Shown here in pieces: positions 1 through 64,000 of a stretch of 64,000 nucleotides of DNA; position 1 is the first letter of the stretch, and each line of letters starts with the position of its first letter. The notes beneath the pieces were generated by a model that made no database searches, had not been told where the DNA came from, and worked only from the letters and a program-made list of their open reading frames with translations. The stretch covers positions 612,946 to 676,945 of the forward strand of contig NZ_JARBJP010000002.1 of assembly GCF_029309905.1 (NCBI RefSeq). Direction: 5' to 3'. Both the position numbers and the translations under genes were made by a program. The DNA is from Brytella acorum. Lineage in GTDB: Bacteria > Pseudomonadota > Alphaproteobacteria > Acetobacterales > Acetobacteraceae.

Positions 1-87
1 GGCGATGAGCTTCCGAACCTCGTGCTGCGATTTACCGCAGAACGAGCAGTATAAAGTGTTCTTGGGATCGCCGGACTTACTGTTCAT
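1..87 (-). CDS. clpX: ClpX N-terminus, ATP-dependent Clp protease ATP-binding subunit (partial)
   Basis: Only the first 29 codons are inside the window; the gene runs off the left edge. The visible peptide starts [20 protein letters not shown] and holds the first CxxC pair of the ClpX zinc-binding (C4) domain, which recognises adaptors and substrates. ClpX is the AAA+ unfoldase that feeds proteins to ClpP, whose gene lies just upstream on the same strand. A strong GGAGGAG ribosome site sits at 94-101, directly before the ATG at 87. Identification rests on this zinc-finger peptide plus the clpP neighbour; the AAA+ part is not visible. Confidence 0.9.
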
Positions 88-151
88 CACCACTCCTCCT
101 CCCCAGCGGTGTCGGCCAGAACCGGCTCCGACAGGGGGAATCAATTCTTAG

Positions 152-172
152 GCCGAGCACAAAACGCTCGGC
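152..172. repeat. Perfect 7-bp hairpin in the clpP-clpX gap
   Basis: GCCGAGC at 152-158 and GCTCGGC at 166-172 form a perfect stem around a 7-nt A-rich loop. A second pair (AGCATGCG 206-213, CGCATGCT 227-234) follows toward clpP. Neither has a T-tract on the minus strand, so they are not convincing intrinsic terminators. They may partially terminate or process a clpP-clpX transcript. Confidence 0.35.
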
Positions 173-252
173 AAGACCCCGATATGTCTTTAGGATTACA
201 TTTCCAGCATGCGGAGCCGCGTTTGTCGCATGCTCCGGCGATTGTCGAGCGC

Positions 253-900
253 TCAGCTTGCTGTCTCGGGCCGACGCTCGACAACCTTGTCGATCAAGCC
301 GAATGCAAGCGCCTCTTCAGCCGAAAGGTAACTGTCGCGCTCGAGCTTGCGCTCGATGTCTTCCAGCGTCTGTCCCGTATGCTCACGGTAAATTTCGTTC
401 AGGCGCTGACGGATGATCAGGATTTCACGGGCCTGAATCTCGATATCCGATGCCTGTCCCTGGGCGCCGCCCGAAGGCTGATGTACCATGACACGCGCAT
501 TGGGCAGACAGTAGCGGTGTCCTTTTTCGCCGCCTGCAAGAAGCAGGGATCCCATCGACGCCGCCTGGCCGATACACACGGTGCTCACGGGGCTGCGAAT
601 ATACTGCATCGTATCGTAAATCGCGAGGCCCGCGGAAACGACACCACCGGGACTGTTGATATAGAAGGAGATTTCCTTCGAAGGATTGACGCTCTCGAGA
701 TAAAGCAGCTGAGCTGAAATCACCGAGGCAACCTGATCGTACACAGGCCCCGTCAGAAAGATGATGCGCTCCTGAAGCAGGCGCGAATAGATATCGAAAG
801 CGCGCTCGCCCCGGGCAGTCTGCTCGACGACCATCGGCACCAGCGCGTTGTTGAAAACTTCAACGGGATCGCGATCCCACATGGCCACTTCCATTCCCAT
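253..900 (-). CDS. clpP: ATP-dependent Clp protease proteolytic subunit ClpP
   Basis: A 215-residue serine peptidase of family S14, the usual size for ClpP. The catalytic triad is visible: Ser115 in GQAASMGS, His140 in VMVHQPSGG and Asp189 in LERDSYLS. The glycine-rich oxyanion segment [10 protein letters not shown] is intact. It forms the tetradecameric chamber that degrades substrates unfolded by ClpX or ClpA. The order tig-clpP-clpX on the minus strand is the common proteobacterial arrangement. Three in-frame ATG codons (residues 1, 3 and 7) lie close together, so the exact start is uncertain by a few residues; the longest is given. Confidence 0.97.
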
Positions 901-1039
901 TCAACCCCGCATCGACATGGATACGTCGCACAGGGGCATTTGCATCATATTGGTATGGCCACCATGTACTCCCAGAAGCGTCTCGTCAAAATTCGCTCCG
1001 GGAGTCGCATGAGGTTCGGCAGAGCCGATGACCGGTCGA

Positions 1040-2371
1040 TCAGAACTCGACCGAAGGAATTTCCGCCAGCTCTTCGGGGCTCACTTCTTTCTCCGTGACA
1101 TCCCCGAGTTCGATCAGATAATCGACAACCTTGTTTTCGAGAATCGGGCCACGGAGGCTATCCATGGCCTGCGGATTTTTGCCGAAAAACTCGAAAACGG
1201 CCTGCTCCTGTCCAGGGAAGCGCGTCGCTTCCTGGCGGACGCCCTGAATCAATTCCTCACGGCTTACGGTGATTTCCTTCTCTCGACCGATCTCGGCCAG
1301 AAGCAGACCCAGCTTGACGCGGCGTTCCGCAATCTTGCGATAGTCGGCACGGAGCGTCTCGTCGTCCTTGCCTTCGTCTTCTTCATCGATTTCGCCGTTC
1401 GAGCGGTCCTGCTCGACGCGAGCCCAGATCTGGTTGAATTCCGCGTCAACCATGCTCTGCGGGGCTTCGAAATCGGTTTTTTCGGCCAGAATGTCCAGAA
1501 GCTCACGCTTGATACGCAGACGTGTCAGCTGGGCATATTCGCCCTCCGCCTGCTTAGTGATCAGATCGCGGACCTGCTCGATGCCCTCAAACCCAATCTT
1601 TTTGGCAAATTCATCATCCAGCTCCGGATCGACCGGGGTTTTGAGCGCGTTCGCCTTGATGTCGAATGTCGCTTCCTTGCCAGCCAGTTCCTTGGCAGCG
1701 TAGTCCGCCGGGAAGGTCACATTGATGACCTTCTCTTCGCCAGACTTCATCTCTTCAAGCTGCTCGGCGAAGCCGGGAATGAAGCCCTCGCCGCCAATCT
1801 CGACATTCACGTCCTGGGCCGTACCGCCGTCGAAGGGGGTGCCGTCAAGCTTGCCCACGAAATCGACATTCAGCACATCACCCTGCTTCGCGGGGCGAAC
1901 TTCTTCAATGATATCGAAGCTGCGCTGACGCTTGGCAAGCTCGGCAAGAGCCTTGTTGACGGTCTCTTCGCTGGGCTTGGCGACGAGACGCGTGAGCTTC
2001 AGACCGGAGAGTTCCGGGACCTTGATCTCGGGAAGCACTTCCAGTTCGACCTTGAACTCAAGATCACCCTTGCCGTCCGCGCCGGAGACAAACTCGACAC
2101 GAGGCTGCGTCGCCGGGCGCAGCTTCTGGTCTTCGAGCAGCTTCGTCGTGGACTCATTGATGGCCTGCTCCATCACCTCACCGTCGATGGAAGCACCAAA
2201 GCGCTGCCGGACGACTGAAGCGGGCACCTTCCCCGGGCGAAAGCCAGGCAGATTGATGGTGCGGCCCAGCTCGGCGAGACGAGCGGCACGACGTGCCTCC
2301 AGATCTCCAGCTGGCACGGTAACCGTAAAGCCGCGCTTAAGACCTTCGGATTGGGTTTGCGTAACCTGCAT
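1040..2371 (-). CDS. tig: Trigger factor, ribosome-associated chaperone
   Basis: 443 residues, the typical trigger factor length. The N-terminal ribosome-binding domain carries the signature loop GFRPGKVP (residues 43-50) that contacts ribosomal protein L23. A FKBP-type peptidyl-prolyl isomerase domain follows (about 164-245, with GDVLNVDFVGKLDG and the GFIPGFAEQL segment), then the helical C-terminal chaperone arms. It binds nascent chains at the exit tunnel. The ATG at 2371 is preceded by AAGAGGA. A tRNA-Leu gene lies upstream on the same strand and clpP lies 139 bp downstream, an arrangement common in alphaproteobacteria. The C-terminus is acidic. Confidence 0.97.
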   Translation of the reverse strand: MQVTQTQSEGLKRGFTVTVPAGDLEARRAARLAELGRTINLPGFRPGKVPASVVRQRFGASIDGEVMEQAINESTTKLLEDQKLRPATQPRVEFVSGADGKGDLEFKVELEVLPEIKVPELSGLKLTRLVAKPSEETVNKALAELAKRQRSFDIIEEVRPAKQGDVLNVDFVGKLDGTPFDGGTAQDVNVEIGGEGFIPGFAEQLEEMKSGEEKVINVTFPADYAAKELAGKEATFDIKANALKTPVDPELDDEFAKKIGFEGIEQVRDLITKQAEGEYAQLTRLRIKRELLDILAEKTDFEAPQSMVDAEFNQIWARVEQDRSNGEIDEEDEGKDDETLRADYRKIAERRVKLGLLLAEIGREKEITVSREELIQGVRQEATRFPGQEQAVFEFFGKNPQAMDSLRGPILENKVVDYLIELGDVTEKEVSPEELAEIPSVEF

Positions 2372-2538
2372 CTGCCAGGCAGTCCTCTTTGAACGGGTTG
2401 AAATTCCGGATGGTCGACGGTCGCGATATTCGCAGCCCGCGCGCCCCTAAAACAGCCGGACGAAACATTCGACACCCCTATCCGGGCAGGCCAGCGCCAC
2501 GCCGCGATCAGCGGATATCAGTAAAGCCATGCGACGTT

Positions 2539-2623
<85 letters not shown>

Positions 2624-2702
2624 GCCGTTCGTCACACCCGTAAAACGGGTTTTCAAGGGCGCGGCTTTACATCAACCCGCGCGCGTTGCCAAGCTGTGCT
2701 CG

Positions 2703-4127
2703 TCACTTGCCCAGCTGAATCGCCGCGTCACGTGCCGCGCCGAGATGCTGGTCGAAATTCTCGGCGATAGGCCATGCGCCACTACGCAAACCAGCCTCGC
2801 CGTGAATCCAGACGCCCGCGCAGCATCCGTCCCAGGTAGTCATTCCGGCGGCGAGCATCGTTCCGATGACGCCGCTGAGCGTGTCGCCCGAACCGGCGGT
2901 GGCCAAAGCCGGACTCGCATGAGCGTTGATAGCGGCCCGCCCGTCGGGCGCAGCGACGATGGTGTCCGGTCCTTTCAGCACGACCACTGTGCCTAATAAA
3001 TGTGCCGCCTCACGCGCCGCTCCCAGACGATCGCTCCCGGGCTTGCCAAAAAGACGTGTAAATTCGCCAAGATGCGGCGTGATGGCCGCAACGCCTTTCA
3101 GCTTTTCCGGCTTTCCGGCGGCCCAACCCAAGGCCCCCGCATCGGCAACAACGGTTCTTGCGGCATCGAGAAGCATCGGGAGAACTTCGCCGACCTCGTC
3201 CGTCGTCAGACCCGGGCCGCAGATCCAGACCTTGCGACGTTCATCTTCAAGCAATTCAGAGAGAGGCTCGGCATCCACGATAAGCCCCGGCGGTCCAAGC
3301 CGGAAAGCGGCAGCCTGTGCGCCCGCGCTGATGCGGACAAGTCCCGCGCCGCTGGCGCGTGCGCCTGCCGCCGACAAACGCGCCGCGCCGGGCATGGAAG
3401 CGCCGGCACACAGACTGACGACACCGCGCGTATATTTATGGCTTTCCGCCGTCATTTCCGGCACGCGCCACAATCCGGGTTCGTTTCTCCATGTAAGGCA
3501 CGAAATCTCCGCTATCAGCGCCTCAGGCATTCCGATGTCAGCGCAGATAACCTCACCCAGATATTGGCGACCCGGATAGAGAAGATGGCCTGGCTTGAGA
3601 CGTACGAACGTGACGGTCATTTCCGCCGCGGGCAGGTCGCAAAGAAGCGCACCCGTTGCGCCGTCCACACCGGTCAGCATATCCACGGCGATGATCCGCC
3701 GGGCTGCAGCCAGCACGGTCACGATCTGAGCGGAAGGTGGGCGGTTTTGCCCGGCGCCAAAAACAGCATCAATGACGATATCGGCGCGTCCAGCTTCGGA
3801 TGCTGAGAACGGAACGACCGGTCCGGTCCACTTTTCAGCCGCTTCGGCCGCCGGGCCGCCCGCGCGCGGCGGGGCAAGCGCGGCCACTGTCACGGACCAA
3901 CCCGCCTGCATGAGATGACGGGCCGCCACATAGCCGTCGCCGCCGTTATTGCCCGGACCGCACAGCACAAGGACGCGGCACGGCGCGGCATGCTGACGCA
4001 CCGCGCGCGCCACGGCACGACCCGCGTTTTCCATAAGGCGACTGACGGGAACGATGGAGGCCGCCCTTTTATCAAGCTCGCCACATTCGGAAGGGCTGGG
4101 AAGCAAAAGTTGGCGCTGATGCATCAT
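2703..4127 (-). CDS. nnr: Bifunctional NAD(P)H-hydrate epimerase / ADP-dependent NAD(P)H-hydrate dehydratase
   Basis: A two-domain metabolite repair enzyme. The N-terminal YjeF-type half has the Rossmann motif CGPGNNGGDGYVAARHL and would epimerise R- and S-NADHX. The C-terminal ribokinase-like half has the motif AGSGDTLSGVIGTML and would dehydrate S-NADHX back to NADH using ADP. A longer reading frame upstream would add 14 residues, but ATG codons at 4127 and 4124 follow GGAAAGAAGAG and begin the natural MMHQRQLLLPS sequence. The protein of about 474 residues matches fused NnrE-NnrD proteins. It diverges from the small membrane protein at 4259. Confidence 0.93.
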   Translation of the reverse strand: MMHQRQLLLPSPSECGELDKRAASIVPVSRLMENAGRAVARAVRQHAAPCRVLVLCGPGNNGGDGYVAARHLMQAGWSVTVAALAPPRAGGPAAEAAEKWTGPVVPFSASEAGRADIVIDAVFGAGQNRPPSAQIVTVLAAARRIIAVDMLTGVDGATGALLCDLPAAEMTVTFVRLKPGHLLYPGRQYLGEVICADIGMPEALIAEISCLTWRNEPGLWRVPEMTAESHKYTRGVVSLCAGASMPGAARLSAAGARASGAGLVRISAGAQAAAFRLGPPGLIVDAEPLSELLEDERRKVWICGPGLTTDEVGEVLPMLLDAARTVVADAGALGWAAGKPEKLKGVAAITPHLGEFTRLFGKPGSDRLGAAREAAHLLGTVVVLKGPDTIVAAPDGRAAINAHASPALATAGSGDTLSGVIGTMLAAGMTTWDGCCAGVWIHGEAGLRSGAWPIAENFDQHLGAARDAAIQLGK

Positions 4128-4258
4128 GACACTCTTCTTTCCGTCTTTAGTTTCGACTCCGGCGGTCACTCAACCAGAGCGAGTCCCCTTGCGCTATGAT
4201 ACAGAACAAACGAGAACCGCTCCGATCCATCCCGAAAGCCGTCCGGAGTTACCTTTCG

Positions 4259-4705
4259 ATGACTATGATTTTGTGGGGCGCGGTCCTTGCTGCTCACGTT
4301 CTCAGCATGGCGTACTGGATTGGCGGCGGACTTTTCGTGACTCTCACGACACGATCCAGCCTGTCCCTCCTCGAAGCGGCGCAGCGACAGAACATATTGC
4401 TTCAGCTCTACTCCCGCTACTGCCGCATTCTGATGCATGTGGCACCCGTCTGCCTGATCAGCGGCTGGCTCCTGATCATCCATGTCGGCGGCTTCGCCTC
4501 GGTTCCCTGGACGGTCAACGCCATGCAGGCGCTCGGGATCGTCATGATGATCGTGCTGGCAACTATCATTTCCGGCCCCCTGCGCGCGGCACGTCGGGCC
4601 ATTCGCCCGCAACCCGCACTTTTCGACGCCATTCGCAAGCGCATTCTTCTGATGACCGGCGTCGGCATCCTCACGTCTTTTTTCGCTGCGCTGACGCTCG
4701 TCTGA
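4259..4705 (+). CDS. Small integral membrane protein, unknown function (CopD/HemJ-like)
   Basis: About 148 residues with four predicted membrane spans: ILWGAVLAAHVLSMAYW, a second around APVCLISGWLLIIHVGG, a third around ALGIVMMIVLATIISG and a C-terminal one ending FFAALTLV. The His in the first span and the WIGGGLF segment recall four-helix CopD- or HemJ-like families, but I cannot assign a function. Two starts are possible: ATG 4196 without a clear ribosome site, and ATG 4259 with GGAG at 4245-4248. The second starts directly at the first membrane helix and is preferred. It is divergent from nnr and upstream of the helicase gene. Confidence 0.75.
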   Translation: MTMILWGAVLAAHVLSMAYWIGGGLFVTLTTRSSLSLLEAAQRQNILLQLYSRYCRILMHVAPVCLISGWLLIIHVGGFASVPWTVNAMQALGIVMMIVLATIISGPLRAARRAIRPQPALFDAIRKRILLMTGVGILTSFFAALTLV

Positions 4706-4738
4706 AACGCCCCGAACACGTCTCTCCCTGTTAAAACT

Positions 4739-4767
4739 TGCGTTATCGCGCGATTCCCGATAACGCA
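4739..4767. repeat. 10-bp perfect inverted repeat before the helicase gene
   Basis: TGCGTTATCG at 4739-4748 is mirrored by CGATAACGCA at 4758-4767 around a 9-nt loop. It follows the small membrane-protein gene by 33 bp. No T-tract follows on the plus strand; on the minus strand a short TTTT follows. It may be a plus-strand terminator without a U-run, or an operator. A second dyad, TTGATT at 4808-4813 and AATCAA at 4822-4827, lies closer to the helicase start. Confidence 0.5.
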
Positions 4768-4861
4768 CAGGCACCGGCAGCCTCGCATGCCTGCGTGCGA
4801 TGGCGATTTGATTTGATCGTGAATCAATCTTGCAGACACCAGTCAGACATTCGAGAGCAGT

Positions 4862-7279
4862 TTGAGCCCCAAGAGCAACGCAGCCGCCACCACCGCCCGC
4901 CCTTCCAGAGGACGCAAGGCACCCGCAATTCCGACAGAGGCTTCGGATGCCGTATCCGAAGACGTGCCCGCCCCGCGTACGCGCCGCACTTCACGACGAA
5001 ACGCCGTCGTAGCTCCCTCGTCTGCCGAATCCGCGACGGCACTTCAGGTTTCCGCGCCCAGGAAGCGCGGACGTCCGCCCAAGGTGCCGGTCGTGCCTTC
5101 TGCTCAGCTTTCCGTAGACGCCGCCGTTGAAGCCTCTGCTCCCGAAAATACCGTTCGTCGTGGACGTGGGCGTCCTCGTAAAATTGCTCCAGTTGTCGAG
5201 ACGCAATCATCCAGCGCGGTGAAGGCTGGCGCATCAAGCCGACGGGGACGTCCGAGCAAGACTTCGGATGTCGCAAATTCGGACGTTGAGAAGGCAGTAG
5301 AGACCTCCACCCCGGAAAAGATGACGGTCGCAAAAGAGCCGCGTCGCCGGGGTCGTCCTTCCAAAGCCGTGAGCGCTGAGGCACCTGTCCCGAGCGAAGC
5401 ACCGGCTACACCCGAATCCGCCGATACAGGCAAGGTTGCCAAAGCGAAAACTGCGTCCGCCTCACGACGGGGTCCGGGCCGGCCGCCGAAAGGCGTCGTC
5501 GCAATAAAGGCTCCGGTCGAAGCGACGGCAGAGGAGTCGACGCAGAAAAAACGTGGTCGTCCCCGCAAGGAAGCCGCGATCAAGACAGCCGATGACGCGA
5601 AACCTGACGTTGCCTCCGCGACGACGTCCCGCACGCGTCGTGGACGCAAGCCGACAGAAAAATTGACGTCCCCGGCCCTTCCTGTTGAAGCCGATACGAA
5701 ACCTGACGCTGCTTCTGCCGAAATCGTCACGGTTGTCGATGCCGCCGCAGCAGAATTGCCGGATGAAAATCGCCCGCTTTTCTCGCAGCTTGGTCTTTCC
5801 GAACCCATCATGCGCGCCATTGCGGAAATGGGCTACGAGCACCCCACCCCTATTCAGGCCACTGCTATTCCCGTCGTGCTTCAGGGGCGTGACGTTCTTG
5901 GCGTCGCACAGACAGGAACCGGCAAGACGGCGTCATTTACGTTGCCGATGCTCGAACGTCTGGCGGGATCGCGGGCCAGAGCCCGCATGCCGCGCTCCCT
6001 GATTCTTGAGCCGACGCGTGAACTCGCTCTTCAGGTCGCGGAAAATTTCTCGCTTTATGGCAAGTTTCTGCGCCTTAACCACGCGCTGCTCATTGGCGGC
6101 GAGAGCATGGCGGATCAGCGTGCGGTTCTCAATCAGGGTGTTGACGTTCTGATCGCAACACCCGGTCGCCTCATCGATCTTTTCGAGCGCGGTGGCTTAT
6201 TGTTGAATCAGACGCGCCTTCTGGTCATCGACGAGGCGGACCGTATGCTCGATATGGGATTCATTCCCGATATCGAGCGCATCGTAAGTCTGCTCCCCAA
6301 AGAGCGTCAGACGTTGTTCTTCTCCGCGACCATGGCGCCGGAAATTCGCAAGCTCGCGGATGCCTTCCTGAATTTTCCGGAAGAAATCACGGTCGCCCGC
6401 CAGTCTTCCGTTGCCAAGACGATCGACGAAGCCCTCGTGGTTGTCGACGAGCATGACAAGCGGCGCACGCTGCGCAAGCTTCTCCGTCATGAGAACGTCC
6501 AGAACGCCATCGTCTTCTGCAACCGGAAGCGCGACGTCGATGTGCTCTACAAGTCTCTTCATAAACATCATTTTGCCGTAGGTCATCTTCATGGAGACCT
6601 GCCGCAGTCGGTGCGAACGAAGACCCTTGAGCGCTTCAAGGATGGCGAACTGAAGATCCTCGTATGCTCGGATGTCGCCGCGCGCGGGATCGACGTTTCC
6701 GGCCTCTCGCATGTTTTCAACTTCGATCTGCCTTTTCATGCCGAGGATTACGTACACCGGATCGGGCGCACCGGACGAGCGGGCAATCAGGGGCATGCTT
6801 TCAGTCTGGCGACCCCCTATCAGCACAAGCTGCTCGAGGCGATCGAAGCCTTGACCCAGAAAACCATCGCCCAGCCCGTGATCGAAGGCATCGAAACCCT
6901 TCCCTGGGCCGCGGACGACGAACGGCCACCGTCGTCGCGTGACCGTGGGTCGAAGCCAGGCCGTCATGGCGTCAAGCCCGAGAAAAAACCGGACCATCGT
7001 GAGTCACGCCCGGAGCGCGAGGAGTCTGTGCCCGTCCGGACCGACGATCGTCCGGCTCATGCGGCGCCTGCCCGCAACGAGCGGCGTCGGGACGACCGTC
7101 GTCATGATGGCCGTAAAGGTCATGGGGTTGCTGTCGTCGAGGATTTCGAACTCGACGGCCCTGCGACCGGTTTCGGTTCCGAAACTCCGGCCTTCATGCT
7201 CCTGCCGCGCCGCAATACCCCATCCGCGGATGGGGATGCCGGTCGCTCGGGTCCGGTCCAGCACCGTGGTGAGGCCTGA
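4862..7279 (+). CDS. DEAD-box RNA helicase (RhlE-like) with N-terminal AT-hook-like array
   Basis: 805 residues. The helicase core is complete: Q motif GYEHPTPIQ (324-332), Walker A AQTGTGKT (349-356), PTRELALQ, TPGRLIDL, DEAD (457-460), SAT (488-490), and the C-terminal motifs SDVAARGIDV and HRIGRTGR. The unusual part is residues 1-300, an Ala/Pro/Thr-rich low-complexity region with six to seven basic hooks of the form RGRPxK (RKRGRPPK at 67-74, then near 99, 127, 161, 202, 229 and 258). A charged Arg/Asp-rich tail follows the core. The start is TTG at 4862 after a GAGAG ribosome site; no ATG precedes the hooks in frame. It would unwind structured RNA; the hooks suggest added RNA or DNA binding. 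Confidence 0.93.
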   Translation: MSPKSNAAATTARPSRGRKAPAIPTEASDAVSEDVPAPRTRRTSRRNAVVAPSSAESATALQVSAPRKRGRPPKVPVVPSAQLSVDAAVEASAPENTVRRGRGRPRKIAPVVETQSSSAVKAGASSRRGRPSKTSDVANSDVEKAVETSTPEKMTVAKEPRRRGRPSKAVSAEAPVPSEAPATPESADTGKVAKAKTASASRRGPGRPPKGVVAIKAPVEATAEESTQKKRGRPRKEAAIKTADDAKPDVASATTSRTRRGRKPTEKLTSPALPVEADTKPDAASAEIVTVVDAAAAELPDENRPLFSQLGLSEPIMRAIAEMGYEHPTPIQATAIPVVLQGRDVLGVAQTGTGKTASFTLPMLERLAGSRARARMPRSLILEPTRELALQVAENFSLYGKFLRLNHALLIGGESMADQRAVLNQGVDVLIATPGRLIDLFERGGLLLNQTRLLVIDEADRMLDMGFIPDIERIVSLLPKERQTLFFSATMAPEIRKLADAFLNFPEEITVARQSSVAKTIDEALVVVDEHDKRRTLRKLLRHENVQNAIVFCNRKRDVDVLYKSLHKHHFAVGHLHGDLPQSVRTKTLERFKDGELKILVCSDVAARGIDVSGLSHVFNFDLPFHAEDYVHRIGRTGRAGNQGHAFSLATPYQHKLLEAIEALTQKTIAQPVIEGIETLPWAADDERPPSSRDRGSKPGRHGVKPEKKPDHRESRPEREESVPVRTDDRPAHAAPARNERRRDDRRHDGRKGHGVAVVEDFELDGPATGFGSETPAFMLLPRRNTPSADGDAGRSGPVQHRGEA

Positions 7280-7300
7280 GGCCGTACGGCCGACATCATC

Positions 7301-8590
7301 ATGACCATGTTCCGGGAAGAAACGATCGTCGCCCTGGGTGCCGCGGGCGATGGCATCGTGCATGCGGACGGGCAAACTCTCTTTGTTCCCGGAGCGCTGC
7401 CAGGCGAAACCGTGAGGATCCGCGAGGATGGTATTCTGGATACCATCGTCACGCCGTCTCCGGCACGTATCGAGCCCATATGTTCTCTCTTCGGCGTTTG
7501 TGGCGGATGTTCACTGCAAATACTGCGGACGGATGCCCTACTCGACTGGAAAATGGGGCGCGTCGAACGTGCTCTCCGGGACGCCGGTTTTTCGGCGCTG
7601 CCTTTGCCCCGATCATTCCAGACGGCTGCCAGAACCCGGCGGCGCGTGGACCTGGCGGTACGCCGTGTCGCGGACGGAATCGTCATCGGCCTCCACGGGC
7701 GTAATGCAGCGCCTGTGGACATGACGTCGTGTGACGTGATCGATCCGAAGCTCTTTGCGCTTCTAGCGCCACTGCGCGACGTTCTGGCCAGTCTCGGCGC
7801 CCTGACCGGCGAAGGCACGCTTCAGATCAACCTTCTGACCAGTGGGCCTGATATTCTGATCTCGACTCTACAGGAATTGTCGTCAAGCGATCGGAACAAA
7901 CTGGCGAACTTCGCCCGTCTTTACAAAATTCCCCGTATTTCGTGGTCGTTGGATGGAAAAACCGGCACCGACGAAACGGTAGCCCAGATTGCGCCCGTCC
8001 AGCAGGTTTTCGGACCGCTCACAATTTCTCCTCCCCCGGCCGTATTCCTGCAAGCGTCCGAATCGGGAGAGCGCGCTATTGTTCAGGCGGTCATGTCGGG
8101 AATTCCGCCGCTGAATCGTAAAGATCTTGTGGTCGAGCTTTATGCGGGTTGCGGTACTCTCACCGGCCCTCTTGCCGAAAAGGCCAAGGTTTTGGCTTAC
8201 GAGGGCTCCGCCGAAGCGGTGAAGGCCCTGCGCAAGGGACGTGTCGGATTGCGTTTCGACGTCGAGACACGCGATCTGGTCCGGCAGCCCGTCCTCGCCA
8301 AGGATCTGGGGGCGGCACGCGTGGTCGTCCTCGATCCGCCACACACGGGAGCGCCGCGCCAGATCGAGGAAATCGCCGCCGCCAAGGTAAAGGATGTGGT
8401 TTACGTGAGCTGCAATCCGGCGGCACTCACCAAAGACGCTCACAGGCTGGCGGAATCGGGATATCAGGTCGCTGAATGGACCGTCATCGATCAGTTTCTC
8501 TGGTCCGCCGAGGTGGAAGCTGTCGTGACATTCACGCGAGATTCAAAGCGTTTGAAAAAACTTGCCAGGAACACGGAAGGTGCGCTCTAG
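7301..8590 (+). CDS. Class I SAM-dependent RNA 5-methyluridine methyltransferase (RlmD/TrmA family)
   Basis: 429 residues. An N-terminal TRAM-like beta segment (about 5-50) is followed by the Fe-S cysteine pattern Cys61-X5-Cys67-X2-Cys70 (CSLFGVCGGC), with a likely fourth ligand in MTSCDV. The C-terminal Rossmann methyltransferase has ELYAGCGTLTG for SAM binding and VSCNPAAL with the catalytic cysteine near residue 370. Family members methylate C5 of specific uridines in 23S rRNA or tRNA; which site is modified here cannot be told from sequence. It follows the helicase gene by 21 bp, so the two may be cotranscribed. It is convergent with the suf operon. Confidence 0.9.
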   Translation: MTMFREETIVALGAAGDGIVHADGQTLFVPGALPGETVRIREDGILDTIVTPSPARIEPICSLFGVCGGCSLQILRTDALLDWKMGRVERALRDAGFSALPLPRSFQTAARTRRRVDLAVRRVADGIVIGLHGRNAAPVDMTSCDVIDPKLFALLAPLRDVLASLGALTGEGTLQINLLTSGPDILISTLQELSSSDRNKLANFARLYKIPRISWSLDGKTGTDETVAQIAPVQQVFGPLTISPPPAVFLQASESGERAIVQAVMSGIPPLNRKDLVVELYAGCGTLTGPLAEKAKVLAYEGSAEAVKALRKGRVGLRFDVETRDLVRQPVLAKDLGAARVVVLDPPHTGAPRQIEEIAAAKVKDVVYVSCNPAALTKDAHRLAESGYQVAEWTVIDQFLWSAEVEAVVTFTRDSKRLKKLARNTEGAL

Positions 8591-8599
8591 GAACCTTCC
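8575..8599. terminator. Hairpin between convergent rRNA methyltransferase and suf operon
   Basis: GGAAGGT at 8575-8581 pairs with ACCTTCC at 8593-8599, spanning the TAG stop of the methyltransferase gene. It lies exactly between two convergent transcripts and could serve both. There is no T-tract, so this is a modest candidate. Confidence 0.4.
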
Positions 8600-8621
8600 G
8601 CGCGCACGGGGCCGCTGCTCC

Positions 8622-8999
8622 TTAGACGTGGAAGCTTTCCCCACAACCGCAACGTCCTTTTTCGTTGGGGTTGGTGAAGGTGAAGCCTGATTCGAGATCT
8701 TTGATCTCATAATCCATCACGGTTCCGATCAGGAACAGCGTTGCCTTGCGATCGACGAGCAGCTTCAGGCCGTGATCGACGATCTCTTCGTCCGTGGGAG
8801 AGGCGGATTCGACGAAATCCATCTCGTAAGACATTCCGGAACAACCGCGCGATGCGAGAGCGATGCGCAGGATCTGCCCTTTGTTCGCGCCGTCATACAA
8901 CGTTCGCAGACGGGACGCGGCACGATCCGTCATGGTCATCATGGAAGGCAAAGACCGGCGAACCGGTGTCCCCGATGACGTGGTGGCTGTGTCAGACAT
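8622..8999 (-). CDS. sufA: A-type iron-sulfur carrier protein (SufA/ErpA/IscA family)
   Basis: 125 residues of the HesB/IscA family. The three invariant cysteines are visible: Cys53 in RGCSGMSY and Cys117 and Cys119 in the C-terminal GRCGCGESF. Proteins of this type take clusters from the SufBCD scaffold and deliver them to apo-targets. A GAGGAG ribosome site lies seven bases before the ATG at 8999. It is the last gene of the suf operon, 21 bp after the SufT-like gene. Whether it should be called SufA or ErpA cannot be settled from sequence; operon position favours SufA. The first 20 residues are a variable Ser/Thr-rich extension. Confidence 0.93.
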   Translation of the reverse strand: MSDTATTSSGTPVRRSLPSMMTMTDRAASRLRTLYDGANKGQILRIALASRGCSGMSYEMDFVESASPTDEEIVDHGLKLLVDRKATLFLIGTVMDYEIKDLESGFTFTNPNEKGRCGCGESFHV

Positions 9000-9020
9000 G
9001 ATCCGGCTCCTCGTTTGTTT

Positions 9021-9401
9021 TCAAAACATGTTCAGGGCGAGACGGGCCTCATCGCTCATGCGGCTCATGTCCCAGGGTGGGTCCCAGACAACTTCAACTT
9101 TGGCATCGTTGACGCCGGGGACTTTTGCGATCGCCTCGCGAACCTGCTGCGGCAGTTCCTGCGCGCTTGGGCAGTTCGGGGCCGTAAGCGTCATCTCCAC
9201 GCCAACACGCCCGTCCTCATGCAGATCGATCGCGTAAATCAGGCCAAGCTCGTAAATATTGACCGGTATTTCCGGATCATACACGGATGCAATGGCCTCG
9301 ATGACCTGTCCCTCATCCGGCGCACCGGTCGCTTGTTCCGACTGTGGCGTCTCAACCAGCGCCTGAAGAGGAGAAAGAGTCTGGGAAGCAGGTTCGGACA
9401 T
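9021..9401 (-). CDS. sufT: SUF system assembly factor, DUF59/MIP18 family (SufT-like)
   Basis: 126 residues from the preferred ATG at 9401, which follows a GAGGAAAG ribosome site; a longer frame would overlap the sufS stop. The DUF59 domain is clear: VIEAIASVYDPEIPVNIYE, the motif LTAPNCPSAQELP with its conserved cysteine, and WDPPWDMSRMSDEAR at the end. Members help mature Fe-S proteins in SUF-only bacteria; the exact step is not settled. It is eleven bases downstream of sufS and upstream of the A-type carrier gene, so its role in cluster trafficking is strongly supported by context. Confidence 0.92.
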   Translation of the reverse strand: MSEPASQTLSPLQALVETPQSEQATGAPDEGQVIEAIASVYDPEIPVNIYELGLIYAIDLHEDGRVGVEMTLTAPNCPSAQELPQQVREAIAKVPGVNDAKVEVVWDPPWDMSRMSDEARLALNMF

Positions 9402-9412
9402 CTTGTCTTTCC

Positions 9413-10648
9413 TCAAGCCAGAATTGCGTGAGCGCGCTTGAGACCGTGCACCAACGCATCGATTTCTTCGCATGTCGTATAGACAGCAAAGCTTGCGCGC
9501 GCGGTGGCCGTTAACCCCAGACGGTGAATCAAAGGCTCCGCGCAGTGTTGTCCAGCTCGGATCGCAATACCCTGCTGATCGAGCAGGGTCGCCAGATCAT
9601 GCGGATGCGCGCCTTCGCATAGGAACGAGATGACGCCGCCACGATGACGGGGCCGACCGACTATCCGCACAAATTCGAGTTCACGCAGTCTCCCGAGCGC
9701 ATAGCCCGTAACCGTGGCCTCGTGGTCTCCAATCTCCGTCATGCCGATACGACGCATAAAAGACAAAGCCGCGCCCAGGCCAATGGCCTCAACGATCGCC
9801 GGTGTCCCCGCCTCGAACTTGTTGGGCAGGTCCGCCCATGTCGTTCGCTCGAAAGTGACGTTTCGGATCATGTCTCCCCCTCCGAGAAAGGGCGGCATGG
9901 CGTCGAGCAGTTCGGCTTTTCCCCATAAAAGGCCGATCCCGGTCGGGCCGTAGAGTTTGTGGCCTGTGCATACGAAGAAATCCGCGTCGAGCGCTACGAC
10001 ATCCGTCGCCGCATGAACGGCGGATTGTGAACCGTCGATCAGCACCCGTGCGCCATATCGATGGGCAATGCCCGCCAATGTCCTGACCGGTGTAATCGTG
10101 CCGAGAACGTTCGACATATGGGTGATCGCGACAAGGGCGACCCTGCCATCTTCAAGCAGCCGCTCGTAAGCATCGACGTCGATGTCGCCGTCATCGGTGA
10201 TAGGCGCGACGCGCAGTTCAATTCCGGCCCGGTCGCGCAGCATCTGCCACGGTACAATGTTGGCGTGATGCTCCAATTCCGAAATCAGGACGGCTTGCCC
10301 GGGCTTCATCAGGCTGCCGAAACTATGCGCGACGAGGTTGATGCCTTCCGTGCTGTTGCGCACGAAAATGACTTCGCGGCGGTCCGGGGCTCCCAAGAAG
10401 CGCGCGGCTTCGCTGCGCGCGGCTTCATAGGCCTCGGTCGTGCGTTCGCTCATCCAGTGGAGGCCGCGATGAATATTCGCGTATTGATGGCGCATCGTGT
10501 CCGCCATAGCCTCGATCACGCAATCAGGCTTCTGCGCCGAAGCCGCGCTGTCGAGAAATACAAGCGGCTTGCCATGCACGGTTTCCTTCAGAATAGGAAA
10601 TTGCGCACGAACCTGCGTCACATCGAACGACGTCGTCATCACATCCAT
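9413..10648 (-). CDS. sufS: Cysteine desulfurase SufS
   Basis: 411 residues from ATG 10648, which shares bases with the sufD stop (TGATG) and follows AGGTGAA; an upstream ATG at 10669 is possible but inside sufD. It is a fold-type I PLP enzyme: Lys231 in CTGHKLYGPTG forms the Schiff base, His128 in ELEHHAN stacks on the cofactor, and Cys369 in RAGQHCAEP carries the persulfide. It releases sulfur from L-cysteine for cluster assembly on SufBCD. No SufE or SufU partner is encoded in this operon; one may lie elsewhere. Note LDSAASAQKP near residue 33, the usual SufS N-terminal motif. Confidence 0.96.
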   Translation of the reverse strand: MDVMTTSFDVTQVRAQFPILKETVHGKPLVFLDSAASAQKPDCVIEAMADTMRHQYANIHRGLHWMSERTTEAYEAARSEAARFLGAPDRREVIFVRNSTEGINLVAHSFGSLMKPGQAVLISELEHHANIVPWQMLRDRAGIELRVAPITDDGDIDVDAYERLLEDGRVALVAITHMSNVLGTITPVRTLAGIAHRYGARVLIDGSQSAVHAATDVVALDADFFVCTGHKLYGPTGIGLLWGKAELLDAMPPFLGGGDMIRNVTFERTTWADLPNKFEAGTPAIVEAIGLGAALSFMRRIGMTEIGDHEATVTGYALGRLRELEFVRIVGRPRHRGGVISFLCEGAHPHDLATLLDQQGIAIRAGQHCAEPLIHRLGLTATARASFAVYTTCEEIDALVHGLKRAHAILA

Positions 10649-11877
10649 CAGTTCACCTGTTTCGCCCACCAGGCATCCACCCGCGCGTCCAGCCAGCTCC
10701 GCAGCCCCTCATCGACGATGAGATCCAGGGCATCTCCGAGAAAGGCCCGGACCAGAATGGCCTTGGCTTCGATCTCGGGAATGCCGCGAGACCGCAGATA
10801 GAAAAGCTGCTCGTCATCCAAAGCGCCGATCGTGGCGCCATGGCTGCATTTCACATCATCCGCGTAAATCTCAAGCTCAGGCTTGCTGTCGATCTGGGCC
10901 CTGTCGGATAACAGAAGCGCCTGATTCATCTGGTAGCCGTCCGTCTTCTGCGCAATGCGCTCGACTTCGATTTTACCTTGGAAAACCGCATGCGCCGCGT
11001 CCGTGATGACATTTTTGACCGTCTGCCGCGAGTTGCAGTGCGGGGCTGCGTGCGTGATACGTGATGTCAGGTCGGCGTGGCGTTCTCCGTCAAGGATCTG
11101 CGCCGCGTTGACGTGTACGTTGCCATGCAGACCACGCATCGCACACCGGACTTCATGACGCGCCAGACGCCCACCGAGCGTCAGCGTGAAGCTGTCATAG
11201 GTGCCCTCCTCCGCGACATTGCCCTCGACAAAAGCAAGATGGAAAGACGTATCGCTGTCGGCTTGCAGCTTGACGTGACGAACTGACGCCGCTTTGGACA
11301 CATCAAATCGCAGGACCGGGTTCGACAGATAAGTGCCCTGACCGGCATGGATTTCGAGCAACGTCAGTCGAGCGCCTGGCGCGAGCGCGATCTCGTGACG
11401 CAAATGCGTCGAGATCGGGTGTTCAGCGGATGAGAGGCTGACGATCGCCAGATTGCCGGCATCGACGCCTTCGGGGACATGGAAACGGACGCCGCCGCGG
11501 CCCAGAGCCGCATTCAGCACCGTCAGCGGATGTGTTTCCGCCGATACGGCTTCACGCTCCACGACCGTAACGCCAGCGGGAAGGCTGGAAAGAGACGGCA
11601 TGAAAAAGCCGTTCACAAAAACGACGCGCGGTCCGTCGGTCAGATCGGGAACGAGGTTTCGCAGCAGTTCTTGCGCGTCAACCTCCCCGAGCGGCGTCGC
11701 CTCGGCAAAGTCTAGATCCTCGAGAACCCGGAGCGACGTATAATGCCACGCTTCGATGCCGCGATGCGGCAGCCCTTCGCTCTTCAGGACAGGCAGGGCA
11801 GCGCTCTTCCCGGCACGCTTCAGAAAGCTCTGAAGGGCGCGTGTTTCGGTTTTTTTCGCGATGGCGCCGCTGCTCAT
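10648..11877 (-). CDS. sufD: Fe-S cluster assembly scaffold protein SufD
   Basis: 409 residues of the SufB/SufD family with the right-handed beta-helix core and the conserved C-terminal block DDVKCSHGATIGALDDEQLF followed by the SRGIPEIEAKAILVRAF motif, which defines SufD. The N-terminal region HRGIEAWHYTSLRVLEDLDF matches the family start. SufD pairs with SufB and SufC in the SufBC2D complex that builds clusters. The ATG overlaps the sufC stop by four bases (ATGA) and its own stop overlaps the sufS start, so translation is tightly coupled in the order B-C-D-S. Confidence 0.95.
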   Translation of the reverse strand: MSSGAIAKKTETRALQSFLKRAGKSAALPVLKSEGLPHRGIEAWHYTSLRVLEDLDFAEATPLGEVDAQELLRNLVPDLTDGPRVVFVNGFFMPSLSSLPAGVTVVEREAVSAETHPLTVLNAALGRGGVRFHVPEGVDAGNLAIVSLSSAEHPISTHLRHEIALAPGARLTLLEIHAGQGTYLSNPVLRFDVSKAASVRHVKLQADSDTSFHLAFVEGNVAEEGTYDSFTLTLGGRLARHEVRCAMRGLHGNVHVNAAQILDGERHADLTSRITHAAPHCNSRQTVKNVITDAAHAVFQGKIEVERIAQKTDGYQMNQALLLSDRAQIDSKPELEIYADDVKCSHGATIGALDDEQLFYLRSRGIPEIEAKAILVRAFLGDALDLIVDEGLRSWLDARVDAWWAKQVN

Positions 11878-12644
11878 GCCGCCGCCTCGAGATATTTGGC
11901 ATAGCCCTGCGCCTCAAGCTGGCGCGCAACCTCGGGGCCTCCGCTATGAATGATGCGTCCCTTGGCCATGACATGCACACGGTCTGGCTGGATGTAATCC
12001 AGCAGTCGCTGATGGTGGGTAATCACGAGCGCCGAGAAATCCGGTCCGCGCAAGCTGTTGACACCATCGGCAACCACTCGAAGGGCGTCGATATCGAGAC
12101 CGCTATCCGTCTCGTCGAGGATGGCGAATTTGGGCGCCAGCATACGCATCTGGAGTACTTCATTACGCTTTTTCTCGCCGCCCGAGAAACCGACATTCAC
12201 GTTGCGCTTGAGCATCTCGTCAGACATGTGCAGCCGCTTCGTTTCGGCTCTCACGGTTTTGAGGAACGCGACGGCATCCAGTTCATCCTCACCGCGAGCG
12301 CGCCGCACAGCATTGACGGCCGTGCGCAGAAAATTTGCATTGTTCACGCCCGGGAGTTCCACCGGGCTCTGGAAAGCCAGAAATACGCCTGCCGCCGCAC
12401 GCTCGTCCGGGCTCATGGCCAGAAGATCCTGCCCGTCAAATGCGACTGACCCATCGGTGACTTCATAGTCGTCGCGCCCCGCCAGAACGTAGGACAGCGT
12501 CGATTTTCCAGACCCGTTCGGTCCCATGATCGCATGGACCTGACCTTTGGGTATCTCCAGATCGAGGCCACGAAGAATAGGTTTCGGGAGGCCATTGTCG
12601 TCGATCTGCGCGCAAAGGCCGGAAATTTTCATAAAATCATTCAT
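11874..12644 (-). CDS. sufC: Fe-S cluster assembly ATPase SufC
   Basis: About 256 residues. ABC-type ATPase with Walker A GPNGSGKST (41-49 from the chosen ATG), signature FSGGEKKRNEV and Walker B FAILDETDSGLD, all characteristic of SufC rather than transporters. ATP-driven dimerisation of SufC opens the SufB-SufD interface. Two in-frame codons compete for the start; ATG 12644 follows AAGG by eight bases and is preferred over TTG 12650. The gene lies about 13 bp after sufB and overlaps sufD at its end. Confidence 0.96.
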   Translation of the reverse strand: MNDFMKISGLCAQIDDNGLPKPILRGLDLEIPKGQVHAIMGPNGSGKSTLSYVLAGRDDYEVTDGSVAFDGQDLLAMSPDERAAAGVFLAFQSPVELPGVNNANFLRTAVNAVRRARGEDELDAVAFLKTVRAETKRLHMSDEMLKRNVNVGFSGGEKKRNEVLQMRMLAPKFAILDETDSGLDIDALRVVADGVNSLRGPDFSALVITHHQRLLDYIQPDRVHVMAKGRIIHSGGPEVARQLEAQGYAKYLEAAA

Positions 12645-12657
12645 AAACAAAGCCTTA

Positions 12658-14145
12658 TTAACCGACGCTACCTTCGAGGCTTAATTGCAGCAGCTTCTGC
12701 GCCTCTACGGCGAATTCCATCGGAAGCTCTTTGAGAACATCCTTGCAGAACCCATTGACAATCAAGCCAACAGCGTCCTCTTCCGACAACCCGCGCGAAC
12801 GACAGTAAAACAGCTGATCCTCGGAAATCTTCGAGGTCGTCGCTTCATGCTCGACCCGCGCCGTCATATTGCGGCTCTCGATGTACGGAACCGTGTGGGC
12901 ACCGCACTGATCGCCGATCAGAAGGCTGTCACACTGCGTGAAATTCCGTGCATTGCGCGCTTTGGGCATCATCCGCACCAGCCCGCGATATGTGCTGTCT
13001 GAACGTCCCGCGGAAATGGTCTTCGCGATGATCGTGGAGCGCGTGTTCGCCCCCAGATGGATCATCTTCGTTCCCGTATCGGCCTGCTGGCGATTGTTGG
13101 TGACCGCAACCGAATAGAACTCCCCGACCGACCCTTCTCCCGCCAGAATACAGGACGGATATTTCCAGGTGATCGCCGAGCCGGTTTCGACCTGGGTCCA
13201 GGAAATGCGGGCATTTCTGCCGCGGCATGCGCCCCGCTTCGTCACGAAGTTGTAAATGCCGCCACGACCGTTTTCGTCACCGGGATACCAGTTCTGCACG
13301 GTTGAATATTTGATGCTCGCATCATCCATGGCGACCAGTTCGACGACGGCCGCATGGAGCTGGTTCTCGTCACGCATGGGGGCCGTGCAACCTTCGAGAT
13401 AGGAGACGGACGCCCCATCCTCACAGATGATCAATGTCCGTTCAAACTGCCCCGTATTGCGGGCATTGATACGGAAATATGTGGACAACTCCATGGGGCA
13501 GCGAACCCCCTTCGGCACGAAGACGAAGGAGCCATCCGTGAAAACCGCCGAGTTCAGAGCCGCGAAGAAATTGTCGCCCACCGGCACGACACTGCCGAGA
13601 TATTTCTGAACAAGCTCAGGATGCTCGCGGATGGCATCCGAAATCGGGCAGAAGATGACCCCGGCTTCCTCGAGCGTCTTGCGAAAGGTCGTCACCACGG
13701 AAACGCTGTCGAAGACCGCGTCGACGGCCACGGGCATGCGGACGTCTCCCTCCGGCGCCTCGACCCCGGCAAGCATGGCCTGCTCGTGGAGAGGAATGCC
13801 GAGCTTCTCATAGGTGCGAAGCAGTTCCGGATCGACTTCCTCAAGGCTTTTCGGTCCCGGCTTCTTCTTGGGCTGGGCGAAATAATGCGCATCCTGATAG
13901 TCGATCGGCGGATAATGCGGCTTCTGCCAGCTCGGCTCTTCCATCTTCTGCCAGGCACGGAAGGCCTTGAGCCGCCAGTCGAGCATCCATGCGGGTTCTG
14001 CCTTGCGCTCCGAGATCAACCGGACCGTATCTTCGTTCAGCCCCTTTGGCGCGATATCCATCTCGATATCGGTCTCGAAGCCCCATTTGTAAGTCGATGC
14101 ACCTAGGGTTTCGACGGCATCACGTGTTTCCGTTACGGCTGGCAT
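12658..14145 (-). CDS. sufB: Fe-S cluster assembly scaffold protein SufB
   Basis: 495 residues from ATG 14145, which follows GGAGATCTG and shares bases with the stop of the upstream regulator gene (TGATG). The family blocks are present: the N-terminal [17 protein letters not shown], the central [21 protein letters not shown], and the C-terminal [20 protein letters not shown] with NGFCKDVL. SufB carries the nascent cluster in the SufBC2D complex. A longer open frame upstream (to 14277) overlaps the regulator and is not supported by a ribosome site. Confidence 0.97.
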
Positions 14146-14615
14146 CAGATCTCCTTCCCCGCGCACAGATTTTGTCCCGCGCAGCCACTCGCAGCACGCC
14201 CGGACCGGGAGCGCACCATATCCGCGAGTGAAATTGCCTCGAGTGCTTCCAGGATGGCGTCGTTCACGGGATCCCACTGACCCGATAGTGCACAGAGCCC
14301 CTGGGCATCACACCCCTTCATGTCCCCGGCGCGGTTTTCAACGCACGCGGTGATGGCGATCGGCCCATCGACGGACTGGATAACCGCGGCGACCGATATT
14401 TCATCCAACGGACGGGCGAGCTGGTATCCGCCGCGCGCACCTCGATGGGACGCGATCAGACGATCGGCTGCCAGCCCCTTGAGGAGCTTGGCCACGGTGG
14501 GTTCCGGGACACCGGTCTCGGCCGATAGCAGAGTTGCCGTGGCCAGACCGTCATGCCGGCCCAGTTGCACCAGCAGAACCGTCGCGTAATCAGCAAGTTT
14601 TGACAGCCTGAGCAT
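14145..14615 (-). CDS. Rrf2-family Fe-S-sensing regulator of the SUF operon
   Basis: 156 residues from ATG 14615. An N-terminal winged helix ([14 protein letters not shown], then [18 protein letters not shown] and the wing [13 protein letters not shown]) is followed by three cysteines, Cys91-X10-Cys102-X5-Cys108, like the [2Fe-2S] ligand set of IscR. This is the SUF-type Rrf2 regulator, expected to repress the suf operon when its cluster is bound and to release under iron or oxidative stress. Its stop overlaps the sufB ATG. A second pair, Cys145 and Cys151, sits in the C-terminal tail. A palindrome inside its own promoter (14660-14681) is the likely operator. A start nine codons upstream is less likely. 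Confidence 0.92.
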
Positions 14616-14657
14616 CAAGCGTCCCTTCGAATGCGCATCCAAGACATCAACAAATCC

Positions 14658-14687
14658 ATATCAGACTTGTAAAGTCCTGATTGGCAG
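14658..14687 (-). promoter_or_regulatory. Candidate suf promoter with Rrf2-type operator
   Basis: Reading the minus strand, CTGCCA (14682-14687) and TGATAT (14658-14663) are placed like -35 and -10 boxes with an 18-base spacer. The spacer and part of the -10 are covered by a near-perfect palindrome at 14660-14681: arms ATCAGACTT and AAGTCCTGAT around a short AT-rich centre. The AGACTT/AAGTC core resembles the GACT...AGTC dyad of IscR/Rrf2 sites. It lies 43-72 bases upstream of the regulator gene that leads the suf operon, which fits autorepression. The promoter boxes are weak matches; the palindrome is the firm part. Confidence 0.55.
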
Positions 14688-14712
14688 GACATGCGCCCTC
14701 TCGTTTCTCACG

Positions 14713-16059
14713 TCAAGGCATGACGCCGAAAAACCCCCGGGAAAGAACTTCCAGGGCGGCACCGGCAAGGAAGCCGACGAGCGTGCCATTGACGCGGATA
14801 TACTGGAGGTCGGGTCCGACACGCTGCTCCAGTCGCTCCGAAAACTCTCTCTCATCCCAACCGCGTGTCACGGAGGAAATATAGTGAGACAGTTTCTCGC
14901 GAGCCATCGGGAGCATTTTCCTGACGCAGACATTGGCGCCGCGCACAATCTTGTGACGTAGTGCCGTGTCATCGGCGATCTCATCGGCAAGACGCGCGAT
15001 GGAGACTGCGATGACCGTCTCACTCCATCCGTCGCCACGTGCCAGGTCTTTCAGAAGCATGTCACGCAGCCGAGCCCACAATTCGCCGCTCCAGGCCCGC
15101 AGACTTTCGTGTTGCAAGACGTTCGTAAAGGCTTCCACCAGATTGCCGCGATGCTCGGGATCACGTTCGACACGGTCGATCGCCTTGCGCGCCCAGCGTG
15201 TAAAGCCTTCTCGTACTACCGAATCGGATGGATCGACGCGGGACAATTCCGTGTTGATCGCGTCGAGCACGCGACTGGCAACGGATCCGCCAATCGCCCA
15301 ACTGACCATCCGCCCCCCCTGTTCACGCACGCGGGCTTCAATGAACTGCCGCAGCGCCGGCTCCTTCTCGTGCAACCCCGACTTCAGGGATTCCAGCAGA
15401 ACCGTCAGGACTTCCTGATGAAGCTCGGTATCCACAAGCGCGCGCAGGGATCGCGCGACGAGACGCGCCGTGTCTTCTCCCTGAAGCAGCACCGGAAGGG
15501 CGCGCTCGATAGCCAGCGATGCCTTTCCGTCCTCGAGAACAGAAATGATCGGAGGCATCATCTGTCGGATCGTGCGCCCAAGCGCGGCGGTATTGGCCGG
15601 GTCACGCAATGTCCGCGCCAGCCATTGTGGGAGATCGATCCGGTCGATCGCCCGCTCGATCTCGTGATCGGTGAAGAATTGCGTGGAGATGAAACGCCCA
15701 AGAGCGTCACCCAGGCGATCTTTCTGACGCGGCAGGATCGCCGTATGCGGAATGGGCAAGCCAAGCGGATGCCGGAAAAGAGCGGTCACGGCGAACCAGT
15801 CCGCCAGCCCGCCGACGACGCCTGCCCGCCCTCCGGCTCTCAGGATCTGCCAAAGGGCATTATCCTCGACAATACGCCAGGCCGGGAGGGCCGTCGCCAT
15901 CCCCACCAGGCCGACCATGCCCACCAGCAGGCCGTTGGCCAGGCGTCGCGAGGACACATAGGCAGCAGCCCGACGTTCGTCCCGACCCGCCTGTGCCGCC
16001 AATGGCTCCGTGGAATTCCCATGTTTGGAGACGGGGGACTGTTCATGCAAAGCAGACAT
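14713..16059 (-). CDS. DUF445 family membrane-anchored protein
   Basis: 448 residues. After a hydrophilic start, a hydrophobic segment LANGLLVGMVGLVGMATALP (about 40-60) is followed by the DUF445 opening block GGLADWFAVTALFRHPLGLPIPHTAILP, then long amphipathic helices rich in Arg and Glu, and a C-terminal hydrophobic stretch LVGFLAGAALEVLSRGFFGV. This matches the YjiN-like DUF445 family. The molecular function is unknown. The gene is upstream of the suf regulator on the same strand with a 97-bp gap that holds the suf promoter, and is divergent from the PEP carboxylase gene. Confidence 0.88.
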   Translation of the reverse strand: MSALHEQSPVSKHGNSTEPLAAQAGRDERRAAAYVSSRRLANGLLVGMVGLVGMATALPAWRIVEDNALWQILRAGGRAGVVGGLADWFAVTALFRHPLGLPIPHTAILPRQKDRLGDALGRFISTQFFTDHEIERAIDRIDLPQWLARTLRDPANTAALGRTIRQMMPPIISVLEDGKASLAIERALPVLLQGEDTARLVARSLRALVDTELHQEVLTVLLESLKSGLHEKEPALRQFIEARVREQGGRMVSWAIGGSVASRVLDAINTELSRVDPSDSVVREGFTRWARKAIDRVERDPEHRGNLVEAFTNVLQHESLRAWSGELWARLRDMLLKDLARGDGWSETVIAVSIARLADEIADDTALRHKIVRGANVCVRKMLPMAREKLSHYISSVTRGWDEREFSERLEQRVGPDLQYIRVNGTLVGFLAGAALEVLSRGFFGVMP

Positions 16060-16202
16060 CGCATTGCCGATAGCATCACGTTATCGCGCTGTCGCGCACT
16101 CATCGCGCGGAAGCGATTGCGTCCGTGCGCTACTCCATGAAAAATATAGGAGGAGCATTCGATCCTTCCGACCCTGACACCTAACTGACGCGTGAGGCGC
16201 CC

Positions 16203-19004
16203 TTGCCTGATTCTCTTCCCGATCGGCCCGATCTTCAAAGCGAGACTCAGGCGCTTTGCGAGCGCATGCGCGGCTTTGAAGAAGCTGCCGCCGGTCGTCG
16301 TGGCCTTTCCGATCCCGTCCAGGCCATGGGCGCCGACATTGCCAACAGCCTTCGGCATGGCCAGATGCCGATTGACGCGCTCGAAGCGACCGTGCGGCAT
16401 CTTCGAGATGCAGAGCTGCGCACGCGCGCCATGCGTCTTCGCGATTATCTCGGACTGAACACGGCATTGTCCCCGGAGGAACGTCTCGAGGCCGCGGCCG
16501 GGCGTCTCGTTGCGGCACACCGCACGCCTCTGGCGCTTGCCGATACGTTGTCACGCCCGGCTTTTTCAGCAGTCTTTACCGCCCATCCGACCTTTGCTCT
16601 GTCGGATCGCGTTTATCGCGCGATGGAAGCGATCGCCGACGACCCGACCCATCCGCTTCCGGAATGGCCGACGCATCGCCGCAACCGTCCTCCGACCCTC
16701 GATGACGAACTGTCCCTGTCTCTCGCAGCCATCCAGCGGGGTCGAGACGCGCTCGACCTTTATAATACGGCCATTTTTCGCGAGGCCGGACGACGCTGGC
16801 CAGGTACAATTCTCGCGCCTTCTCCCATCACGATGGCAACCTGGGTCGGGTTCGACACTGATGGTCGCAGTGACATCATGTGGTGGGATACCCTCCGGAT
16901 CCGCCTGACACTGAAGCGACTGCACCTTGAGCGCTTGCAGCAGCAGATTCAGCCTCTCCTGAGCAGCGAGAGTCCACTTGCGGTTCAAGTTGCAGCGGCC
17001 ATCGACGCCGTCAGGGTTCAGGAAGACGCCGCGCCGCATCACGACAAGACGGATCCGCAAAATATCGCTGCCTTTGCGTCGACCCTGGTGTCACGCCGTG
17101 ATGACGCTTTGACGGATGCAGCGATGCTGCTTCCGGCGTTTGAAACGGCCATTGCGACCGTGGACCATGCGGCGCGTACTCCGCTTCTGGCCGCGCGCGC
17201 GGCATTCCTGGCTCATGGGCTGGGGCTCGCACATATCCATACGCGCCTGAACGCGACCCAGATCTATAACGCCGCGCGCCAGCGGCTGGGGATCGAGGAT
17301 GATCCGGCGATTCCGGCCCATCGTCGCGTGGTGCTTTCGCAGATCAACGACGCGCTTGACGAAGGTGTCACGCTGGATGTCGATTTCGGCGCCATGCTGA
17401 TCGAACAGTCGTCTGCCGCGCGTCTGATGATGACGATGGCGCAGATCCTCAAGCATATCGACGCCTCGACACCGATCCGCTTTCTGGTCGCCGAAACGGA
17501 AAGCGGCTTCACGCTGCTGGCAACGCTATGGCTCGCGCGACTTTTCGGCATCCGCGATCAGCAGATTGAAATCTCCCCGCTTTTCGAAACACAATCGGCT
17601 CTCGAGCACGGAGAAACCATTCTCGAGGAAGCGTTCCGCTCGTCTCACTGGCGGGATTATCTACGCGCCAATGGAAAGCTATGTCTTCAGTTCGGGTATT
17701 CGGATTCAGGCCGTTACATCGGGCAATTGGCGGCCACCAACCTCGTCGAACGACTGCGTCTCAAGGCTCTGGCGCTTCTCAGAAAACATCGGATGGAAGA
17801 GCTGGAAGTCGTCTTTTTTGACACGCATGGCGAAAGCATAGGTCGAGGAAGCCATCCGTTCTCGCTCGCCGCGCGACTGGAATATTTCTCCCCGCCCCAG
17901 ACGGCCGCCCAATTCCTCGACGCGGGCGTGCGAGTGCGCGAAGAAAGCGCTTTTCAGGGCGCGGATGGATACGCGCTTTTCGGCACGCGTCGTCTTGCCG
18001 AAGCCACGATCGCCACGATCGCCGAGCACACATTGCGGGATCTTTCGAAGCTTTCCGCAGATCCGATTTACGATGATCCGGATTTCTCGGCGGACTTCTT
18101 CTCGACGATCGCTCTCTCGATGTCATCGCTCGTCGCGGATCCAGGTTACGCGGCCCTTCTCGGTGCGTTCGGACCAGCCCTGATCGACAAGTCCGGATCC
18201 CGTCCCTCCGCCCGTCAGACGGAAGGCGCTCTCGTGGCACGCATCACGCATCCGGGTCAGCTACGCGCCATACCGAACAACGCGATCCTGCAGCAGCTCG
18301 GTTACTGGGCCAATGTCCTGCATGGGCTGGGAGAGGCCGCGTCGCGCCATACGGATGGCTTCGAGATCAATCTGGCTTCCAGCCGCCGCTTCAATCTCGC
18401 ACTGGACTTCGCGCGGCAGGCTCTCGCGCATTCCGACCTCGACGCTTTGCGCGCCACCGTTCAGCTTCTCGATCCAGGCACATGGCTCGATCGCGCCGCG
18501 AACGCGACGACTGACGAAGCCCGGCGTCGCTTCATGCAGCTTTCGAAGTCTCTGGAAGGACTGGCATTCTGGACGCGACTGCCCGCCATGTCCCGCCGTC
18601 TTCAGGCCGATCATCTTCGCCTCAGAATGGTATGGCCAGAAGCGCCGCACATGCGCGCCGAAGAACGTGTGCTGCATGCCATCCGTACGGCACTCATCGA
18701 GCGCATATGGCTGCTTGCGATGCGCGTGCCCTATTTCAGTCCTCGCGATAATATCTCCCGCGAGACGATGACCGCCATGATCCTTCGTCTCGATGTCGAG
18801 GTCGCGATCGAACACCTGAAGCGAATTTTCCCGTTATCGGGGGCGGATATCGCGGAGGTGGACTTCCACGAACCCGTTGGTCAACGCGATAATCAGGGAT
18901 TTCGCCGCGAACATGACGAGATTTTCGAGCCCATGCTCCGACTGTTCGCCCTGCTTCGCGAGGTAGGTATCGCGATCACGCATGCTAATGGCTCGTTTGG
19001 CTGA
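16203..19004 (+). CDS. ppc: Phosphoenolpyruvate carboxylase, divergent catalytic loops
   Basis: 933 residues, full family length. The first catalytic signature is intact (FTAHPTFALSDR, His128), as is the general domain order, and the C-terminus LREVGIAITHANGSFG aligns with the usual GIAAGMRNTG end. Other signatures differ: the GYSDSxKDxG segment reads FGYSDSGRYIGQ (residues 497-508; Arg504 where Lys is usual), and the glycine loop HGRGGSIGRGG is shortened to HGESIGRGS (542-550), losing one catalytic arginine. The enzyme should carboxylate PEP to oxaloacetate for anaplerosis, but these changes make activity a question. The start is TTG at 16203 after GTGAGG. Divergent from the DUF445 gene. Confidence 0.8.
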   Translation: MPDSLPDRPDLQSETQALCERMRGFEEAAAGRRGLSDPVQAMGADIANSLRHGQMPIDALEATVRHLRDAELRTRAMRLRDYLGLNTALSPEERLEAAAGRLVAAHRTPLALADTLSRPAFSAVFTAHPTFALSDRVYRAMEAIADDPTHPLPEWPTHRRNRPPTLDDELSLSLAAIQRGRDALDLYNTAIFREAGRRWPGTILAPSPITMATWVGFDTDGRSDIMWWDTLRIRLTLKRLHLERLQQQIQPLLSSESPLAVQVAAAIDAVRVQEDAAPHHDKTDPQNIAAFASTLVSRRDDALTDAAMLLPAFETAIATVDHAARTPLLAARAAFLAHGLGLAHIHTRLNATQIYNAARQRLGIEDDPAIPAHRRVVLSQINDALDEGVTLDVDFGAMLIEQSSAARLMMTMAQILKHIDASTPIRFLVAETESGFTLLATLWLARLFGIRDQQIEISPLFETQSALEHGETILEEAFRSSHWRDYLRANGKLCLQFGYSDSGRYIGQLAATNLVERLRLKALALLRKHRMEELEVVFFDTHGESIGRGSHPFSLAARLEYFSPPQTAAQFLDAGVRVREESAFQGADGYALFGTRRLAEATIATIAEHTLRDLSKLSADPIYDDPDFSADFFSTIALSMSSLVADPGYAALLGAFGPALIDKSGSRPSARQTEGALVARITHPGQLRAIPNNAILQQLGYWANVLHGLGEAASRHTDGFEINLASSRRFNLALDFARQALAHSDLDALRATVQLLDPGTWLDRAANATTDEARRRFMQLSKSLEGLAFWTRLPAMSRRLQADHLRLRMVWPEAPHMRAEERVLHAIRTALIERIWLLAMRVPYFSPRDNISRETMTAMILRLDVEVAIEHLKRIFPLSGADIAEVDFHEPVGQRDNQGFRREHDEIFEPMLRLFALLREVGIAITHANGSFG

Positions 19005-19033
19005 CGTTGAAACCATGTGTCGGGTCTGGAGCG

Positions 19034-19091
19034 GCCCGGCATGAAAGCTTCCGGGCAAAACAGACATATCTCTCGCCCAGCGACGCGCTGG
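19034..19091. terminator. Two hairpins between convergent ppc and PLP decarboxylase genes
   Basis: GCCCGG (19034-19039) pairs with CCGGGC (19051-19056), and CCAGCG (19077-19082) pairs with CGCTGG (19086-19091) with a 3-nt loop. Both lie in the 94-bp gap between two converging genes. No long T-tract is present, so termination is inferred from position. Confidence 0.4.
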
Positions 19092-19098
19092 AGCCGCG

Positions 19099-20523
19099 TC
19101 AGGTGGTTCTTGCGGAAATGCGTTTTCGAGCGAGATGGACGATCTCGCTCAGCATTCCGTCGATATGATCCCGAGTCGTCCGGTGATTGACGATCGCGGC
19201 GCGAATAGCGAGTCGTCCCTGAATACGTGTCGTGGAAGGCGCGGCGACGCCGCTTTCCTGAAGGTCCTTCACCAGTTCCGCGACTTCGGAATCCTGTATA
19301 TCCCTCAACGTGAAACATACGATGTTCAGACCGACCGGCGCGAGGAGTACGAACCGGCTGTCCTGCTCGACGCGCTCGGCAAGATAGGCCGCGACAGCAC
19401 ATGTGTTGTCGATCATGGCGCCCAGACGCTCGGTCCCATAATGAGCCAGCGTCATCCAAACTTTGAGCGCACGAAAGCCGCGGGAAAGATCGGGACCAAA
19501 GTCACAGAACCATGGTGCGTTGGCTGCCATTCCCCGGTCTTCGCGCTTGAGATAGTCGAGGCTCTGGGCAAACGCCTGAGCATGCAGATGGGGATGACGG
19601 ACGATCGCGCAGCCAGCATCGTAAGGAACCTGTCCCCATTTGTGAAAGTCCACAGCTAGGCTATCGGCGCGCTCCATGCCGACGAGCAGCGGGTTCAGGC
19701 CTTTGCTGAGGCGGCCGAGCGCTCCGAACGCTCCGTCCACGTGAAACCAGAGACTTTCGCGCTGCGTCAGATCGGCAATGGCCGTGAGATCGTCAATGGC
19801 ACCGCAATCCACTGTGCCGGCGGTTCCGACGACGAGAAAGGGCTGCATACCGCCTGCCCGGTCTTGCGAGATCTGTGCGGCAAGAAGGTCGACGCGCATG
19901 CGATGTTCGTCATCTGTCGGAATAAGGCGCAGGGCGTCGCTCCCCAGCCCAGCAAGATCAAACGCGCGGGAAACGCATCCATGGGCGCCCCTGGAGGCAT
20001 ATCCCACAAGCCGCCGTGAGCCGACGCCTTCGCGACGAAGGGCAAGCTTGTAGGCACGACTCGCTGTAATCACCCCGATGAAATTTGCCAGAGAGGAGCC
20101 TGTGACAAGCACGCCGGATGCTGTCGTCGGGAAGCCGACGATGTCCGCGGTCCAGCGAATGACCTGCCGCTCGACTTCGACAGCGGCATGATCCCGGCCG
20201 CCACAGTTATCGTTGATCCCGGCCGCCATCAGTTCCGCAAGAATACCGATCGGCGTTCCTGCTCCCTGAACCCATCCCATGAAGCCCGGATGCTGATTGC
20301 CGTTGTGATAAGGCAGAATTGATGACTGGAAGCGCTCGTAGAGCGCGCGGGCATCCGTTCCCTCTGATCCCAGGTCACCGGAGAACCGGGCACGTTCGGC
20401 TTCCGGCATTGGCCGCCATACGGGTCCCTCTCCCATATGTTCGGCACGGTCAAAGATATCATCGATGATCCGGTGCCCTAACGCCCTCAGATCTGAAAAG
20501 TCTTTAGGGTCCAGTCCCGCCAT
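19099..20523 (-). CDS. Pyridoxal-phosphate-dependent decarboxylase (group II, aromatic amino acid/glutamate type)
   Basis: 474 residues of the group II decarboxylase family. Lys295 in VDFHKWGQVPYD is the PLP lysine, Asp263 in WFHVDGAFGA contacts the ring nitrogen and His181 in GAHGCVSRAFDL stacks on the cofactor. The N-terminal HPGFMGWVQGAGTP segment forms part of the substrate site. The family decarboxylates amino acids such as tyrosine, tryptophan, DOPA or glutamate; the substrate is not predictable here. In place of the common DAHKW the lysine motif begins DFHKW. A GGAGG ribosome site lies seven bases before ATG 20523. It is 36 bp downstream of the DUF1217 gene, same strand. Confidence 0.88.
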   Translation of the reverse strand: MAGLDPKDFSDLRALGHRIIDDIFDRAEHMGEGPVWRPMPEAERARFSGDLGSEGTDARALYERFQSSILPYHNGNQHPGFMGWVQGAGTPIGILAELMAAGINDNCGGRDHAAVEVERQVIRWTADIVGFPTTASGVLVTGSSLANFIGVITASRAYKLALRREGVGSRRLVGYASRGAHGCVSRAFDLAGLGSDALRLIPTDDEHRMRVDLLAAQISQDRAGGMQPFLVVGTAGTVDCGAIDDLTAIADLTQRESLWFHVDGAFGALGRLSKGLNPLLVGMERADSLAVDFHKWGQVPYDAGCAIVRHPHLHAQAFAQSLDYLKREDRGMAANAPWFCDFGPDLSRGFRALKVWMTLAHYGTERLGAMIDNTCAVAAYLAERVEQDSRFVLLAPVGLNIVCFTLRDIQDSEVAELVKDLQESGVAAPSTTRIQGRLAIRAAIVNHRTTRDHIDGMLSEIVHLARKRISARTT

Positions 20524-20559
20524 GCCTGCGCCTCCATTGCGAAGGCTGCGGATATTGCG

Positions 20560-21378
20560 TCAGGTCAACGCCGAGAACAATGATCCTGTCGACGAAGTGC
20601 TCGAAGATGTGAAAAGGCTGAGGATGCCCTGATTTTCGCCGTTCGCGCCGTAGAGGGACAGGAGCGTCGCGGGCTTCGTGGTGGTGTCGGGATGAATCTG
20701 CAACGTGGCGAGGTAGCGCTCCGCATACCGCTTGATCCCGTCCGCCGTCGAAAAATCTTTTAGATCGACTTTTGGCTGCAGCAGCCGGACCTGCTGATCA
20801 TAATCGAGCGCTCCGAATTGCGTCGGATCAAAACCTGAGACCGTCTCGACCACCTTCAACAGCTTTGGATCCGACATGATGCCCGCAAGCGATGTTTTGG
20901 ATGTCATGGACCGGGTGAAATAAAGAGCGGTGCCAAGACCTGGCGTTTCGTCGTCCGCATGAGTCTCGAACTGGCTGGTCAGATACGAGGTCGACATCGT
21001 ATTGACGGTATCGGACGAAGACAGGGGCGATGGTGACCAACTGGAAAATGCGGTCGCGAGCTTGAGCCACGAGGCGTTGCCGGAACTTTTTGCCAGAGAT
21101 TTGGGGGATGTCGGGTCCTGTGTCAGGAGTTGTTTGACGACAGCTTTCTGATCGATCAGCGAGGATAGTCCGAACGATCCCAGAACGACTTTGAGAGAGC
21201 CGTAATTGTTCAGAAGATCCTGTGCGGAGTTGATCGACCGCGCGGACTTCTGGAATGCGGCGATCTCGCGCTGAACGGTTGGCGTTTCCTTGACGTAGTT
21301 ATCGACCGATGTGGTTTCGTCACGAACCATCGTCAGATACTGCGGTACCGCAGCCGACGCTATTCCGCTGATAGACAT
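20560..21378 (-). CDS. DUF1217 domain protein, flagellum-associated family
   Basis: About 272 residues from ATG 21378, which follows AGAGG by eight bases; a TTG five codons upstream is less likely. It has repeated DUF1217 helices: EIAAFQKSARSINSAQDLL, LKVVLGSFGLSSLIDQKAVV and later LLKVVETVSGFDPTQFG. No signal peptide or membrane span is visible. In other alphaproteobacteria this family sits in flagellar clusters, but the molecular role is not established. Here no other flagellar gene is adjacent. A CtrA-type TTAA-N7-TTAA site lies 53-67 bases upstream, consistent with cell-cycle control of motility genes. Confidence 0.85.
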   Translation of the reverse strand: MSISGIASAAVPQYLTMVRDETTSVDNYVKETPTVQREIAAFQKSARSINSAQDLLNNYGSLKVVLGSFGLSSLIDQKAVVKQLLTQDPTSPKSLAKSSGNASWLKLATAFSSWSPSPLSSSDTVNTMSTSYLTSQFETHADDETPGLGTALYFTRSMTSKTSLAGIMSDPKLLKVVETVSGFDPTQFGALDYDQQVRLLQPKVDLKDFSTADGIKRYAERYLATLQIHPDTTTKPATLLSLYGANGENQGILSLFTSSSTSSTGSLFSALT

Positions 21379-21430
21379 GGTCAGACCTCTCAAAACCCGA
21401 TGCTACGAATACCATCATGCATCCAAAACC

Positions 21431-21445
21431 TTAATGTTACGTTAA
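21431..21445 (-). promoter_or_regulatory. CtrA-type binding site upstream of the DUF1217 gene
   Basis: TTAA (21431-21434), seven bases, TTAA (21442-21445): an exact match to the CtrA consensus TTAA-N7-TTAA. On the minus strand the first half reads TTAAC. It lies 53-67 bases before the DUF1217 ATG, in the gap shared with the divergent ATP-grasp gene. It is the only such paired site I found in this GC-rich window. CtrA controls flagellar and cell-cycle genes in alphaproteobacteria. Confidence 0.5.
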
Positions 21446-21559
21446 ACCCTCATAACCGGTTGACGCGTCTGATGCGTCGGCCCAGTCTTCGTTTCATCAT
21501 CACAACATCAGGCGCTTGTGCTGACAGGAATTTGCGGGCGTTGGGGAGAACGTTGACGG

Positions 21560-23026
21560 ATGAAAACAGATAAAGGTTCAGATACGGTCCCCTTGTTCGA
21601 CGGCTACAGGCACGGCGGCTTTTTCTGTGAACTGACGAATGATCACGGAGCGAAAGATAACGATGCCGCAACCGTCATAAGGGACCGGCTGGCCGGGATG
21701 ACATCCGGCGTCCTCACCGAGCGCGCGCGCTCCGCTGAAGCTGAACTCTATAATCTCGGCATTACCTTTACCGTCTATACCGAGCGGACCTCGATCGATC
21801 GTATCCTGCCCTTCGATCTTATCCCCCGTGTCATTTCGAATCCAGAATGGGTCTGCCTGGAACTCGGGTTACGACAGAGGGTTACGGCCCTCAACCGGTT
21901 TCTCTCTGATATCTATCAGGATCAGGAAATCATTCGCGACGGCGTTATCCCGGCGGATCTGGTTCTGAAAAATCCCAACTTCTGTCGCGCCATGATCGGT
22001 TTTCGACCGGCAAGCGGCACTTACATCCATATTTGCGGGACGGATATCGTCCGCGACGACAGTGGCCGCTTTCTAGTGCTCGAAGACAATGCGCGCACGC
22101 CGTCAGGCGTCAGTTACGTCATCGAGAACCGCCGCATGATGCGACGATGCATGCCCGATCTGATCGCGGATCTGGATGTCGCTCCTGTTGAGGAATACGG
22201 GGGCAATCTGCGCCGCATCCTGGCTGAAGTCGCGCCTGAGGGGATATCTGCCCCCCAGATCGTTCTCCTTTCCCCGGGGACATATAATTCGGCTTACTTC
22301 GAACATGTATTTCTCGCCCGGGAAATGGGCGTGCCTCTGGTGGAAGGACGCGATCTGCGCGTTCTGAACGACCGTGTCTATATGCGGACGACGGCAGGCC
22401 TGCAGCCCGTCCATACGATCTACCGCCGCATTGACGACGCGTTTCTCGACCCCGAGGCCTTCCGTCCTGAAAGCATGCTGGGTGTTCCGGGTCTCATGCG
22501 CGCCTATCAGGCCGGACACGTGACACTGGCGAACGCGGTCGGAACAGGCGTGGCGGACGACAAGGCGATCTACGCGTATGTGCCGCGCATGATCCGTTAT
22601 TATCTCGGCGAGGAACCGGTTCTCGAGAACGTGGAAACGCATATCTGCGCGGAGCCGGAAGCGCTTGCGTTCACGCTCGACAATATTGAAAATCTCGTTG
22701 TCAAACCTGTCGGAGAGTCTGGCGGATACGGCATGATCATCGGGCCGCACGCCACAGCCGCCGAGAGAGACGCCTTTCGCGACAAGCTACGTGACGATCC
22801 GGCCAATTACATCAGCCAGCCTGTTCTGCGGCTCTCGACGAGCCCGACGCTCTGCGGTTCCAGAGTCGAAGCGCGGCATGTGGATCTGCGCCCGTTTACC
22901 CTGACCGGGAAGTCGAGCTGGGTTCTCCCCGGCGCCCTGTCGCGTGTCGCCATCCGGGAAGGATCGCTCGTGGTCAATTCCTCGCAGGGCGGCGGCTCCA
23001 AGGATACGTGGGTCATGGCATCATGA
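21560..23026 (+). CDS. Circularly permuted ATP-grasp type 2 family protein (COG2308)
   Basis: 488 residues. The block FDLIPRVISNPEWVCLELGLRQRVTALN and the nucleotide-site motifs VLEDNARTPSGVSYVIENRR (about 174-193) and VKPVGESGGYGMIIGP identify the circularly permuted ATP-grasp family. Such proteins are predicted to ligate amino groups to carboxylates, perhaps in synthesis of a small peptide or peptide tag, but no reaction is proven. It is translationally coupled to an alpha-E domain protein, the classic partner. The ATG at 21560 follows GGGGAGAAC. Divergent from the DUF1217 gene. Confidence 0.9.
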   Translation: MKTDKGSDTVPLFDGYRHGGFFCELTNDHGAKDNDAATVIRDRLAGMTSGVLTERARSAEAELYNLGITFTVYTERTSIDRILPFDLIPRVISNPEWVCLELGLRQRVTALNRFLSDIYQDQEIIRDGVIPADLVLKNPNFCRAMIGFRPASGTYIHICGTDIVRDDSGRFLVLEDNARTPSGVSYVIENRRMMRRCMPDLIADLDVAPVEEYGGNLRRILAEVAPEGISAPQIVLLSPGTYNSAYFEHVFLAREMGVPLVEGRDLRVLNDRVYMRTTAGLQPVHTIYRRIDDAFLDPEAFRPESMLGVPGLMRAYQAGHVTLANAVGTGVADDKAIYAYVPRMIRYYLGEEPVLENVETHICAEPEALAFTLDNIENLVVKPVGESGGYGMIIGPHATAAERDAFRDKLRDDPANYISQPVLRLSTSPTLCGSRVEARHVDLRPFTLTGKSSWVLPGALSRVAIREGSLVVNSSQGGGSKDTWVMAS

Positions 23027-23040
23027 GCGGAGGCGAAACG

Positions 23041-23997
23041 ATGAACGGACCCGTCCTGCTCTCACGCTATGCCGAGAACATGCTCTGGCTGGCCCGATAC
23101 ATGGAGCGGATTGAAAATCTGGCCCGGCTGATCGACGTGAACGAAACCTTCGTTCGCCTGCGGACCGTCATGAACGGGTGGCAGTGTATTCTCGACATCA
23201 ATACGGATTCGGACACCTATTTCCTGCGGCATGAGAAGATCAACGGAAGAGAAGTTCTGTCGTTCTACGTTCTGGATCGTGACAATCCCAATTCCATCAT
23301 CAGCATGGCGTTGGCGGCCCGCGAGAACGCCCGCGCGCTTCGGCCGATCATCCCGACGGAGATGTGGACGCATCTCAACGTTTTCACCAACTTCGTCCGC
23401 GACCTGACACTCGCCGATATCGCGATCAATCATGTCTCCTCCCTGTGCGCCCGTATCAAGGAAGGATGCCAGACCCATGCGGGGATCATGGAAGGCACGC
23501 TCTTCCGGGACCAAGCATGGCTCTTCCATCAGATCGGCAAACATATTGAGCGTGGGGACCAGATCACACGCCTCATCGATATCAAATATCAGGCGCTCCT
23601 GCCCGAACCCGCGATGACCGGTTCTGAAATCGATGCAAGCCAATGGACCGCCGTTCTGCGCTCGGCCGCCGGCTATCACGCTTTTCGGCGCCTTTTCCCC
23701 AACGATCTAACCCCGGCGAGCGTGGTCGGCTTTCTGCTCAAGAGCCACGGCTTTCCCCGCTCTCTCGCCACATCGCTGCGTCAGGCGCATCACGCGGTGC
23801 ATCTGCTGCGCAGCGACTATGGTTTCCGGGACGCAAGCGAGGGGCTGGAGCACGTCGAAAACCTCCGGAATCTCGTCACGGGCGTACCCACGGAAGAGAT
23901 CATCCTCGCGGGTCTTCATGAATTTCTCGATGGCGTGCAGGACGGTCTCGCCTCGACATATAACGCCATCGCCAGGACCTTCTGGCCATTCGACTGA
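23041..23997 (+). CDS. Alpha-E domain protein (COG2307), ATP-grasp partner
   Basis: 318 residues from ATG 23041, which has a textbook GGAGG seven bases upstream; an alternative ATG at 23023 overlaps the ATP-grasp stop (ATGA). The all-helical alpha-E signature is clear at the start: LLSRYAENMLWLARYMERIE followed by NLARLIDVNETF, then long helices with DNPNSIISMALAARENARALR. The family always appears with the circularly permuted ATP-grasp protein and is thought to assist it. A transglutaminase-like protease and a proteasome-type peptidase often complete this cluster elsewhere; they are not found here. Confidence 0.9.
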   Translation: MNGPVLLSRYAENMLWLARYMERIENLARLIDVNETFVRLRTVMNGWQCILDINTDSDTYFLRHEKINGREVLSFYVLDRDNPNSIISMALAARENARALRPIIPTEMWTHLNVFTNFVRDLTLADIAINHVSSLCARIKEGCQTHAGIMEGTLFRDQAWLFHQIGKHIERGDQITRLIDIKYQALLPEPAMTGSEIDASQWTAVLRSAAGYHAFRRLFPNDLTPASVVGFLLKSHGFPRSLATSLRQAHHAVHLLRSDYGFRDASEGLEHVENLRNLVTGVPTEEIILAGLHEFLDGVQDGLASTYNAIARTFWPFD

Positions 23998-24039
23998 TCG
24001 AGATTGCAGTCGATCCTGAGAAGTCCCATCTTCACTGGC

Positions 24040-24969
24040 ATGAAACGCGCATTTCTCATCAGTCCGATTCTTTTTGCCTCGTCTCTCTGTTTCTCCTTCG
24101 GGGCGCAAGGCGCCACCACTTTGCCGGAGTCATGCCTGACGAGTGCCGCCGGGCTTGAAACCGCAAGGCACGGCGCTCTGACGCTTGAGAATTATGCGGC
24201 TCGACTAAGCGCCGACGGATCGCAACTGAACGTCACCGACGCGACCCTGACGGACGGCAGGAAGATTCTCGACAACGCGGCTCTCAATGACGCCAATGCT
24301 TTCGGGGCTCTCGGCGCCCTCGTTCTGCTTCGCGGCAAAACGCCCGCCGCGTGCGACACAGACGGCTCACACGCGGCGCTTCGCTCCATTGCGAAGGAAA
24401 TCGCGCATGGGGCGCAGCCCGAACTTGTCTGGCATGGCGCGAAACTGGCCCGAAGCGGACACGGCTATCTGGCCAAAACCGTTCACGTCCGCTTTGCCTC
24501 CGTCAGCGGGAAACCGGATCGCATCCGTATCACGATGGACGCTTCCGGTATCTCCGCGCTGGACGGAACTGCGGCCCCGCAGGATGCCTCCGCAGATATT
24601 GACCTGCCGCTTCGGGCGCTGTCCGACGCGGCTTCGGGTGCGACGAACGTGCCGCTCGTGGCGTCCGGAGAGACACTGACCGTCAACAAGGTGCATGCTG
24701 CTTACGGACAAAGCAGCCTGGACGGTCACGGTTATATCCAGTCCGGGTCGAGCTGGCGCGACTCCGTCAGTCGCATGCATCTCGAAATCGGACATATGGC
24801 CGATCTGTTATCCGCTGTCCGCGCCCATACCTCAGCCGGAGTGACGACGGCGCTGGCCATGGCCCAGTTCATGGCTCATCGGGATGGAGACAAGGTGAGC
24901 TGGGACGTCGGATTGAACAACGGCGTCGTGGACGTCAATAACGTTCCTCTGCCCGTGACCCTGCCCTGA
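24040..24969 (+). CDS. Secreted protein of unknown function
   Basis: 309 residues from ATG 24040. It opens with a signal peptide: MKRAF, a hydrophobic core LISPILFASSLCFSFGAQGA, and a likely cleavage after GAQGA. The mature part alternates short beta-like segments rich in Ala, Asp, Thr and Ser (for example LSADGSQLNVTDATLTDG and LSDAASGATNVPLVASGETL), suggesting a beta-rich periplasmic or surface protein. Two cysteines (in ESCLTS and AACDTD) could form a disulfide. I recognise no family. It follows the alpha-E gene by about 40 bp on the same strand and may belong to that operon. A TTG at 24004 is a less likely start. Confidence 0.7.
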   Translation: MKRAFLISPILFASSLCFSFGAQGATTLPESCLTSAAGLETARHGALTLENYAARLSADGSQLNVTDATLTDGRKILDNAALNDANAFGALGALVLLRGKTPAACDTDGSHAALRSIAKEIAHGAQPELVWHGAKLARSGHGYLAKTVHVRFASVSGKPDRIRITMDASGISALDGTAAPQDASADIDLPLRALSDAASGATNVPLVASGETLTVNKVHAAYGQSSLDGHGYIQSGSSWRDSVSRMHLEIGHMADLLSAVRAHTSAGVTTALAMAQFMAHRDGDKVSWDVGLNNGVVDVNNVPLPVTLP

Positions 24970-24977
24970 CCGCATGG

Positions 24978-25008
24978 GCGCTCGCCCGCCAATCCGCGAG
25001 CGGAAAAC
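24978..25008. terminator. Hairpin between convergent secreted-protein gene and mfd
   Basis: CGCTCG and CGAGCG arms lie in the 66-bp gap between two converging genes, followed on the plus strand by a weak AAAACTT stretch. Position suggests a shared terminator; the sequence lacks a T-run. Confidence 0.35.
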
Positions 25009-25035
25009 TTCACGAGCGCGGATGGTAGCCCCTCC

Positions 25036-28000
25036 TCAGTCGGCCGGGGTCTCCACCTTGTCGACGAGCTTTTTCAGAGCGCCCACGACCTTGCGCGCCA
25101 TGGTGATGCGCTGCGCGTTCGTCATTTCGCGCACGACTGCCATCTTGTGATCAGGACGCAGCTTCACGCCCTGCTCCCGATGGCGCGCGACCCATGCGAT
25201 CAGCCCTTCCGGATTGCGGAAAGCCCGGTTGCGGAACTGGACCACCATGCCCTTCGGCCCGGCTTCGAGCCGCTCCACACCCGCGGCGCGGCACAAACGC
25301 TTGATGATGACGACGTCCAGCAGATTTTCGACTTCGGCGGGAAGCGAGCCGAAGCGATCCACGAGTTCGGCGCGCATCGCATCGACTTCCGCTTCGTTTT
25401 CCAGCGCGGCGATACGGCGATACAGGCCGAGCCTGACGGGCAGATCCTGGACATACTTCTCGGGAATGAGGACCGGCAGCCCGAGGACGATATTCGGCGT
25501 CCAGTTTTCGTCCGCCGCGCGGCGCCTGCCCTTTTCGGCACGCAGATCGGCGACGGCGTCCTCGAGCATCTGCTGGTAAAGCTCGATGCCGACCTCCTTG
25601 ATGTGACCGGACTGCTCGTCTCCCAGCAGATTGCCCGCCCCGCGCAGATCGAGATCATGCGACGCCAGCGTGAAGCCTGCGCCCAGCGTGTCGAGGGTCT
25701 GCATGATTTCCAGCCGTTTCTGCGAGGCCGCAGAAAGCACGCGCGTCTGCGGCCAGGTCAGATAGGCGTAGCCACGCTGCTTGCCGCGCCCGACCCGGCC
25801 GCGAAGCTGGTAGAGCTGCCCGAGGCCGAACATGTCGGCGCGATGGATGATCAGCGTATTGACGGCGGGCATATCGAGGCCGCTTTCGACGATATTGGTC
25901 GAGAGCAGGATATCGTATTTCCCATCGGAGAATTCGGTCATGACGCGTTCGAGTTCGGCGGGCGCCAGACGCCCATGGGCCTGCACGGTTTTCGCGTCCG
26001 GCACGATCTCGCGCAGACGGTCCGCCATCCTGTCCATGTCCTCGATGCGAGGCACGACGCAGAAGACCTGCCCGCCCCGGAATCGCTCCCGCTGGATGGC
26101 TTCGCGGATCATGACGCTGTCGAACGGCGTGATGAACGTGCGAACCGCGAGACGATCGGTCGGTGGGGTGGCGATCAGGCTCATTTCGCGCAGGCCGGAG
26201 AGCGAAAGCTGAAGGGTGCGGGGCAGCGGCGTGGCCGACAGCGTCAGCACATGCACGTCCTCGCGCAGCCCCTTGAGGCGTTCCTTATGTCCGACGCCGA
26301 AATGCTGTTCCTCATCGATAATGAGCAGTCCGAGATCCGAAAAGGCAACGCCCTTGGCCAGCAGGGCATGGGTGCCGATGACGATATCGACTTTGCCTTC
26401 CGCAAGTTCGCGCCGGGTTTCCGCGGCCTGCTTGGCGGTTACCAGCCGCGACAGCTGGGCCACGCGGACCGGAAAACCCTCGAAGCGGGTCATGAACCCG
26501 CGATAATGCTGGCGCGCCAGTAGCGTGGTCGGCACGACGACCGCGACCTGCACACCCGAGAGCGCCGCGACGAAGGCCGCCCGCAATGCGACTTCCGTTT
26601 TTCCGAAGCCCACGTCGCCGCAGACAAGCCGATCCATCGGACGACCGGCGCTCATATCTTCCAGCACATCCTCGATCGCACGGGACTGGTCTTCCGTTTC
26701 CACGAAGGGAAAACGCGCGCAGAACTCGTCCCATAGCCCTTCCGCCGGAGCGAGGGTGGGCGCTTCCTTGAGCGCGCGCCCGGCGGCGGTGCGGATCAGC
26801 TCGCCCGCCATGTCCCGGATGCGGGACTTCATCTTGGATTTGCGGACCTGCCAGGCCTGACCGCCGAGCTTGTCGAGCGCGACGCCCGCCTGCTCGGAAC
26901 CAAAACGGCTCAGAAGTTCGATGTTCTCGACAGGCAGGAAGAGTTTCTGCGCGCCGTCATAGCCGAGACGCAGGCAGTCATGCGGCGCCACGCCATCGCT
27001 GACCGTTTCCAGCCCTTCGTAACGCCCGATGCCATAATCGGCATGGACCACGAGATCGCCTTCCGCAATCTCGGACGCTTCCGAAATGAATTGTTCCGCA
27101 CGTTTTTTGCGACGGGGCGGTCTGGCTATGCGTTCTCCGAGCAGATCCTGCTCGGAGACGAGCGCCATGCGGTCCAGCACGAAGCCACGCTCGAGCCCCA
27201 GCGTGATGAGGCCGACGACTCCTTTCGCAATGCCCGCCGCCGTCGACCAGTCATCATGCTGCTCGGCGGCGATCCCATGTTCCCTGAGCAACGTGGCGAT
27301 CCGCTCGCGCGAACCACGCGTCCATGCCGTGACATAGGTGCGTCGGCCGGCCCTGGTCCAGGTTTCAACCTGCTCGCGGAAGGCATCGAACACGCCGTCC
27401 CGGCCGCCCTCGGCGCTTTTCGCAAAGAGCGGCCCGGGGCGACCACCCATATCGATCCCATGGGCGAGATCGGGTTTGGCGAAGGGGCTGAGCATCGCGC
27501 ATGGGACGCGACCGAGCATTGCGTCCCATGCGTGAAGATCGAGATAGAGACGATGCGGCGGCAACGGGCGGTAGATAAGTTCGCCCTCGCGCGAGGGCGC
27601 CCGACGCGCGTCGTAATGATCGGCGATCATATCCAGGCGGGCGCGCAGGATGTCCGGGACCTGATGGTCGAGACTGACGGACGCGTCGAGCATGTAGTCG
27701 ATCAGCGTGTCCATACTCTCGTGAAAGAGCGGCACATAATGATCGAGGCCGGGATAGCGCCGCCCGTCGGACACGTTTTCGTAGATCGTATCGGAGGTGG
27801 CTGACGGGCCGAAGAGATCGCGCCATCCCGTGCGAAAGCGGCTGATGGCATCGGGGCCGAGGGCGTATTCCGAAACCGGTCGCAGATCGAACTGCCTGAG
27901 TTCGCCGGTCGAGCGCTGCGTGGCGACGTCGAAACGGCGGATGTTTTCGACCTCGTCTCCGAAGAGATCGAGTCGGATGGGCTCGCTTTCAGCAGCGGGA

Positions 28001-28497
28001 TAGAGGTCGAAAATGCCGCCGCGCGTTGCGAATTCTCCGGCCTCCATGACCGTGTCGGTCCGGGTGTAGCCGCTGGCGACGAGCAGTTCGACCAACATGG
28101 CCGGATCGAGCGATTCGCCCGTCCGGATGCTGAGCGCCTGTCCCTCGAATGATGCGCGGGGCGGCACGCGCTGCAACAGGGCGTGCGCCGTCGTCAGGAC
28201 GACGCGGCGGGATTTCGACTTTTCGAGCAGTCGGGTCAGCGTGCTGGCCCGCTCCGCGACGATGGCGGCGTTGGGAGACACCCGGTCGTAAGGAAGGCAA
28301 TCCCATGCCGGGAAACGCAGTACGTCCACTTCGGGCATCATGTAAGCCATGACATCCGCGAGAGCGGCGACCGCGGCGTCGTCGCGCGCCACGTGCAGAA
28401 GCGGTCCGTCATGCTCGGCGAGACGGCTCCGGAGCAGGAAGGCGGTGGAGGCTTCGGGCACGCCCCATATGGTCGGCCAGGACGGAGCATCGGTCAT
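25036..28497 (-). CDS. mfd: Transcription-repair coupling factor Mfd
   Basis: About 1153 residues, full length. The N-terminal UvrB-homology module (LRFPAWDCLPYDRVSPN, RGGIFDLYPAAESEPIRLDLFGDEVE) is followed by the RNA-polymerase-interacting domain (GDLVVHADYGIGRYEGLE), the RecG-like translocase with Walker A CGDVGFGKTEVALRAAF (near residue 630), DEEQHFGVGHKERLK (near 728), motif VESGLDMPAVNTLI and QLRGRVGRGKQRGYAYL, and the C-terminal TRCF domain. It removes stalled RNA polymerase and recruits UvrA. ATG 28497 is preferred over a TTG four codons upstream. Divergent from recG with 171 bp between. Confidence 0.97.
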   Translation of the reverse strand: MTDAPSWPTIWGVPEASTAFLLRSRLAEHDGPLLHVARDDAAVAALADVMAYMMPEVDVLRFPAWDCLPYDRVSPNAAIVAERASTLTRLLEKSKSRRVVLTTAHALLQRVPPRASFEGQALSIRTGESLDPAMLVELLVASGYTRTDTVMEAGEFATRGGIFDLYPAAESEPIRLDLFGDEVENIRRFDVATQRSTGELRQFDLRPVSEYALGPDAISRFRTGWRDLFGPSATSDTIYENVSDGRRYPGLDHYVPLFHESMDTLIDYMLDASVSLDHQVPDILRARLDMIADHYDARRAPSREGELIYRPLPPHRLYLDLHAWDAMLGRVPCAMLSPFAKPDLAHGIDMGGRPGPLFAKSAEGGRDGVFDAFREQVETWTRAGRRTYVTAWTRGSRERIATLLREHGIAAEQHDDWSTAAGIAKGVVGLITLGLERGFVLDRMALVSEQDLLGERIARPPRRKKRAEQFISEASEIAEGDLVVHADYGIGRYEGLETVSDGVAPHDCLRLGYDGAQKLFLPVENIELLSRFGSEQAGVALDKLGGQAWQVRKSKMKSRIRDMAGELIRTAAGRALKEAPTLAPAEGLWDEFCARFPFVETEDQSRAIEDVLEDMSAGRPMDRLVCGDVGFGKTEVALRAAFVAALSGVQVAVVVPTTLLARQHYRGFMTRFEGFPVRVAQLSRLVTAKQAAETRRELAEGKVDIVIGTHALLAKGVAFSDLGLLIIDEEQHFGVGHKERLKGLREDVHVLTLSATPLPRTLQLSLSGLREMSLIATPPTDRLAVRTFITPFDSVMIREAIQRERFRGGQVFCVVPRIEDMDRMADRLREIVPDAKTVQAHGRLAPAELERVMTEFSDGKYDILLSTNIVESGLDMPAVNTLIIHRADMFGLGQLYQLRGRVGRGKQRGYAYLTWPQTRVLSAASQKRLEIMQTLDTLGAGFTLASHDLDLRGAGNLLGDEQSGHIKEVGIELYQQMLEDAVADLRAEKGRRRAADENWTPNIVLGLPVLIPEKYVQDLPVRLGLYRRIAALENEAEVDAMRAELVDRFGSLPAEVENLLDVVIIKRLCRAAGVERLEAGPKGMVVQFRNRAFRNPEGLIAWVARHREQGVKLRPDHKMAVVREMTNAQRITMARKVVGALKKLVDKVETPAD

Positions 28498-28668
28498 ATG
28501 CGGTTCCAACCTTCACGGTCCTTCGGCAGGGGATCGACGGTCGGAGCGTCCCGGATAACGCCGCGCGTCGGACCTGACCCTGCCGGATGGTTTCGTTTTG
28601 TTCCCGGGCGGGGTTGTCCTATAGCGTCGAGGTGATGACGTGTCAGCCCTCTTCGACCGGTTCCTGAA

Positions 28669-30789
28669 ATGACAGCGATGTCCACGCCCGAACCATCCGG
28701 TCTGCTCGCGCTCTGCGAACCATTGCTCGCACCGATCGCCTCTCTCAAGGGCATTGGTCCGCGACATGCCGGGCTTCTGCGGAAAGTCGCGGGCGGCGGG
28801 CGGATCATTGATCTGCTTTTCACCATGCCGGACCATGTCATCGATCGCCGCGCGACCATGCCACTCTCGGAGGCCCGCACGCGTCTGGCTCCGGGCGGTA
28901 TCCTGACTCTGGACGTGGAAATTCTCGGCATTGAGCGTCCTAAACGCGATCGGCAGCCTTTCCGGGTGCGGGCCTCCGATGGGAGCGATGAACTCGATAT
29001 CGTGTTCTTTCACGCCTATCTCTTGCGGGACGTACATGTCGGCGATCGTCTCGCCATTTCGGGCAAGCTGGAACATTACGGTCTGAGCCTCAGCATGCCC
29101 CATCCGGATTTCATGCTGCCGCTCGATCGTCGGCACGAGATTCCGGCTCTCGAACCGGTTTGGCCTCTGACAGCGGGTCTGTTTCCCTCCACGATGCGCA
29201 AAGCCATGAACGCGGCGTTAAGTCGGCTGCCCGTCGATCTGCCGGAATGGCTCGACCCGGCTTTGCTGAAGGTGCACCACTGGCCGGGTTTTGTCGGAGC
29301 CTTGCGCGATGTCCACGCGCCCGTCCTCACCGGAGATGCGAAATGGGAGGAGCAGTTCGCGCGCGCAAGAGCGCGCCTGGCGTTCGACGAATTGCTTGCC
29401 GACCAGTTGTGCCTCGGCATTGCCCGCGCTCGCGCCCGGACCCGGGAAGGACGAAAACTGGTTGGCGATGGTTCGCTGCGTCGGGAAGCTCTTCGCCGCT
29501 TTGGGCATGAGCCGACCGGCGCCCAGAAACGCGCCTTCACGGAGATCGCCGCGGACCTGGAAGCCGCCTGCCCGATGACGAGACTGCTTCAGGGCGACGT
29601 TGGCGCGGGTAAAACGCTGGTCGCGACATTGGCCATGTTGCAGGCGGTTGAAGCAGGAACCCAGGCCGCGCTGATGGCGCCGACGGAGATCCTTGCGCGT
29701 CAGCATTTCGAGACACTCAGCCGTCTCTGTCCCGTTCCGTGCGTCTTTCTGTCCGGCAGCATCAAGGGACGGGCACGCAGAGAGGCGCTGGAGGCGATCA
29801 GCAGCGGCGCTGCGCCGATCGTCATCGGAACGCACGCGCTGTTTCAGGACAAAGTCGTGTTTCACGATCTCGGCGTGGCCGTCATTGACGAACAGCACCG
29901 CTTCGGGGTCGAGCAGCGCATGAAACTCGGTCATAAAGGTCGTGCGACGGACGTGCTCGTGATGACCGCCACGCCGATCCCGCGCACGCTTCTCCTGACC
30001 CAGTGGGGTGAACTCCAGGTCAGCCGTCTGGACGAAAAACCGCCGGGACGCCTGCCGATCGCAACCTCGGTCCATGCCCTCTCTTCACTTGATGACATCA
30101 TCGCCGGCATCCGGCGTTCTCTGGCACGTGGCACCCAGGTCTATTGGGTGTGCCCACTGGTCGAGGAAAGCGAGGCCCTCGATCTGGCTGCCGCCGAAGC
30201 GCGCTGGGCCGATCTGGCCGAGCGTTTCAGCGAACCGGTCGGCCTCGCTCATGGCAAGCAGGACATCGTGCAACGCCAGGCCGCGCTTGACGCTTTCCGT
30301 CGCGGAGAAACGCGCCTGCTCGTTGCGACGACGGTGATCGAAGTGGGTGTGGATGTGCCCGATGCGTCGATCATGGTGATCGAGCATGCCGAACGGTTCG
30401 GTCTGGCCCAGCTTCATCAGTTGCGTGGTCGTGTCGGACGTGGCAGTGCGCGCTCCTTCTGCCTGCTGCTGTATGACGAAGCCTCCGGTCTGGGTGCGCG
30501 GTCACGACTGGGCCTGTTGAGGGAAACTGAAGACGGGTTTCGCATTGCCGATGAGGATTTTCGTCATCGCGGAGGCGGAGACCTCGCAGGGAGTCGGCAG
30601 TCTGGTCTTCCCGGTTTCCGGCTGGCGACCGGTTTTCCGTCGGATCGACTGATACACGCGGCCTGGCAGGAAAGTGCGCGACGGCTTTCCAGCGATACTG
30701 GCCTGGCGGCTGCTAGCAATGCTTCTCTTCACGTGCTTCTGCATCTGTTCGACCGTGATACACCAGAACGGATTCTGACATCTGGATGA
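28669..30789 (+). CDS. recG: ATP-dependent DNA helicase RecG
   Basis: 706 residues. The N-terminal wedge domain includes SLKGIGPRHAGLLRKV and the OB-fold; the helicase core has Walker A GDVGAGKT (309-316), DEQH (407-410) in VIDEQHRFGVEQRM, TATPIPRTLLLTQWG, and the C-terminal VIEVGVDVPDASIMVIEHAERFG, LRGRVGRG and TRG-type DEDFRHRGGGDLAGSRQSGLPGF. RecG remodels stalled forks and Holliday junctions. The start is ATG 28669, or ATG 28678; neither has a strong ribosome site. In many alphaproteobacteria a small sdhE gene sits between recG and mfd, but the gap here is too short for one. Confidence 0.97.
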   Translation: MTAMSTPEPSGLLALCEPLLAPIASLKGIGPRHAGLLRKVAGGGRIIDLLFTMPDHVIDRRATMPLSEARTRLAPGGILTLDVEILGIERPKRDRQPFRVRASDGSDELDIVFFHAYLLRDVHVGDRLAISGKLEHYGLSLSMPHPDFMLPLDRRHEIPALEPVWPLTAGLFPSTMRKAMNAALSRLPVDLPEWLDPALLKVHHWPGFVGALRDVHAPVLTGDAKWEEQFARARARLAFDELLADQLCLGIARARARTREGRKLVGDGSLRREALRRFGHEPTGAQKRAFTEIAADLEAACPMTRLLQGDVGAGKTLVATLAMLQAVEAGTQAALMAPTEILARQHFETLSRLCPVPCVFLSGSIKGRARREALEAISSGAAPIVIGTHALFQDKVVFHDLGVAVIDEQHRFGVEQRMKLGHKGRATDVLVMTATPIPRTLLLTQWGELQVSRLDEKPPGRLPIATSVHALSSLDDIIAGIRRSLARGTQVYWVCPLVEESEALDLAAAEARWADLAERFSEPVGLAHGKQDIVQRQAALDAFRRGETRLLVATTVIEVGVDVPDASIMVIEHAERFGLAQLHQLRGRVGRGSARSFCLLLYDEASGLGARSRLGLLRETEDGFRIADEDFRHRGGGDLAGSRQSGLPGFRLATGFPSDRLIHAAWQESARRLSSDTGLAAASNASLHVLLHLFDRDTPERILTSG

Positions 30790-30817
30790 CAAAAAGACAT
30801 AAGAATGTCTAAAGAGG

Positions 30818-30837
30818 ATCTGGAGAGCCCAGATTTT
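30818..30837 (+). terminator. Intrinsic terminator after recG
   Basis: ATCTGG (30818-30823), loop AGAGC, CCAGAT (30829-30834), running into TTTT. It lies 29 bases after the recG stop. A smaller hairpin, AGACAT/ATGTCT (30795-30810), precedes it. Confidence 0.55.
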
Positions 30838-30980
30838 GCCGAGCCGTCACGCACTCTGCCCTACGGCGCCGTGATACGCTTATGAGGCTTGAAAGGCCGA
30901 GAAATTACGGGCTCCTGAGTATTCTCCACATGTCATGAACCCAGTCATTGGCGGCCGCGAAACAGGGAGATATTTTAAGG

Positions 30981-32666
30981 ATGTCAGAGCCGAACCTGAC
31001 GGAAGCCACTCACGAAGCGACAATACGGCTCGCAGCCGCCGCGTGTGGTTGCCGTTCTGCCGCGCTTCTGCTGGTTCACGCCGACAGCACATTTTCCGTT
31101 CTTGCGTCTATCGGCTCAGCCCCATGGAGCACGCTGTGCGCTGGTCGCATGGACGCCGTGTTCAGGAGTTCGGCCCCTGTGCTCGTCATCCGTGAACAGG
31201 ATGACACCATGACCTGGACCCTGGGCGGCATCGCCATGTCGTCCGTCGGAGCCCCCGGAGGGGTTAAGATAATGCTCGTCGTGGCGTCCGAGCCCGGCGA
31301 TCCCCTCGAGGAGCCCTATCTCAAACCACTCAAAGATATCGCTCTGGCGATCTCACCCGTTTGGGGCGATGCTTTCACGATCGGGCCGCAGACCGGTGGA
31401 ACGGATCGTTTCAAGACGCGAGCTTCCATGCTCTCGCATCTCGAACACATGATCATGTCCGACAATGCATCATCCGTGCATCCGCGACGATTGGCGTTTC
31501 TTCTCATGGATCTTGACCACCTCTCCCGGCTCAATGAGCGGAGTGGATGGGATCGTGCCGATCGGGTCATCGAAGAGATGATACGGCGCGTGAGCGTCGC
31601 CGTTCCCTCCGGATCAAGGATTGAGTATTTCGGGGGGGGACGCGTCGCGGTAGCTACGCCTTACGGCATCACGGCCGTGACGGCGCGTTCCATCATCGCC
31701 TCGATCATGCGAGCCATGCATGCACCCTTCGAGCTTGAAGGCGAAGCCTTGAACATCTCGGTGACGCTGGGGTGGTGCGTTTATCCTCAGGATGCCTCAA
31801 ATGCCAAAGCCATGATGTCTGCGGCGCATGCCGCTCTCACCGAAGCGCGAAGGTCCGGCGCTGGGCATGACTGTCGAGCGACCGAGGCTGTCGTATCCCG
31901 GCACAATGAAATGACCGGGCTCGAAAGAAGCCTGATGCTCGCGCTGCAGGAAAATGAATTATCCCACCAGTGGATGCCGATCATCAATGTGGAAAGTCAG
32001 GAAATTGTTGCCGTGGAGGCCCTCCTGCGCTGGGAGAGGCCGGATCACGGACCGGTTTCGCCGGGTATTTTCATTCAATATGCCGAAGAGGCCGGACTCA
32101 TCGAGCAGGTGGACACGTGGAGTTTGCGGCACGCCTGCCTCGCGGCGGCCGGATGGTCGAGTCCCCTGCGGGTCTGCGTCAATATCTCCCCTCTCTGGCT
32201 GGCAAATGGTCGACTCGCGCCGCTGATCTCCGCCACACTCGCGGAGAGCGGTCTGGCCGCCCATCGCTTGCAGATCGAGCTTTCGGAACTGCGCTCCTTC
32301 GGTCCGACGGATCTCGCACACCAGGAACTTTCCCGACTACGCGCTCTGGGCGTCAAGATAGCACTGGATGATTTTGGTTCCGGGTATTCCTGCCTGGAGC
32401 GCCTGTCCTCGTTCCCGCTGGACCAGATCAAGCTGGACCGTTTTTTCATGGGAAAGATGCAGGACGATCCGCGAGTCGGTGAGGTTCTGCGCTCCCTCCT
32501 TCGCCTCGCGACCGTCCTTGGGATCAGTTGCTGCGCCAAGGGCGTCGAAACCGAACGTCAGATGGCCTTTCTCGAAGCTTATGGCTGCACGGAAGTTCAA
32601 GGCTATCTTCTGGGACAGCCTGTCGACCACGCCCTGCCAGGCTTGTCACGACAAACAGACGTTTAG
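30981..32666 (+). CDS. GGDEF-EAL domain protein, both catalytic motifs altered
   Basis: 561 residues from ATG 30981 (GGGAGA upstream; a TTG at 30948 is less likely). An N-terminal sensory region (about 10-130, GAF-like) precedes a GGDEF-type domain whose active-site loop reads FGGGRVAVA near residue 217, so cyclase activity is lost. The EAL domain keeps Glu346 in VEALLRWERP, the NISP asparagine, LSE, DDFGSGYS, KLDRFF and QGYLLGQPV, but the usual AEGVET reads AKGVET (Lys520, Glu523), replacing a conserved catalytic glutamate. It is likely a c-di-GMP-binding or partner-binding effector rather than an enzyme. No membrane span is seen. Confidence 0.9.
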   Translation: MSEPNLTEATHEATIRLAAAACGCRSAALLLVHADSTFSVLASIGSAPWSTLCAGRMDAVFRSSAPVLVIREQDDTMTWTLGGIAMSSVGAPGGVKIMLVVASEPGDPLEEPYLKPLKDIALAISPVWGDAFTIGPQTGGTDRFKTRASMLSHLEHMIMSDNASSVHPRRLAFLLMDLDHLSRLNERSGWDRADRVIEEMIRRVSVAVPSGSRIEYFGGGRVAVATPYGITAVTARSIIASIMRAMHAPFELEGEALNISVTLGWCVYPQDASNAKAMMSAAHAALTEARRSGAGHDCRATEAVVSRHNEMTGLERSLMLALQENELSHQWMPIINVESQEIVAVEALLRWERPDHGPVSPGIFIQYAEEAGLIEQVDTWSLRHACLAAAGWSSPLRVCVNISPLWLANGRLAPLISATLAESGLAAHRLQIELSELRSFGPTDLAHQELSRLRALGVKIALDDFGSGYSCLERLSSFPLDQIKLDRFFMGKMQDDPRVGEVLRSLLRLATVLGISCCAKGVETERQMAFLEAYGCTEVQGYLLGQPVDHALPGLSRQTDV

Positions 32667-32692
32667 ACCCGGGTCCGTGAAAGTCCCCGGGT
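32667..32692. terminator. Hairpin between convergent EAL and LpxR-like genes
   Basis: ACCCGGG (32667-32673) pairs with CCCGGGT (32686-32692) around a 12-nt loop, filling the 31-bp gap between the two converging genes. A shared bidirectional terminator is likely from position; no T-run is present. Confidence 0.45.
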
Positions 32693-32697
32693 GGATC

Positions 32698-33726
32698 TCA
32701 GAACTTGCCGGAGAGTTTCAGCGAGCCATAATTGAACAGGCCCCGGCGAGATGTCGAGAATTCCGCAGTCTGCCAGATCTGGCTATAGGACAGACGGACG
32801 CCGTGCCACATGACGGCGACACCCGCGTGAATCTCGCCCACGTCCCACAGCATGTTCGGCACATGGGGGGAGTTATGACGAATGGTGTTGCCTTCCAGTG
32901 TCGCATCATACGCGACAGCCTGCCCCTCGACCCCGCCGAATGCGTACCATGAAACCGGCCTCGCCATCGTGAAAGCGTCCGTTCCATCGAGGCCCGGACC
33001 GATGGTGGCATTTCCGAAATCGCTCTGAAGCCCCTGACCGAAACGTATGTTGGTCGCGAGATCGCCATACGTACGATAGTCGCCAATGGCCGCGGAGGCG
33101 GCCGGAAGGACATCGAGTCCGACGCCGTGCCGCCCTTCGCTGATGAGTGGCAGGCGCCAGATGCGTCCCATCTGCACTTGGAAAATGGGCTGGTTGGCGA
33201 GCTGGTGTCTCCAGCCCTTGTTCGGCGTATCGCTGATCAGATTATGGAACCCGTTCTGGACGTTCCGACCAAGACCTCCGGGGCCCATGATACCAAACTG
33301 GATGCCAAACACGCTGCGCGAAAGATCAGTATCGTTGATCAGATTGACCGTGCCTAGCAGAAGGCTCGAATACGGCCTGTCTGTCGCCGGAGGATTGGGG
33401 TTCTGTGTGGCGGAAGGCGTATAGATCAGCTGCTGAACGTCAAGGCTGATTCGCTGCACGCCTTCGCCCAGAATAAAACGGTTGAGGTCATGAAACGGCT
33501 TGGGGAGATTATCCGTGCCGGAGGTCCAGCCCGCGCGAAGACCCGAGGTATAATATTGGTCCGATGTCCCTTTCAGGGTTGAAACGGCGTCGTTTTCACC
33601 CTGAATGGTCCATGTTCCATAAGGATCCCGCTGGGGCGTTGCATACGCCGGAGCAACAAGGGCGCCCATCGCAACGCCGACCGACAGCGGACGGGCCGTC
33701 CAGCGCAGAATATCCACAAGCCGCAC
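32698..33726 (-). CDS. LpxR-family outer-membrane protein (lipid A deacylase-like, DUF2219)
   Basis: 342 residues starting at GTG 33726, with GAGAGG eight bases upstream. A signal peptide is present: MRLVDILRWTARPL, hydrophobic SVGVAMGALVAPAYA, cleavage after AYA. The mature protein opens with GENDAVSTLKGTSDQYYTSG, matching the LpxR active-site strand (Asn-Asp pair then YTSGL), and a candidate catalytic His lies in QNGFHNLI. The rest alternates as beta strands and ends in a Phe (LKLSGKF), typical of outer-membrane barrels. LpxR removes 3'-acyl chains from lipid A; whether this member does so is inferred. Confidence 0.85.
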   Translation of the reverse strand: MRLVDILRWTARPLSVGVAMGALVAPAYATPQRDPYGTWTIQGENDAVSTLKGTSDQYYTSGLRAGWTSGTDNLPKPFHDLNRFILGEGVQRISLDVQQLIYTPSATQNPNPPATDRPYSSLLLGTVNLINDTDLSRSVFGIQFGIMGPGGLGRNVQNGFHNLISDTPNKGWRHQLANQPIFQVQMGRIWRLPLISEGRHGVGLDVLPAASAAIGDYRTYGDLATNIRFGQGLQSDFGNATIGPGLDGTDAFTMARPVSWYAFGGVEGQAVAYDATLEGNTIRHNSPHVPNMLWDVGEIHAGVAVMWHGVRLSYSQIWQTAEFSTSRRGLFNYGSLKLSGKF

Positions 33727-34147
33727 GTCCGGTACCTCTCAAATGTTTCCAGAATCGCAGCGGTATATGTCACGCCGCAGGACAAAAGGAAACCGCGTCG
33801 CCTCCCGTGGGGCTGAACTCTGACGACGAGCGTGCTCTTGGCGACACGGTTTTCGAACCTCTTCGGCACAGGGTAAAGCACATTCCGCGGCCTCCAGAAG
33901 TAACGTCAGGGAAAACGGGGATGTTCACAGACACGCGAACATACGCATAAACGCGCCCTTTAGCGGGCTTTCGATGCGTTTTCATGTGGAAGCCGCCGAC
34001 GCAAGCATGCTAGGGTTCCCCTCGAGACCCTGCACGGCCCCATCAATGACGCGTTCTCGCGCCGGAGCCGCTCCAGTTGTTTCGTCTTACTCCACTAAGC
34101 GGCAAGATTATATTGTCGGCCGCCTTTTACATCCCGGGATTAAACCG
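33727..34147. other. 421-bp gap between lpxR-like and cold-shock genes
   Basis: This divergent intergenic region should hold promoters for both neighbours. Short open frames exist on both strands but none has a ribosome site plus recognisable protein. An AT-rich TATATT at 34108-34113 could be the -10 box for the cold-shock gene, with no good -35. I see no RNA gene. Confidence 0.5.
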
Positions 34148-34828
34148 TTGAGAAGCAACCGACCCGACCGCAGCTCTCGTTCCCCGCGCCGCGGCGGATT
34201 TGATGACGAGTTCATGTCGCCAGCCCCTTCATATGCCGATCGCGGCCCCTCGACCTTCCGTCGCCCTGCTGCCGGCGGCCCGCAGGTCGTCGCGTCCGGT
34301 CCGGAAATCAACGCAAGCGTCAAGTGGTTCAACAGCGAGAAGGGCTTTGGCTTTGTCGAGCTGGCTGACGGCTCGGGCGATGTGTTCCTTCATGCCAATG
34401 CCCTGTCCACGACGGGCCATAGCAGCGTTAATCCCGGCACGACGTTGAGCGTTCGTATCGGCCAGGGTCCCAAGGGCCGTCAGGTCGCGGAAGTGCTGAC
34501 CGTTGATGAGAGCACGGCTGAAGCGCCGCGTCCCCGCGCCGCTTTCGGTGCTCCCCGCAGCGCTGGCCCGGCCGGTTTCGGCGCTCGCCCGTCGCGTCCC
34601 GCTCCCGACCTTTCCGGCGCTGACGACATGCGTGGCACGGTCAAATGGTACAACGGTACGAAGGGCTTCGGCTTCATCACGCCGGATAGCGGTGGCAAGG
34701 ATATCTTCATCCACGCTTCTGCTCTCGAGCGTTCGGGCCTCTCCGCTCTTAACGAGGGTCAGGCTGTCGATGTGAAGGTTGTCCAGGGCCAGAAGGGTCC
34801 GGAAGCAGCGAGCGTCAATCTCGCCTGA
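34148..34828 (+). CDS. Protein with two cold-shock domains
   Basis: About 226 residues if started at TTG 34148 (GGGA upstream); ATG 34214 is an alternative. A basic N-terminus (RSNRPDRSSRSPRRGGFDDEF) leads to the first cold-shock domain with ASVKWFNSEKGFGFVEL and DVFLHANAL, an Ala/Pro/Arg linker, then the second with GTVKWYNGTKGFGFITP and DIFIHASAL. These are the RNP1 and RNP2 motifs for single-stranded RNA or DNA. Double-domain proteins of this kind are common in alphaproteobacteria and act as RNA chaperones. A strong intrinsic terminator follows. The long upstream leader could carry regulation, but this is not shown. Confidence 0.88.
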   Translation: MRSNRPDRSSRSPRRGGFDDEFMSPAPSYADRGPSTFRRPAAGGPQVVASGPEINASVKWFNSEKGFGFVELADGSGDVFLHANALSTTGHSSVNPGTTLSVRIGQGPKGRQVAEVLTVDESTAEAPRPRAAFGAPRSAGPAGFGARPSRPAPDLSGADDMRGTVKWYNGTKGFGFITPDSGGKDIFIHASALERSGLSALNEGQAVDVKVVQGQKGPEAASVNLA

Positions 34829-34856
34829 TTTCGCCTCATGCTTTCGAGTATGGGCA

Positions 34857-34888
34857 GCCGTCTGACTTTCCGGTCAGGCGGCTTTTTT
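34857..34888 (+). terminator. Strong intrinsic terminator after the cold-shock gene
   Basis: A 10-bp stem, GCCGTCTGAC (34857-34866) with GTCAGGCGGC (34873-34882), one G-T pair, 6-nt loop, followed by six T (34883-34888). It ends just before the stop of smpB on the other strand. Confidence 0.9.
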
Positions 34889-34891
34889 ATG

Positions 34892-35383
34892 TCAGTCGTA
34901 ACGGCCCTTGTTGCGAAGCAGACGGGCCTTATCCCGCTGCCAGTCACGATCGGCGATATGCTGGCGCTTGTCTTCTTTCTTACGTCCACGCCCCAGGCCC
35001 AGTGTGACTTTGGCGACGCCGCGCTCATTGAAGTGAACGTCCAGAGGCACGATGGACGCGCCATCCCGTGAAACCGCGTCCAGATAGTGCACAACCTGTT
35101 TTTTGTGCAGAAGCAATTTGCGGGGTGCTCGCGTATCGAATCGCGACAATACGCCGCCCTGATATTCGGGGATATAAGCGTTCAGAAGCCAGATTTCGCC
35201 GTCGCGTTCGACCGCATAGGCCTCAGTGATCGTGGCCCGGCCCAATCTCAGGCTTTTGACCTCAGGTCCCTTCAGAACGATCCCGGCTTCGGTCGTCTCC
35301 AGAATTTCGTAATTGAAGCGACCCTTACGATTTTGCGCGGCCAGACCGTGCGAAATCATGCTGCTTTTTTTCTTCTCTGCCAT
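34892..35383 (-). CDS. smpB: SsrA-binding protein SmpB
   Basis: 163 residues. The oligonucleotide-binding beta barrel is recognised by NRKGRFNYEILETTEAGIVL, GPEVKSLRLGRATITEAYA and the C-terminal LGLGRGRKKEDKRQHIADRDWQRDKARLLRNK tail that inserts into the ribosome. It brings tmRNA to stalled ribosomes. The start ATG 35383 is five bases after the dapA stop, and its GGA ribosome signal overlaps that stop, so expression is coupled to dapA. No tmRNA gene is visible next to it. Confidence 0.96.
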   Translation of the reverse strand: MAEKKKSSMISHGLAAQNRKGRFNYEILETTEAGIVLKGPEVKSLRLGRATITEAYAVERDGEIWLLNAYIPEYQGGVLSRFDTRAPRKLLLHKKQVVHYLDAVSRDGASIVPLDVHFNERGVAKVTLGLGRGRKKEDKRQHIADRDWQRDKARLLRNKGRYD

Positions 35384-35388
35384 TGGAA

Positions 35389-36282
35389 CTATCCGATGAT
35401 TCCCGCAAGGCGCAGGCCTTCATCAACCAGAGCACAGGCTCCCGCCGCAGGCTCCGTCATGGGCAGTCGAATGGCGGGTGAGCAGAGGCCCAGACGAGAA
35501 GCCGCGTATTTGACGGGGCCGGGATTGGTTTCACAGAACATGGCGTCATGAAGCGGCATGAGACGATCCTGAAGCGCCATGGCTTCCTGCACACGTCCTT
35601 CCTGCCAGGTCTTGTGCAACTCCGCGCAAAGAGCCGGTGCGACGTTTGAGGTCACGCTGATACAGCCATCTCCGCCCGCTGCGAGAAAAGAGACAATCGT
35701 TCCATCCTCGCCCGAGAGCTGGTTGAAAGGCTTCTGAACGAGGCGACGCACCTGCAAGGGACGTACGAGATTGGCGGTCGCATCCTTCACGCCCACGATG
35801 TTGGGATGCTGCGCGAGTCGCCCAATCGTCTCAGGCAGGACTTCAACCACCGTCCGGCCTGGCACGTTGTAGAGATAGAGCGGTAATTCGGTGGCATCGG
35901 CGACCGCCATGTAATGGCGATAAAGCCCCTCCTGCCCCGGTTTGTTATAGTACGGTGCCACGACCAGCAGCGCATCCACGCCCACGGACGCGGCATGGCG
36001 CGCCATCTCGATCGCTTCCTGAGTGCTGTTCGAACCGGCGCCGGCCATAACGCGCACGCGGCCCGCCGCCGTTTCCACCGCCTGCGCCACGATCTCGCCG
36101 TGCTCCTTGTGGCTCAGGGTCGGGCTTTCTCCGGTGGTACCGGCCGGGACGAGGCCCGAGACGCCGTTTTCGATCTGCCAGTCGATGAAGCGCCGGTACG
36201 CGGGGAAGTCGATCGCGCCGTCCGACTTCATCGGGGTGATCAGCGCGGTCAGAACGCCATGGAAAAAACCTGTATGTGTCAT
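35389..36282 (-). CDS. dapA: 4-hydroxy-tetrahydrodipicolinate synthase
   Basis: 297 residues from ATG 36282; a longer frame to 36321 lacks support. Class I aldolase fold: Lys166 in IVGVKDATAN forms the Schiff base with pyruvate, Tyr138 in LYLYNVPGRT and Thr49-Thr50 in PAGTTGESPTL complete the relay. It condenses pyruvate and aspartate semialdehyde in lysine and diaminopimelate synthesis. Gene order kdsB-pheA-dapA-smpB on the minus strand suggests one transcript, with an 81-bp gap after pheA that could hold a secondary promoter. Confidence 0.96.
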   Translation of the reverse strand: MTHTGFFHGVLTALITPMKSDGAIDFPAYRRFIDWQIENGVSGLVPAGTTGESPTLSHKEHGEIVAQAVETAAGRVRVMAGAGSNSTQEAIEMARHAASVGVDALLVVAPYYNKPGQEGLYRHYMAVADATELPLYLYNVPGRTVVEVLPETIGRLAQHPNIVGVKDATANLVRPLQVRRLVQKPFNQLSGEDGTIVSFLAAGGDGCISVTSNVAPALCAELHKTWQEGRVQEAMALQDRLMPLHDAMFCETNPGPVKYAASRLGLCSPAIRLPMTEPAAGACALVDEGLRLAGIIG

Positions 36283-36363
36283 TGTCTGTTCACTCTCGCC
36301 CAGGCGCATTTTCTGCCGCATCCCTCGCGCACCACGTCGGGCAGCGTCAAGTCGATCTCGGGC

Positions 36364-37203
36364 TCAGGAAGCGAAATGGCGCGCCCGACTGGTCGGATAG
36401 ACGCCCAGAATGGAAGAACTGTCACAGAATTGTGGCAATGCTGCGAGAGCCGCTCGCAGGGCCGCCTGCTCCGGGTGCCCTTCCACGTCGAGCAGAAACT
36501 GCGTTGCCGCGAAAGATCCGTCCAGCATGTAACTCTCCAGCCGCGTCATGTTGACGCCGTTTTCGGCAAATCCGCCCAACGCCCGATAAAGCGTTCCGGG
36601 CGCATTGCGAACGCGAAACAGCAGCGTGGTCATCACATGTGCGACTTCGGGCGACGGCCATCGGGACTCGCGGGACACGATATAGAAACGCGTCGTGTTA
36701 TGGGGCGCGTCCTCGACGTTCCGTCTCAGAATCTTAAGACCATTGAGTTCGGCGGCCAGTTCGGACGCGACCACCCCATCTTCACGGGAGGCCGTGCTTT
36801 TGAGGATTTCCGCCGCTCCCGCCGTGTCGAAGGCTGCCACCCCCGAGACCTGCAATTCGTCAATGAGCTTGCGGATCTGTCCCAGCGCGACCGGATGTGT
36901 ATGGATGCGCCGAATATCTTCGAGTTTCGCACCTGGAACGGCCATCAGGCAATGTTCGACCCGCTGGAACTGCTCCCCGACAATATGCAGCCCCGCCTCG
37001 GGCAAAAGGGAGTGAATATCAGGGACGCGGCCGGCCAGAGAATTCTCGCAGGCCAGCATGCCTTCATCCGCCCGGCCATCGTGTACCGCCTGTATGGCAT
37101 CCGCGAAAGTCGCGCAGGGCAGCGTGGTCCAACCCGGTCTGGCCGTGCGGCACGCCAGATCGGAATAAGCGCCCGGACGTCCCTGAAACGCGATTATGGG
37201 CAT
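36364..37203 (-). CDS. pheA: Prephenate dehydratase
   Basis: 279 residues, monofunctional type without chorismate mutase. The catalytic TRF motif is Thr171-Arg172-Phe173 in HNTTRFYIV, with the domain start MPIIAFQGRPGAYSD. A C-terminal ACT domain (about 187-270, with RVRNAPGTLYRALGGF) follows; the Phe-binding ESRP motif reads ESYM. It converts prephenate to phenylpyruvate for phenylalanine. The ATG at 37203 lies inside the end of kdsB, a ten-base overlap that indicates translational coupling. Confidence 0.95.
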   Translation of the reverse strand: MPIIAFQGRPGAYSDLACRTARPGWTTLPCATFADAIQAVHDGRADEGMLACENSLAGRVPDIHSLLPEAGLHIVGEQFQRVEHCLMAVPGAKLEDIRRIHTHPVALGQIRKLIDELQVSGVAAFDTAGAAEILKSTASREDGVVASELAAELNGLKILRRNVEDAPHNTTRFYIVSRESRWPSPEVAHVMTTLLFRVRNAPGTLYRALGGFAENGVNMTRLESYMLDGSFAATQFLLDVEGHPEQAALRAALAALPQFCDSSSILGVYPTSRARHFAS

Positions 37204-37949
37204 CGGACATTCCCTTCTCTCTGAGCAACGATGGCACGAACCCGTGCCAGATCATGGGGCGTATCGACGCCATGCGGAGCGGCTTCAATACGCGTGCAGC
37301 CGATCGTCAGGCCGAGATCGAGCGCCCGGAGCTGTTCAAGAGACTCACGGCGCTCAAGCGGACTCTGCGGCGCATTGACGAAGCGCGCGAGCGCCTGCCG
37401 CCGCCAAGCATAGACGCCGATATGATGCCATAGTGGCCCCTCACCCCACGGAAGGACGGCGCGTGAGAAGTACAAACTGCGTGCGACGTCCTGGTCCGGC
37501 ATGAAATCGCATGCGATCTTCACGACGGACGTTGCGTCCCGCTCCTGAGCGGAGGTCACCGGGGCCGCCAGCGTGCCGATATCGAATTGCGGATCTTCAA
37601 GGGGACGCAGCACGCGGCGCAGGTCGTCGGGAACAAACAAGGGCAGATCGCCCTGGAAATTCACGATCACGTCGTGTCGTCCGTCGGGATCCAGTTCATT
37701 GATCGCGGCGTGAACCCGATCGGAGCCGCTCGGCAGTTCAGGCGCCGTGAGGATGCAGGTGACCCCAAGAACCTTCACTGCTTCGACAATCTCCGCGTCG
37801 GGAGTCGCAACGGCGACGGGACCGATATTGGCTGCCAGAGCTCGCTCCACGACACGCAGGATCATCGGACGGCCACCGATCTCCGCCAGCGGTTTTCCGG
37901 GCAGTCGTGTCGAGGCCATGCGTGAAGGAATGATGACGATAGGCTTCAT
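37194..37949 (-). CDS. kdsB: 3-deoxy-manno-octulosonate cytidylyltransferase
   Basis: 251 residues. The nucleotide-binding start IIPSRMASTRLPGKPLAEIG is the KdsB signature, followed by ATPDAEI and NFQGDLPLF near the metal site and EQLRALDLG toward the C-terminus. It activates Kdo as CMP-Kdo for lipopolysaccharide core synthesis. It is first in the kdsB-pheA-dapA-smpB run and divergent from the hisN-like gene. Confidence 0.96.
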   Translation of the reverse strand: MKPIVIIPSRMASTRLPGKPLAEIGGRPMILRVVERALAANIGPVAVATPDAEIVEAVKVLGVTCILTAPELPSGSDRVHAAINELDPDGRHDVIVNFQGDLPLFVPDDLRRVLRPLEDPQFDIGTLAAPVTSAQERDATSVVKIACDFMPDQDVARSLYFSRAVLPWGEGPLWHHIGVYAWRRQALARFVNAPQSPLERRESLEQLRALDLGLTIGCTRIEAAPHGVDTPHDLARVRAIVAQREGNVRCP

Positions 37950-38057
37950 GGAAGGGGCAGCTCAGCGGTAATCAGGGGCAAAATCAGGACTTACGCACGA
38001 AATATACGACGTCAGGCCGGAACAGATGCCGCACCACTGACAGGGCGTCAATCGAGC

Positions 38058-38077
38058 CATTGCCACGCAAAGCAATG
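38058..38077. repeat. Small inverted repeat before the hisN-like gene
   Basis: CATTGC (38058-38063) and GCAATG (38072-38077) around eight bases, about 32 bases before the gene start. Possibly an operator; otherwise chance. Confidence 0.25.
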
Positions 38078-38108
38078 AACGACAGTGTTGGTGCCGTTTT
38101 CGACTGCA

Positions 38109-38927
38109 ATGAGTGACGTCATGACCAATATCGTCTCACCAGCGTTCGTGGAAACCGCGAGGCTCTGCGCCGACGCGGCAGCCAGTCGGGTCGTGAGGCA
38201 TTTCCGCATCGGCCTCGCCAGCGACGCCAAGGCCGATGACAGTCCGGTGACGGCGGCCGACCGGGAAGCGGAACAGGCCATGCGCGCGGTCATTGCCAGC
38301 AGACATCCCGATCATGCCATTCTGGGAGAGGAATTCGGAGGCGCACACGCCAGCGGGCCCTGGTGCTGGGTCATCGATCCGATAGACGGGACTCGCGCCT
38401 TCATTACGGGCCGACCCAGCTTCACGACGCTCGTTGCTCTTTTTCACAACGACGTGCCGGTGCTCGGGGTGGTCGATCAACCCGTCACCGGCGAACGCTG
38501 GGTCGGGGTGACCGGCCATAAGACCCTCTTCGAGTCACGCTCCCTGCCCGGTACGATCGGCACCCGACGCTGCGTGGCGCTGGCCGCGGCCGAGTTGTCC
38601 TGCACGTCCCCCGATATTTTCGTGCCGCCGTTCGGGGAGAAATTTAACATGTTGCGTGGTCTGGTCCGACGGACGAGCTGGGGCGGTGACGCTTATGCCT
38701 ATGGACTGCTTGCCCTGGGTCAGATCGACATCGTCGCGGAATGCACGATGAAACCATGGGACTGGGGCGCGCTCGTCCCCGTCGTTCAGGGCGCGGGAGG
38801 GCGGGTGACGGACTGGTCCGGCGGCGCTCTCACGCTTGAAAGCGCCGGGGATGTTCTCGCCTGTGGAGATGCCGTTCTGCACGCGGCTGTGGTTCGGGAG
38901 CTTTCCCACGCTCCCTCATTCCGCTAG
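38109..38927 (+). CDS. hisN: Inositol-monophosphatase-family histidinol-phosphatase
   Basis: About 272 residues from ATG 38109; a GTG at 38085 and an ATG at 38121 are alternatives. The metal and phosphate motifs are GEEFGG, WVIDPIDGTRAFITG and the C-terminal WDWGALVPVVQGAGGRVTDWSG. Within this superfamily the TRAFITGRPSF wording matches the histidinol-phosphatase HisN group, and no other histidinol-phosphatase is seen in the window. It would dephosphorylate L-histidinol phosphate, away from the main his operon at 59.6 kb. General inositol-phosphatase activity cannot be excluded. Confidence 0.85.
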   Translation: MSDVMTNIVSPAFVETARLCADAAASRVVRHFRIGLASDAKADDSPVTAADREAEQAMRAVIASRHPDHAILGEEFGGAHASGPWCWVIDPIDGTRAFITGRPSFTTLVALFHNDVPVLGVVDQPVTGERWVGVTGHKTLFESRSLPGTIGTRRCVALAAAELSCTSPDIFVPPFGEKFNMLRGLVRRTSWGGDAYAYGLLALGQIDIVAECTMKPWDWGALVPVVQGAGGRVTDWSGGALTLESAGDVLACGDAVLHAAVVRELSHAPSFR

Positions 38928-38966
38928 TCAGACTACCTCCTTTTGAACAGTCCCGGAGCCCGACCG

Positions 38967-40220
38967 ATGGATGCGACGTTCTCTCTGCCCAAGGACAAGA
39001 TCAAGATCCTGCTTCTGGAGGGTATCCACGAGAGCGCGGTCGCCCATTTCAACGCCCAGGGCTATAATCAGGTAACGCGTCTCAAGACCGCTCTTGAGGG
39101 CGACGCCCTTGTGCAGGCGTTGAGCGGGGTTCACATGGTGGGCATCCGCTCGCGCACGCAGTTGACGGCTCCCATCATCGAAAGCGCGGATCGGCTGATG
39201 GCCGTGGGGTGCTTCTGCATTGGCACCAACCAAGTCGATCTCGCGGCGGCGCGGATGGCCGGCATTCCGGTATTCAATGCGCCGTTCAGCAACACGCGCT
39301 CTGTCGCGGAACTGGTGATCGGCGAGATCATCATGCTGATGCGCCGTATTCCGAGCCGTTCGGAAGCCTGCCATCAGGGTGGTTGGGACAAATCGGCGAC
39401 CAATGCCTGGGAGGTGCGCGGCAAAACTCTTGGGATCGTCGGCTATGGCTCCATCGGTTCCCAGCTTTCGGTGCTTGCCGAAGCCATGGGCATGACGGTG
39501 CTGTACTACGACACGCAGGACAAGCTGCCTCATGGCAACGCCCGGCCGGTCGGAAGCCTCCATGAGCTTCTCGGGCAATCCGATGTCGTGAGTCTGCACG
39601 TCCCCCAGACGGAACAGACCCGCAACCTGATGGGCGAAGCCGAAATCCGCGCCATGAAACCAAATTCCATTCTGCTGAACAACGCGCGCGGCACCGTGGT
39701 GGATCTGGCCGAATTGGCCGCCGCCCTCAGGGATGGTCACCTCATGGGTGCGGGAATCGACGTGTTTCCTGTCGAACCCAAAAACAATGACGACCGCTTC
39801 GTCAGCCCGCTGCAAGGCATACCGAACGTGTTGCTGACACCGCATATCGGCGGTTCCACCATGGAAGCGCAGGAGCGCATCGGTGTCGAGGTCGCCCGTA
39901 AACTGGTCGAATATTCAGACGTGGGTTCGACATTCGGTGCCGTAAATTTTCCTCCTGTTCAGCTCCCCGAGCGCCCCAACGGCACGCGCTTCATGCATGT
40001 GCACGAGAACCGACCGGGCATCATGCGGCAGATCAATGAGGTTTTCTCACGCGAAGGCTGCAATATTGTCGCCCAGTTTCTCCAGACGGATGGCGAAGTC
40101 GGATACGTCGTTGTCGAGACGGACGCCAACCCGGATGCCGCGCAGGACCACCGTTTGCTTGAGGCGCTCAGAACGCTGGACGGCACATTGCGTGCCAGAT
40201 TGCTTTATCAGCGCGGTTAA
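38967..40220 (+). CDS. serA: D-3-phosphoglycerate dehydrogenase
   Basis: 417 residues from ATG 38967 (GGAG nine bases upstream; a TTG eight codons earlier is unlikely). It has the split substrate domain, the NAD-binding GKTLGIVGYGSIGSQLS, the catalytic Arg region NNARGTVVDL, and His in LTPHIGGSTMEAQ. A C-terminal ACT domain (MHVHENRPGIMRQINEVF) allows serine feedback. This is the short E. coli-like form. It starts the phosphorylated serine pathway. It follows the hisN-like gene by 39 bp. Confidence 0.95.
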   Translation: MDATFSLPKDKIKILLLEGIHESAVAHFNAQGYNQVTRLKTALEGDALVQALSGVHMVGIRSRTQLTAPIIESADRLMAVGCFCIGTNQVDLAAARMAGIPVFNAPFSNTRSVAELVIGEIIMLMRRIPSRSEACHQGGWDKSATNAWEVRGKTLGIVGYGSIGSQLSVLAEAMGMTVLYYDTQDKLPHGNARPVGSLHELLGQSDVVSLHVPQTEQTRNLMGEAEIRAMKPNSILLNNARGTVVDLAELAAALRDGHLMGAGIDVFPVEPKNNDDRFVSPLQGIPNVLLTPHIGGSTMEAQERIGVEVARKLVEYSDVGSTFGAVNFPPVQLPERPNGTRFMHVHENRPGIMRQINEVFSREGCNIVAQFLQTDGEVGYVVVETDANPDAAQDHRLLEALRTLDGTLRARLLYQRG

Positions 40221-40237
40221 TGGTCTTCAGTTAACCG
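40214..40237. repeat. Inverted repeat across the serA stop
   Basis: CGGTTAA (40214-40220, containing the serA TAA) and TTAACCG (40231-40237) around ten bases. It could be a weak terminator for serA or an operator for the next gene. No T-run follows. Confidence 0.35.
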
Positions 40238-40269
40238 ATTATAAAGGATGATTGCGGCAATTTCGACGT

Positions 40270-41778
40270 ATGTCGCATCCATCCACCTTCAGCCCAGGCC
40301 CTGCCGTCGCTCGCATACGCAGTTTCGCGTTCATCGGGATTGACGCCATTCCCGTCACCGTCGAAGTCCAGATCACGAGCGGACTTCCGGCCTTCCTGAT
40401 CGTGGGGCTGGCTGACAAGGCCGTGGGCGAGTCCCGCGAACGCGTACGCGCCGCCCTGGCGGCCATAGGCCTCGCGCTTCCGCCGAAGCGCATTCTGGTC
40501 AATCTCACGCCAGCCGACCTGCCGAAGGAAGGCGCTCATCTCGACCTTCCCATCGCCATCGCGCTTCTCGTCGCGATGGGTGTCATTCCTCATGAAACGG
40601 CCTATGCCTACGCGGCGCTCGGCGAGTTGTCCCTGGACGGTCAGGTCAACAGGGTCACGGGCGTTCTGGCCGCCGCACTCGGCGCGGTCGAAAGCGAACT
40701 GGGCCTGATCTGTCCTGCCAGCCAGTCGCGTGAAGCACGATGGGCGAATACCAGCCTCGATATTCTTGCGCCGCAGGACCTGATGGCGCTCATCAGTCAT
40801 TTCCGCGGTGAACAGATACTCTGTGCGGTCCCCGACAATGCGCCGCCAGACAGGCCGCAACTGCCGGACATGGCCGATATCCGCGGCATGATACGCGGGC
40901 GGCGCGCCCTCGAGATCGCCGCGGCGGGGGCTCATTCGCTTCTGCTATGCGGCGCGCCAGGGGCGGGAAAATCAATGCTCGCGTCGCGCCTGCCCTCCAT
41001 ATTGCCGGATCTGACTTCTGCCCAGGTGCTTGAGACGACCCGTATCCACAGCGTCAGCGGGCATCTGGAAACGACAGGACTTGTGATCCGGCCTCCGTTT
41101 CGCGAACCACATCATTCCGCGAGCCTGCCCGCTCTCGTCGGTGGAGGAAGCCAGGCGCGACCCGGAGAAGTGAGTCTGGCGCATAATGGCGTTCTGTTTC
41201 TCGACGAACTGCCGGAATTTTCTCGCCAGTGCATCGAATCCCTGCGTCAGCCCATCGAAACGGGGAGCATCACGATCGCCCGCGCCACACGGCATATCAC
41301 CTATCCGGCCCGCTTCCAGCTTGTCGCGGCGATGAACCCATGCCGGTGCGGCTATCTCGGCGACGCCGAGCGGAGTTGCCGGAAAGCACCGCGATGCGGA
41401 GAGGATTACACCGCAAAGATTTCGGGACCGATGCTGGATCGCATCGATATCCGGCTCGATGTCCAGCCGGTCTCGCCGATCGACATCAGCCGCGGACCTG
41501 CGGGGGAACCGAGCGACGTCATTCGTGCGCGCGTTACTGCAGCGCGAGACCGCCAGATCAGGAGGCAGAACAGCCCGAACGCCCAGGCGGACACGAGGCA
41601 GTTCGCTCTGTCCCAAGGGGCGCGGGATCTTGCCGAACAGGCCAGTGAGCGCCTGAAGCTTTCAGGGCGCGGCATGACGAGACTGATGCGCGTCGCCATG
41701 ACGATCGCGGACCTCGAAGGCGTCGATGAGATCGCGCGCCCGCACATGGCCGAAGCCCTGGGTTTACGGCAAAAATAA
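40270..41778 (+). CDS. comM: YifB/ComM family Mg-chelatase-like AAA+ ATPase
   Basis: About 502 residues from ATG 40270; a TTG at 40252 is possible. An N-terminal Lon-like (ChlI) domain (FAFIGIDAIPVTVEVQITSG, PADLPKEGAHLDLPIA) precedes the Mg-chelatase-like AAA+ module with Walker A CGAPGAGKSMLASRLPS and Walker B LFLDELPEFSRQ, and AMNPCRCGYLGD, a cysteine-bearing motif of the family. ComM promotes branch migration in natural transformation in other bacteria; here the role is inferred from family. It is followed by a convergent metC with only twelve bases between. Confidence 0.93.
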   Translation: MSHPSTFSPGPAVARIRSFAFIGIDAIPVTVEVQITSGLPAFLIVGLADKAVGESRERVRAALAAIGLALPPKRILVNLTPADLPKEGAHLDLPIAIALLVAMGVIPHETAYAYAALGELSLDGQVNRVTGVLAAALGAVESELGLICPASQSREARWANTSLDILAPQDLMALISHFRGEQILCAVPDNAPPDRPQLPDMADIRGMIRGRRALEIAAAGAHSLLLCGAPGAGKSMLASRLPSILPDLTSAQVLETTRIHSVSGHLETTGLVIRPPFREPHHSASLPALVGGGSQARPGEVSLAHNGVLFLDELPEFSRQCIESLRQPIETGSITIARATRHITYPARFQLVAAMNPCRCGYLGDAERSCRKAPRCGEDYTAKISGPMLDRIDIRLDVQPVSPIDISRGPAGEPSDVIRARVTAARDRQIRRQNSPNAQADTRQFALSQGARDLAEQASERLKLSGRGMTRLMRVAMTIADLEGVDEIARPHMAEALGLRQK

Positions 41779-41790
41779 GTCCGATAACGT

Positions 41791-43029
41791 TCAGCCCGCC
41801 GACGACGCACGCAGAACTTCGAAGCCGCCTTCGAGATCAGCGATCAGATCATCCACATTTTCCAGTCCGATATGTATCCGGAACGTGGCCCCTTTGGGAA
41901 TTCCGCCGGGAATGTTTCTCCGGATTCCGCCAGTGGTGGGCAGCACGAGACTTTCATAGCCACCCCACGAAGCGCCGAGACCGAACAGGCCGAGCGCATC
42001 GATCATGTCCTCCATCGCCGAGACCGGAAAATCCTCGCGCAGTTCGACACCGAACAAGCCGCAGGCGCCGGTGAAATCCCGCAGCCAGAACGGATGGCCG
42101 GGGCATTCCTCGAAGGCGGGATGAAGGACCCGCGCGACTTCCGGGCGTCCCCGCAGCCATTCCGCGACGCGCAGGGCGGAGAGCGACTGGCGCTCAAGTC
42201 TCACGGCCATGGTACGCAGACCACGCAATGTCAGCCAGCAATCGTCGGGTCCGGCCACCTGTCCGAGCTGGATGGCCGCATCGCGGAGAATGCGCCAGTC
42301 CTCGTTTTCGGCAACGGTCACAGCGCCGATGATCACATCGGAGTGGCCGCCCGGATATTTGGTCAAAGCCTGGATCGAAATATCCACGCCATGCTCGAAC
42401 GGCTGGAAAACACCGATGCCCCAGGTATTGTCGAGCATCAGGCGCGCCCCATGCGCATGGGCGACGCGCGCCAGCATCGGGATATCCTGCACTTCGAACG
42501 TATGGCTTCCGGGACTCTCGGCAAATACCACGCGCGTCGTATCGCGCACCAGGGCGCGTAGCCCGGCTTCATCGATCGTCGGGGCATAATAGGTCGTCTC
42601 GACGCCCATCCGCGCCAGCATGGTGCTGGCGAAACGTCGGGTGGGCGAATACACGGAGTCCGGAAGAAGGAGATGATCGCCAGCACTCAGGAATGCGAGC
42701 AGCGGCATCGTGCAGGCCGCGAGACCCGAAGAGACGACCTGACAATGCACGCCTCCCTCGATGGCGGCCACGAGCTGCTCCAGATCATGCTGGATCGGGG
42801 TGCCCATCGCGCCATATACCAGTTCATGGTCATGGCTGCGGGTTCCGGTTTCACGCATGGCCGCCAGATCAGGAAACAGAACGGTTGAGCCTCGCGTCAC
42901 CGGCGGATTTACGAAGGCTCCCCGCCGAGGCACGTCTTCCGCTCTCCCTCCCTGCACGAGAAGCGAAGCCAGACGCCGCCACCCCTGCGACACTCTGTAG
43001 GCGGAAGAGTTCGGGTCCGGTTGTTCCAT
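41791..43029 (-). CDS. metC: Cystathionine beta-lyase (Cys/Met metabolism PLP enzyme)
   Basis: 412 residues from ATG 43029, with AAGGA seven bases upstream. Lys224 in ISIQALTKYPGGHSD binds PLP; VYGAMGTPIQHDLEQ and DNTWGIGVFQPFEHG are family blocks that favour cystathionine beta-lyase over gamma-synthase. It converts cystathionine to homocysteine, pyruvate and ammonia. It lies 28 bp downstream of the sulfurtransferase sseA on the same strand, forming a small sulfur-amino-acid unit. A longer frame (to 43092) would overlap sseA. Confidence 0.92.
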   Translation of the reverse strand: MEQPDPNSSAYRVSQGWRRLASLLVQGGRAEDVPRRGAFVNPPVTRGSTVLFPDLAAMRETGTRSHDHELVYGAMGTPIQHDLEQLVAAIEGGVHCQVVSSGLAACTMPLLAFLSAGDHLLLPDSVYSPTRRFASTMLARMGVETTYYAPTIDEAGLRALVRDTTRVVFAESPGSHTFEVQDIPMLARVAHAHGARLMLDNTWGIGVFQPFEHGVDISIQALTKYPGGHSDVIIGAVTVAENEDWRILRDAAIQLGQVAGPDDCWLTLRGLRTMAVRLERQSLSALRVAEWLRGRPEVARVLHPAFEECPGHPFWLRDFTGACGLFGVELREDFPVSAMEDMIDALGLFGLGASWGGYESLVLPTTGGIRRNIPGGIPKGATFRIHIGLENVDDLIADLEGGFEVLRASSAG

Positions 43030-43057
43030 TGGCATGTCCTTCACTTTTCCATCCACC

Positions 43058-43912
43058 TCAGGCTTCATGTGTCGCGATGGGAAGAGAGTCATCCCGTCCC
43101 CACTCAGCCCAGGATCCGTCGTAAAGACGCCCCATCGGCAGTCCGGCCACCGCCAGCGCGACCGTCAACGTCGCCGCGGTCATACCGGAGCCGCAGGTCG
43201 TGATCACGTCCCTTCCCGCGATCCCGAGCGTTTCAAATGCTGTCCGCAGCGTTTCGGGAGCAAGAAATGAGCCGGTTTCATCGAGTACCCGCGCATAGGG
43301 CAGACTGATCGAGCCCGGGATATGACCGCCTCGAACGCCGGGACGCGGTTCAGCGAGCGTCGCATGGAACCGGCCGCTGGACCGGGCGTCCAGAATGGCC
43401 GAATTTTTCGTTCCCAGGGACGCCAGAACATCCCCCGAACCTGCCACGCGATCATAACGTGGATAGGGACGATAAGAGGCCTGTGCCCCTGGATGCGACA
43501 CCCGAAGCGGCCCCTCTTCCAGCACACATCCGCGCGCCGTCCATGCTCTAAGACCCCCATCCAGGATCGCGGCGTGCTCATGACCGAAAGTTTTCGCCAT
43601 CCACCACGCGCGACAGGCTCCGACGCTTCCCTTTTGATCGTAGAAGACGATCCTGTCATGGGTGCCTATGCCCAGCGTTTCCATGCCGCGCGCGAATGAA
43701 GCGGATGTTGGCAACATATGTGGAAGGTCCGCCTGGGGATCGGAAAACCGTTCGACGTCGAACCGCCGCGCGGCGGGTATGCGACGTTGGGAAAAATCCG
43801 CTGCCGGATCGCCTTTCTGCCCGGGCAGAACGACGCTGGCATCGAGAAAAATAACACCGTCCCTCTCGATTTTCGCGAATTCGTCGGCCCTGAACAATGA
43901 CATAATCGGCAT
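43058..43912 (-). CDS. sseA: Sulfurtransferase with two rhodanese domains (3-mercaptopyruvate type)
   Basis: 284 residues. Two rhodanese modules are visible: the first ends around GGLRAWTARG, the second carries the active-site loop TTCGSGMTAA with Cys240. The CGSGxTA loop is typical of 3-mercaptopyruvate sulfurtransferases rather than thiosulfate rhodaneses. Conserved HIPGSISLPYARV and YDGSWAEWG segments agree. It would transfer sulfur from mercaptopyruvate to thiols or cyanide. It leads into metC. Divergent from the AI-2E transporter gene. Confidence 0.92.
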   Translation of the reverse strand: MPIMSLFRADEFAKIERDGVIFLDASVVLPGQKGDPAADFSQRRIPAARRFDVERFSDPQADLPHMLPTSASFARGMETLGIGTHDRIVFYDQKGSVGACRAWWMAKTFGHEHAAILDGGLRAWTARGCVLEEGPLRVSHPGAQASYRPYPRYDRVAGSGDVLASLGTKNSAILDARSSGRFHATLAEPRPGVRGGHIPGSISLPYARVLDETGSFLAPETLRTAFETLGIAGRDVITTCGSGMTAATLTVALAVAGLPMGRLYDGSWAEWGRDDSLPIATHEA

Positions 43913-44045
43913 CCGGTTGGCCCTTGCGTGAACGAAAACGTGGACGCACGATAGCAGTCTCTTTGCACGTTCCGGTCAATCCCGAACGGAGCGCCAGAGG
44001 AACATACGGTCCACATGTGACGGACATTGCGGAAGACAGAGGCGG

Positions 44046-45149
44046 TTGACCACAGAACGCATCATACTCGGCCTGCTTCTCGTGGGCGTCGCCTATGGAT
44101 GCGGGGTCATTCTCTGGCCGTTTCTCTCCGCCATTCTATGGGCAGGCATCCTGACCTTCACGACCTGGCCACTTTACACCCGCCTTCGCCGCCATGTGAG
44201 CCCGACGATCGCCGCCGCAATCATGATGGGGGGGAGCGCGGTCGCGATCGTGCTGCCCATCGCCTATCTCAGTTCGACGGGCATATCGGACATACCGGGG
44301 CTGATCGGATCTATCGAAGCGGAACTCGCCAACATCTCGACCGACGGACGGGCGCCTTCATGGCTCGCGCATATTCCGCATTTCGGCCCGGAGCTCCAGA
44401 AAACCTATGCGGAATGGACTCACGACATTCATGCCATGGGGGACTCGCTCCAGCCTTATGCCGGGCAGATCGCACATTACGTGCTCTCGGGGCTCGTCCT
44501 TCTGGCCGGAGGGATCGCGGAACTGCTGATGGCGCTGTTCGTCGCGCTGTTTTTCTGGATCAATGGCGATACGCTGGGCCTTGTCATAACCGGAGCCCTG
44601 ACGCGGATCTGCGGCGATTACGCCGACCGGCTGATCCTGATCATCGGCAGGACGATCCGCGGCACCGTCTACGGCGTTATCGGCACGGCCATCGTGCAGG
44701 GCGTTCTGACATCTATCGGACTGTTTCTCAGCGGCGTGCCCGAATCCGTCCTGTTCGGCGGACTGGCGGCGTTTCTGGCGGTCTTTCCCATCGGCGCGCC
44801 CCTTGTCTGGATACCAGCGGCCCTGTGGCTCGTTTCCACCCATCACGTCGCATCGGGCATTTTCCTTGCCGCCTACGGCGTTCTGATCATTTCGGGCGCC
44901 GATCACCTTCTGCGCCCGGCGCTGATTTCACGGGGCGCACAGCAACCCTATCTTCTCGCGGTCCTCGGCGTTCTCGGCGGCGTCGTCACCCTTGGGGGCC
45001 TGGGCATCTTTCTGGGGCCGGTGCTGCTCGGCGTCGGTTATACGCTCACCGTGGAGTTCGCGCGCGGTCGGCCGCCGGAAACGCTCGGCTCCCCGACAAC
45101 GACGAACGAGACAATGGATATCCGGCCGGAGATCACGGACTCTCTATGA
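44046..45149 (+). CDS. AI-2E family transporter
   Basis: 367 residues, about eight membrane spans: a hydrophobic N-terminal pair (LGLLLVGVAYGCGVILWPF, LSAILWAGILTF), a soluble loop near 90-150, and a C-terminal group with GTVYGVIGTAIVQGVLTSIG, FPIGAPLVWIPAALWL and VLGVLGGVVTLGGLGIFLGPVLL. This pattern is the AI-2 exporter (PerM/TqsA) family; members transport varied substrates including ions, so the name does not imply quorum signalling. The start is TTG at 44046 after AGAGGCGG. Its stop overlaps the next ATG (ATGA). Confidence 0.9.
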   Translation: MTTERIILGLLLVGVAYGCGVILWPFLSAILWAGILTFTTWPLYTRLRRHVSPTIAAAIMMGGSAVAIVLPIAYLSSTGISDIPGLIGSIEAELANISTDGRAPSWLAHIPHFGPELQKTYAEWTHDIHAMGDSLQPYAGQIAHYVLSGLVLLAGGIAELLMALFVALFFWINGDTLGLVITGALTRICGDYADRLILIIGRTIRGTVYGVIGTAIVQGVLTSIGLFLSGVPESVLFGGLAAFLAVFPIGAPLVWIPAALWLVSTHHVASGIFLAAYGVLIISGADHLLRPALISRGAQQPYLLAVLGVLGGVVTLGGLGIFLGPVLLGVGYTLTVEFARGRPPETLGSPTTTNETMDIRPEITDSL

Positions 45150-45865
45150 CACATATCGTTCTGAACACGCCGGATCGACCGGGCGCGCACAATCCGCATG
45201 GACATGTACCGCTACCCGGACAGTCCTTCAGGATCATAAGCTGGAACCTGCTCCGGCGCACCGGCGCGTCCTTGGATGACGTCGTGGCTGTCGCGACGCG
45301 CTACCGTCCGGACATTTTTCTGATGCAGGAAGCGACGGACGAGATCGATCGCCTGCCCGACGTCTTGCCGGGGTATTATGCGCGGCTTCCCCTTCCCGGA
45401 CGCATTCATGGAACCGCCTGCTGGAGCCGTTTCCCGTTTGCGCGGCCCCCCGTCTCCTGTCTGCTCCCTTCCGGCCTTATCGTACGCCGGACTGCCCTGA
45501 TGGTCGATTTCGGCAGCTTCTCGGTGGCCAACGTCCATCTGTCCCACGGCCAGATCCTGAATCGTCGGCAGTTGCGCCGGATCGCGGCGATGCTGCGCCC
45601 GCGAGCGCTCGTCATGGGGGATTTCAACCTTGTCGGACCGACGATGGTTCCCGGCTTTCACGATGTCGGCCCTCGTGAAGCCACTCATCGCATGGCCGAT
45701 TTCCTGCCCATCCGCCTGGACCGCTGTCTCGTACGCGGCATGCATCCCGCCGATACCGAGGTCCTGCCGAACCTCAGCTCGGATCACCACCCGATCCTGG
45801 TGGACCTGCGTCTTGGGAAGGTTCAGGGGCCGTCATGGCGTGAGAGATTTATAAATAGGGCATGA
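45146..45865 (+). CDS. Endonuclease/exonuclease/phosphatase family protein
   Basis: 239 residues. The EEP motifs are SWNLLRR, MQEATDEIDRLPD with the metal Glu, GDFNLVGP and the C-terminal SSDHHPILVDL. The family hydrolyses phosphodiesters in DNA, RNA, lipids or inositol phosphates; the substrate is not predictable. The ATG overlaps the transporter stop by four bases, and the 3' end overlaps the convergent cardiolipin synthase-like gene by 17 bp. A much longer open frame that starts at 44027 in this reading frame is the transporter read out of frame. Confidence 0.88.
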   Translation: MTHIVLNTPDRPGAHNPHGHVPLPGQSFRIISWNLLRRTGASLDDVVAVATRYRPDIFLMQEATDEIDRLPDVLPGYYARLPLPGRIHGTACWSRFPFARPPVSCLLPSGLIVRRTALMVDFGSFSVANVHLSHGQILNRRQLRRIAAMLRPRALVMGDFNLVGPTMVPGFHDVGPREATHRMADFLPIRLDRCLVRGMHPADTEVLPNLSSDHHPILVDLRLGKVQGPSWRERFINRA

Positions 45866-47267
45866 GAAGCCGGACGCTGGCATTTCTCAATTTCACGATC
45901 TTAGGCAATTTTTCCAGATCGGCGCGCCCGACCCGCCGCCCCTTCAGGCCATCGACGAACTCTGCCAGGCTGTCGGCCAGTTCGCGGCTGTAAATGCCCA
46001 TATTGATCTCGAAGTTCAGGCGCAAACTGCGGGCATCGACGTTTGCACTTCCGACGAAGCACCACTGGCGATCCACGACCATCAGCTTCGCATGATTGAA
46101 AGGCGGCGCCGCCAGCCAGATCCGGCATCCCGCGTCACAAAAAGGCATGAGCGTCGCGTCGCGCGCATAGTCGATCAGGCGATGGTTGCTGCGGCTCGGC
46201 ACGATGATGTCCACCGTGACGCCCCGTAGGGCGGCGAGGCACAGAACGGTCAGCAGGCGTTCATCCGGCAGAAAATAGGGCGTCACGATGCGAACGCTTT
46301 CACGCGCCAGCGTGATGCCCTGCAGCATCGCGTATTCGATTTTCTCGAAATCATTGTCCGGCCCCGAGGGTACCGCGCGCAGCAGTGTTGATCCGACTGG
46401 CGCACAATGCTTTGGAAAGAACACTTCGCTTTCCAGTTCTTCTCCGCAGGCGAAGAACCAGTCTCGGGCAAAAATCTCTGTCAACTGGGCGACAATCGGT
46501 CCCTCGAGTTGAAAATGCATATCGGCGACCGGATGTCTTGGTCTGGATCGCAGTCGGTTCTCGGCTCCGATATTCAGTCCCCCCATGAAGCCAATCCGTC
46601 CGTCCACCGCCAGGATCTTGCGGTGATTGCGCAGATTGATGAACGGCATGCGCCAGGGCCAGAAGGAATGCATGAAGCGCCGACAGACAATGCCACGCTG
46701 CCTGAGTGCGCGCTGGATACCGCAGTGGAAATACCCGCTCCCCACGCCATCGACGAGAACACGGACGGCGACTCCTCTTGCGCGAGCTTCATCGAGCGCC
46801 TCGACGAAGGCCATGCCCACTTCGTCGCGCCTGAAGATATAAGAACACAGCACGACGGATCGCCGCGCCTCCGCAATGGCGCAGAGCATGGCTGGATAGG
46901 CGTTGTCACCATCCTGCAGACAGGTGACGGCATTGCCCGATACGAGCGGATATTCCGTCAGGGCGTCGAGCATCCGCGAAAGACGCCGGAATTCCCCTTC
47001 GGCTTCGGTGCCCGTATCACGTTGCGCCGTCCGAAGATCCCGGCGATGGCGACGTGCGACCCGACGGGCGCGCCGCCGCACCCGGTTGACTCCAAACATA
47101 AGATAAAGCGCGCCGCCGCAGAGCGGCATGAGCCAGACGACCCCGATCCAGCCGATGGCTGCGGCGGTATCGCGCTTCGTGCGAAGAACGTGCAGGGTGA
47201 CGGCCAATGCCACCAGACCGCGGAAAATCGCGAGACAGAACTCGAATGGCTGGAAAGCAGGCATCAT
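45849..47267 (-). CDS. cls: Cardiolipin synthase / phospholipase D-like membrane protein
   Basis: About 472 residues from ATG 47267 (or 47264). Two N-terminal membrane spans (FCLAIFRGLVALAVTLHV and AAAIGWIGVVWLMPLCGGALYLMFG) precede two HKD motifs: HRKILAVDGRIGFMGGLN and HAKLMVVDRQWCFVGSAN. This is the cardiolipin synthase layout; it would join phosphatidylglycerol molecules. An Arg-rich stretch follows the spans. The TM-plus-two-HKD layout points to the ClsA type. It is divergent from bpt. Confidence 0.92.
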   Translation of the reverse strand: MMPAFQPFEFCLAIFRGLVALAVTLHVLRTKRDTAAAIGWIGVVWLMPLCGGALYLMFGVNRVRRRARRVARRHRRDLRTAQRDTGTEAEGEFRRLSRMLDALTEYPLVSGNAVTCLQDGDNAYPAMLCAIAEARRSVVLCSYIFRRDEVGMAFVEALDEARARGVAVRVLVDGVGSGYFHCGIQRALRQRGIVCRRFMHSFWPWRMPFINLRNHRKILAVDGRIGFMGGLNIGAENRLRSRPRHPVADMHFQLEGPIVAQLTEIFARDWFFACGEELESEVFFPKHCAPVGSTLLRAVPSGPDNDFEKIEYAMLQGITLARESVRIVTPYFLPDERLLTVLCLAALRGVTVDIIVPSRSNHRLIDYARDATLMPFCDAGCRIWLAAPPFNHAKLMVVDRQWCFVGSANVDARSLRLNFEINMGIYSRELADSLAEFVDGLKGRRVGRADLEKLPKIVKLRNASVRLLMPYL

Positions 47268-47382
47268 GCGAGACGAGCTTATCGTAACTCTCGCGAGAGG
47301 CCAGCCGGAGACATGCAAAACATTCTTGCGGTACGCCAACCATTAAGGGCTAAAATGACAGGACGGAAGGAGAGCAGAGCGC

Positions 47383-48114
47383 ATGACCGTTTCAACGTCT
47401 CCCCGTCTGTTCTACACGACCTCTCCCATGCCCTGTCCCTATCTTCCGGGGAGGCAGGAGCGGAAGGTCATGACCGAACTGACCGGGCCGGACGCCGTGG
47501 CGTTGCACGATCGCCTCTCCCAGGCGGGGTTTCGACGCAGCCACGCGATTGCCTATGCGCCCGTCTGCGCCGGGTGCCGGGCCTGCGTGCCCATCCGTAT
47601 TCCCGTCCGACAGTTCGTTCCCGATCGGACGCAGCGTCGTCTGTTACGACGACAGGCCGGAATCACGATCATGGAAGTGCCACCGCAGGCGACGGCGGAG
47701 CAGTACGAACTTTTCCGGCGCTATCAGGCAAGCCGCCATGAGAGCGGCGACATGGCACAGATGAGCGCGAGCGATTATCGGGCGATGGTGGAAGACAGTC
47801 CGGTCGCAACCTCACTGCTTGAATATCGTGATGCGGGCGGCACGCTCGTATGTGTTTCGCTCGTGGACGAGCTGAGCGACGGCCTCTCCGCCGTCTATAC
47901 GTTTTTTGAAACCGCGGATCCGCGCGCATCTTTCGGTACGTTCTCGATCCTGACGCTGATCGAAGAAACCAGACGCCGTAATCTCGCGCATCTCTATCTT
48001 GGTTACTGGGTGCGGGGGAGCGACAAGATGGCCTACAAGTCCCGCTTCCGGCCAGCTGAAATCATGCGCGGAGGACATTGGATGCCTCTTTCCATGACGG
48101 CGGGACAAAGCTGA
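47383..48114 (+). CDS. bpt: Leucyl/phenylalanyl-type aminoacyl-transferase Bpt (N-end rule)
   Basis: 243 residues of the ATE family. The N-terminal region has YLPGRQERKVMTEL and the cysteine cluster CAGCRACVPIRIP; the C-terminal GNAT-like half has FSILTLIEETRRRNLAHLYLGYWV and MAYKSRFRPAEI. Bacterial Bpt attaches leucine to N-terminal Asp or Glu to mark proteins for ClpS-ClpAP. The ATG at 47383 follows AAGGAG. It is followed by an aldehyde dehydrogenase gene on the same strand. Confidence 0.92.
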   Translation: MTVSTSPRLFYTTSPMPCPYLPGRQERKVMTELTGPDAVALHDRLSQAGFRRSHAIAYAPVCAGCRACVPIRIPVRQFVPDRTQRRLLRRQAGITIMEVPPQATAEQYELFRRYQASRHESGDMAQMSASDYRAMVEDSPVATSLLEYRDAGGTLVCVSLVDELSDGLSAVYTFFETADPRASFGTFSILTLIEETRRRNLAHLYLGYWVRGSDKMAYKSRFRPAEIMRGGHWMPLSMTAGQS

Positions 48115-48203
48115 AGCGCCGTCGCGCTTTCTTGTCGCTCCCACTGGCGCTTCCCTCGGGGGGGCACTAGAAATGGCGCTTTAGACGGTCGGAAGGGCAG
48201 ATC

Positions 48204-49718
48204 ATGGCGACGTTACGCGACACCGCACGGCAGACACTCGAACAACTCGGCGTCGCGGCCTCGATGCTCGATGGCGGCGGCCTCGCCGTCCGCTCTCCCG
48301 TCAACGGCGAAACGATCGCCCATGTCGCGGAAACGCCGGCGTCTGGCGCGAGTGCGGCTGTGGCGGTGGCCCATCAGGCGGCCTCAGCCTGGCGGAACGT
48401 TCCGGCTCCTCATCGAGGCGAACTCGTGCGTCTGCTGGGAGATGAACTTCGGGCCGCGAAGGACGCGTTGGGTCGGCTGGTGTCGATCGAGGCTGGCAAG
48501 TCTCCCTCCGAAGGTCTGGGGGAAGTCCAGGAGATGATCGATATCTGCGATTTCGCGGTCGGCCTCTCCCGTCAGCTCTATGGCAAAACGATTGCGACCG
48601 AGCGCGCGGAACATCGCATGATGGAAACGTGGCATCCCCTTGGTGTGGTCGGGATCATTTCGGCTTTCAATTTTCCCGTCGCCGTCTGGGCGTGGAACGC
48701 GGCGCTCGCCCTGGTGTGCGGCAACGCGATCGTCTGGAAACCGTCGGAAAAAACGCCTCTCACGGCCATGGCTTCGCACGCTGTCCTGGAGCGCGCGCTG
48801 GAACGCTTTGCGAGTGCGCCGAAAGGACTCTCCCAACTCCTGATCGGCGGTCGCGAGATCGGTGAAGCCATGGTGGACGATCCCAGAGTCGCCGCTGTTT
48901 CCGCCACGGGCTCCACAGCCATGGGTCGTGTTGTCGGCCAGCGTCTCGCCGCCCGTTTTGCCCGATCCATTCTCGAGCTTGGCGGCAATAACGCCGCCAT
49001 CGTCACGCCCTCCGCCGATCTGGATCTGGCGTTGCGTGGCGTGGCCTTCGCGGCAATGGGAACGGCGGGACAGCGTTGCACGACGCTGCGTCGTCTTTTC
49101 GTCCACCGATCGATCCACGACAGTTTCGTGACACGCCTGAAGGCAGCCTATGATTCCGTCACGGTGGGTAACCCCCTGGACGGCCATCTCGTCGGGCCGC
49201 TGATCGATTCAGACTCTTATCACCGGATGCGCTCGGCTCTCGATTCGGCGGCCACGTGCGGTGGCAGGGTGCATGGCGGCACACGGGTCGTCGTCGAGGG
49301 CTGCGAGGGCGGCTACTATGTCCGTCCGGCACTGGTCGAAATGACATCGCAGATCGGCCCTGTGCGCGAAGAAACCTTCGCACCGATTCTGTATGTGATG
49401 GCCTACGATAATTTTGCCGACGCGATCGCTCTTCAGAATGATGTGCCTCAGGGTCTCTCGTCATCCGTCTTCACGAACGACATGCGTGAAGCCGAACTGT
49501 TCGTTTCCGCCTCGGGGTCGGATTGCGGGATCGCCAACGTGAATATCGGCACTTCCGGCGCGGAAATCGGCGGCGCTTTCGGCGGTGAGAAAGAAACGGG
49601 TGGCGGCCGTGAGTCCGGTTCGGATGCCTGGCAGGGTTATATGCGCCGCGCCACGAACACCATCAATTATGGCCGTAACCTGCCCCTCGCACAGGGCGTG
49701 ACATTCGATGTCGGTTGA
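48204..49718 (+). CDS. Aldehyde dehydrogenase, ALDH7/antiquitin type
   Basis: 504 residues. The active-site cysteine is Cys292 in GTAGQRCTTLRRL and the general base Glu is in LELGGNNAAIV. VGIISAFNFPVAVWAWNAALALVCGN and the C-terminal GGAFGGEKETGGGRESGSDAWQ are family blocks that fit ALDH7A1/antiquitin and bacterial piperideine-6-carboxylate dehydrogenases. It likely oxidises 2-aminoadipate semialdehyde in lysine breakdown. Ribosome site AAGGG before ATG 48204. Confidence 0.9.
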   Translation: MATLRDTARQTLEQLGVAASMLDGGGLAVRSPVNGETIAHVAETPASGASAAVAVAHQAASAWRNVPAPHRGELVRLLGDELRAAKDALGRLVSIEAGKSPSEGLGEVQEMIDICDFAVGLSRQLYGKTIATERAEHRMMETWHPLGVVGIISAFNFPVAVWAWNAALALVCGNAIVWKPSEKTPLTAMASHAVLERALERFASAPKGLSQLLIGGREIGEAMVDDPRVAAVSATGSTAMGRVVGQRLAARFARSILELGGNNAAIVTPSADLDLALRGVAFAAMGTAGQRCTTLRRLFVHRSIHDSFVTRLKAAYDSVTVGNPLDGHLVGPLIDSDSYHRMRSALDSAATCGGRVHGGTRVVVEGCEGGYYVRPALVEMTSQIGPVREETFAPILYVMAYDNFADAIALQNDVPQGLSSSVFTNDMREAELFVSASGSDCGIANVNIGTSGAEIGGAFGGEKETGGGRESGSDAWQGYMRRATNTINYGRNLPLAQGVTFDVG

Positions 49719-49734
49719 AGACTGAAAAAAACTT

Positions 49735-49790
49735 CATGGAAGGTCGCACGTTTGAGACCCGTCATTATTCTCAATAGGTGACCTTCCATG
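49735..49790 (+). promoter_or_regulatory. 11-bp inverted repeat sequestering a start codon, with a 13-codon leader frame
   Basis: CATGGAAGGTC (49735-49745) is perfectly complementary to GACCTTCCATG (49780-49790), which includes the ATG (49788) of the lipoprotein gene and reaches into its AGGTGA ribosome site. The folded RNA would hide the start. Between the arms a small frame, ATG 49736 to TAG 49777, encodes 13 residues (MEGRTFETRHYSQ); it lacks a clear ribosome site. This looks like translational control, for example thermal or leader-peptide control. Function is inference. Confidence 0.5.
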
Positions 49791-50141
49791 ACTACAGTTT
49801 TCTCCCGCCCCTCTTCCACACGTCGCGCGCGCTATGCCCTTCTGGCATTACCTCTCGTTTTCGCCGCCTGCGGGAAGATCGGCGCGCCCACGAATGCCGA
49901 TATTCAGCATGTGGTGCACAGCTACATGATGGCCGCCAATCAGCGGGCTTCGGACCGTTCACTGGGCCTGTTCGACGGCCCTTATGATCCGGCCCATGTG
50001 AAAATCACCAATTCCGACTGCACGGCGCGCGACAACGGCGTCTACCATTGCACCGTCACGTCCATGACCAACACGGGCAATCATACGGCCGATCTGAACC
50101 TCAAAAAGGTGAACGGCGACTGGACGATCGTCGAAAACTGA
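49788..50141 (+). CDS. Small lipoprotein, unknown function
   Basis: 117 residues. An Arg-rich start, a hydrophobic core YALLALPLVFAAC and a lipobox with Cys28 mark it as a lipoprotein. The mature domain is about 90 residues, with two cysteines in NSDCTARDNGVYHCTV that could form a disulfide, and ends VNGDWTIVEN. This resembles small NTF2-like or lumazine-type domains in tail wording, but I cannot assign it. Its start codon is buried in an inverted repeat. It sits between the aldehyde dehydrogenase and the queE operon. Confidence 0.75.
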   Translation: MTTVFSRPSSTRRARYALLALPLVFAACGKIGAPTNADIQHVVHSYMMAANQRASDRSLGLFDGPYDPAHVKITNSDCTARDNGVYHCTVTSMTNTGNHTADLNLKKVNGDWTIVEN

Positions 50142-50243
50142 CGGTCTTCCGTCAGACGTCTCACCGGCGGCGTCCACCTTCATGCGCTGGTGAGACCCAG
50201 AAAATGCTTGCATCGGGACGCATCCTCGTTGACATGCGGGATC

Positions 50244-50885
50244 ATGTCGTATGCCATCAAGGAGATGTTCGCGACCCTTCAGGGTGAAGGGGCGCAAACG
50301 GGCCGTGCTTCGGTTTTCTGCCGTTTCGCGGGGTGCAATCTATGGTCCGGGCGCGAGCAGGACCGCGTCGATGCCGCCTGCACGTTCTGCGACACGGACT
50401 TCGTCGGCACGGACGGAGAAGGTGGCGGCCGCTTTCAGACCGCCGCAACATTGGCCCATGCAATCGAGCGCGTATGGCAGGCCCATGCGGGGCAGTCCGG
50501 TCCGCGCTATGTGGTCTTCACCGGCGGCGAGCCTCTTCTGCAGATGGACGCGGCACTGATTGACGCCGTTCATTCCTATGGCTTTGAAATCGCCGTGGAG
50601 ACAAACGGCACCATCGCCGCACCGCAGGGAATCGACTGGATCTGCGTGAGTCCCAAGGGCGGACAGGCCCTTGCGCAGACGCATGGCAATGAACTGAAGC
50701 TGGTATTTCCCCAGGCCACACACCCTCCGGAAAACTTCTCCGGCCTCTCGTTTTCCCATTTCTGGTTGCAGCCCATGGACGGCCCCGAGCGCGCGGAAAA
50801 TACGCAGGCTGCGGTAGCGTACTGTCTCGCCCATCCGCGCTGGCGGCTCTCCCTGCAGACCCATAAGCTGATCGGAATTCCCTGA
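50244..50885 (+). CDS. queE: 7-carboxy-7-deazaguanine synthase QueE
   Basis: 213 residues from ATG 50244; a GTG 18 codons upstream is less likely. Radical SAM enzyme of the QueE family starting [19 protein letters not shown]. The cluster ligands follow the CX14CX2C pattern (Cys in AGC, then CTFC), the extended form seen in Burkholderia QueE rather than the standard CX3CX2[10 protein letters not shown] and VETNGT follow. It converts carboxytetrahydropterin to 7-carboxy-7-deazaguanine for queuosine. Its stop overlaps the queC ATG (TGATG). Confidence 0.95.
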
Positions 50886-51589
50886 TGGCTCTCTCGGACA
50901 AGAACGCTCTCGTGTTGTTTTCTGGTGGCCAGGACTCCGCGACATGCCTCGCCTGGGCTCTGGAGCGGTTCGAGCATGTCGAGACGCTGGGTTTCGACTA
51001 TGGGCAGCGGCATGCGGTGGAACTGGAATGCCGCGAGACGCTGCGCGCCGATATCGTCGCGAAGTGCCCCCAATGGCGCGACAGGCTTGGACCCGATCAC
51101 ACCCTGGCCCTACCGGTTCTTGGAGCGATCTCCGAGACGGCCCTGACGCGCGAGGCTGCCATCGAGTTGAGCGAAAGCGGCCTGCCCTCGACGTTCGTGC
51201 CGGGCCGGAACCTGATTTTTCTGAGCTTCGCCGCGGCTCTGGGCGTGCGACGCGACGCGCGTCACATCGTTACAGGCGTCTGTGAAACGGACTATTCCGG
51301 CTATCCGGACTGTCGCGACGATACCATCAAGGCGCTTCAGGTCGCGCTCAATCTCGGCATGGAGCAACGCTTCGTGCTGCATACGCCATTGATGTGGCTG
51401 GACAAGGCCCAGACATGGGCTCTGGCGGACGGTCTCGGCGGGAAACCTCTCGTGGAGACCATCCGGCAGGAAAGCCATAGCTGCTATCTCGGAGATCGTA
51501 CGCATCACCACCCCTGGGGCTATGGATGCGGGACATGTCCCGCCTGCGAACTCAGGGCCAAAGGATGGGCTGCTTATGTCGGGCGCTGA
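50885..51589 (+). CDS. queC: 7-cyano-7-deazaguanine synthase QueC
   Basis: 234 residues. N-type ATP pyrophosphatase loop [16 protein letters not shown] near the start; [19 protein letters not shown] and the zinc cluster [18 protein letters not shown] at the end. It makes preQ0 from 7-carboxy-7-deazaguanine, ammonia and ATP. Coupled to queE at its start and overlapping queD by 14 bp at its end. Confidence 0.97.
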
Positions 51590-52157
51590 ACTGATTTTCA
51601 CACGACGATTTTCAATGGGCCATCGGTTGATCGACGGGGCATCGGAAACCTGCGCCCTTCCCCATGGTCACAACGAATACGTGACGGTCACGCTATATCC
51701 GACGCGCGACCGGGCGCTGGATGGCCGGGGCAATATGGTCGTGCCGTTTCGACAGGCCAAGGATCGCTGGCATGCGTTCGTCGATACACGGCTCGATCAT
51801 GGTCTTCAGCTTTCGGAGACCGACCCCCTGCTGAACTGGTTTCGTCTCAACGAGCCCGAGCGCGCGGCGCGGATCGTCGTCACGCCGGGCGATCCCACCA
51901 CAGAACTGATGGCCGCTCTCCTGATGGCGAAGATCACGGCGATCCTGCGCTCCGAAGGCGATCTTCTGCGGTGCAGGAGCATCGAACTCAAGGAAACTCC
52001 GACCAACACCGTCCGGCTGACTGGAGAAGCCATGGATTTCCTACCCGTCGTCAAGCGCACGGCGGCCGCATGCTGGTGGCACCGCCCGGACTTCAGTATT
52101 GCGGATGTCCCGGCCCCGTCCGACTCTTCCACGCCGGTCGCGATGGCCCCTCGATGA
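51576..52157 (+). CDS. queD: 6-carboxytetrahydropterin synthase QueD
   Basis: 193 residues from ATG 51576, inside the end of queC. The zinc histidines are in FSMGHRL and [16 protein letters not shown] and [11 protein letters not shown] are family blocks. It converts dihydroneopterin triphosphate to carboxytetrahydropterin, the first committed deazaguanine step. The protein is longer than the usual 120-150 residues, with a C-terminal tail from about 165 ([16 protein letters not shown]) of unknown role. Its stop overlaps the next ATG (ATGA). Confidence 0.93.
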
Positions 52158-52801
52158 CGGATGATCTTAAGGGTTTTCACCCTCGTGCGTTCGCACGCGC
52201 CAATAACGAGCCGGATGCGATCTACTTCGCCAAGCGAGGACAGGACACGCTCATGGATGTCGGCGCGCGCACGGCCGTCTCCGCGCTCTATCAGACGACG
52301 CTCCCCGCGATGGGTGACGTGCTTGATCTTATGTGCGGTTCCCTGAGTCATATTCCGCCCGAAGCGAACCATGATCGCGTCGTGGGCCTGGATGTCAGTC
52401 GCAGCGCGCTGGACGCCAACGCGTCCCTGACCGAGCGTGTGGTTCAGGATCTCAATACCGATACGGTCCTGCCTTTCGAAGACGAAACGATGGATGCGGT
52501 CTGCCTGTGTGATGGACTGGCTTACCTGACACAGCCTGTTTCGGTTCTGCGGGAAGTCTGGCGCGTACTGAAACCGGGCGCGCCGCTCATCATCACGTTT
52601 TCAGACAATTTTCACGTCGCCAAGGCGGTCGCCCTCTGGCAGGCTCTGGAGTCGGAGGATCGTTCGCGTTTCATCAGTCTCCTGCTCGGTCGCGCGGGCT
52701 TCATGGAGATCGATACGGGCGAAGTCGTACCGCCGGAGGACCTGACCGCGTGGCACGATACCGTTCACGCACTGATTGCCCGCAAAACCGCCAACGCCTG
52801 A
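52154..52801 (+). CDS. Class I SAM-dependent methyltransferase, coupled to queD
   Basis: 215 residues. SAM motif I is VLDLMCGSLSHIPP, motif II GLDVSRSALDAN, motif IV-like DAVCLCDGLAYLTQP, then LREVWRVLKPGAPLIITF, the common Methyltransf_11 layout. The substrate is unknown. It begins in the queD stop codon (ATGA), so it is cotranslated with the queuosine genes; a role in this pathway is suggested by context only. Confidence 0.85.
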   Translation: MTDDLKGFHPRAFARANNEPDAIYFAKRGQDTLMDVGARTAVSALYQTTLPAMGDVLDLMCGSLSHIPPEANHDRVVGLDVSRSALDANASLTERVVQDLNTDTVLPFEDETMDAVCLCDGLAYLTQPVSVLREVWRVLKPGAPLIITFSDNFHVAKAVALWQALESEDRSRFISLLLGRAGFMEIDTGEVVPPEDLTAWHDTVHALIARKTANA

Positions 52802-52836
52802 CGTTGGGCACTCAGATGTGCCCTGACACGCATGCC

Positions 52837-53304
52837 CTACCGGACGTCGACCCGGATGTGTGGCTTCGCACCGTCTTCAACCCGCGCATCCATTTCGATC
52901 TGCCCTCCCGACGCGCCCGCATCAACCATTGCCTGCGCAACCGCCCGCTCGTCGCCCTGCACCAGAGCCGCCAGAGCATCGGCTTGAGCAGGCGGAGAAC
53001 CGTCGCGAGGCACGATGGCTGTCAGAACAAAAAGAATGTTCGGTTTGCGCTGAAGCGCGAGGCGCGTCACCTTCTCGACATCCGGCTGCCAGACGCTTTC
53101 GGGCGTTCCAGCCATGATCTGAACGAATGGCGGCTTTGCAGGCGGCGCAGGGGGCGGCAGCGGCACGTGAACCTTCGGCGGTCGACCCGCTGACGGATCG
53201 AAGGTGCGCTGGTCCAGCGGCGCACAGGCATTGAGAGCCAGAGCGGCCGCGATGGCGCCCGTGCTCACGGAAAAACGAAAAACAGATCGGTACAGACGTG
53301 CCAT
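52837..53304 (-). CDS. Lipoprotein of unknown function
   Basis: 155 residues. An N-terminal Arg plus hydrophobic SVSTGAIAAALALNAC with lipobox Cys27 marks a lipoprotein. A Pro-rich linker (HVPLPPPAPPAKPP, about 46-60) is followed by a compact domain of about 90 residues with KVTRLALQRKPNILFVLTAIV and AVAQAMVDAGASGGQIEMDARV. The alternating repeats and VPRDGSP segment suggest an envelope protein with an OmpA- or TPR-like periplasmic role, but no family is recognised. Convergent with the methyltransferase gene and divergent from gap. Confidence 0.7.
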   Translation of the reverse strand: MARLYRSVFRFSVSTGAIAAALALNACAPLDQRTFDPSAGRPPKVHVPLPPPAPPAKPPFVQIMAGTPESVWQPDVEKVTRLALQRKPNILFVLTAIVPRDGSPPAQADALAALVQGDERAVAQAMVDAGASGGQIEMDARVEDGAKPHIRVDVR

Positions 53305-53495
53305 AATGGCGCGACCGTCGCAGGAACCGCGTCATACGGCAAGAGAGCCGTGGGCGATATTCGTGCGAAGATCTGGCGAAAAGTGGTCGCTACACGAGCC
53401 CCCTCTCGTCAGTACATCACACGGTGCTATGGATGATATCCCGTAAGGCGAACATCCCGGTGTTTCGGGTGCGCGCCGTCAATGGAGAATGAACA

Positions 53496-54518
53496 GTGGC
53501 AGTTAAGATCGCTATCAACGGCTTCGGGCGCATCGGTCGCCTCGTGTTGCGCGGCATCATCGAAAGTGGCCGGACGGACGTCGTGCCGGTCGCCATCAAC
53601 GATCTCGGCTCGCCGGAAGCCAGTGCTCACCTTCTTGCCTATGACAGCGTCCATGGACCGCTGAAAGCGGACATCCGTGTCGAGGGCGATCTGCTGTTCA
53701 TTTCCGCCAACGGCCGCGCCTATGATCCGATCCGTATTTCCGCCGAGCGCGACCCGACCAAAGTGCCGTTCGAGGGCGTTGACGTGGCGATGGAATGCAC
53801 GGGTCTCTTCACGTCCAAAGAGAAGGCCGAGGCGCTTATCAAGGCGGGCGCACGCAAGGTTCTGGTATCGGCTCCCGCTTCGGACGTCGATGCGACGATC
53901 GTATACGGCGTGAACAACGCCATGCTGACGCCCGACATGACGGTGATCTCGAACGCGTCCTGCACGACGAACTGTCTCGCCCCCGTCGCCAAGGTCCTGG
54001 ATGACAAGTTCGGCATCAAGTGCGGCTATATGCTGACGATCCATTCCTTCACGGGCGATCAGCGTACCGTCGACACCCACCATAAAGATCCCCGTCGCGC
54101 GCGCGCCGCGTCGCTGAACATGATTCCGACTTCGACCGGCGCCGCCAAAGCCATCGGTCTCGTGCTGCCGCACCTCAAGGGACGCCTGGACGGCACATCT
54201 ATCCGCGTACCGACGCCGAATGTTTCGGTCGTCTCTCTGGATTTCATCCCTGAGCGGCCCGTGGAATCCGTCGAAGCCATCAACGAAGCGATGAAGGCCG
54301 CGGCGTCGGAGGGGCCCCTCAAGGGTGTTCTGGCCTATAACACGGCGCCCCTCGTGAGCAGCGACTTCAACCACAACCCGGCGTCTTCCACCTTCGATGC
54401 GACGCAGACCGCTCTCATCAACGGTGGCGAGATGGTCCGCGTCTGTACGTGGTACGATAACGAATGGGGCTTCTCGAACCGCATGTCCGACACGGCGGCT
54501 CTTTTCGGAAGTCTGTAA
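53496..54518 (+). CDS. gap: Glyceraldehyde-3-phosphate dehydrogenase, type I
   Basis: 340 residues. NAD-binding [14 protein letters not shown], the catalytic [17 protein letters not shown] with Cys156, and the C-terminal [12 protein letters not shown]. It oxidises glyceraldehyde 3-phosphate in glycolysis or acts in gluconeogenesis. The start is GTG 53496 with GGAG eight bases upstream. pgk follows after 14 bp with its own GGAG, so the pair is an operon. Confidence 0.96.
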
Positions 54519-54532
54519 GCGGAGTTTTGACG

Positions 54533-55750
54533 ATGCCTGCTTTCCGCACGCTCGATGATCTGTCCCCCCTGGGCAAGCGCGTTCTCCTGCGCGCCGACCT
54601 GAACGTCCCGGTTCGTGATGGCGCGATCACCGATACCACACGTATCGACCGCGTCATTCCCACCATCTGCGAGCTTGCCGGCAAAGGGGCGCGGGTCATC
54701 GTGCTGAGTCATTTCGACCGTCCGAAAGGACGGGTCGTGCCGAGCATGTCCCTCGCCCCCGTCGCCGAGATGCTCGAGGCCAAGGTGCAGCATCCTGTAC
54801 GGTTCGTGCATGATTGCATCGGCCCGGAGGCAGAGCAGGCCGTCGCTTCGATGAAGGACGGTGACGTCCTCGTCCTCGAGAACACGCGTTTCCATGGTGG
54901 TGAAGAGGCCAACGACGCCGAATTTACAAAGATGCTTGCCGGACTGGGCGACTTCTATGTGAACGACGCGTTTTCAGCGGCTCACCGCGCTCACGCTTCG
55001 ACCGAAGGGCTGGCCCGTTTTCTGCCGTCTTTCGCCGGACGTCTGATGGAAGCCGAACTCAACGCGCTTTCGGCCGCGCTTGAAAAGCCCGATCGTCCGG
55101 TGGGCGCGATCGTCGGAGGCGCCAAAATTTCGACCAAGCTCGACCTGATCGGCAATATCCTCGGCAAGGTGGATACGCTCTTCATCGTCGGCGCGATGGC
55201 GAACACCTTTCTGGCGGCCGAAGGCATCGCAGTCGGCAAGTCGCTTCAGGAAGCCGATATGCATGAGACGGCGCGGCGCATTGTCGTCGAAGCGCGCGAA
55301 AAGGGTTGCGAGATCGTTCTTCCGGTGGATGCCGTTGTCGCGCGCGAATTCAAGGCTGGCGCGCCGTCGGAAGTCTGCCTGATCGGCGAGGTTCCGGCGG
55401 ATACCATGATCCTCGATGCCGGTCCGAGGACCGTCGAGCTGATCATCGAAAGACTCGGGCAGCTTCGCACGCTCGTCTGGAATGGCCCGCTCGGCGCGTT
55501 CGAGATCGAGCCGTTCGATACGGCGACAGTCGAAGTGGCGCGTGGCGCGGCAGCACTGACAGAACAGGGTAAGCTGAAGACCATTGCCGGTGGTGGCGAC
55601 ACCGTCTCGGCCCTGCGACATGCGGGCGTCGCCGACAAGATGAGCTATGTCTCGACAGCCGGAGGCGCCTTCCTGGAGTGGCTCGAAGGGAAGCTGCTGC
55701 CGGGGATCTCGGTTCTCACGGACGCAGCGCAGCACGCGGCACCTCTCTAG
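54533..55750 (+). CDS. pgk: Phosphoglycerate kinase
   Basis: 405 residues from ATG 54533 (GGAG eight bases upstream; an earlier ATG lies inside gap). N-terminal substrate domain with [13 protein letters not shown] and [10 protein letters not shown]; hinge and ATP domain with [34 protein letters not shown] and the nucleotide loop [14 protein letters not shown]. It transfers phosphate between 1,3-bisphosphoglycerate and ADP. An intrinsic terminator follows. Confidence 0.97.
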
Positions 55751-55763
55751 GGTGTGGCGACAG

Positions 55764-55799
55764 GCGAGAAAGTTCCTTTCCGGAATGTATCTCGCTTTT
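55764..55799 (+). terminator. Intrinsic terminator after pgk
   Basis: GCGAGA (55764-55769) pairs with TCTCGC (55790-55795); inside, TTCC and GGAA pair. TTTT follows at 55796-55799. It starts 14 bases after the pgk stop. Confidence 0.6.
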
Positions 55800-55932
55800 C
55801 ACGTTTTGCTACGCCGCGATACAAAAAGACTTTATATGTTGCGGCGAGCAAATCGGCCTGTCTAACTGGTGGCAGGGTCTGGGAACCGGTGCGGTCTTCG
55901 TTCCGGTCGGTACCCGACGCAGGAACCCTGCC

Positions 55933-56409
55933 ATGCTTCGACGGGCCCTTATGTGCGCCATGACTGTCGCTACAATAGTAGGCGGTGCTGTATCAAGTGT
56001 TCCGGCGCAGGCGCAGGCGACCGACCATGCGAATACGGTTGCGGTGCATTTCGGGGGTAAGGCCCATCCGTCATCATCGGCTTTTTCCACTATAGTCGCG
56101 GACGGTTCATCGAACCTGAAAACGGATACCGCCGGGATCACGTCTCTATCCACGGATCTTGTGGCGCATTCGGATGCACGCGCCGTTGCCGCAAGCGGGC
56201 CGACTTACACGGATGCGCCGGTTCCCGATGAAGACGTGACAGAGCCGCTGGTTATCTCAGACCCGAGCACGCATGTCCGTCCGGATTTCTTTCATCGTGA
56301 TTCCCACCAGATCAATGCGGCTCAGGACGAGAGCACAAGCGTGAACGAACATCGGCGCGGACATGGAAGTGCCGCAGCGGGCCTCGCCCTGGCTGTTCCT
56401 CTTTACTGA
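55933..56409 (+). CDS. Secreted protein of unknown function
   Basis: 158 residues. Signal peptide MLRRALMCAMTVATIV, GGAVSSVPAQAQA with an AQA cleavage site. The mature part is Ser/Thr/Asp-rich and low in hydrophobics, with a His-rich stretch (RPDFFHRDSHQIN) and a C-terminal GSAAAGLALAVPLY that could anchor or insert. No family is recognised and the composition suggests an unfolded surface or periplasmic protein. It follows the pgk terminator, so it has its own promoter; a TTATAT at about 55831 is a possible -10 box. The frame upstream continues into pgk in another phase and is not part of it. Confidence 0.65.
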   Translation: MLRRALMCAMTVATIVGGAVSSVPAQAQATDHANTVAVHFGGKAHPSSSAFSTIVADGSSNLKTDTAGITSLSTDLVAHSDARAVAASGPTYTDAPVPDEDVTEPLVISDPSTHVRPDFFHRDSHQINAAQDESTSVNEHRRGHGSAAAGLALAVPLY

Positions 56410-56576
56410 GGGTTCTGGTTCGCCGAGACCCATGACACCACGCGCTTTTTCCCATGCCCGTTAGATGACGCCTTCGTAACTGGCGGAAATGTTCGTTCGG
56501 CTGTTTTTTTCAGGAATGACGAACCGGTCCGGGATACAAGGACCGTGATACTGGAACAGAGAGCGAGTATACGCAC

Positions 56577-57668
56577 GTGGACGCAGGCTTGGACACCACC
56601 GCTACGACCCTTCCTTCGATCGATCTCCGCCGCGTCGATATCAACCCGGATTTCTGGTACCCCATAGCGTGGTCCAAAGACCTCAGGCGGGGCAAGACGA
56701 TCGGCCGCCGCTTCGGCAGGCATCCCGTTGCTCTCGTCAGGCCGCAGGATGGGACTGTTTTCGCGCTCGAAGATCGATGCGCCCACCGCCAGGTCCCGCT
56801 CAGCAAAGGAGTCGTCGAAGGCGAAGCCGTCAAATGCTGCTATCATGGCTGGGCGTACGGGCGTTCCGGCCGCTGCATCGACGTGCCTTATCTTGGCAAG
56901 GGCAAGCTGCCCAATGGTGTTAAGACCTACCCCTGCCGCGAAGCCGGGGGCCTCATCTTCATATTTCCCGGCGATGCCGAAAAAGCCGATGCGATTCCCC
57001 TGCCCCCGCTGGCCCAGGTCGATAACCCAGCCTTCAAGACGCGTCATTTTAGCCCCGCGGTCGGGTGTCACTACACGTTCATGCATGAGAACCTGATGGA
57101 TATGAACCATCAGTTCCTGCACCGTCGCCAGATGGGGCAGATCCGTGCGCGATTCCTGGGTCAGGACGAAGGCGAGAATTTCGTCGAGGCGCGCTACAGC
57201 TTCGCGCGCAGCGGAAACCAGCAGCCGCTTGCCGAACGCCTGATCTTCGGCAAGCACGTCGACGATCCGAACCGGGTGCAACCCATCGAGGAGGTTGTCA
57301 CGATCCGCACGACCTATCCTTATCAGTCACTGAAAATCCACGATAAGGACGGCGATCTCATCATGGAGCTGTTCGCCGCTTATGTCCCGTCCAACGCGGA
57401 TGGATCAAGCTGTCAGACATTCGGCCTGCTTTCCGTGCTTCGACCCAAGACGCCACTGCTGATCGACATCATCTGGCCGGCTCTGGGGGTCTTCACCAAC
57501 CGTATCTTCCTCGAAGACAAGGCTGTCGTCGAGATGGAGCAGCAGGCGTGGCGCGAACTGGGCGGCGACCACAACGTCGAGGTTTTCCCCATCGTAAACA
57601 AGCTTCGCCGTCTTCTGGCGCGTCATGGCGTGCCGCACGAGGACGCGCCGCGATCACACCGCGCCTGA
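56577..57668 (+). CDS. Rieske-type aromatic ring-hydroxylating oxygenase, alpha subunit
   Basis: 363 residues starting at GTG 56577. N-terminal Rieske domain with Cys68-X-His70 (DRCAHRQ) and Cys87-X2-His90 (KCCYHGW). The catalytic domain has the mononuclear iron motif Asp175-X2-His178-X3-His182 in NLMDMNHQFLH. It is an oxygenase component; no dedicated ferredoxin or reductase is adjacent. The substrate is unknown. The 3' end overlaps the convergent UbiH-type gene by 15 bp. Upstream 56410-56576 shows a T6 run at about 56505 but no clear hairpin. Confidence 0.88.
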   Translation: MDAGLDTTATTLPSIDLRRVDINPDFWYPIAWSKDLRRGKTIGRRFGRHPVALVRPQDGTVFALEDRCAHRQVPLSKGVVEGEAVKCCYHGWAYGRSGRCIDVPYLGKGKLPNGVKTYPCREAGGLIFIFPGDAEKADAIPLPPLAQVDNPAFKTRHFSPAVGCHYTFMHENLMDMNHQFLHRRQMGQIRARFLGQDEGENFVEARYSFARSGNQQPLAERLIFGKHVDDPNRVQPIEEVVTIRTTYPYQSLKIHDKDGDLIMELFAAYVPSNADGSSCQTFGLLSVLRPKTPLLIDIIWPALGVFTNRIFLEDKAVVEMEQQAWRELGGDHNVEVFPIVNKLRRLLARHGVPHEDAPRSHRA

Positions 57669-58856
57669 ACGGTCCATCAGCAGGCCGGTGACGAACTGGT
57701 GAAACGGCGTCAGGCGCTGGGCAACACCCAGTCCCGCGCGCCGCAACGCCAGAAGCGGCGCGACATCGCGGGTATAAACCGTCGCGATCCCGTTCGTGGC
57801 CGCGAAAAGAGGCGCCGTCGCGAGACGATGGCGACGTTCGAAGCCGCGCAGGGCCGCGGGGTCCCCGGCGTCGCCGTTGCCGTTATCGATCATGCGGGCG
57901 AGCGTCTCCTGTCCCTTCAGGCCAAGATTGAATCCATGCGCGGTAATCGGGTGCATGCCGACGGCGGCATCCCCGAGAAGCGCGAACCGTTCCGCCTGAA
58001 AACGATGCGCGTAAACAGCCTTCAGCGGATAGACGCAACGGGCGCTTTCCACCGTCATGGGCCCGACACGTCCTTGCGTCCGCTCTGTTATATCGGCGTT
58101 GAAGGCGTCCTCGTCCATGGCCTGTAGACGTGCGATCTCCTCGGGAGGGAGCGTCAGGACCAGGGACGAGCGATCGCCGGGGCATCCATCGGGAGCCACC
58201 GGCAGGAGGGCGATCGTCTGCCCCTCATCGAACCACTGAAGGGCGGTGGCGTCATGCGCGATCGGATGGCGCATACGGCAGACCAGAATACTGCGCCTGA
58301 AGTCGTGAACGATCGCGCCGATGCCCTTCATGGCCCGCAACCGCGAGAAGCGTCCGTCCGCCGCCACCAGAAGATCACTTTCGAGCACCGCTCCGCTTTC
58401 CAGAGTGACCTTTGCGCGCTGGCGATTCGTGTGAAGCGTCGAGATCCCCTGCCCCGAGAGCAGCTGAATTCTCGGCTGTTGCCGGACGGCCTCATACAAG
58501 GCCCGGCGGATCAGGTGGTTGGCGACGAGATGCCCGAGCGCGTCCGGCCCGTTTTCGGGCGCGTGGAACAGCAGTCCTCCGGCTTTCATGCCGTCACGAC
58601 CGGTTTCAATTCTGGCTGTGCGCAGGGGCGAAATCGCTGTCGCGGGAATATGGTCCCAGGCGCCAAAGCTCCTGAGCCAGTTCGACGCATGGTGCGTCAG
58701 CGCGATTTCGCGCCCGTCGAAGGCCGGACGCGCAAGCGCCGATGGCGGCATGCGCTCCACGATGCTGACCGAGCGACCATCGGCGGCGAAGGACAGTGCC
58801 GCAGCGAGTCCGACGGGGCCTCCTCCCGCAACGATGATTTCGGACGAACGTGTCAT
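57654..58856 (-). CDS. UbiH/UbiF/COQ6-family FAD-dependent hydroxylase
   Basis: 400 residues. FAD-binding IIVAGGGPVGLAAALSF at the N-terminus, and the second motif LLGDAAVGMHPITAHGFNLGLKG near 290. These are the ubiquinone-biosynthesis hydroxylase signatures. It would hydroxylate the aromatic ring of a quinone precursor; which position cannot be said. Its ATG overlaps the stop of the nitroreductase gene (ATGA), so the two are coupled. Convergent with the Rieske oxygenase gene. Confidence 0.9.
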   Translation of the reverse strand: MTRSSEIIVAGGGPVGLAAALSFAADGRSVSIVERMPPSALARPAFDGREIALTHHASNWLRSFGAWDHIPATAISPLRTARIETGRDGMKAGGLLFHAPENGPDALGHLVANHLIRRALYEAVRQQPRIQLLSGQGISTLHTNRQRAKVTLESGAVLESDLLVAADGRFSRLRAMKGIGAIVHDFRRSILVCRMRHPIAHDATALQWFDEGQTIALLPVAPDGCPGDRSSLVLTLPPEEIARLQAMDEDAFNADITERTQGRVGPMTVESARCVYPLKAVYAHRFQAERFALLGDAAVGMHPITAHGFNLGLKGQETLARMIDNGNGDAGDPAALRGFERRHRLATAPLFAATNGIATVYTRDVAPLLALRRAGLGVAQRLTPFHQFVTGLLMDRSGAV

Positions 58857-59464
58857 TTGTCGGCCCCGAAACTGACGGGCTCACCCTTCCATATGGCCAT
58901 GTAATCCTCCACGTCCGGGCGATGCGTCTGCGAAGGGCCTTTTTCCGGTGTTCCGACGAAGAGGAACCCGGCGATCCGGTGGGGGGAGGCGAACCCGAGT
59001 GCAGCGAGAAATTGCGGGTCGTCGCTATATTCGCCCGTGACCCACATCGCCCCGAAACCCTCCGCGTGAAGTGCGTTCAGCACGTTCATTGCGGCGGCGC
59101 CCACAGCCAGCTCCTGCTCGGCGACCGGTATCTTTCCATCGGGCTGGATATGCATCCCCAGAGCGATGGTCATGGGCATTTCCGAGAAACGCTGAAAGCG
59201 CTTTTCGATCTTTTTCTGGGGCACGTCAGGCGTCGTGCGCCGCATGGCCGCCACCACGAGTTCGGCGAATTCCTGACGGCGTTTGCCTTTGATCACCACA
59301 TATCGCCACGGCCTGAGCTTGCCATGATCAGGCGCCCGCAACGCGGCGGACAGAATGACGGCGAGCTGCGCCTTCTCAGGTGCAGGTTCAATGAGATGGT
59401 CAGTCGAAGCTCGCGAAAGCAGGAAATCCAGTTCACGCGTATGCTTTGTGTCAGAGTCGCCCAT
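58853..59464 (-). CDS. Nitroreductase family protein (YdjA-like)
   Basis: 203 residues. FMN-dependent fold with LSRASTDHLIEPAP (FMN Arg/Ser site), LRAPDHGKLRPWRYVVIKG, AAAMNVLNALHAEGFGAMWVTG and the tail GFLFVGTPEKGPSQTHRPDVEDY, which resembles YdjA-type small nitroreductases. It would use NAD(P)H to reduce nitro or quinone compounds. GGAGG lies five bases before ATG 59464. It leads into the UbiH-type gene and is divergent from hisB. Confidence 0.9.
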   Translation of the reverse strand: MGDSDTKHTRELDFLLSRASTDHLIEPAPEKAQLAVILSAALRAPDHGKLRPWRYVVIKGKRRQEFAELVVAAMRRTTPDVPQKKIEKRFQRFSEMPMTIALGMHIQPDGKIPVAEQELAVGAAAMNVLNALHAEGFGAMWVTGEYSDDPQFLAALGFASPHRIAGFLFVGTPEKGPSQTHRPDVEDYMAIWKGEPVSFGADK

Positions 59465-59582
59465 GATAACCTCCAGGTCGGAGCCGATTTATATCATAGC
59501 CGTCCCGCACGGTGCACCCTAACGACCGTCACACCCGCTTAGAGAGTATCGCGAAACGCCCTCATGCATTATGGAATGAGGC

Positions 59583-60179
59583 ATGAGCACGCCCCGTATC
59601 GCCCGGCAGCACCGGGTCACGAGTGAAACCGACGTCATGCTGACGCTCTGCCTGGACGGCAACGGCTCGGCGGAAATCGACAGTGGCATCGGGTTTTTCG
59701 ACCATATGCTGACAGCCCTGACCAAACACGGCAGTTTCGATCTCGAACTGCGTTGCGTGGGCGATCTGCACATTGACGGTCACCATACCGTCGAGGATAT
59801 CGGCATCGCGCTGGGCAAGGCGTTTGCGCTGGCCCTTGGCGACAAACGCGGGATCACCCGTTTCGGCCATGCGCTGGTGCCGCTGGATGAAGCATTATGT
59901 GAAGCTGTGGTTGACGTTTCGGGCCGCCCTTATCTCGCTTGGAACGTTGAATTTCCGCGCGAAAAGATCGGCGAGATGGATACCGAGCTGTTCGAGGAGT
60001 TCTACCGGGCATTCGCCATGGCATCGTCACTGACGGTGCACATGACATGCAAGGCTGGCCGCAACGCCCATCACATCGCCGAAAGCGGCTTCAAGGCCTT
60101 CGCGCGTGCCTTGCGCATGGCGGTATCGGCCGATCCCCGGGCAGGCAACATGATACCTTCGACGAAAGGCGTCCTGTGA
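59583..60179 (+). CDS. hisB: Imidazoleglycerol-phosphate dehydratase
   Basis: 198 residues, monofunctional. GSAEIDSGIGFFDHMLTAL and HHTVEDIGIALGKA carry the metal histidines; DVSGRPYLAWN and FFRAFAMASSLTVHMTCKAGRNAHHIAESGFK-type blocks complete the family pattern. It dehydrates imidazoleglycerol phosphate in histidine synthesis. It is first in the his run, and its TGA overlaps the hisH GTG (GTGA). Confidence 0.96.
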   Translation: MSTPRIARQHRVTSETDVMLTLCLDGNGSAEIDSGIGFFDHMLTALTKHGSFDLELRCVGDLHIDGHHTVEDIGIALGKAFALALGDKRGITRFGHALVPLDEALCEAVVDVSGRPYLAWNVEFPREKIGEMDTELFEEFYRAFAMASSLTVHMTCKAGRNAHHIAESGFKAFARALRMAVSADPRAGNMIPSTKGVL

Positions 60180-60844
60180 GTCTCACGCCCACCCACTCCC
60201 GCAACAGGCCCGTCGTCGTCATCGATTACAATGGCGGAAATCTGGCGTCGGCTGCCCAGACCGCACGTCGCGCCGTGGCGGATCTCGGGCTTGAGCAGGA
60301 CGTCGTCATCAGCGCGGACCCCGAGGTGGTTCGCGCCGCAGACCGTATCATTCTCCCCGGACAGGGCGCTTTCGCTCACTGCGCCGAGGGGCTGGGGTCC
60401 GGTCTTCGTCTTGCGCTGGAAGAGGCGACATCCGCGGGAACGCCTTTTCTCGGCATTTGTGTCGGCATGCAGTTGATGGCGCATTGGGGTTTGGAACACG
60501 GTCGGACAGCGGGGCTTGGGTGGATAAAAGGTGAAATCGCCCCCATGGAGGAGGCCGCGGCGCAAGGGCTGCGTCTGCCGCATATGGGGTGGAACGAGCT
60601 TGATTTCGTTCCCGGCGCACATCCTCTTACCGAGGGTCTCAAACCCGGCTGCCACGGCTATTTTGTTCATTCCTATGCCCTGCGCGCCGGAGATCCGGCC
60701 GATCTCGTGGCAAGCGCCGTCTATGGTGGAAATGTTCCGGCCATCGTCGCGCGGCGCAATCGCTGTGGAACGCAGTTCCATGTCGAGAAAAGCCAGCGCG
60801 TCGGTCTGCGCATCATGGCGAACTTCCTTCGCTGGCAGCCATGA
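60176..60844 (+). CDS. hisH: Imidazole glycerol phosphate synthase, glutaminase subunit
   Basis: 222 residues from GTG 60176. Class I glutamine amidotransferase: the nucleophile Cys is in FLGICVGMQLMAHW, the His in GTQFHVEKSQRVG and Glu two residues later. VIDYNGGNLASAAQ is the family start. It supplies ammonia to HisF. A longer open frame upstream is hisB read out of phase. Its end overlaps the next ATG (60841) by four bases. Confidence 0.95.
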   Translation: MSLTPTHSRNRPVVVIDYNGGNLASAAQTARRAVADLGLEQDVVISADPEVVRAADRIILPGQGAFAHCAEGLGSGLRLALEEATSAGTPFLGICVGMQLMAHWGLEHGRTAGLGWIKGEIAPMEEAAAQGLRLPHMGWNELDFVPGAHPLTEGLKPGCHGYFVHSYALRAGDPADLVASAVYGGNVPAIVARRNRCGTQFHVEKSQRVGLRIMANFLRWQP

Positions 60845-62169
60845 ATATCACCGCCAATCGCGTCACCAGACTGTCCGAAGATGATCTCGGCGCCCTGTGC
60901 GAGGCCGCGACGGCGGCGATCCTGGGCGGTGGAGGTTTCGGGTGGCTGGAACCGCCGCCGCGCAATGTGCTGGAGCGCTACTTCCAGGGGCTTCTCCTCG
61001 TTCCGGAAGCGAGTCTGTTCATCGTGCGTGAAAGTGGCGTCATCCAGGGCGCGGCCGTCCTGACGCGCCCTTCCCGGCATAACGAAGTTCAGGCCATGAG
61101 TGCGCATATTTCGGGCTTTCACGTTGCGCCCTACATGCGCGGACGGGGGCTCGGACATGCGCTGCTGGCAGATGTCGTGGATTACGCGCGCGGTACCGGA
61201 TGCCGCGTTCTGAATTGCGATATTCGCGAGACGCAGAGCCAGGCCATTGCGTTGTTTCGTACCTTCGGCTTCGAGGAATGGGGAACGCATCCCTATTATG
61301 CGCGGGTGCATGGTGAGACGGTTCGAGGGCTTTATCTCGTGAAGCTTCTCGATGCTGATGGCGCCCTGAACCGCGAGACTCATGCAACGACAGGAAAGGA
61401 TACGGCCTCCGTGACCCAGCTTCGACGCGATGGGCTCATGCTCTATCCGGCCATCGATCTCAAAGGGGGCGCGTGCGTGCGCCTGCGTCGTGGCGATATG
61501 GAAGACGCGACGCATTACTCGGACGATCCGGCGGCGCAGGCGCGCAGCTTCGTGGATGCGGGATGCCGCCATCTGCATGTCGTGGACCTGGATGGCGCCT
61601 TTGCCGGGCAATCCGCCAATATCGATGCGGTCAAGGCGATCGTGAAAGCCTCGAGCGTTCCGGTTCAGCTCGGCGGCGGGATTCGGGATATCGCGGCGAT
61701 CGAGCGGTGGCTGGATGCCGGCGTCGCGCGGGTCATTCTTGGTTCCGTCGCGGTCAAGAATCCGGATCTTGTCCGTCAGGCCTCGCGCGCGTTTCCGGGC
61801 AGGATCGTTGCGGGCATCGATGCCCGTGATGGCAGGGTCGCCACTGAAGGATGGGCGGAAATCTCGGATATCACCGCGATCGATCTGGCGTGCCGGATGG
61901 AAGATGCCGGTGTAGCGGCCATCATCTTCACGGAAATCTCGCGTGACGGCATGCTGGAAGGGCTGGATCTCGAACAGACGTCGGCGCTCGCCGATGCCGT
62001 TTCTCTTCCGGTGATTGCAAGTGGCGGCGTGGGAAGCGTGACGCATCTTCAGGCATTGCGTTCGGTCGCGCGACGCTCGCCCGGCATAAGGGGGGTTATC
62101 GTCGGACGAGCGCTTTATGACGGGCGCGTGTCCGTGCAGGAAGCGCTCGCCGCGCTGGAAGTGGCCTGA
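60841..62169 (+). CDS. hisA: In-frame fusion of GNAT N-acetyltransferase and HisA isomerase
   Basis: 442 residues, one unbroken frame. Residues 1-170 are a GNAT acetyltransferase: [20 protein letters not shown] is motif A for acetyl-CoA, and [20 protein letters not shown] is motif B. A linker of about 20 residues ([17 protein letters not shown]) joins it to a full His[11 protein letters not shown] with catalytic Asp206, [35 protein letters not shown] and IASGGVGS. HisA isomerises ProFAR to PRFAR. A possible internal start, GTG 61411, has GGAAAGGA ten bases upstream, so free HisA could also be made. Starts inside hisH, ends in the hisF ATG (TGATG). Confidence 0.9.
61393..61413 (+). promoter_or_regulatory. 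Possible internal ribosome site and start for stand-alone HisA
   Basis: GGAAAGGA at about 61393-61400 followed ten bases later by GTG 61411, in frame with HisA ([17 protein letters not shown]). A normal HisA of about 252 residues would result. It may be a remnant of a separate hisA start or a working second start within the fusion. Confidence 0.45.
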
Positions 62170-62930
62170 TGTTGAAACTGCGTGTCATTCCCTGCCTGGA
62201 CGTCAAGGACGGTCGCGTCGTCAAGGGAGTCAACTTCGTCTCGTTGCGCGATGCCGGTGACCCGGTCGAGCAGGCCGCGCTCTATGACGCCGCTGGCGCG
62301 GACGAACTGACCTTCCTTGATATTACCGCCAGCGTGGAAAACCGCGACACCATTCTGGATGTCGTTCGACGTACCGCCGAAAGGGTATTTCTTCCCTTGA
62401 CGGTTGGTGGGGGCGTTCGCAGCCCCGAAGACATGCGTCGCCTGCTTCTTGCCGGTGCGGATAAATGCGCGATCAACTCCGCCGCCGTCACGAACCCTGA
62501 CCTTGTCAATCAGTCCGCCGACCGCTTTGGCAGCCAGTGCATCGTGGTCGCCATAGATGCGCGTTCGGACGGCCGTGGAGGCTGGGAGGTCTATACCAAA
62601 GGCGGTCGCAAGCCGACCGGCCTCGATGTGATCTCATGGGCCCGGCAGGTTCAGGAACGCGGCGCTGGTGAAATCCTGCTCACCAGTATGGATCGGGATG
62701 GGACCGGTGACGGCTTCGATCTTGCTCTGCTGAAAGAGGTTTGCTCTCACGTCCAGATCCCGGTGGTCGCATCCGGCGGTGTCGGCACGATCGATCATTT
62801 CGTGGAAGGCGCACGCGCGGGCGCAACGGGCCTTCTGGCAGCCAGCGTCTTTCATTTTGGAACCTTCCGCATCGATGTCGTCAAACGAACCCTGGCAGAC
62901 GCCGGTTTGCCCGTGCGGGTTGGGGACTGA
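62169..62930 (+). CDS. hisF: Imidazole glycerol phosphate synthase, cyclase subunit
   Basis: 253 residues, TIM barrel. Asp11 in [15 protein letters not shown] and the second catalytic Asp in [29 protein letters not shown] and [12 protein letters not shown] are phosphate-binding loops. It combines PRFAR with HisH-derived ammonia. ATG overlaps the GNAT-HisA stop. Confidence 0.97.
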
Positions 62931-63002
62931 TATTCCAGCTTTGACGTTCAGGGCGACTTCATCGACACTGATTTGTTCATACGCCCCAGCAGGAGATTGA
63001 CG

Positions 63003-63449
63003 TTGGCCAAAGCCGCCCCCAAGCATGTCGCGCCCAAAGTTGAAAAGCCGAAGCTTCGCAAGCCAAAGACCGTCAAGAAACTCGCCATCAAGAAGTCGCC
63101 CACCGATGCTTTATTGATTGACGCCCATGTGCTGGATCGCCTTTTCAGCACAGTCGTGGCGCGTCGGACCGCGGACCCGGCTCACAGTCATTCCGCCCGG
63201 TTGCTTTCCAGAGGCACGCGCAAGGTCGCGCAAAAATTTGGGGAAGAGGCCGTCGAATGTTTGATCGAGGCGGTTGCGGGTAATAAGCGGGAACTCGTCG
63301 GAGAAAGCGCGGACGTTCTCTACCATCTTATCGTGATGTGGGTTGACGCTGGCCTTCAACCCATGGAGATCTGGCAGGAGCTTCAACGTCGTGAGGGTGT
63401 CAGCGGCGTCGCAGAAAAAGCGTCTCGTCCAGCAACTTCCGGCATTTGA
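63003..63449 (+). CDS. hisE: Phosphoribosyl-ATP pyrophosphatase HisE with Lys-rich N-terminus
   Basis: 148 residues starting at TTG 63003 with AGGAG seven bases upstream (62991-62995). Residues 1-33 are a Lys/Pro/Ala-rich extension ([16 protein letters not shown] and KKLAIKK) absent from most HisE proteins. The all-alpha MazG-like domain follows, with [17 protein letters not shown] and [13 protein letters not shown] holding the metal glutamates and aspartate. It hydrolyses PR-ATP to PR-AMP. It follows hisF by 72 bp. HisI is not in this window. Confidence 0.92.
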
Positions 63450-63464
63450 TTGTAAGGACGGGCT

Positions 63465-63830
63465 ATGAGCGCTTACGACAAGAGCAACGTTTTCGCGCGC
63501 ATCCTTCGTGGCGAAATTCCGGCAAAGATCATCTACGAAGATGATTATGCCCTCGCGTTCCCAGATATTGCACCACAAGCGCCGGTGCATGTCCTGATCA
63601 TTCCCAAAGGCCCCTATACCTCCTTTGACGACTTTAGTACCAGTGCCACGGACGCAGAGATCATCGGCTTCAACCGGGCCATTGTCGCTGTCGCGCGCAA
63701 GCTGGGTGTCCATGAGTCCGGCTACCGTGTCCTCAGCAATGTAGGTGTTCACTCGGGTCAGGAAGTGCCGCACTACCATGTCCATCTTTGCGGCGGCGCG
63801 CCTTTGGGACCTCTTTTATCGAAATCGTAA
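63465..63830 (+). CDS. HIT family protein (Hint-like nucleotide hydrolase)
   Basis: 121 residues. The histidine triad is VPHYHVHLCGG near the C-terminus; FARILRGEIPAKIIYEDD and VLIIPKGPYTSF are the Hint family start. It likely hydrolyses AMP-lysine or other aminoacyl adenylates. AAGGA precedes ATG 63465, fifteen bases after hisE, so it is probably the last gene of the his transcript. Confidence 0.95.
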   Translation: MSAYDKSNVFARILRGEIPAKIIYEDDYALAFPDIAPQAPVHVLIIPKGPYTSFDDFSTSATDAEIIGFNRAIVAVARKLGVHESGYRVLSNVGVHSGQEVPHYHVHLCGGAPLGPLLSKS

Positions 63831-63880
63831 AAAATCCTCTTGTCAGCGAAAGAACGTTCCCGTATCAACCCCCTCGCCTC

Positions 63881-63956
63881 GTCCCATTCGTCTAGAGGCC
63901 TAGGACGCCGCCCTCTCACGGCGGCAACAGGGGTTCGAATCCCCTATGGGACGCCA
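63881..63956 (+). tRNA. tRNA-Glu (anticodon CUC)
   Basis: 76 nt with encoded CCA. Acceptor GTCCCAT pairs with ATGGGAC; the anticodon arm CCGCC-CTCTCAC-GGCGG gives CUC, reading GAG; T arm AGGGG-TTCGAAT-CCCCT. The last 44 bases of the window after it show no gene. Confidence 0.97.
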
Positions 63957-64000
63957 GTCGCTCTAAGTGACTGATATTATTTCCATAAAATCTTGGGTTC

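Follow-up and report, generated by a model that had tools for sequence, protein, structure and literature searches.

Results and discussion

A single frame joins a GNAT domain to HisA within the his operon

The window, by which we mean the whole stretch of 64,000 nucleotides of Brytella acorum DNA that was analysed, carries histidine biosynthesis genes in the order hisB, hisH, fusion, hisF, hisE, with a HIT gene after hisE (Table 1). The fusion is a single open frame on the plus strand (60841-62169), which runs from ATG to TGA without internal stops and encodes 442 amino acids. Its first half matches Pfam Acetyltransf_1 (PF00583) over residues 48-144 with 52.2 bits (cut-off 20.7), and its second half matches Pfam His_biosynth (PF00977) over residues 201-430 with 273.3 bits (cut-off 23.6). 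The TIGR00007 profile for HisA was matched over its entire length (1-231 of 231), at 259.7 bits against a curated cut-off of 228.95. A first-pass annotation, made from the DNA letters alone, had described an unbroken frame with a complete GNAT domain and a complete HisA, and a linker containing a ribosome-site-like GGAAAGGA together with GTG 61411; the reading frame, Pfam and TIGR00007 confirm the former, and both elements of the latter are present as read.

The genes of this operon are tightly packed. The hisB stop overlaps the likely GTG start of hisH by 4 nt, the TGA stop of hisH overlaps the ATG of the fusion by 4 nt (ATGA), and the ATG of hisF overlaps the stop of the fusion by 1 nt (TGATG). 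Overlaps of 4, 4 and 1 nt at successive junctions from hisB to hisF (window 59583-62930) suggest translational coupling of the whole hisB-hisF core. The hisE frame, which opens with TTG, has about 50 lysine-rich residues ahead of its PRA-PH domain. Third-position GC content within the window (GC3 of 0.68 for the GNAT, 0.61 for the linker and 0.70 for HisA) gave no sign of a foreign origin.

Table 1. Features of the his operon region, in window coordinates.
Feature	Position	Strand	Basis
hisB	59583-60179	+	NCBIfam NF002109, 292.7 bits (cut-off 278)
hisH	60176-60844	+	Frame and overlap; tblastn to the same place in relatives; GTG 60176 start is our reading
GNAT domain, residues 1-171	60841-61353	+	Pfam PF00583; AlphaFold2 model
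Linker	61354-61437	+	Residues 174-195 predicted disordered
GGAAAGGA with GTG 61411, candidate internal start of free HisA	61393-61413	+	AAGGA with GTG/TTG in the Asaia group
Complete HisA domain from Met200	61438-62169	+	TIGR00007
hisF	62169-62930	+	TIGR00735, 349.5 bits (cut-off 294.55)
hisE	62973-63449	+	NF001613, 151.5 bits (cut-off 120)

Both halves retain the residues typical of their families. Motif A of the GNAT reads R100-G-R-G103-L-G105 and fits the acetyl-CoA motif A pattern R/Q-x-x-G-x-G/A; with a Pfam score over the cut-off and a GNAT fold, the domain belongs to the GNAT superfamily. The HisA half has Asp206, Asp327 and Asp369, which are invariant in 62 fused proteins; Asp206 is position 7 counted from Met200, and Asp369 sits in the sequence SRDG. 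PDB titles name Asp7 and Asp176 for S. enterica HisA, and we take these two to be its catalytic residues. Thus, the window protein resembles the HisA/PriA ProFAR isomerases (TIGR00007, PF00977) in having the full domain over the curated cut-off and the key aspartates, but differs from them by an additional N-terminal GNAT domain and a linker.

The model of the fused protein (mean pLDDT 88.1, pTM 0.58, residues 174-195 below pLDDT 50) predicts two folded domains on a flexible tether, with a relative placement that the model does not fix. The 50 rows listed in a fold search with the whole model were HisA and HisF structures, and the GNAT was therefore modelled by itself with AlphaFold2 (mean pLDDT 93.3, pTM 0.89). 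Over 21 pairs, pN/pS was 0.08-0.38 for the GNAT and 0.04-0.23 for HisA, rough values given that synonymous sites are near saturation. The linker value lay above that of the GNAT in 16 of 17 pairs (the exception being 0.06), and reached 0.5-1.3 in three Asaia/Swaminathania pairs where the GNAT had 0.09-0.13. These ratios indicate that purifying selection is acting on both halves and that the linker is mostly fast-evolving.

The fusion is widespread in acetic acid bacteria

One uninterrupted match across both domains was found in at least 86 of 397 genomes of the family, a lower bound in that three genomes with long linkers (G013, G094, G095) appeared fused only at the locus level. In a protein search, the best 120 of 8000 scored matches each spanned 95-100% of the query; many of these 120 go by the name of HisA isomerase in their source, and four (one Neokomagataea, one Asaia, two Gluconacetobacter) are called 'fusion protein'. 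The GNAT alignment led to 80 named loci, which are those nearest to the window GNAT and not a census; hisA was present in 73 of them and had no match in seven. The genes were fused in 50 of the 73 and not fused in 23, and the fused genera include Gluconobacter, Asaia, Swaminathania, Tanticharoenia, Komagataeibacter, Novacetimonas, Gluconacetobacter and most Acetobacter. As the listed matches span 95-100% of the query and 50 of 73 loci are fused, the fusion is real, beyond chance or a sequencing slip, and it is clade-wide in acetic acid bacteria.

A possible second product from the linker

In the linker, GGAAAGGA (61393-61400) lies 10 nt from the GTG (61411-61413), and ATG codon 200 (61438-61440) provides a second candidate start of HisA. 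The first-pass annotation had raised the possibility of two products, the fusion and free HisA. The fusion would start at ATG 60841 and free HisA at GTG 61411 (or ATG 61438), so that HisA would be in excess. Part of this idea gained support from the relatives: in the Asaia group, AAGGA with GTG or TTG is kept at one aligned place of an otherwise variable linker. In the window's clade, the upstream Shine-Dalgarno (SD) energy was -5 kcal/mol or lower in 8 of 11 loci, with a mean of -5.5 against -3.0 for shuffled linkers. The Komagataeibacter/Gluconacetobacter group (20 loci), which has in common a GTG 7 codons before HisA, showed a mean of -4.2 against -2.3 for shuffles, and the separate HisA of Acidomonas would start at a GTG (GTGA) at about the same spot.

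However, the SD of the window was equalled or beaten by 24% of codon-shuffled linkers (p = 0.24), which weakens the first impression of an internal start, and p ≤ 0.05 was reached in only 2 of the 11 loci of the window's clade and in none of the 20 Komagataeibacter/Gluconacetobacter loci. Moreover, the related species of a clade share ancestry. Equally good upstream energies were seen for 22.9% of 1801 start-like codons within HisA and for 41% of 126 hisF starts. Lastly, the linker has neither ATG nor GTG nor TTG in 7 of 77 distinct fusions, and HisA would there be made only as part of the fusion, unless a rarer start codon serves. In these counts, as in those of split pairs and of GNAT residues below, 27 loci that duplicate others in both HisA and HisF were excluded. 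Two products are possible in the window's species, although we incline against them; they would add to the reading of one chain with two enzymes that we develop below, and would not replace it.

The fusion is a merger of old operon neighbours

Elsewhere in the family, and also in further families of its class, which we judged from the named relatives to be Alphaproteobacteria, the GNAT is a gene of its own at the same place, in the order hisB-hisH-GNAT-hisA-hisF-hisE. This order agrees with the earlier assignment of a GNAT gene to the his operon, just as the spread described above answers the first-pass proposal to search relatives for the two-domain architecture. A GNAT profile matched 96 of 241 genomes of the class at E ≤ 1e-25, with one match each. 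In 84 of the 96, including the window's own genome, the GNAT was directly before hisA, as seen in fetched loci for 35 and by comparing coordinates by eye for 49; one of the 84 (G467) has a neighbouring gene that is only 41% HisA-like. Another 4 of the 96 have the GNAT after hisH and a displaced hisA, which lies 0.4 or 1.2 kb from the GNAT in G641 and G581, on the opposite strand in G508 and elsewhere in G090. In the remaining 8, neither hisH nor hisA was found beside the GNAT. Split pairs of GNAT and hisA are close, overlapping by 4 nt in 14 of 58 and by 1 nt in 9 of 58 with the hisA start placed as near to the GNAT stop as possible, a choice that favours overlap. A search of plasmids for the GNAT gave no match. 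In a phylum search the GNAT occurred in 15 of 299 genomes, all belonging to the window's class, a result that says little on other classes, as only same-class genomes were shown and the share of the 299 from outside the class was not given.

Because the GNAT is elsewhere a separate gene directly before hisA, gene order indicates that the fusion joined two long-standing neighbours of the operon. The merger would have come about when the stop that separated two overlapping or adjoining genes was lost, with a change of frame where needed.

A tree of HisB, HisH, HisA and HisF, built by a quick method from 75 of 124 distinct rows after removal of close fused relatives and some split outgroups, required 7 changes of the fused state; it counts changes only, and the direction of each is our inference. 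Six split Acetobacter rows (A. okinawensis, lovaniensis, fabarum, lambici, syzygii and a MAG) make up one 100-starred clade, which sits within a 99-starred group alongside four fused rows, and their spacing of GNAT and hisA is identical, with a 4-nt ATGA overlap in L071 (A. okinawensis). Since the split rows form one clade nested among fused rows and have the same spacing, their state looks like a single fission inherited by all six. In the tree, 8 fused rows, that of the window among them, share a 95-starred group with Acidomonas methanolica (split, GTGA). One more fused genome, G248, stands outside the tree owing to a locus without usable hisF, and has a strong SD and an ATG at its junction. 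The 8 further genomes of its genus all lacked an uninterrupted two-domain match, and G248 seems to be a separate fusion event. Apparently, then, the fusion arose more than once and was undone in a group of Acetobacter species and in Acidomonas. The mechanism appears ordinary and the partner unusual, and the merger is real, clade-wide and apparently reversible.

GNAT and HisA are retained separately in some genomes

Conserved gene neighbourhood often reflects shared function, and the first-pass annotation had suggested that the fusion might couple histidine synthesis to an acetylation step. The GNAT would then serve histidine synthesis, as a working component or as a regulator, by acetylating an intermediate, a by-product or an enzyme, and its fusion to HisA would improve the coupling. 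Several of our observations point in this direction, namely the position directly before hisA in 84 of the 96 GNAT-bearing genomes, the close or overlapping genes, the purifying selection on the GNAT, and the continued presence of his genes in 7 of the 8 genomes whose GNAT is displaced.

Against this stand genomes that have one partner without the other. HisA scored over the cut-off with no GNAT at E ≤ 1e-10 in G273, G233 and G070; in G273, a short stretch ahead of HisA was read by us as a remnant of the linker. Two of these loci, L069 (G273) and L072 (G233), belong to small genomes placed among the Gluconobacter and Acetobacter rows. G149 combines a broken HisA match with an absent GNAT, and G029 and G139 have neither the GNAT nor HisA over the cut-off, which fits a coupled and an independent reading alike. 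Across the class, 145 of 241 genomes have no such GNAT at E ≤ 1e-25, and many of them have hisA.

Conversely, the GNAT is kept in the eight genomes without adjoining hisH or hisA (G428, G525, G594, G485, G493, G571, G564 and G629; L207-L209 and L211-L215), where neighbours were sought with the window's own proteins, so that very divergent his genes could escape. Six of the eight displaced GNATs are near hslV/hslU and five near a HIT gene, flanks that also border the whole his operon in several relatives. In seven of the eight genomes hisB and hisF lie at other positions or on other contigs, and in four of these seven the hisB frame is long (550-582 amino acids), as in hisNB-type genes, and probably is a hisNB. 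With hisB and hisF kept elsewhere, these seven show only that adjacency is not needed. The eighth, G485, gave no match to hisB or hisF and matched TIGR00007 below the cut-off only; it is a draft of about 90 contigs, listed as 100% complete and the sole genome of its family in the comparison set, and the case of a GNAT without histidine genes is that of this one draft.

Within the limit of this single genome, we take the roles of GNAT and HisA to be separable. As the two halves do not always occur together in the relatives, the proposed coupling to histidine synthesis is not supported; this separate retention lowers the standing of the GNAT as a histidine-pathway step, and we consider such a role unlikely. 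Rather, a clade-wide fusion of his-operon neighbours probably yields two independent enzymes on one chain and not an added acetylation step, a reading that we favour with some reservation. The HisA part would isomerise ProFAR as usual, and the benefit of the fusion would at most be equal, co-translated amounts of both proteins, and may be nil. Counting against independence are the very stable adjacency and the persistence of the fusion through most acetic acid bacteria seen. An assembly that missed a stop or frameshift can be dismissed as an explanation, with the fusion spread over many family genomes, named loci, genera and sequencing projects, with a 90%-identity cluster of the window protein that has 2 members on 2 contigs, and with nothing in the window in its favour, the halves being out of frame only in the draft of Asaia astilbis (L098), which differs from other Asaia and may itself contain a sequencing error.

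Comparison with known fusions

A GNAT joined to an enzyme of amino-acid biosynthesis has a parallel in argH(A), in which argininosuccinate lyase is fused to the GNAT of N-acetylglutamate synthase. There, however, the GNAT performs a step of the same pathway, and our genome comparison speaks against this for GNAT-HisA. Among his genes, the excerpted parts of PMC1963479 treat hisA/hisF, hisIE, hisHF (HIS7), hisNB and HIS4, and hisA is absent from the seven his genes for which those of PMC10138114 name fusions. The hisNB, hisIE, hisHF (HIS7) and HIS4 cases resemble ours in that genes of the his operon became fused, some after approach and overlap (PMC1963479, in part). In fusions of the hisNB and hisIE type both partners are histidine enzymes, whereas the GNAT described here can occur away from histidine genes. 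In the excerpts of both papers, hisA is not named as fused to any gene foreign to the pathway, and, among the papers listed in literature searches, no title or abstract opening dealt with a GNAT-HisA fusion or a GNAT in the his operon.

A conserved acetyltransferase family

In nearly all groups compared, including the eight GNATs without his neighbours, W35, R63, R100 and G103 are kept, and P55, E82 and Y153 are kept with more exceptions (L015 was left out of this comparison, and the lineage labels are ours). Motif A residues R100 and G103 are present in 12 of 12 rows of the window's clade. The acceptor-side motifs are altered in Gluconobacter, in Bombella-like rows and in L067/L075; motif A deviates in L010 and in at least one of L067 and L075. 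L010 (G013) is a fused protein in which R100 is replaced by Q and G103 by S; owing to this altered motif A, its GNAT is likely inactive, yet still riding on HisA.

Motifs shared among these GNATs include GGGFGW, RPPRNNEAQ, RETQ and WGTHPxY. The window GNAT matched NCBIfam profiles only below their cut-offs, with no equivalog cut-off reached, and sequence searches of the PDB matched many GNATs without a clear winner as a clue to the substrate. The fold of the GNAT model strongly matches the tabtoxin resistance protein (1ghe) and the phosphinothricin/YncA type, at about 14-22% identity in the fold alignments, and RimI-type protein acetyltransferases match nearly as well. The GNAT would acetylate a small amine-bearing molecule with acetyl-CoA. 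A rhizobial acetyltransferase gene lies between hslV and hslU; when weak GNAT matches were checked for hslV/hslU neighbours, none were present in their short loci.

Taking these features together, we tentatively put forward, with slightly more doubt than confidence, that the GNAT represents an undescribed single-copy acetyltransferase family with an orphan reaction of its own. Such a family would have its fixed place between hisH and hisA in many alphaproteobacterial families and could persist after loss of the operon. In acetic acid bacteria it would have captured HisA, which in some species, Gluconobacter types whose linker has no start codon, would then be the obligatory tail of an acetyltransferase.

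For the evolution of operons and gene fusions, the his operon serves as a textbook case, and a common function is widely deduced from the fact that two genes are fused. In GNAT-HisA, the partner of hisA seems not to belong to the histidine pathway. One and the same family shows separate genes, fusions, splits nested among fusions and lost partners, and the inference from fusion to function is therefore directly testable here. The finding also points to a conserved acetyltransferase family whose fused members carry the HisA name in databases.
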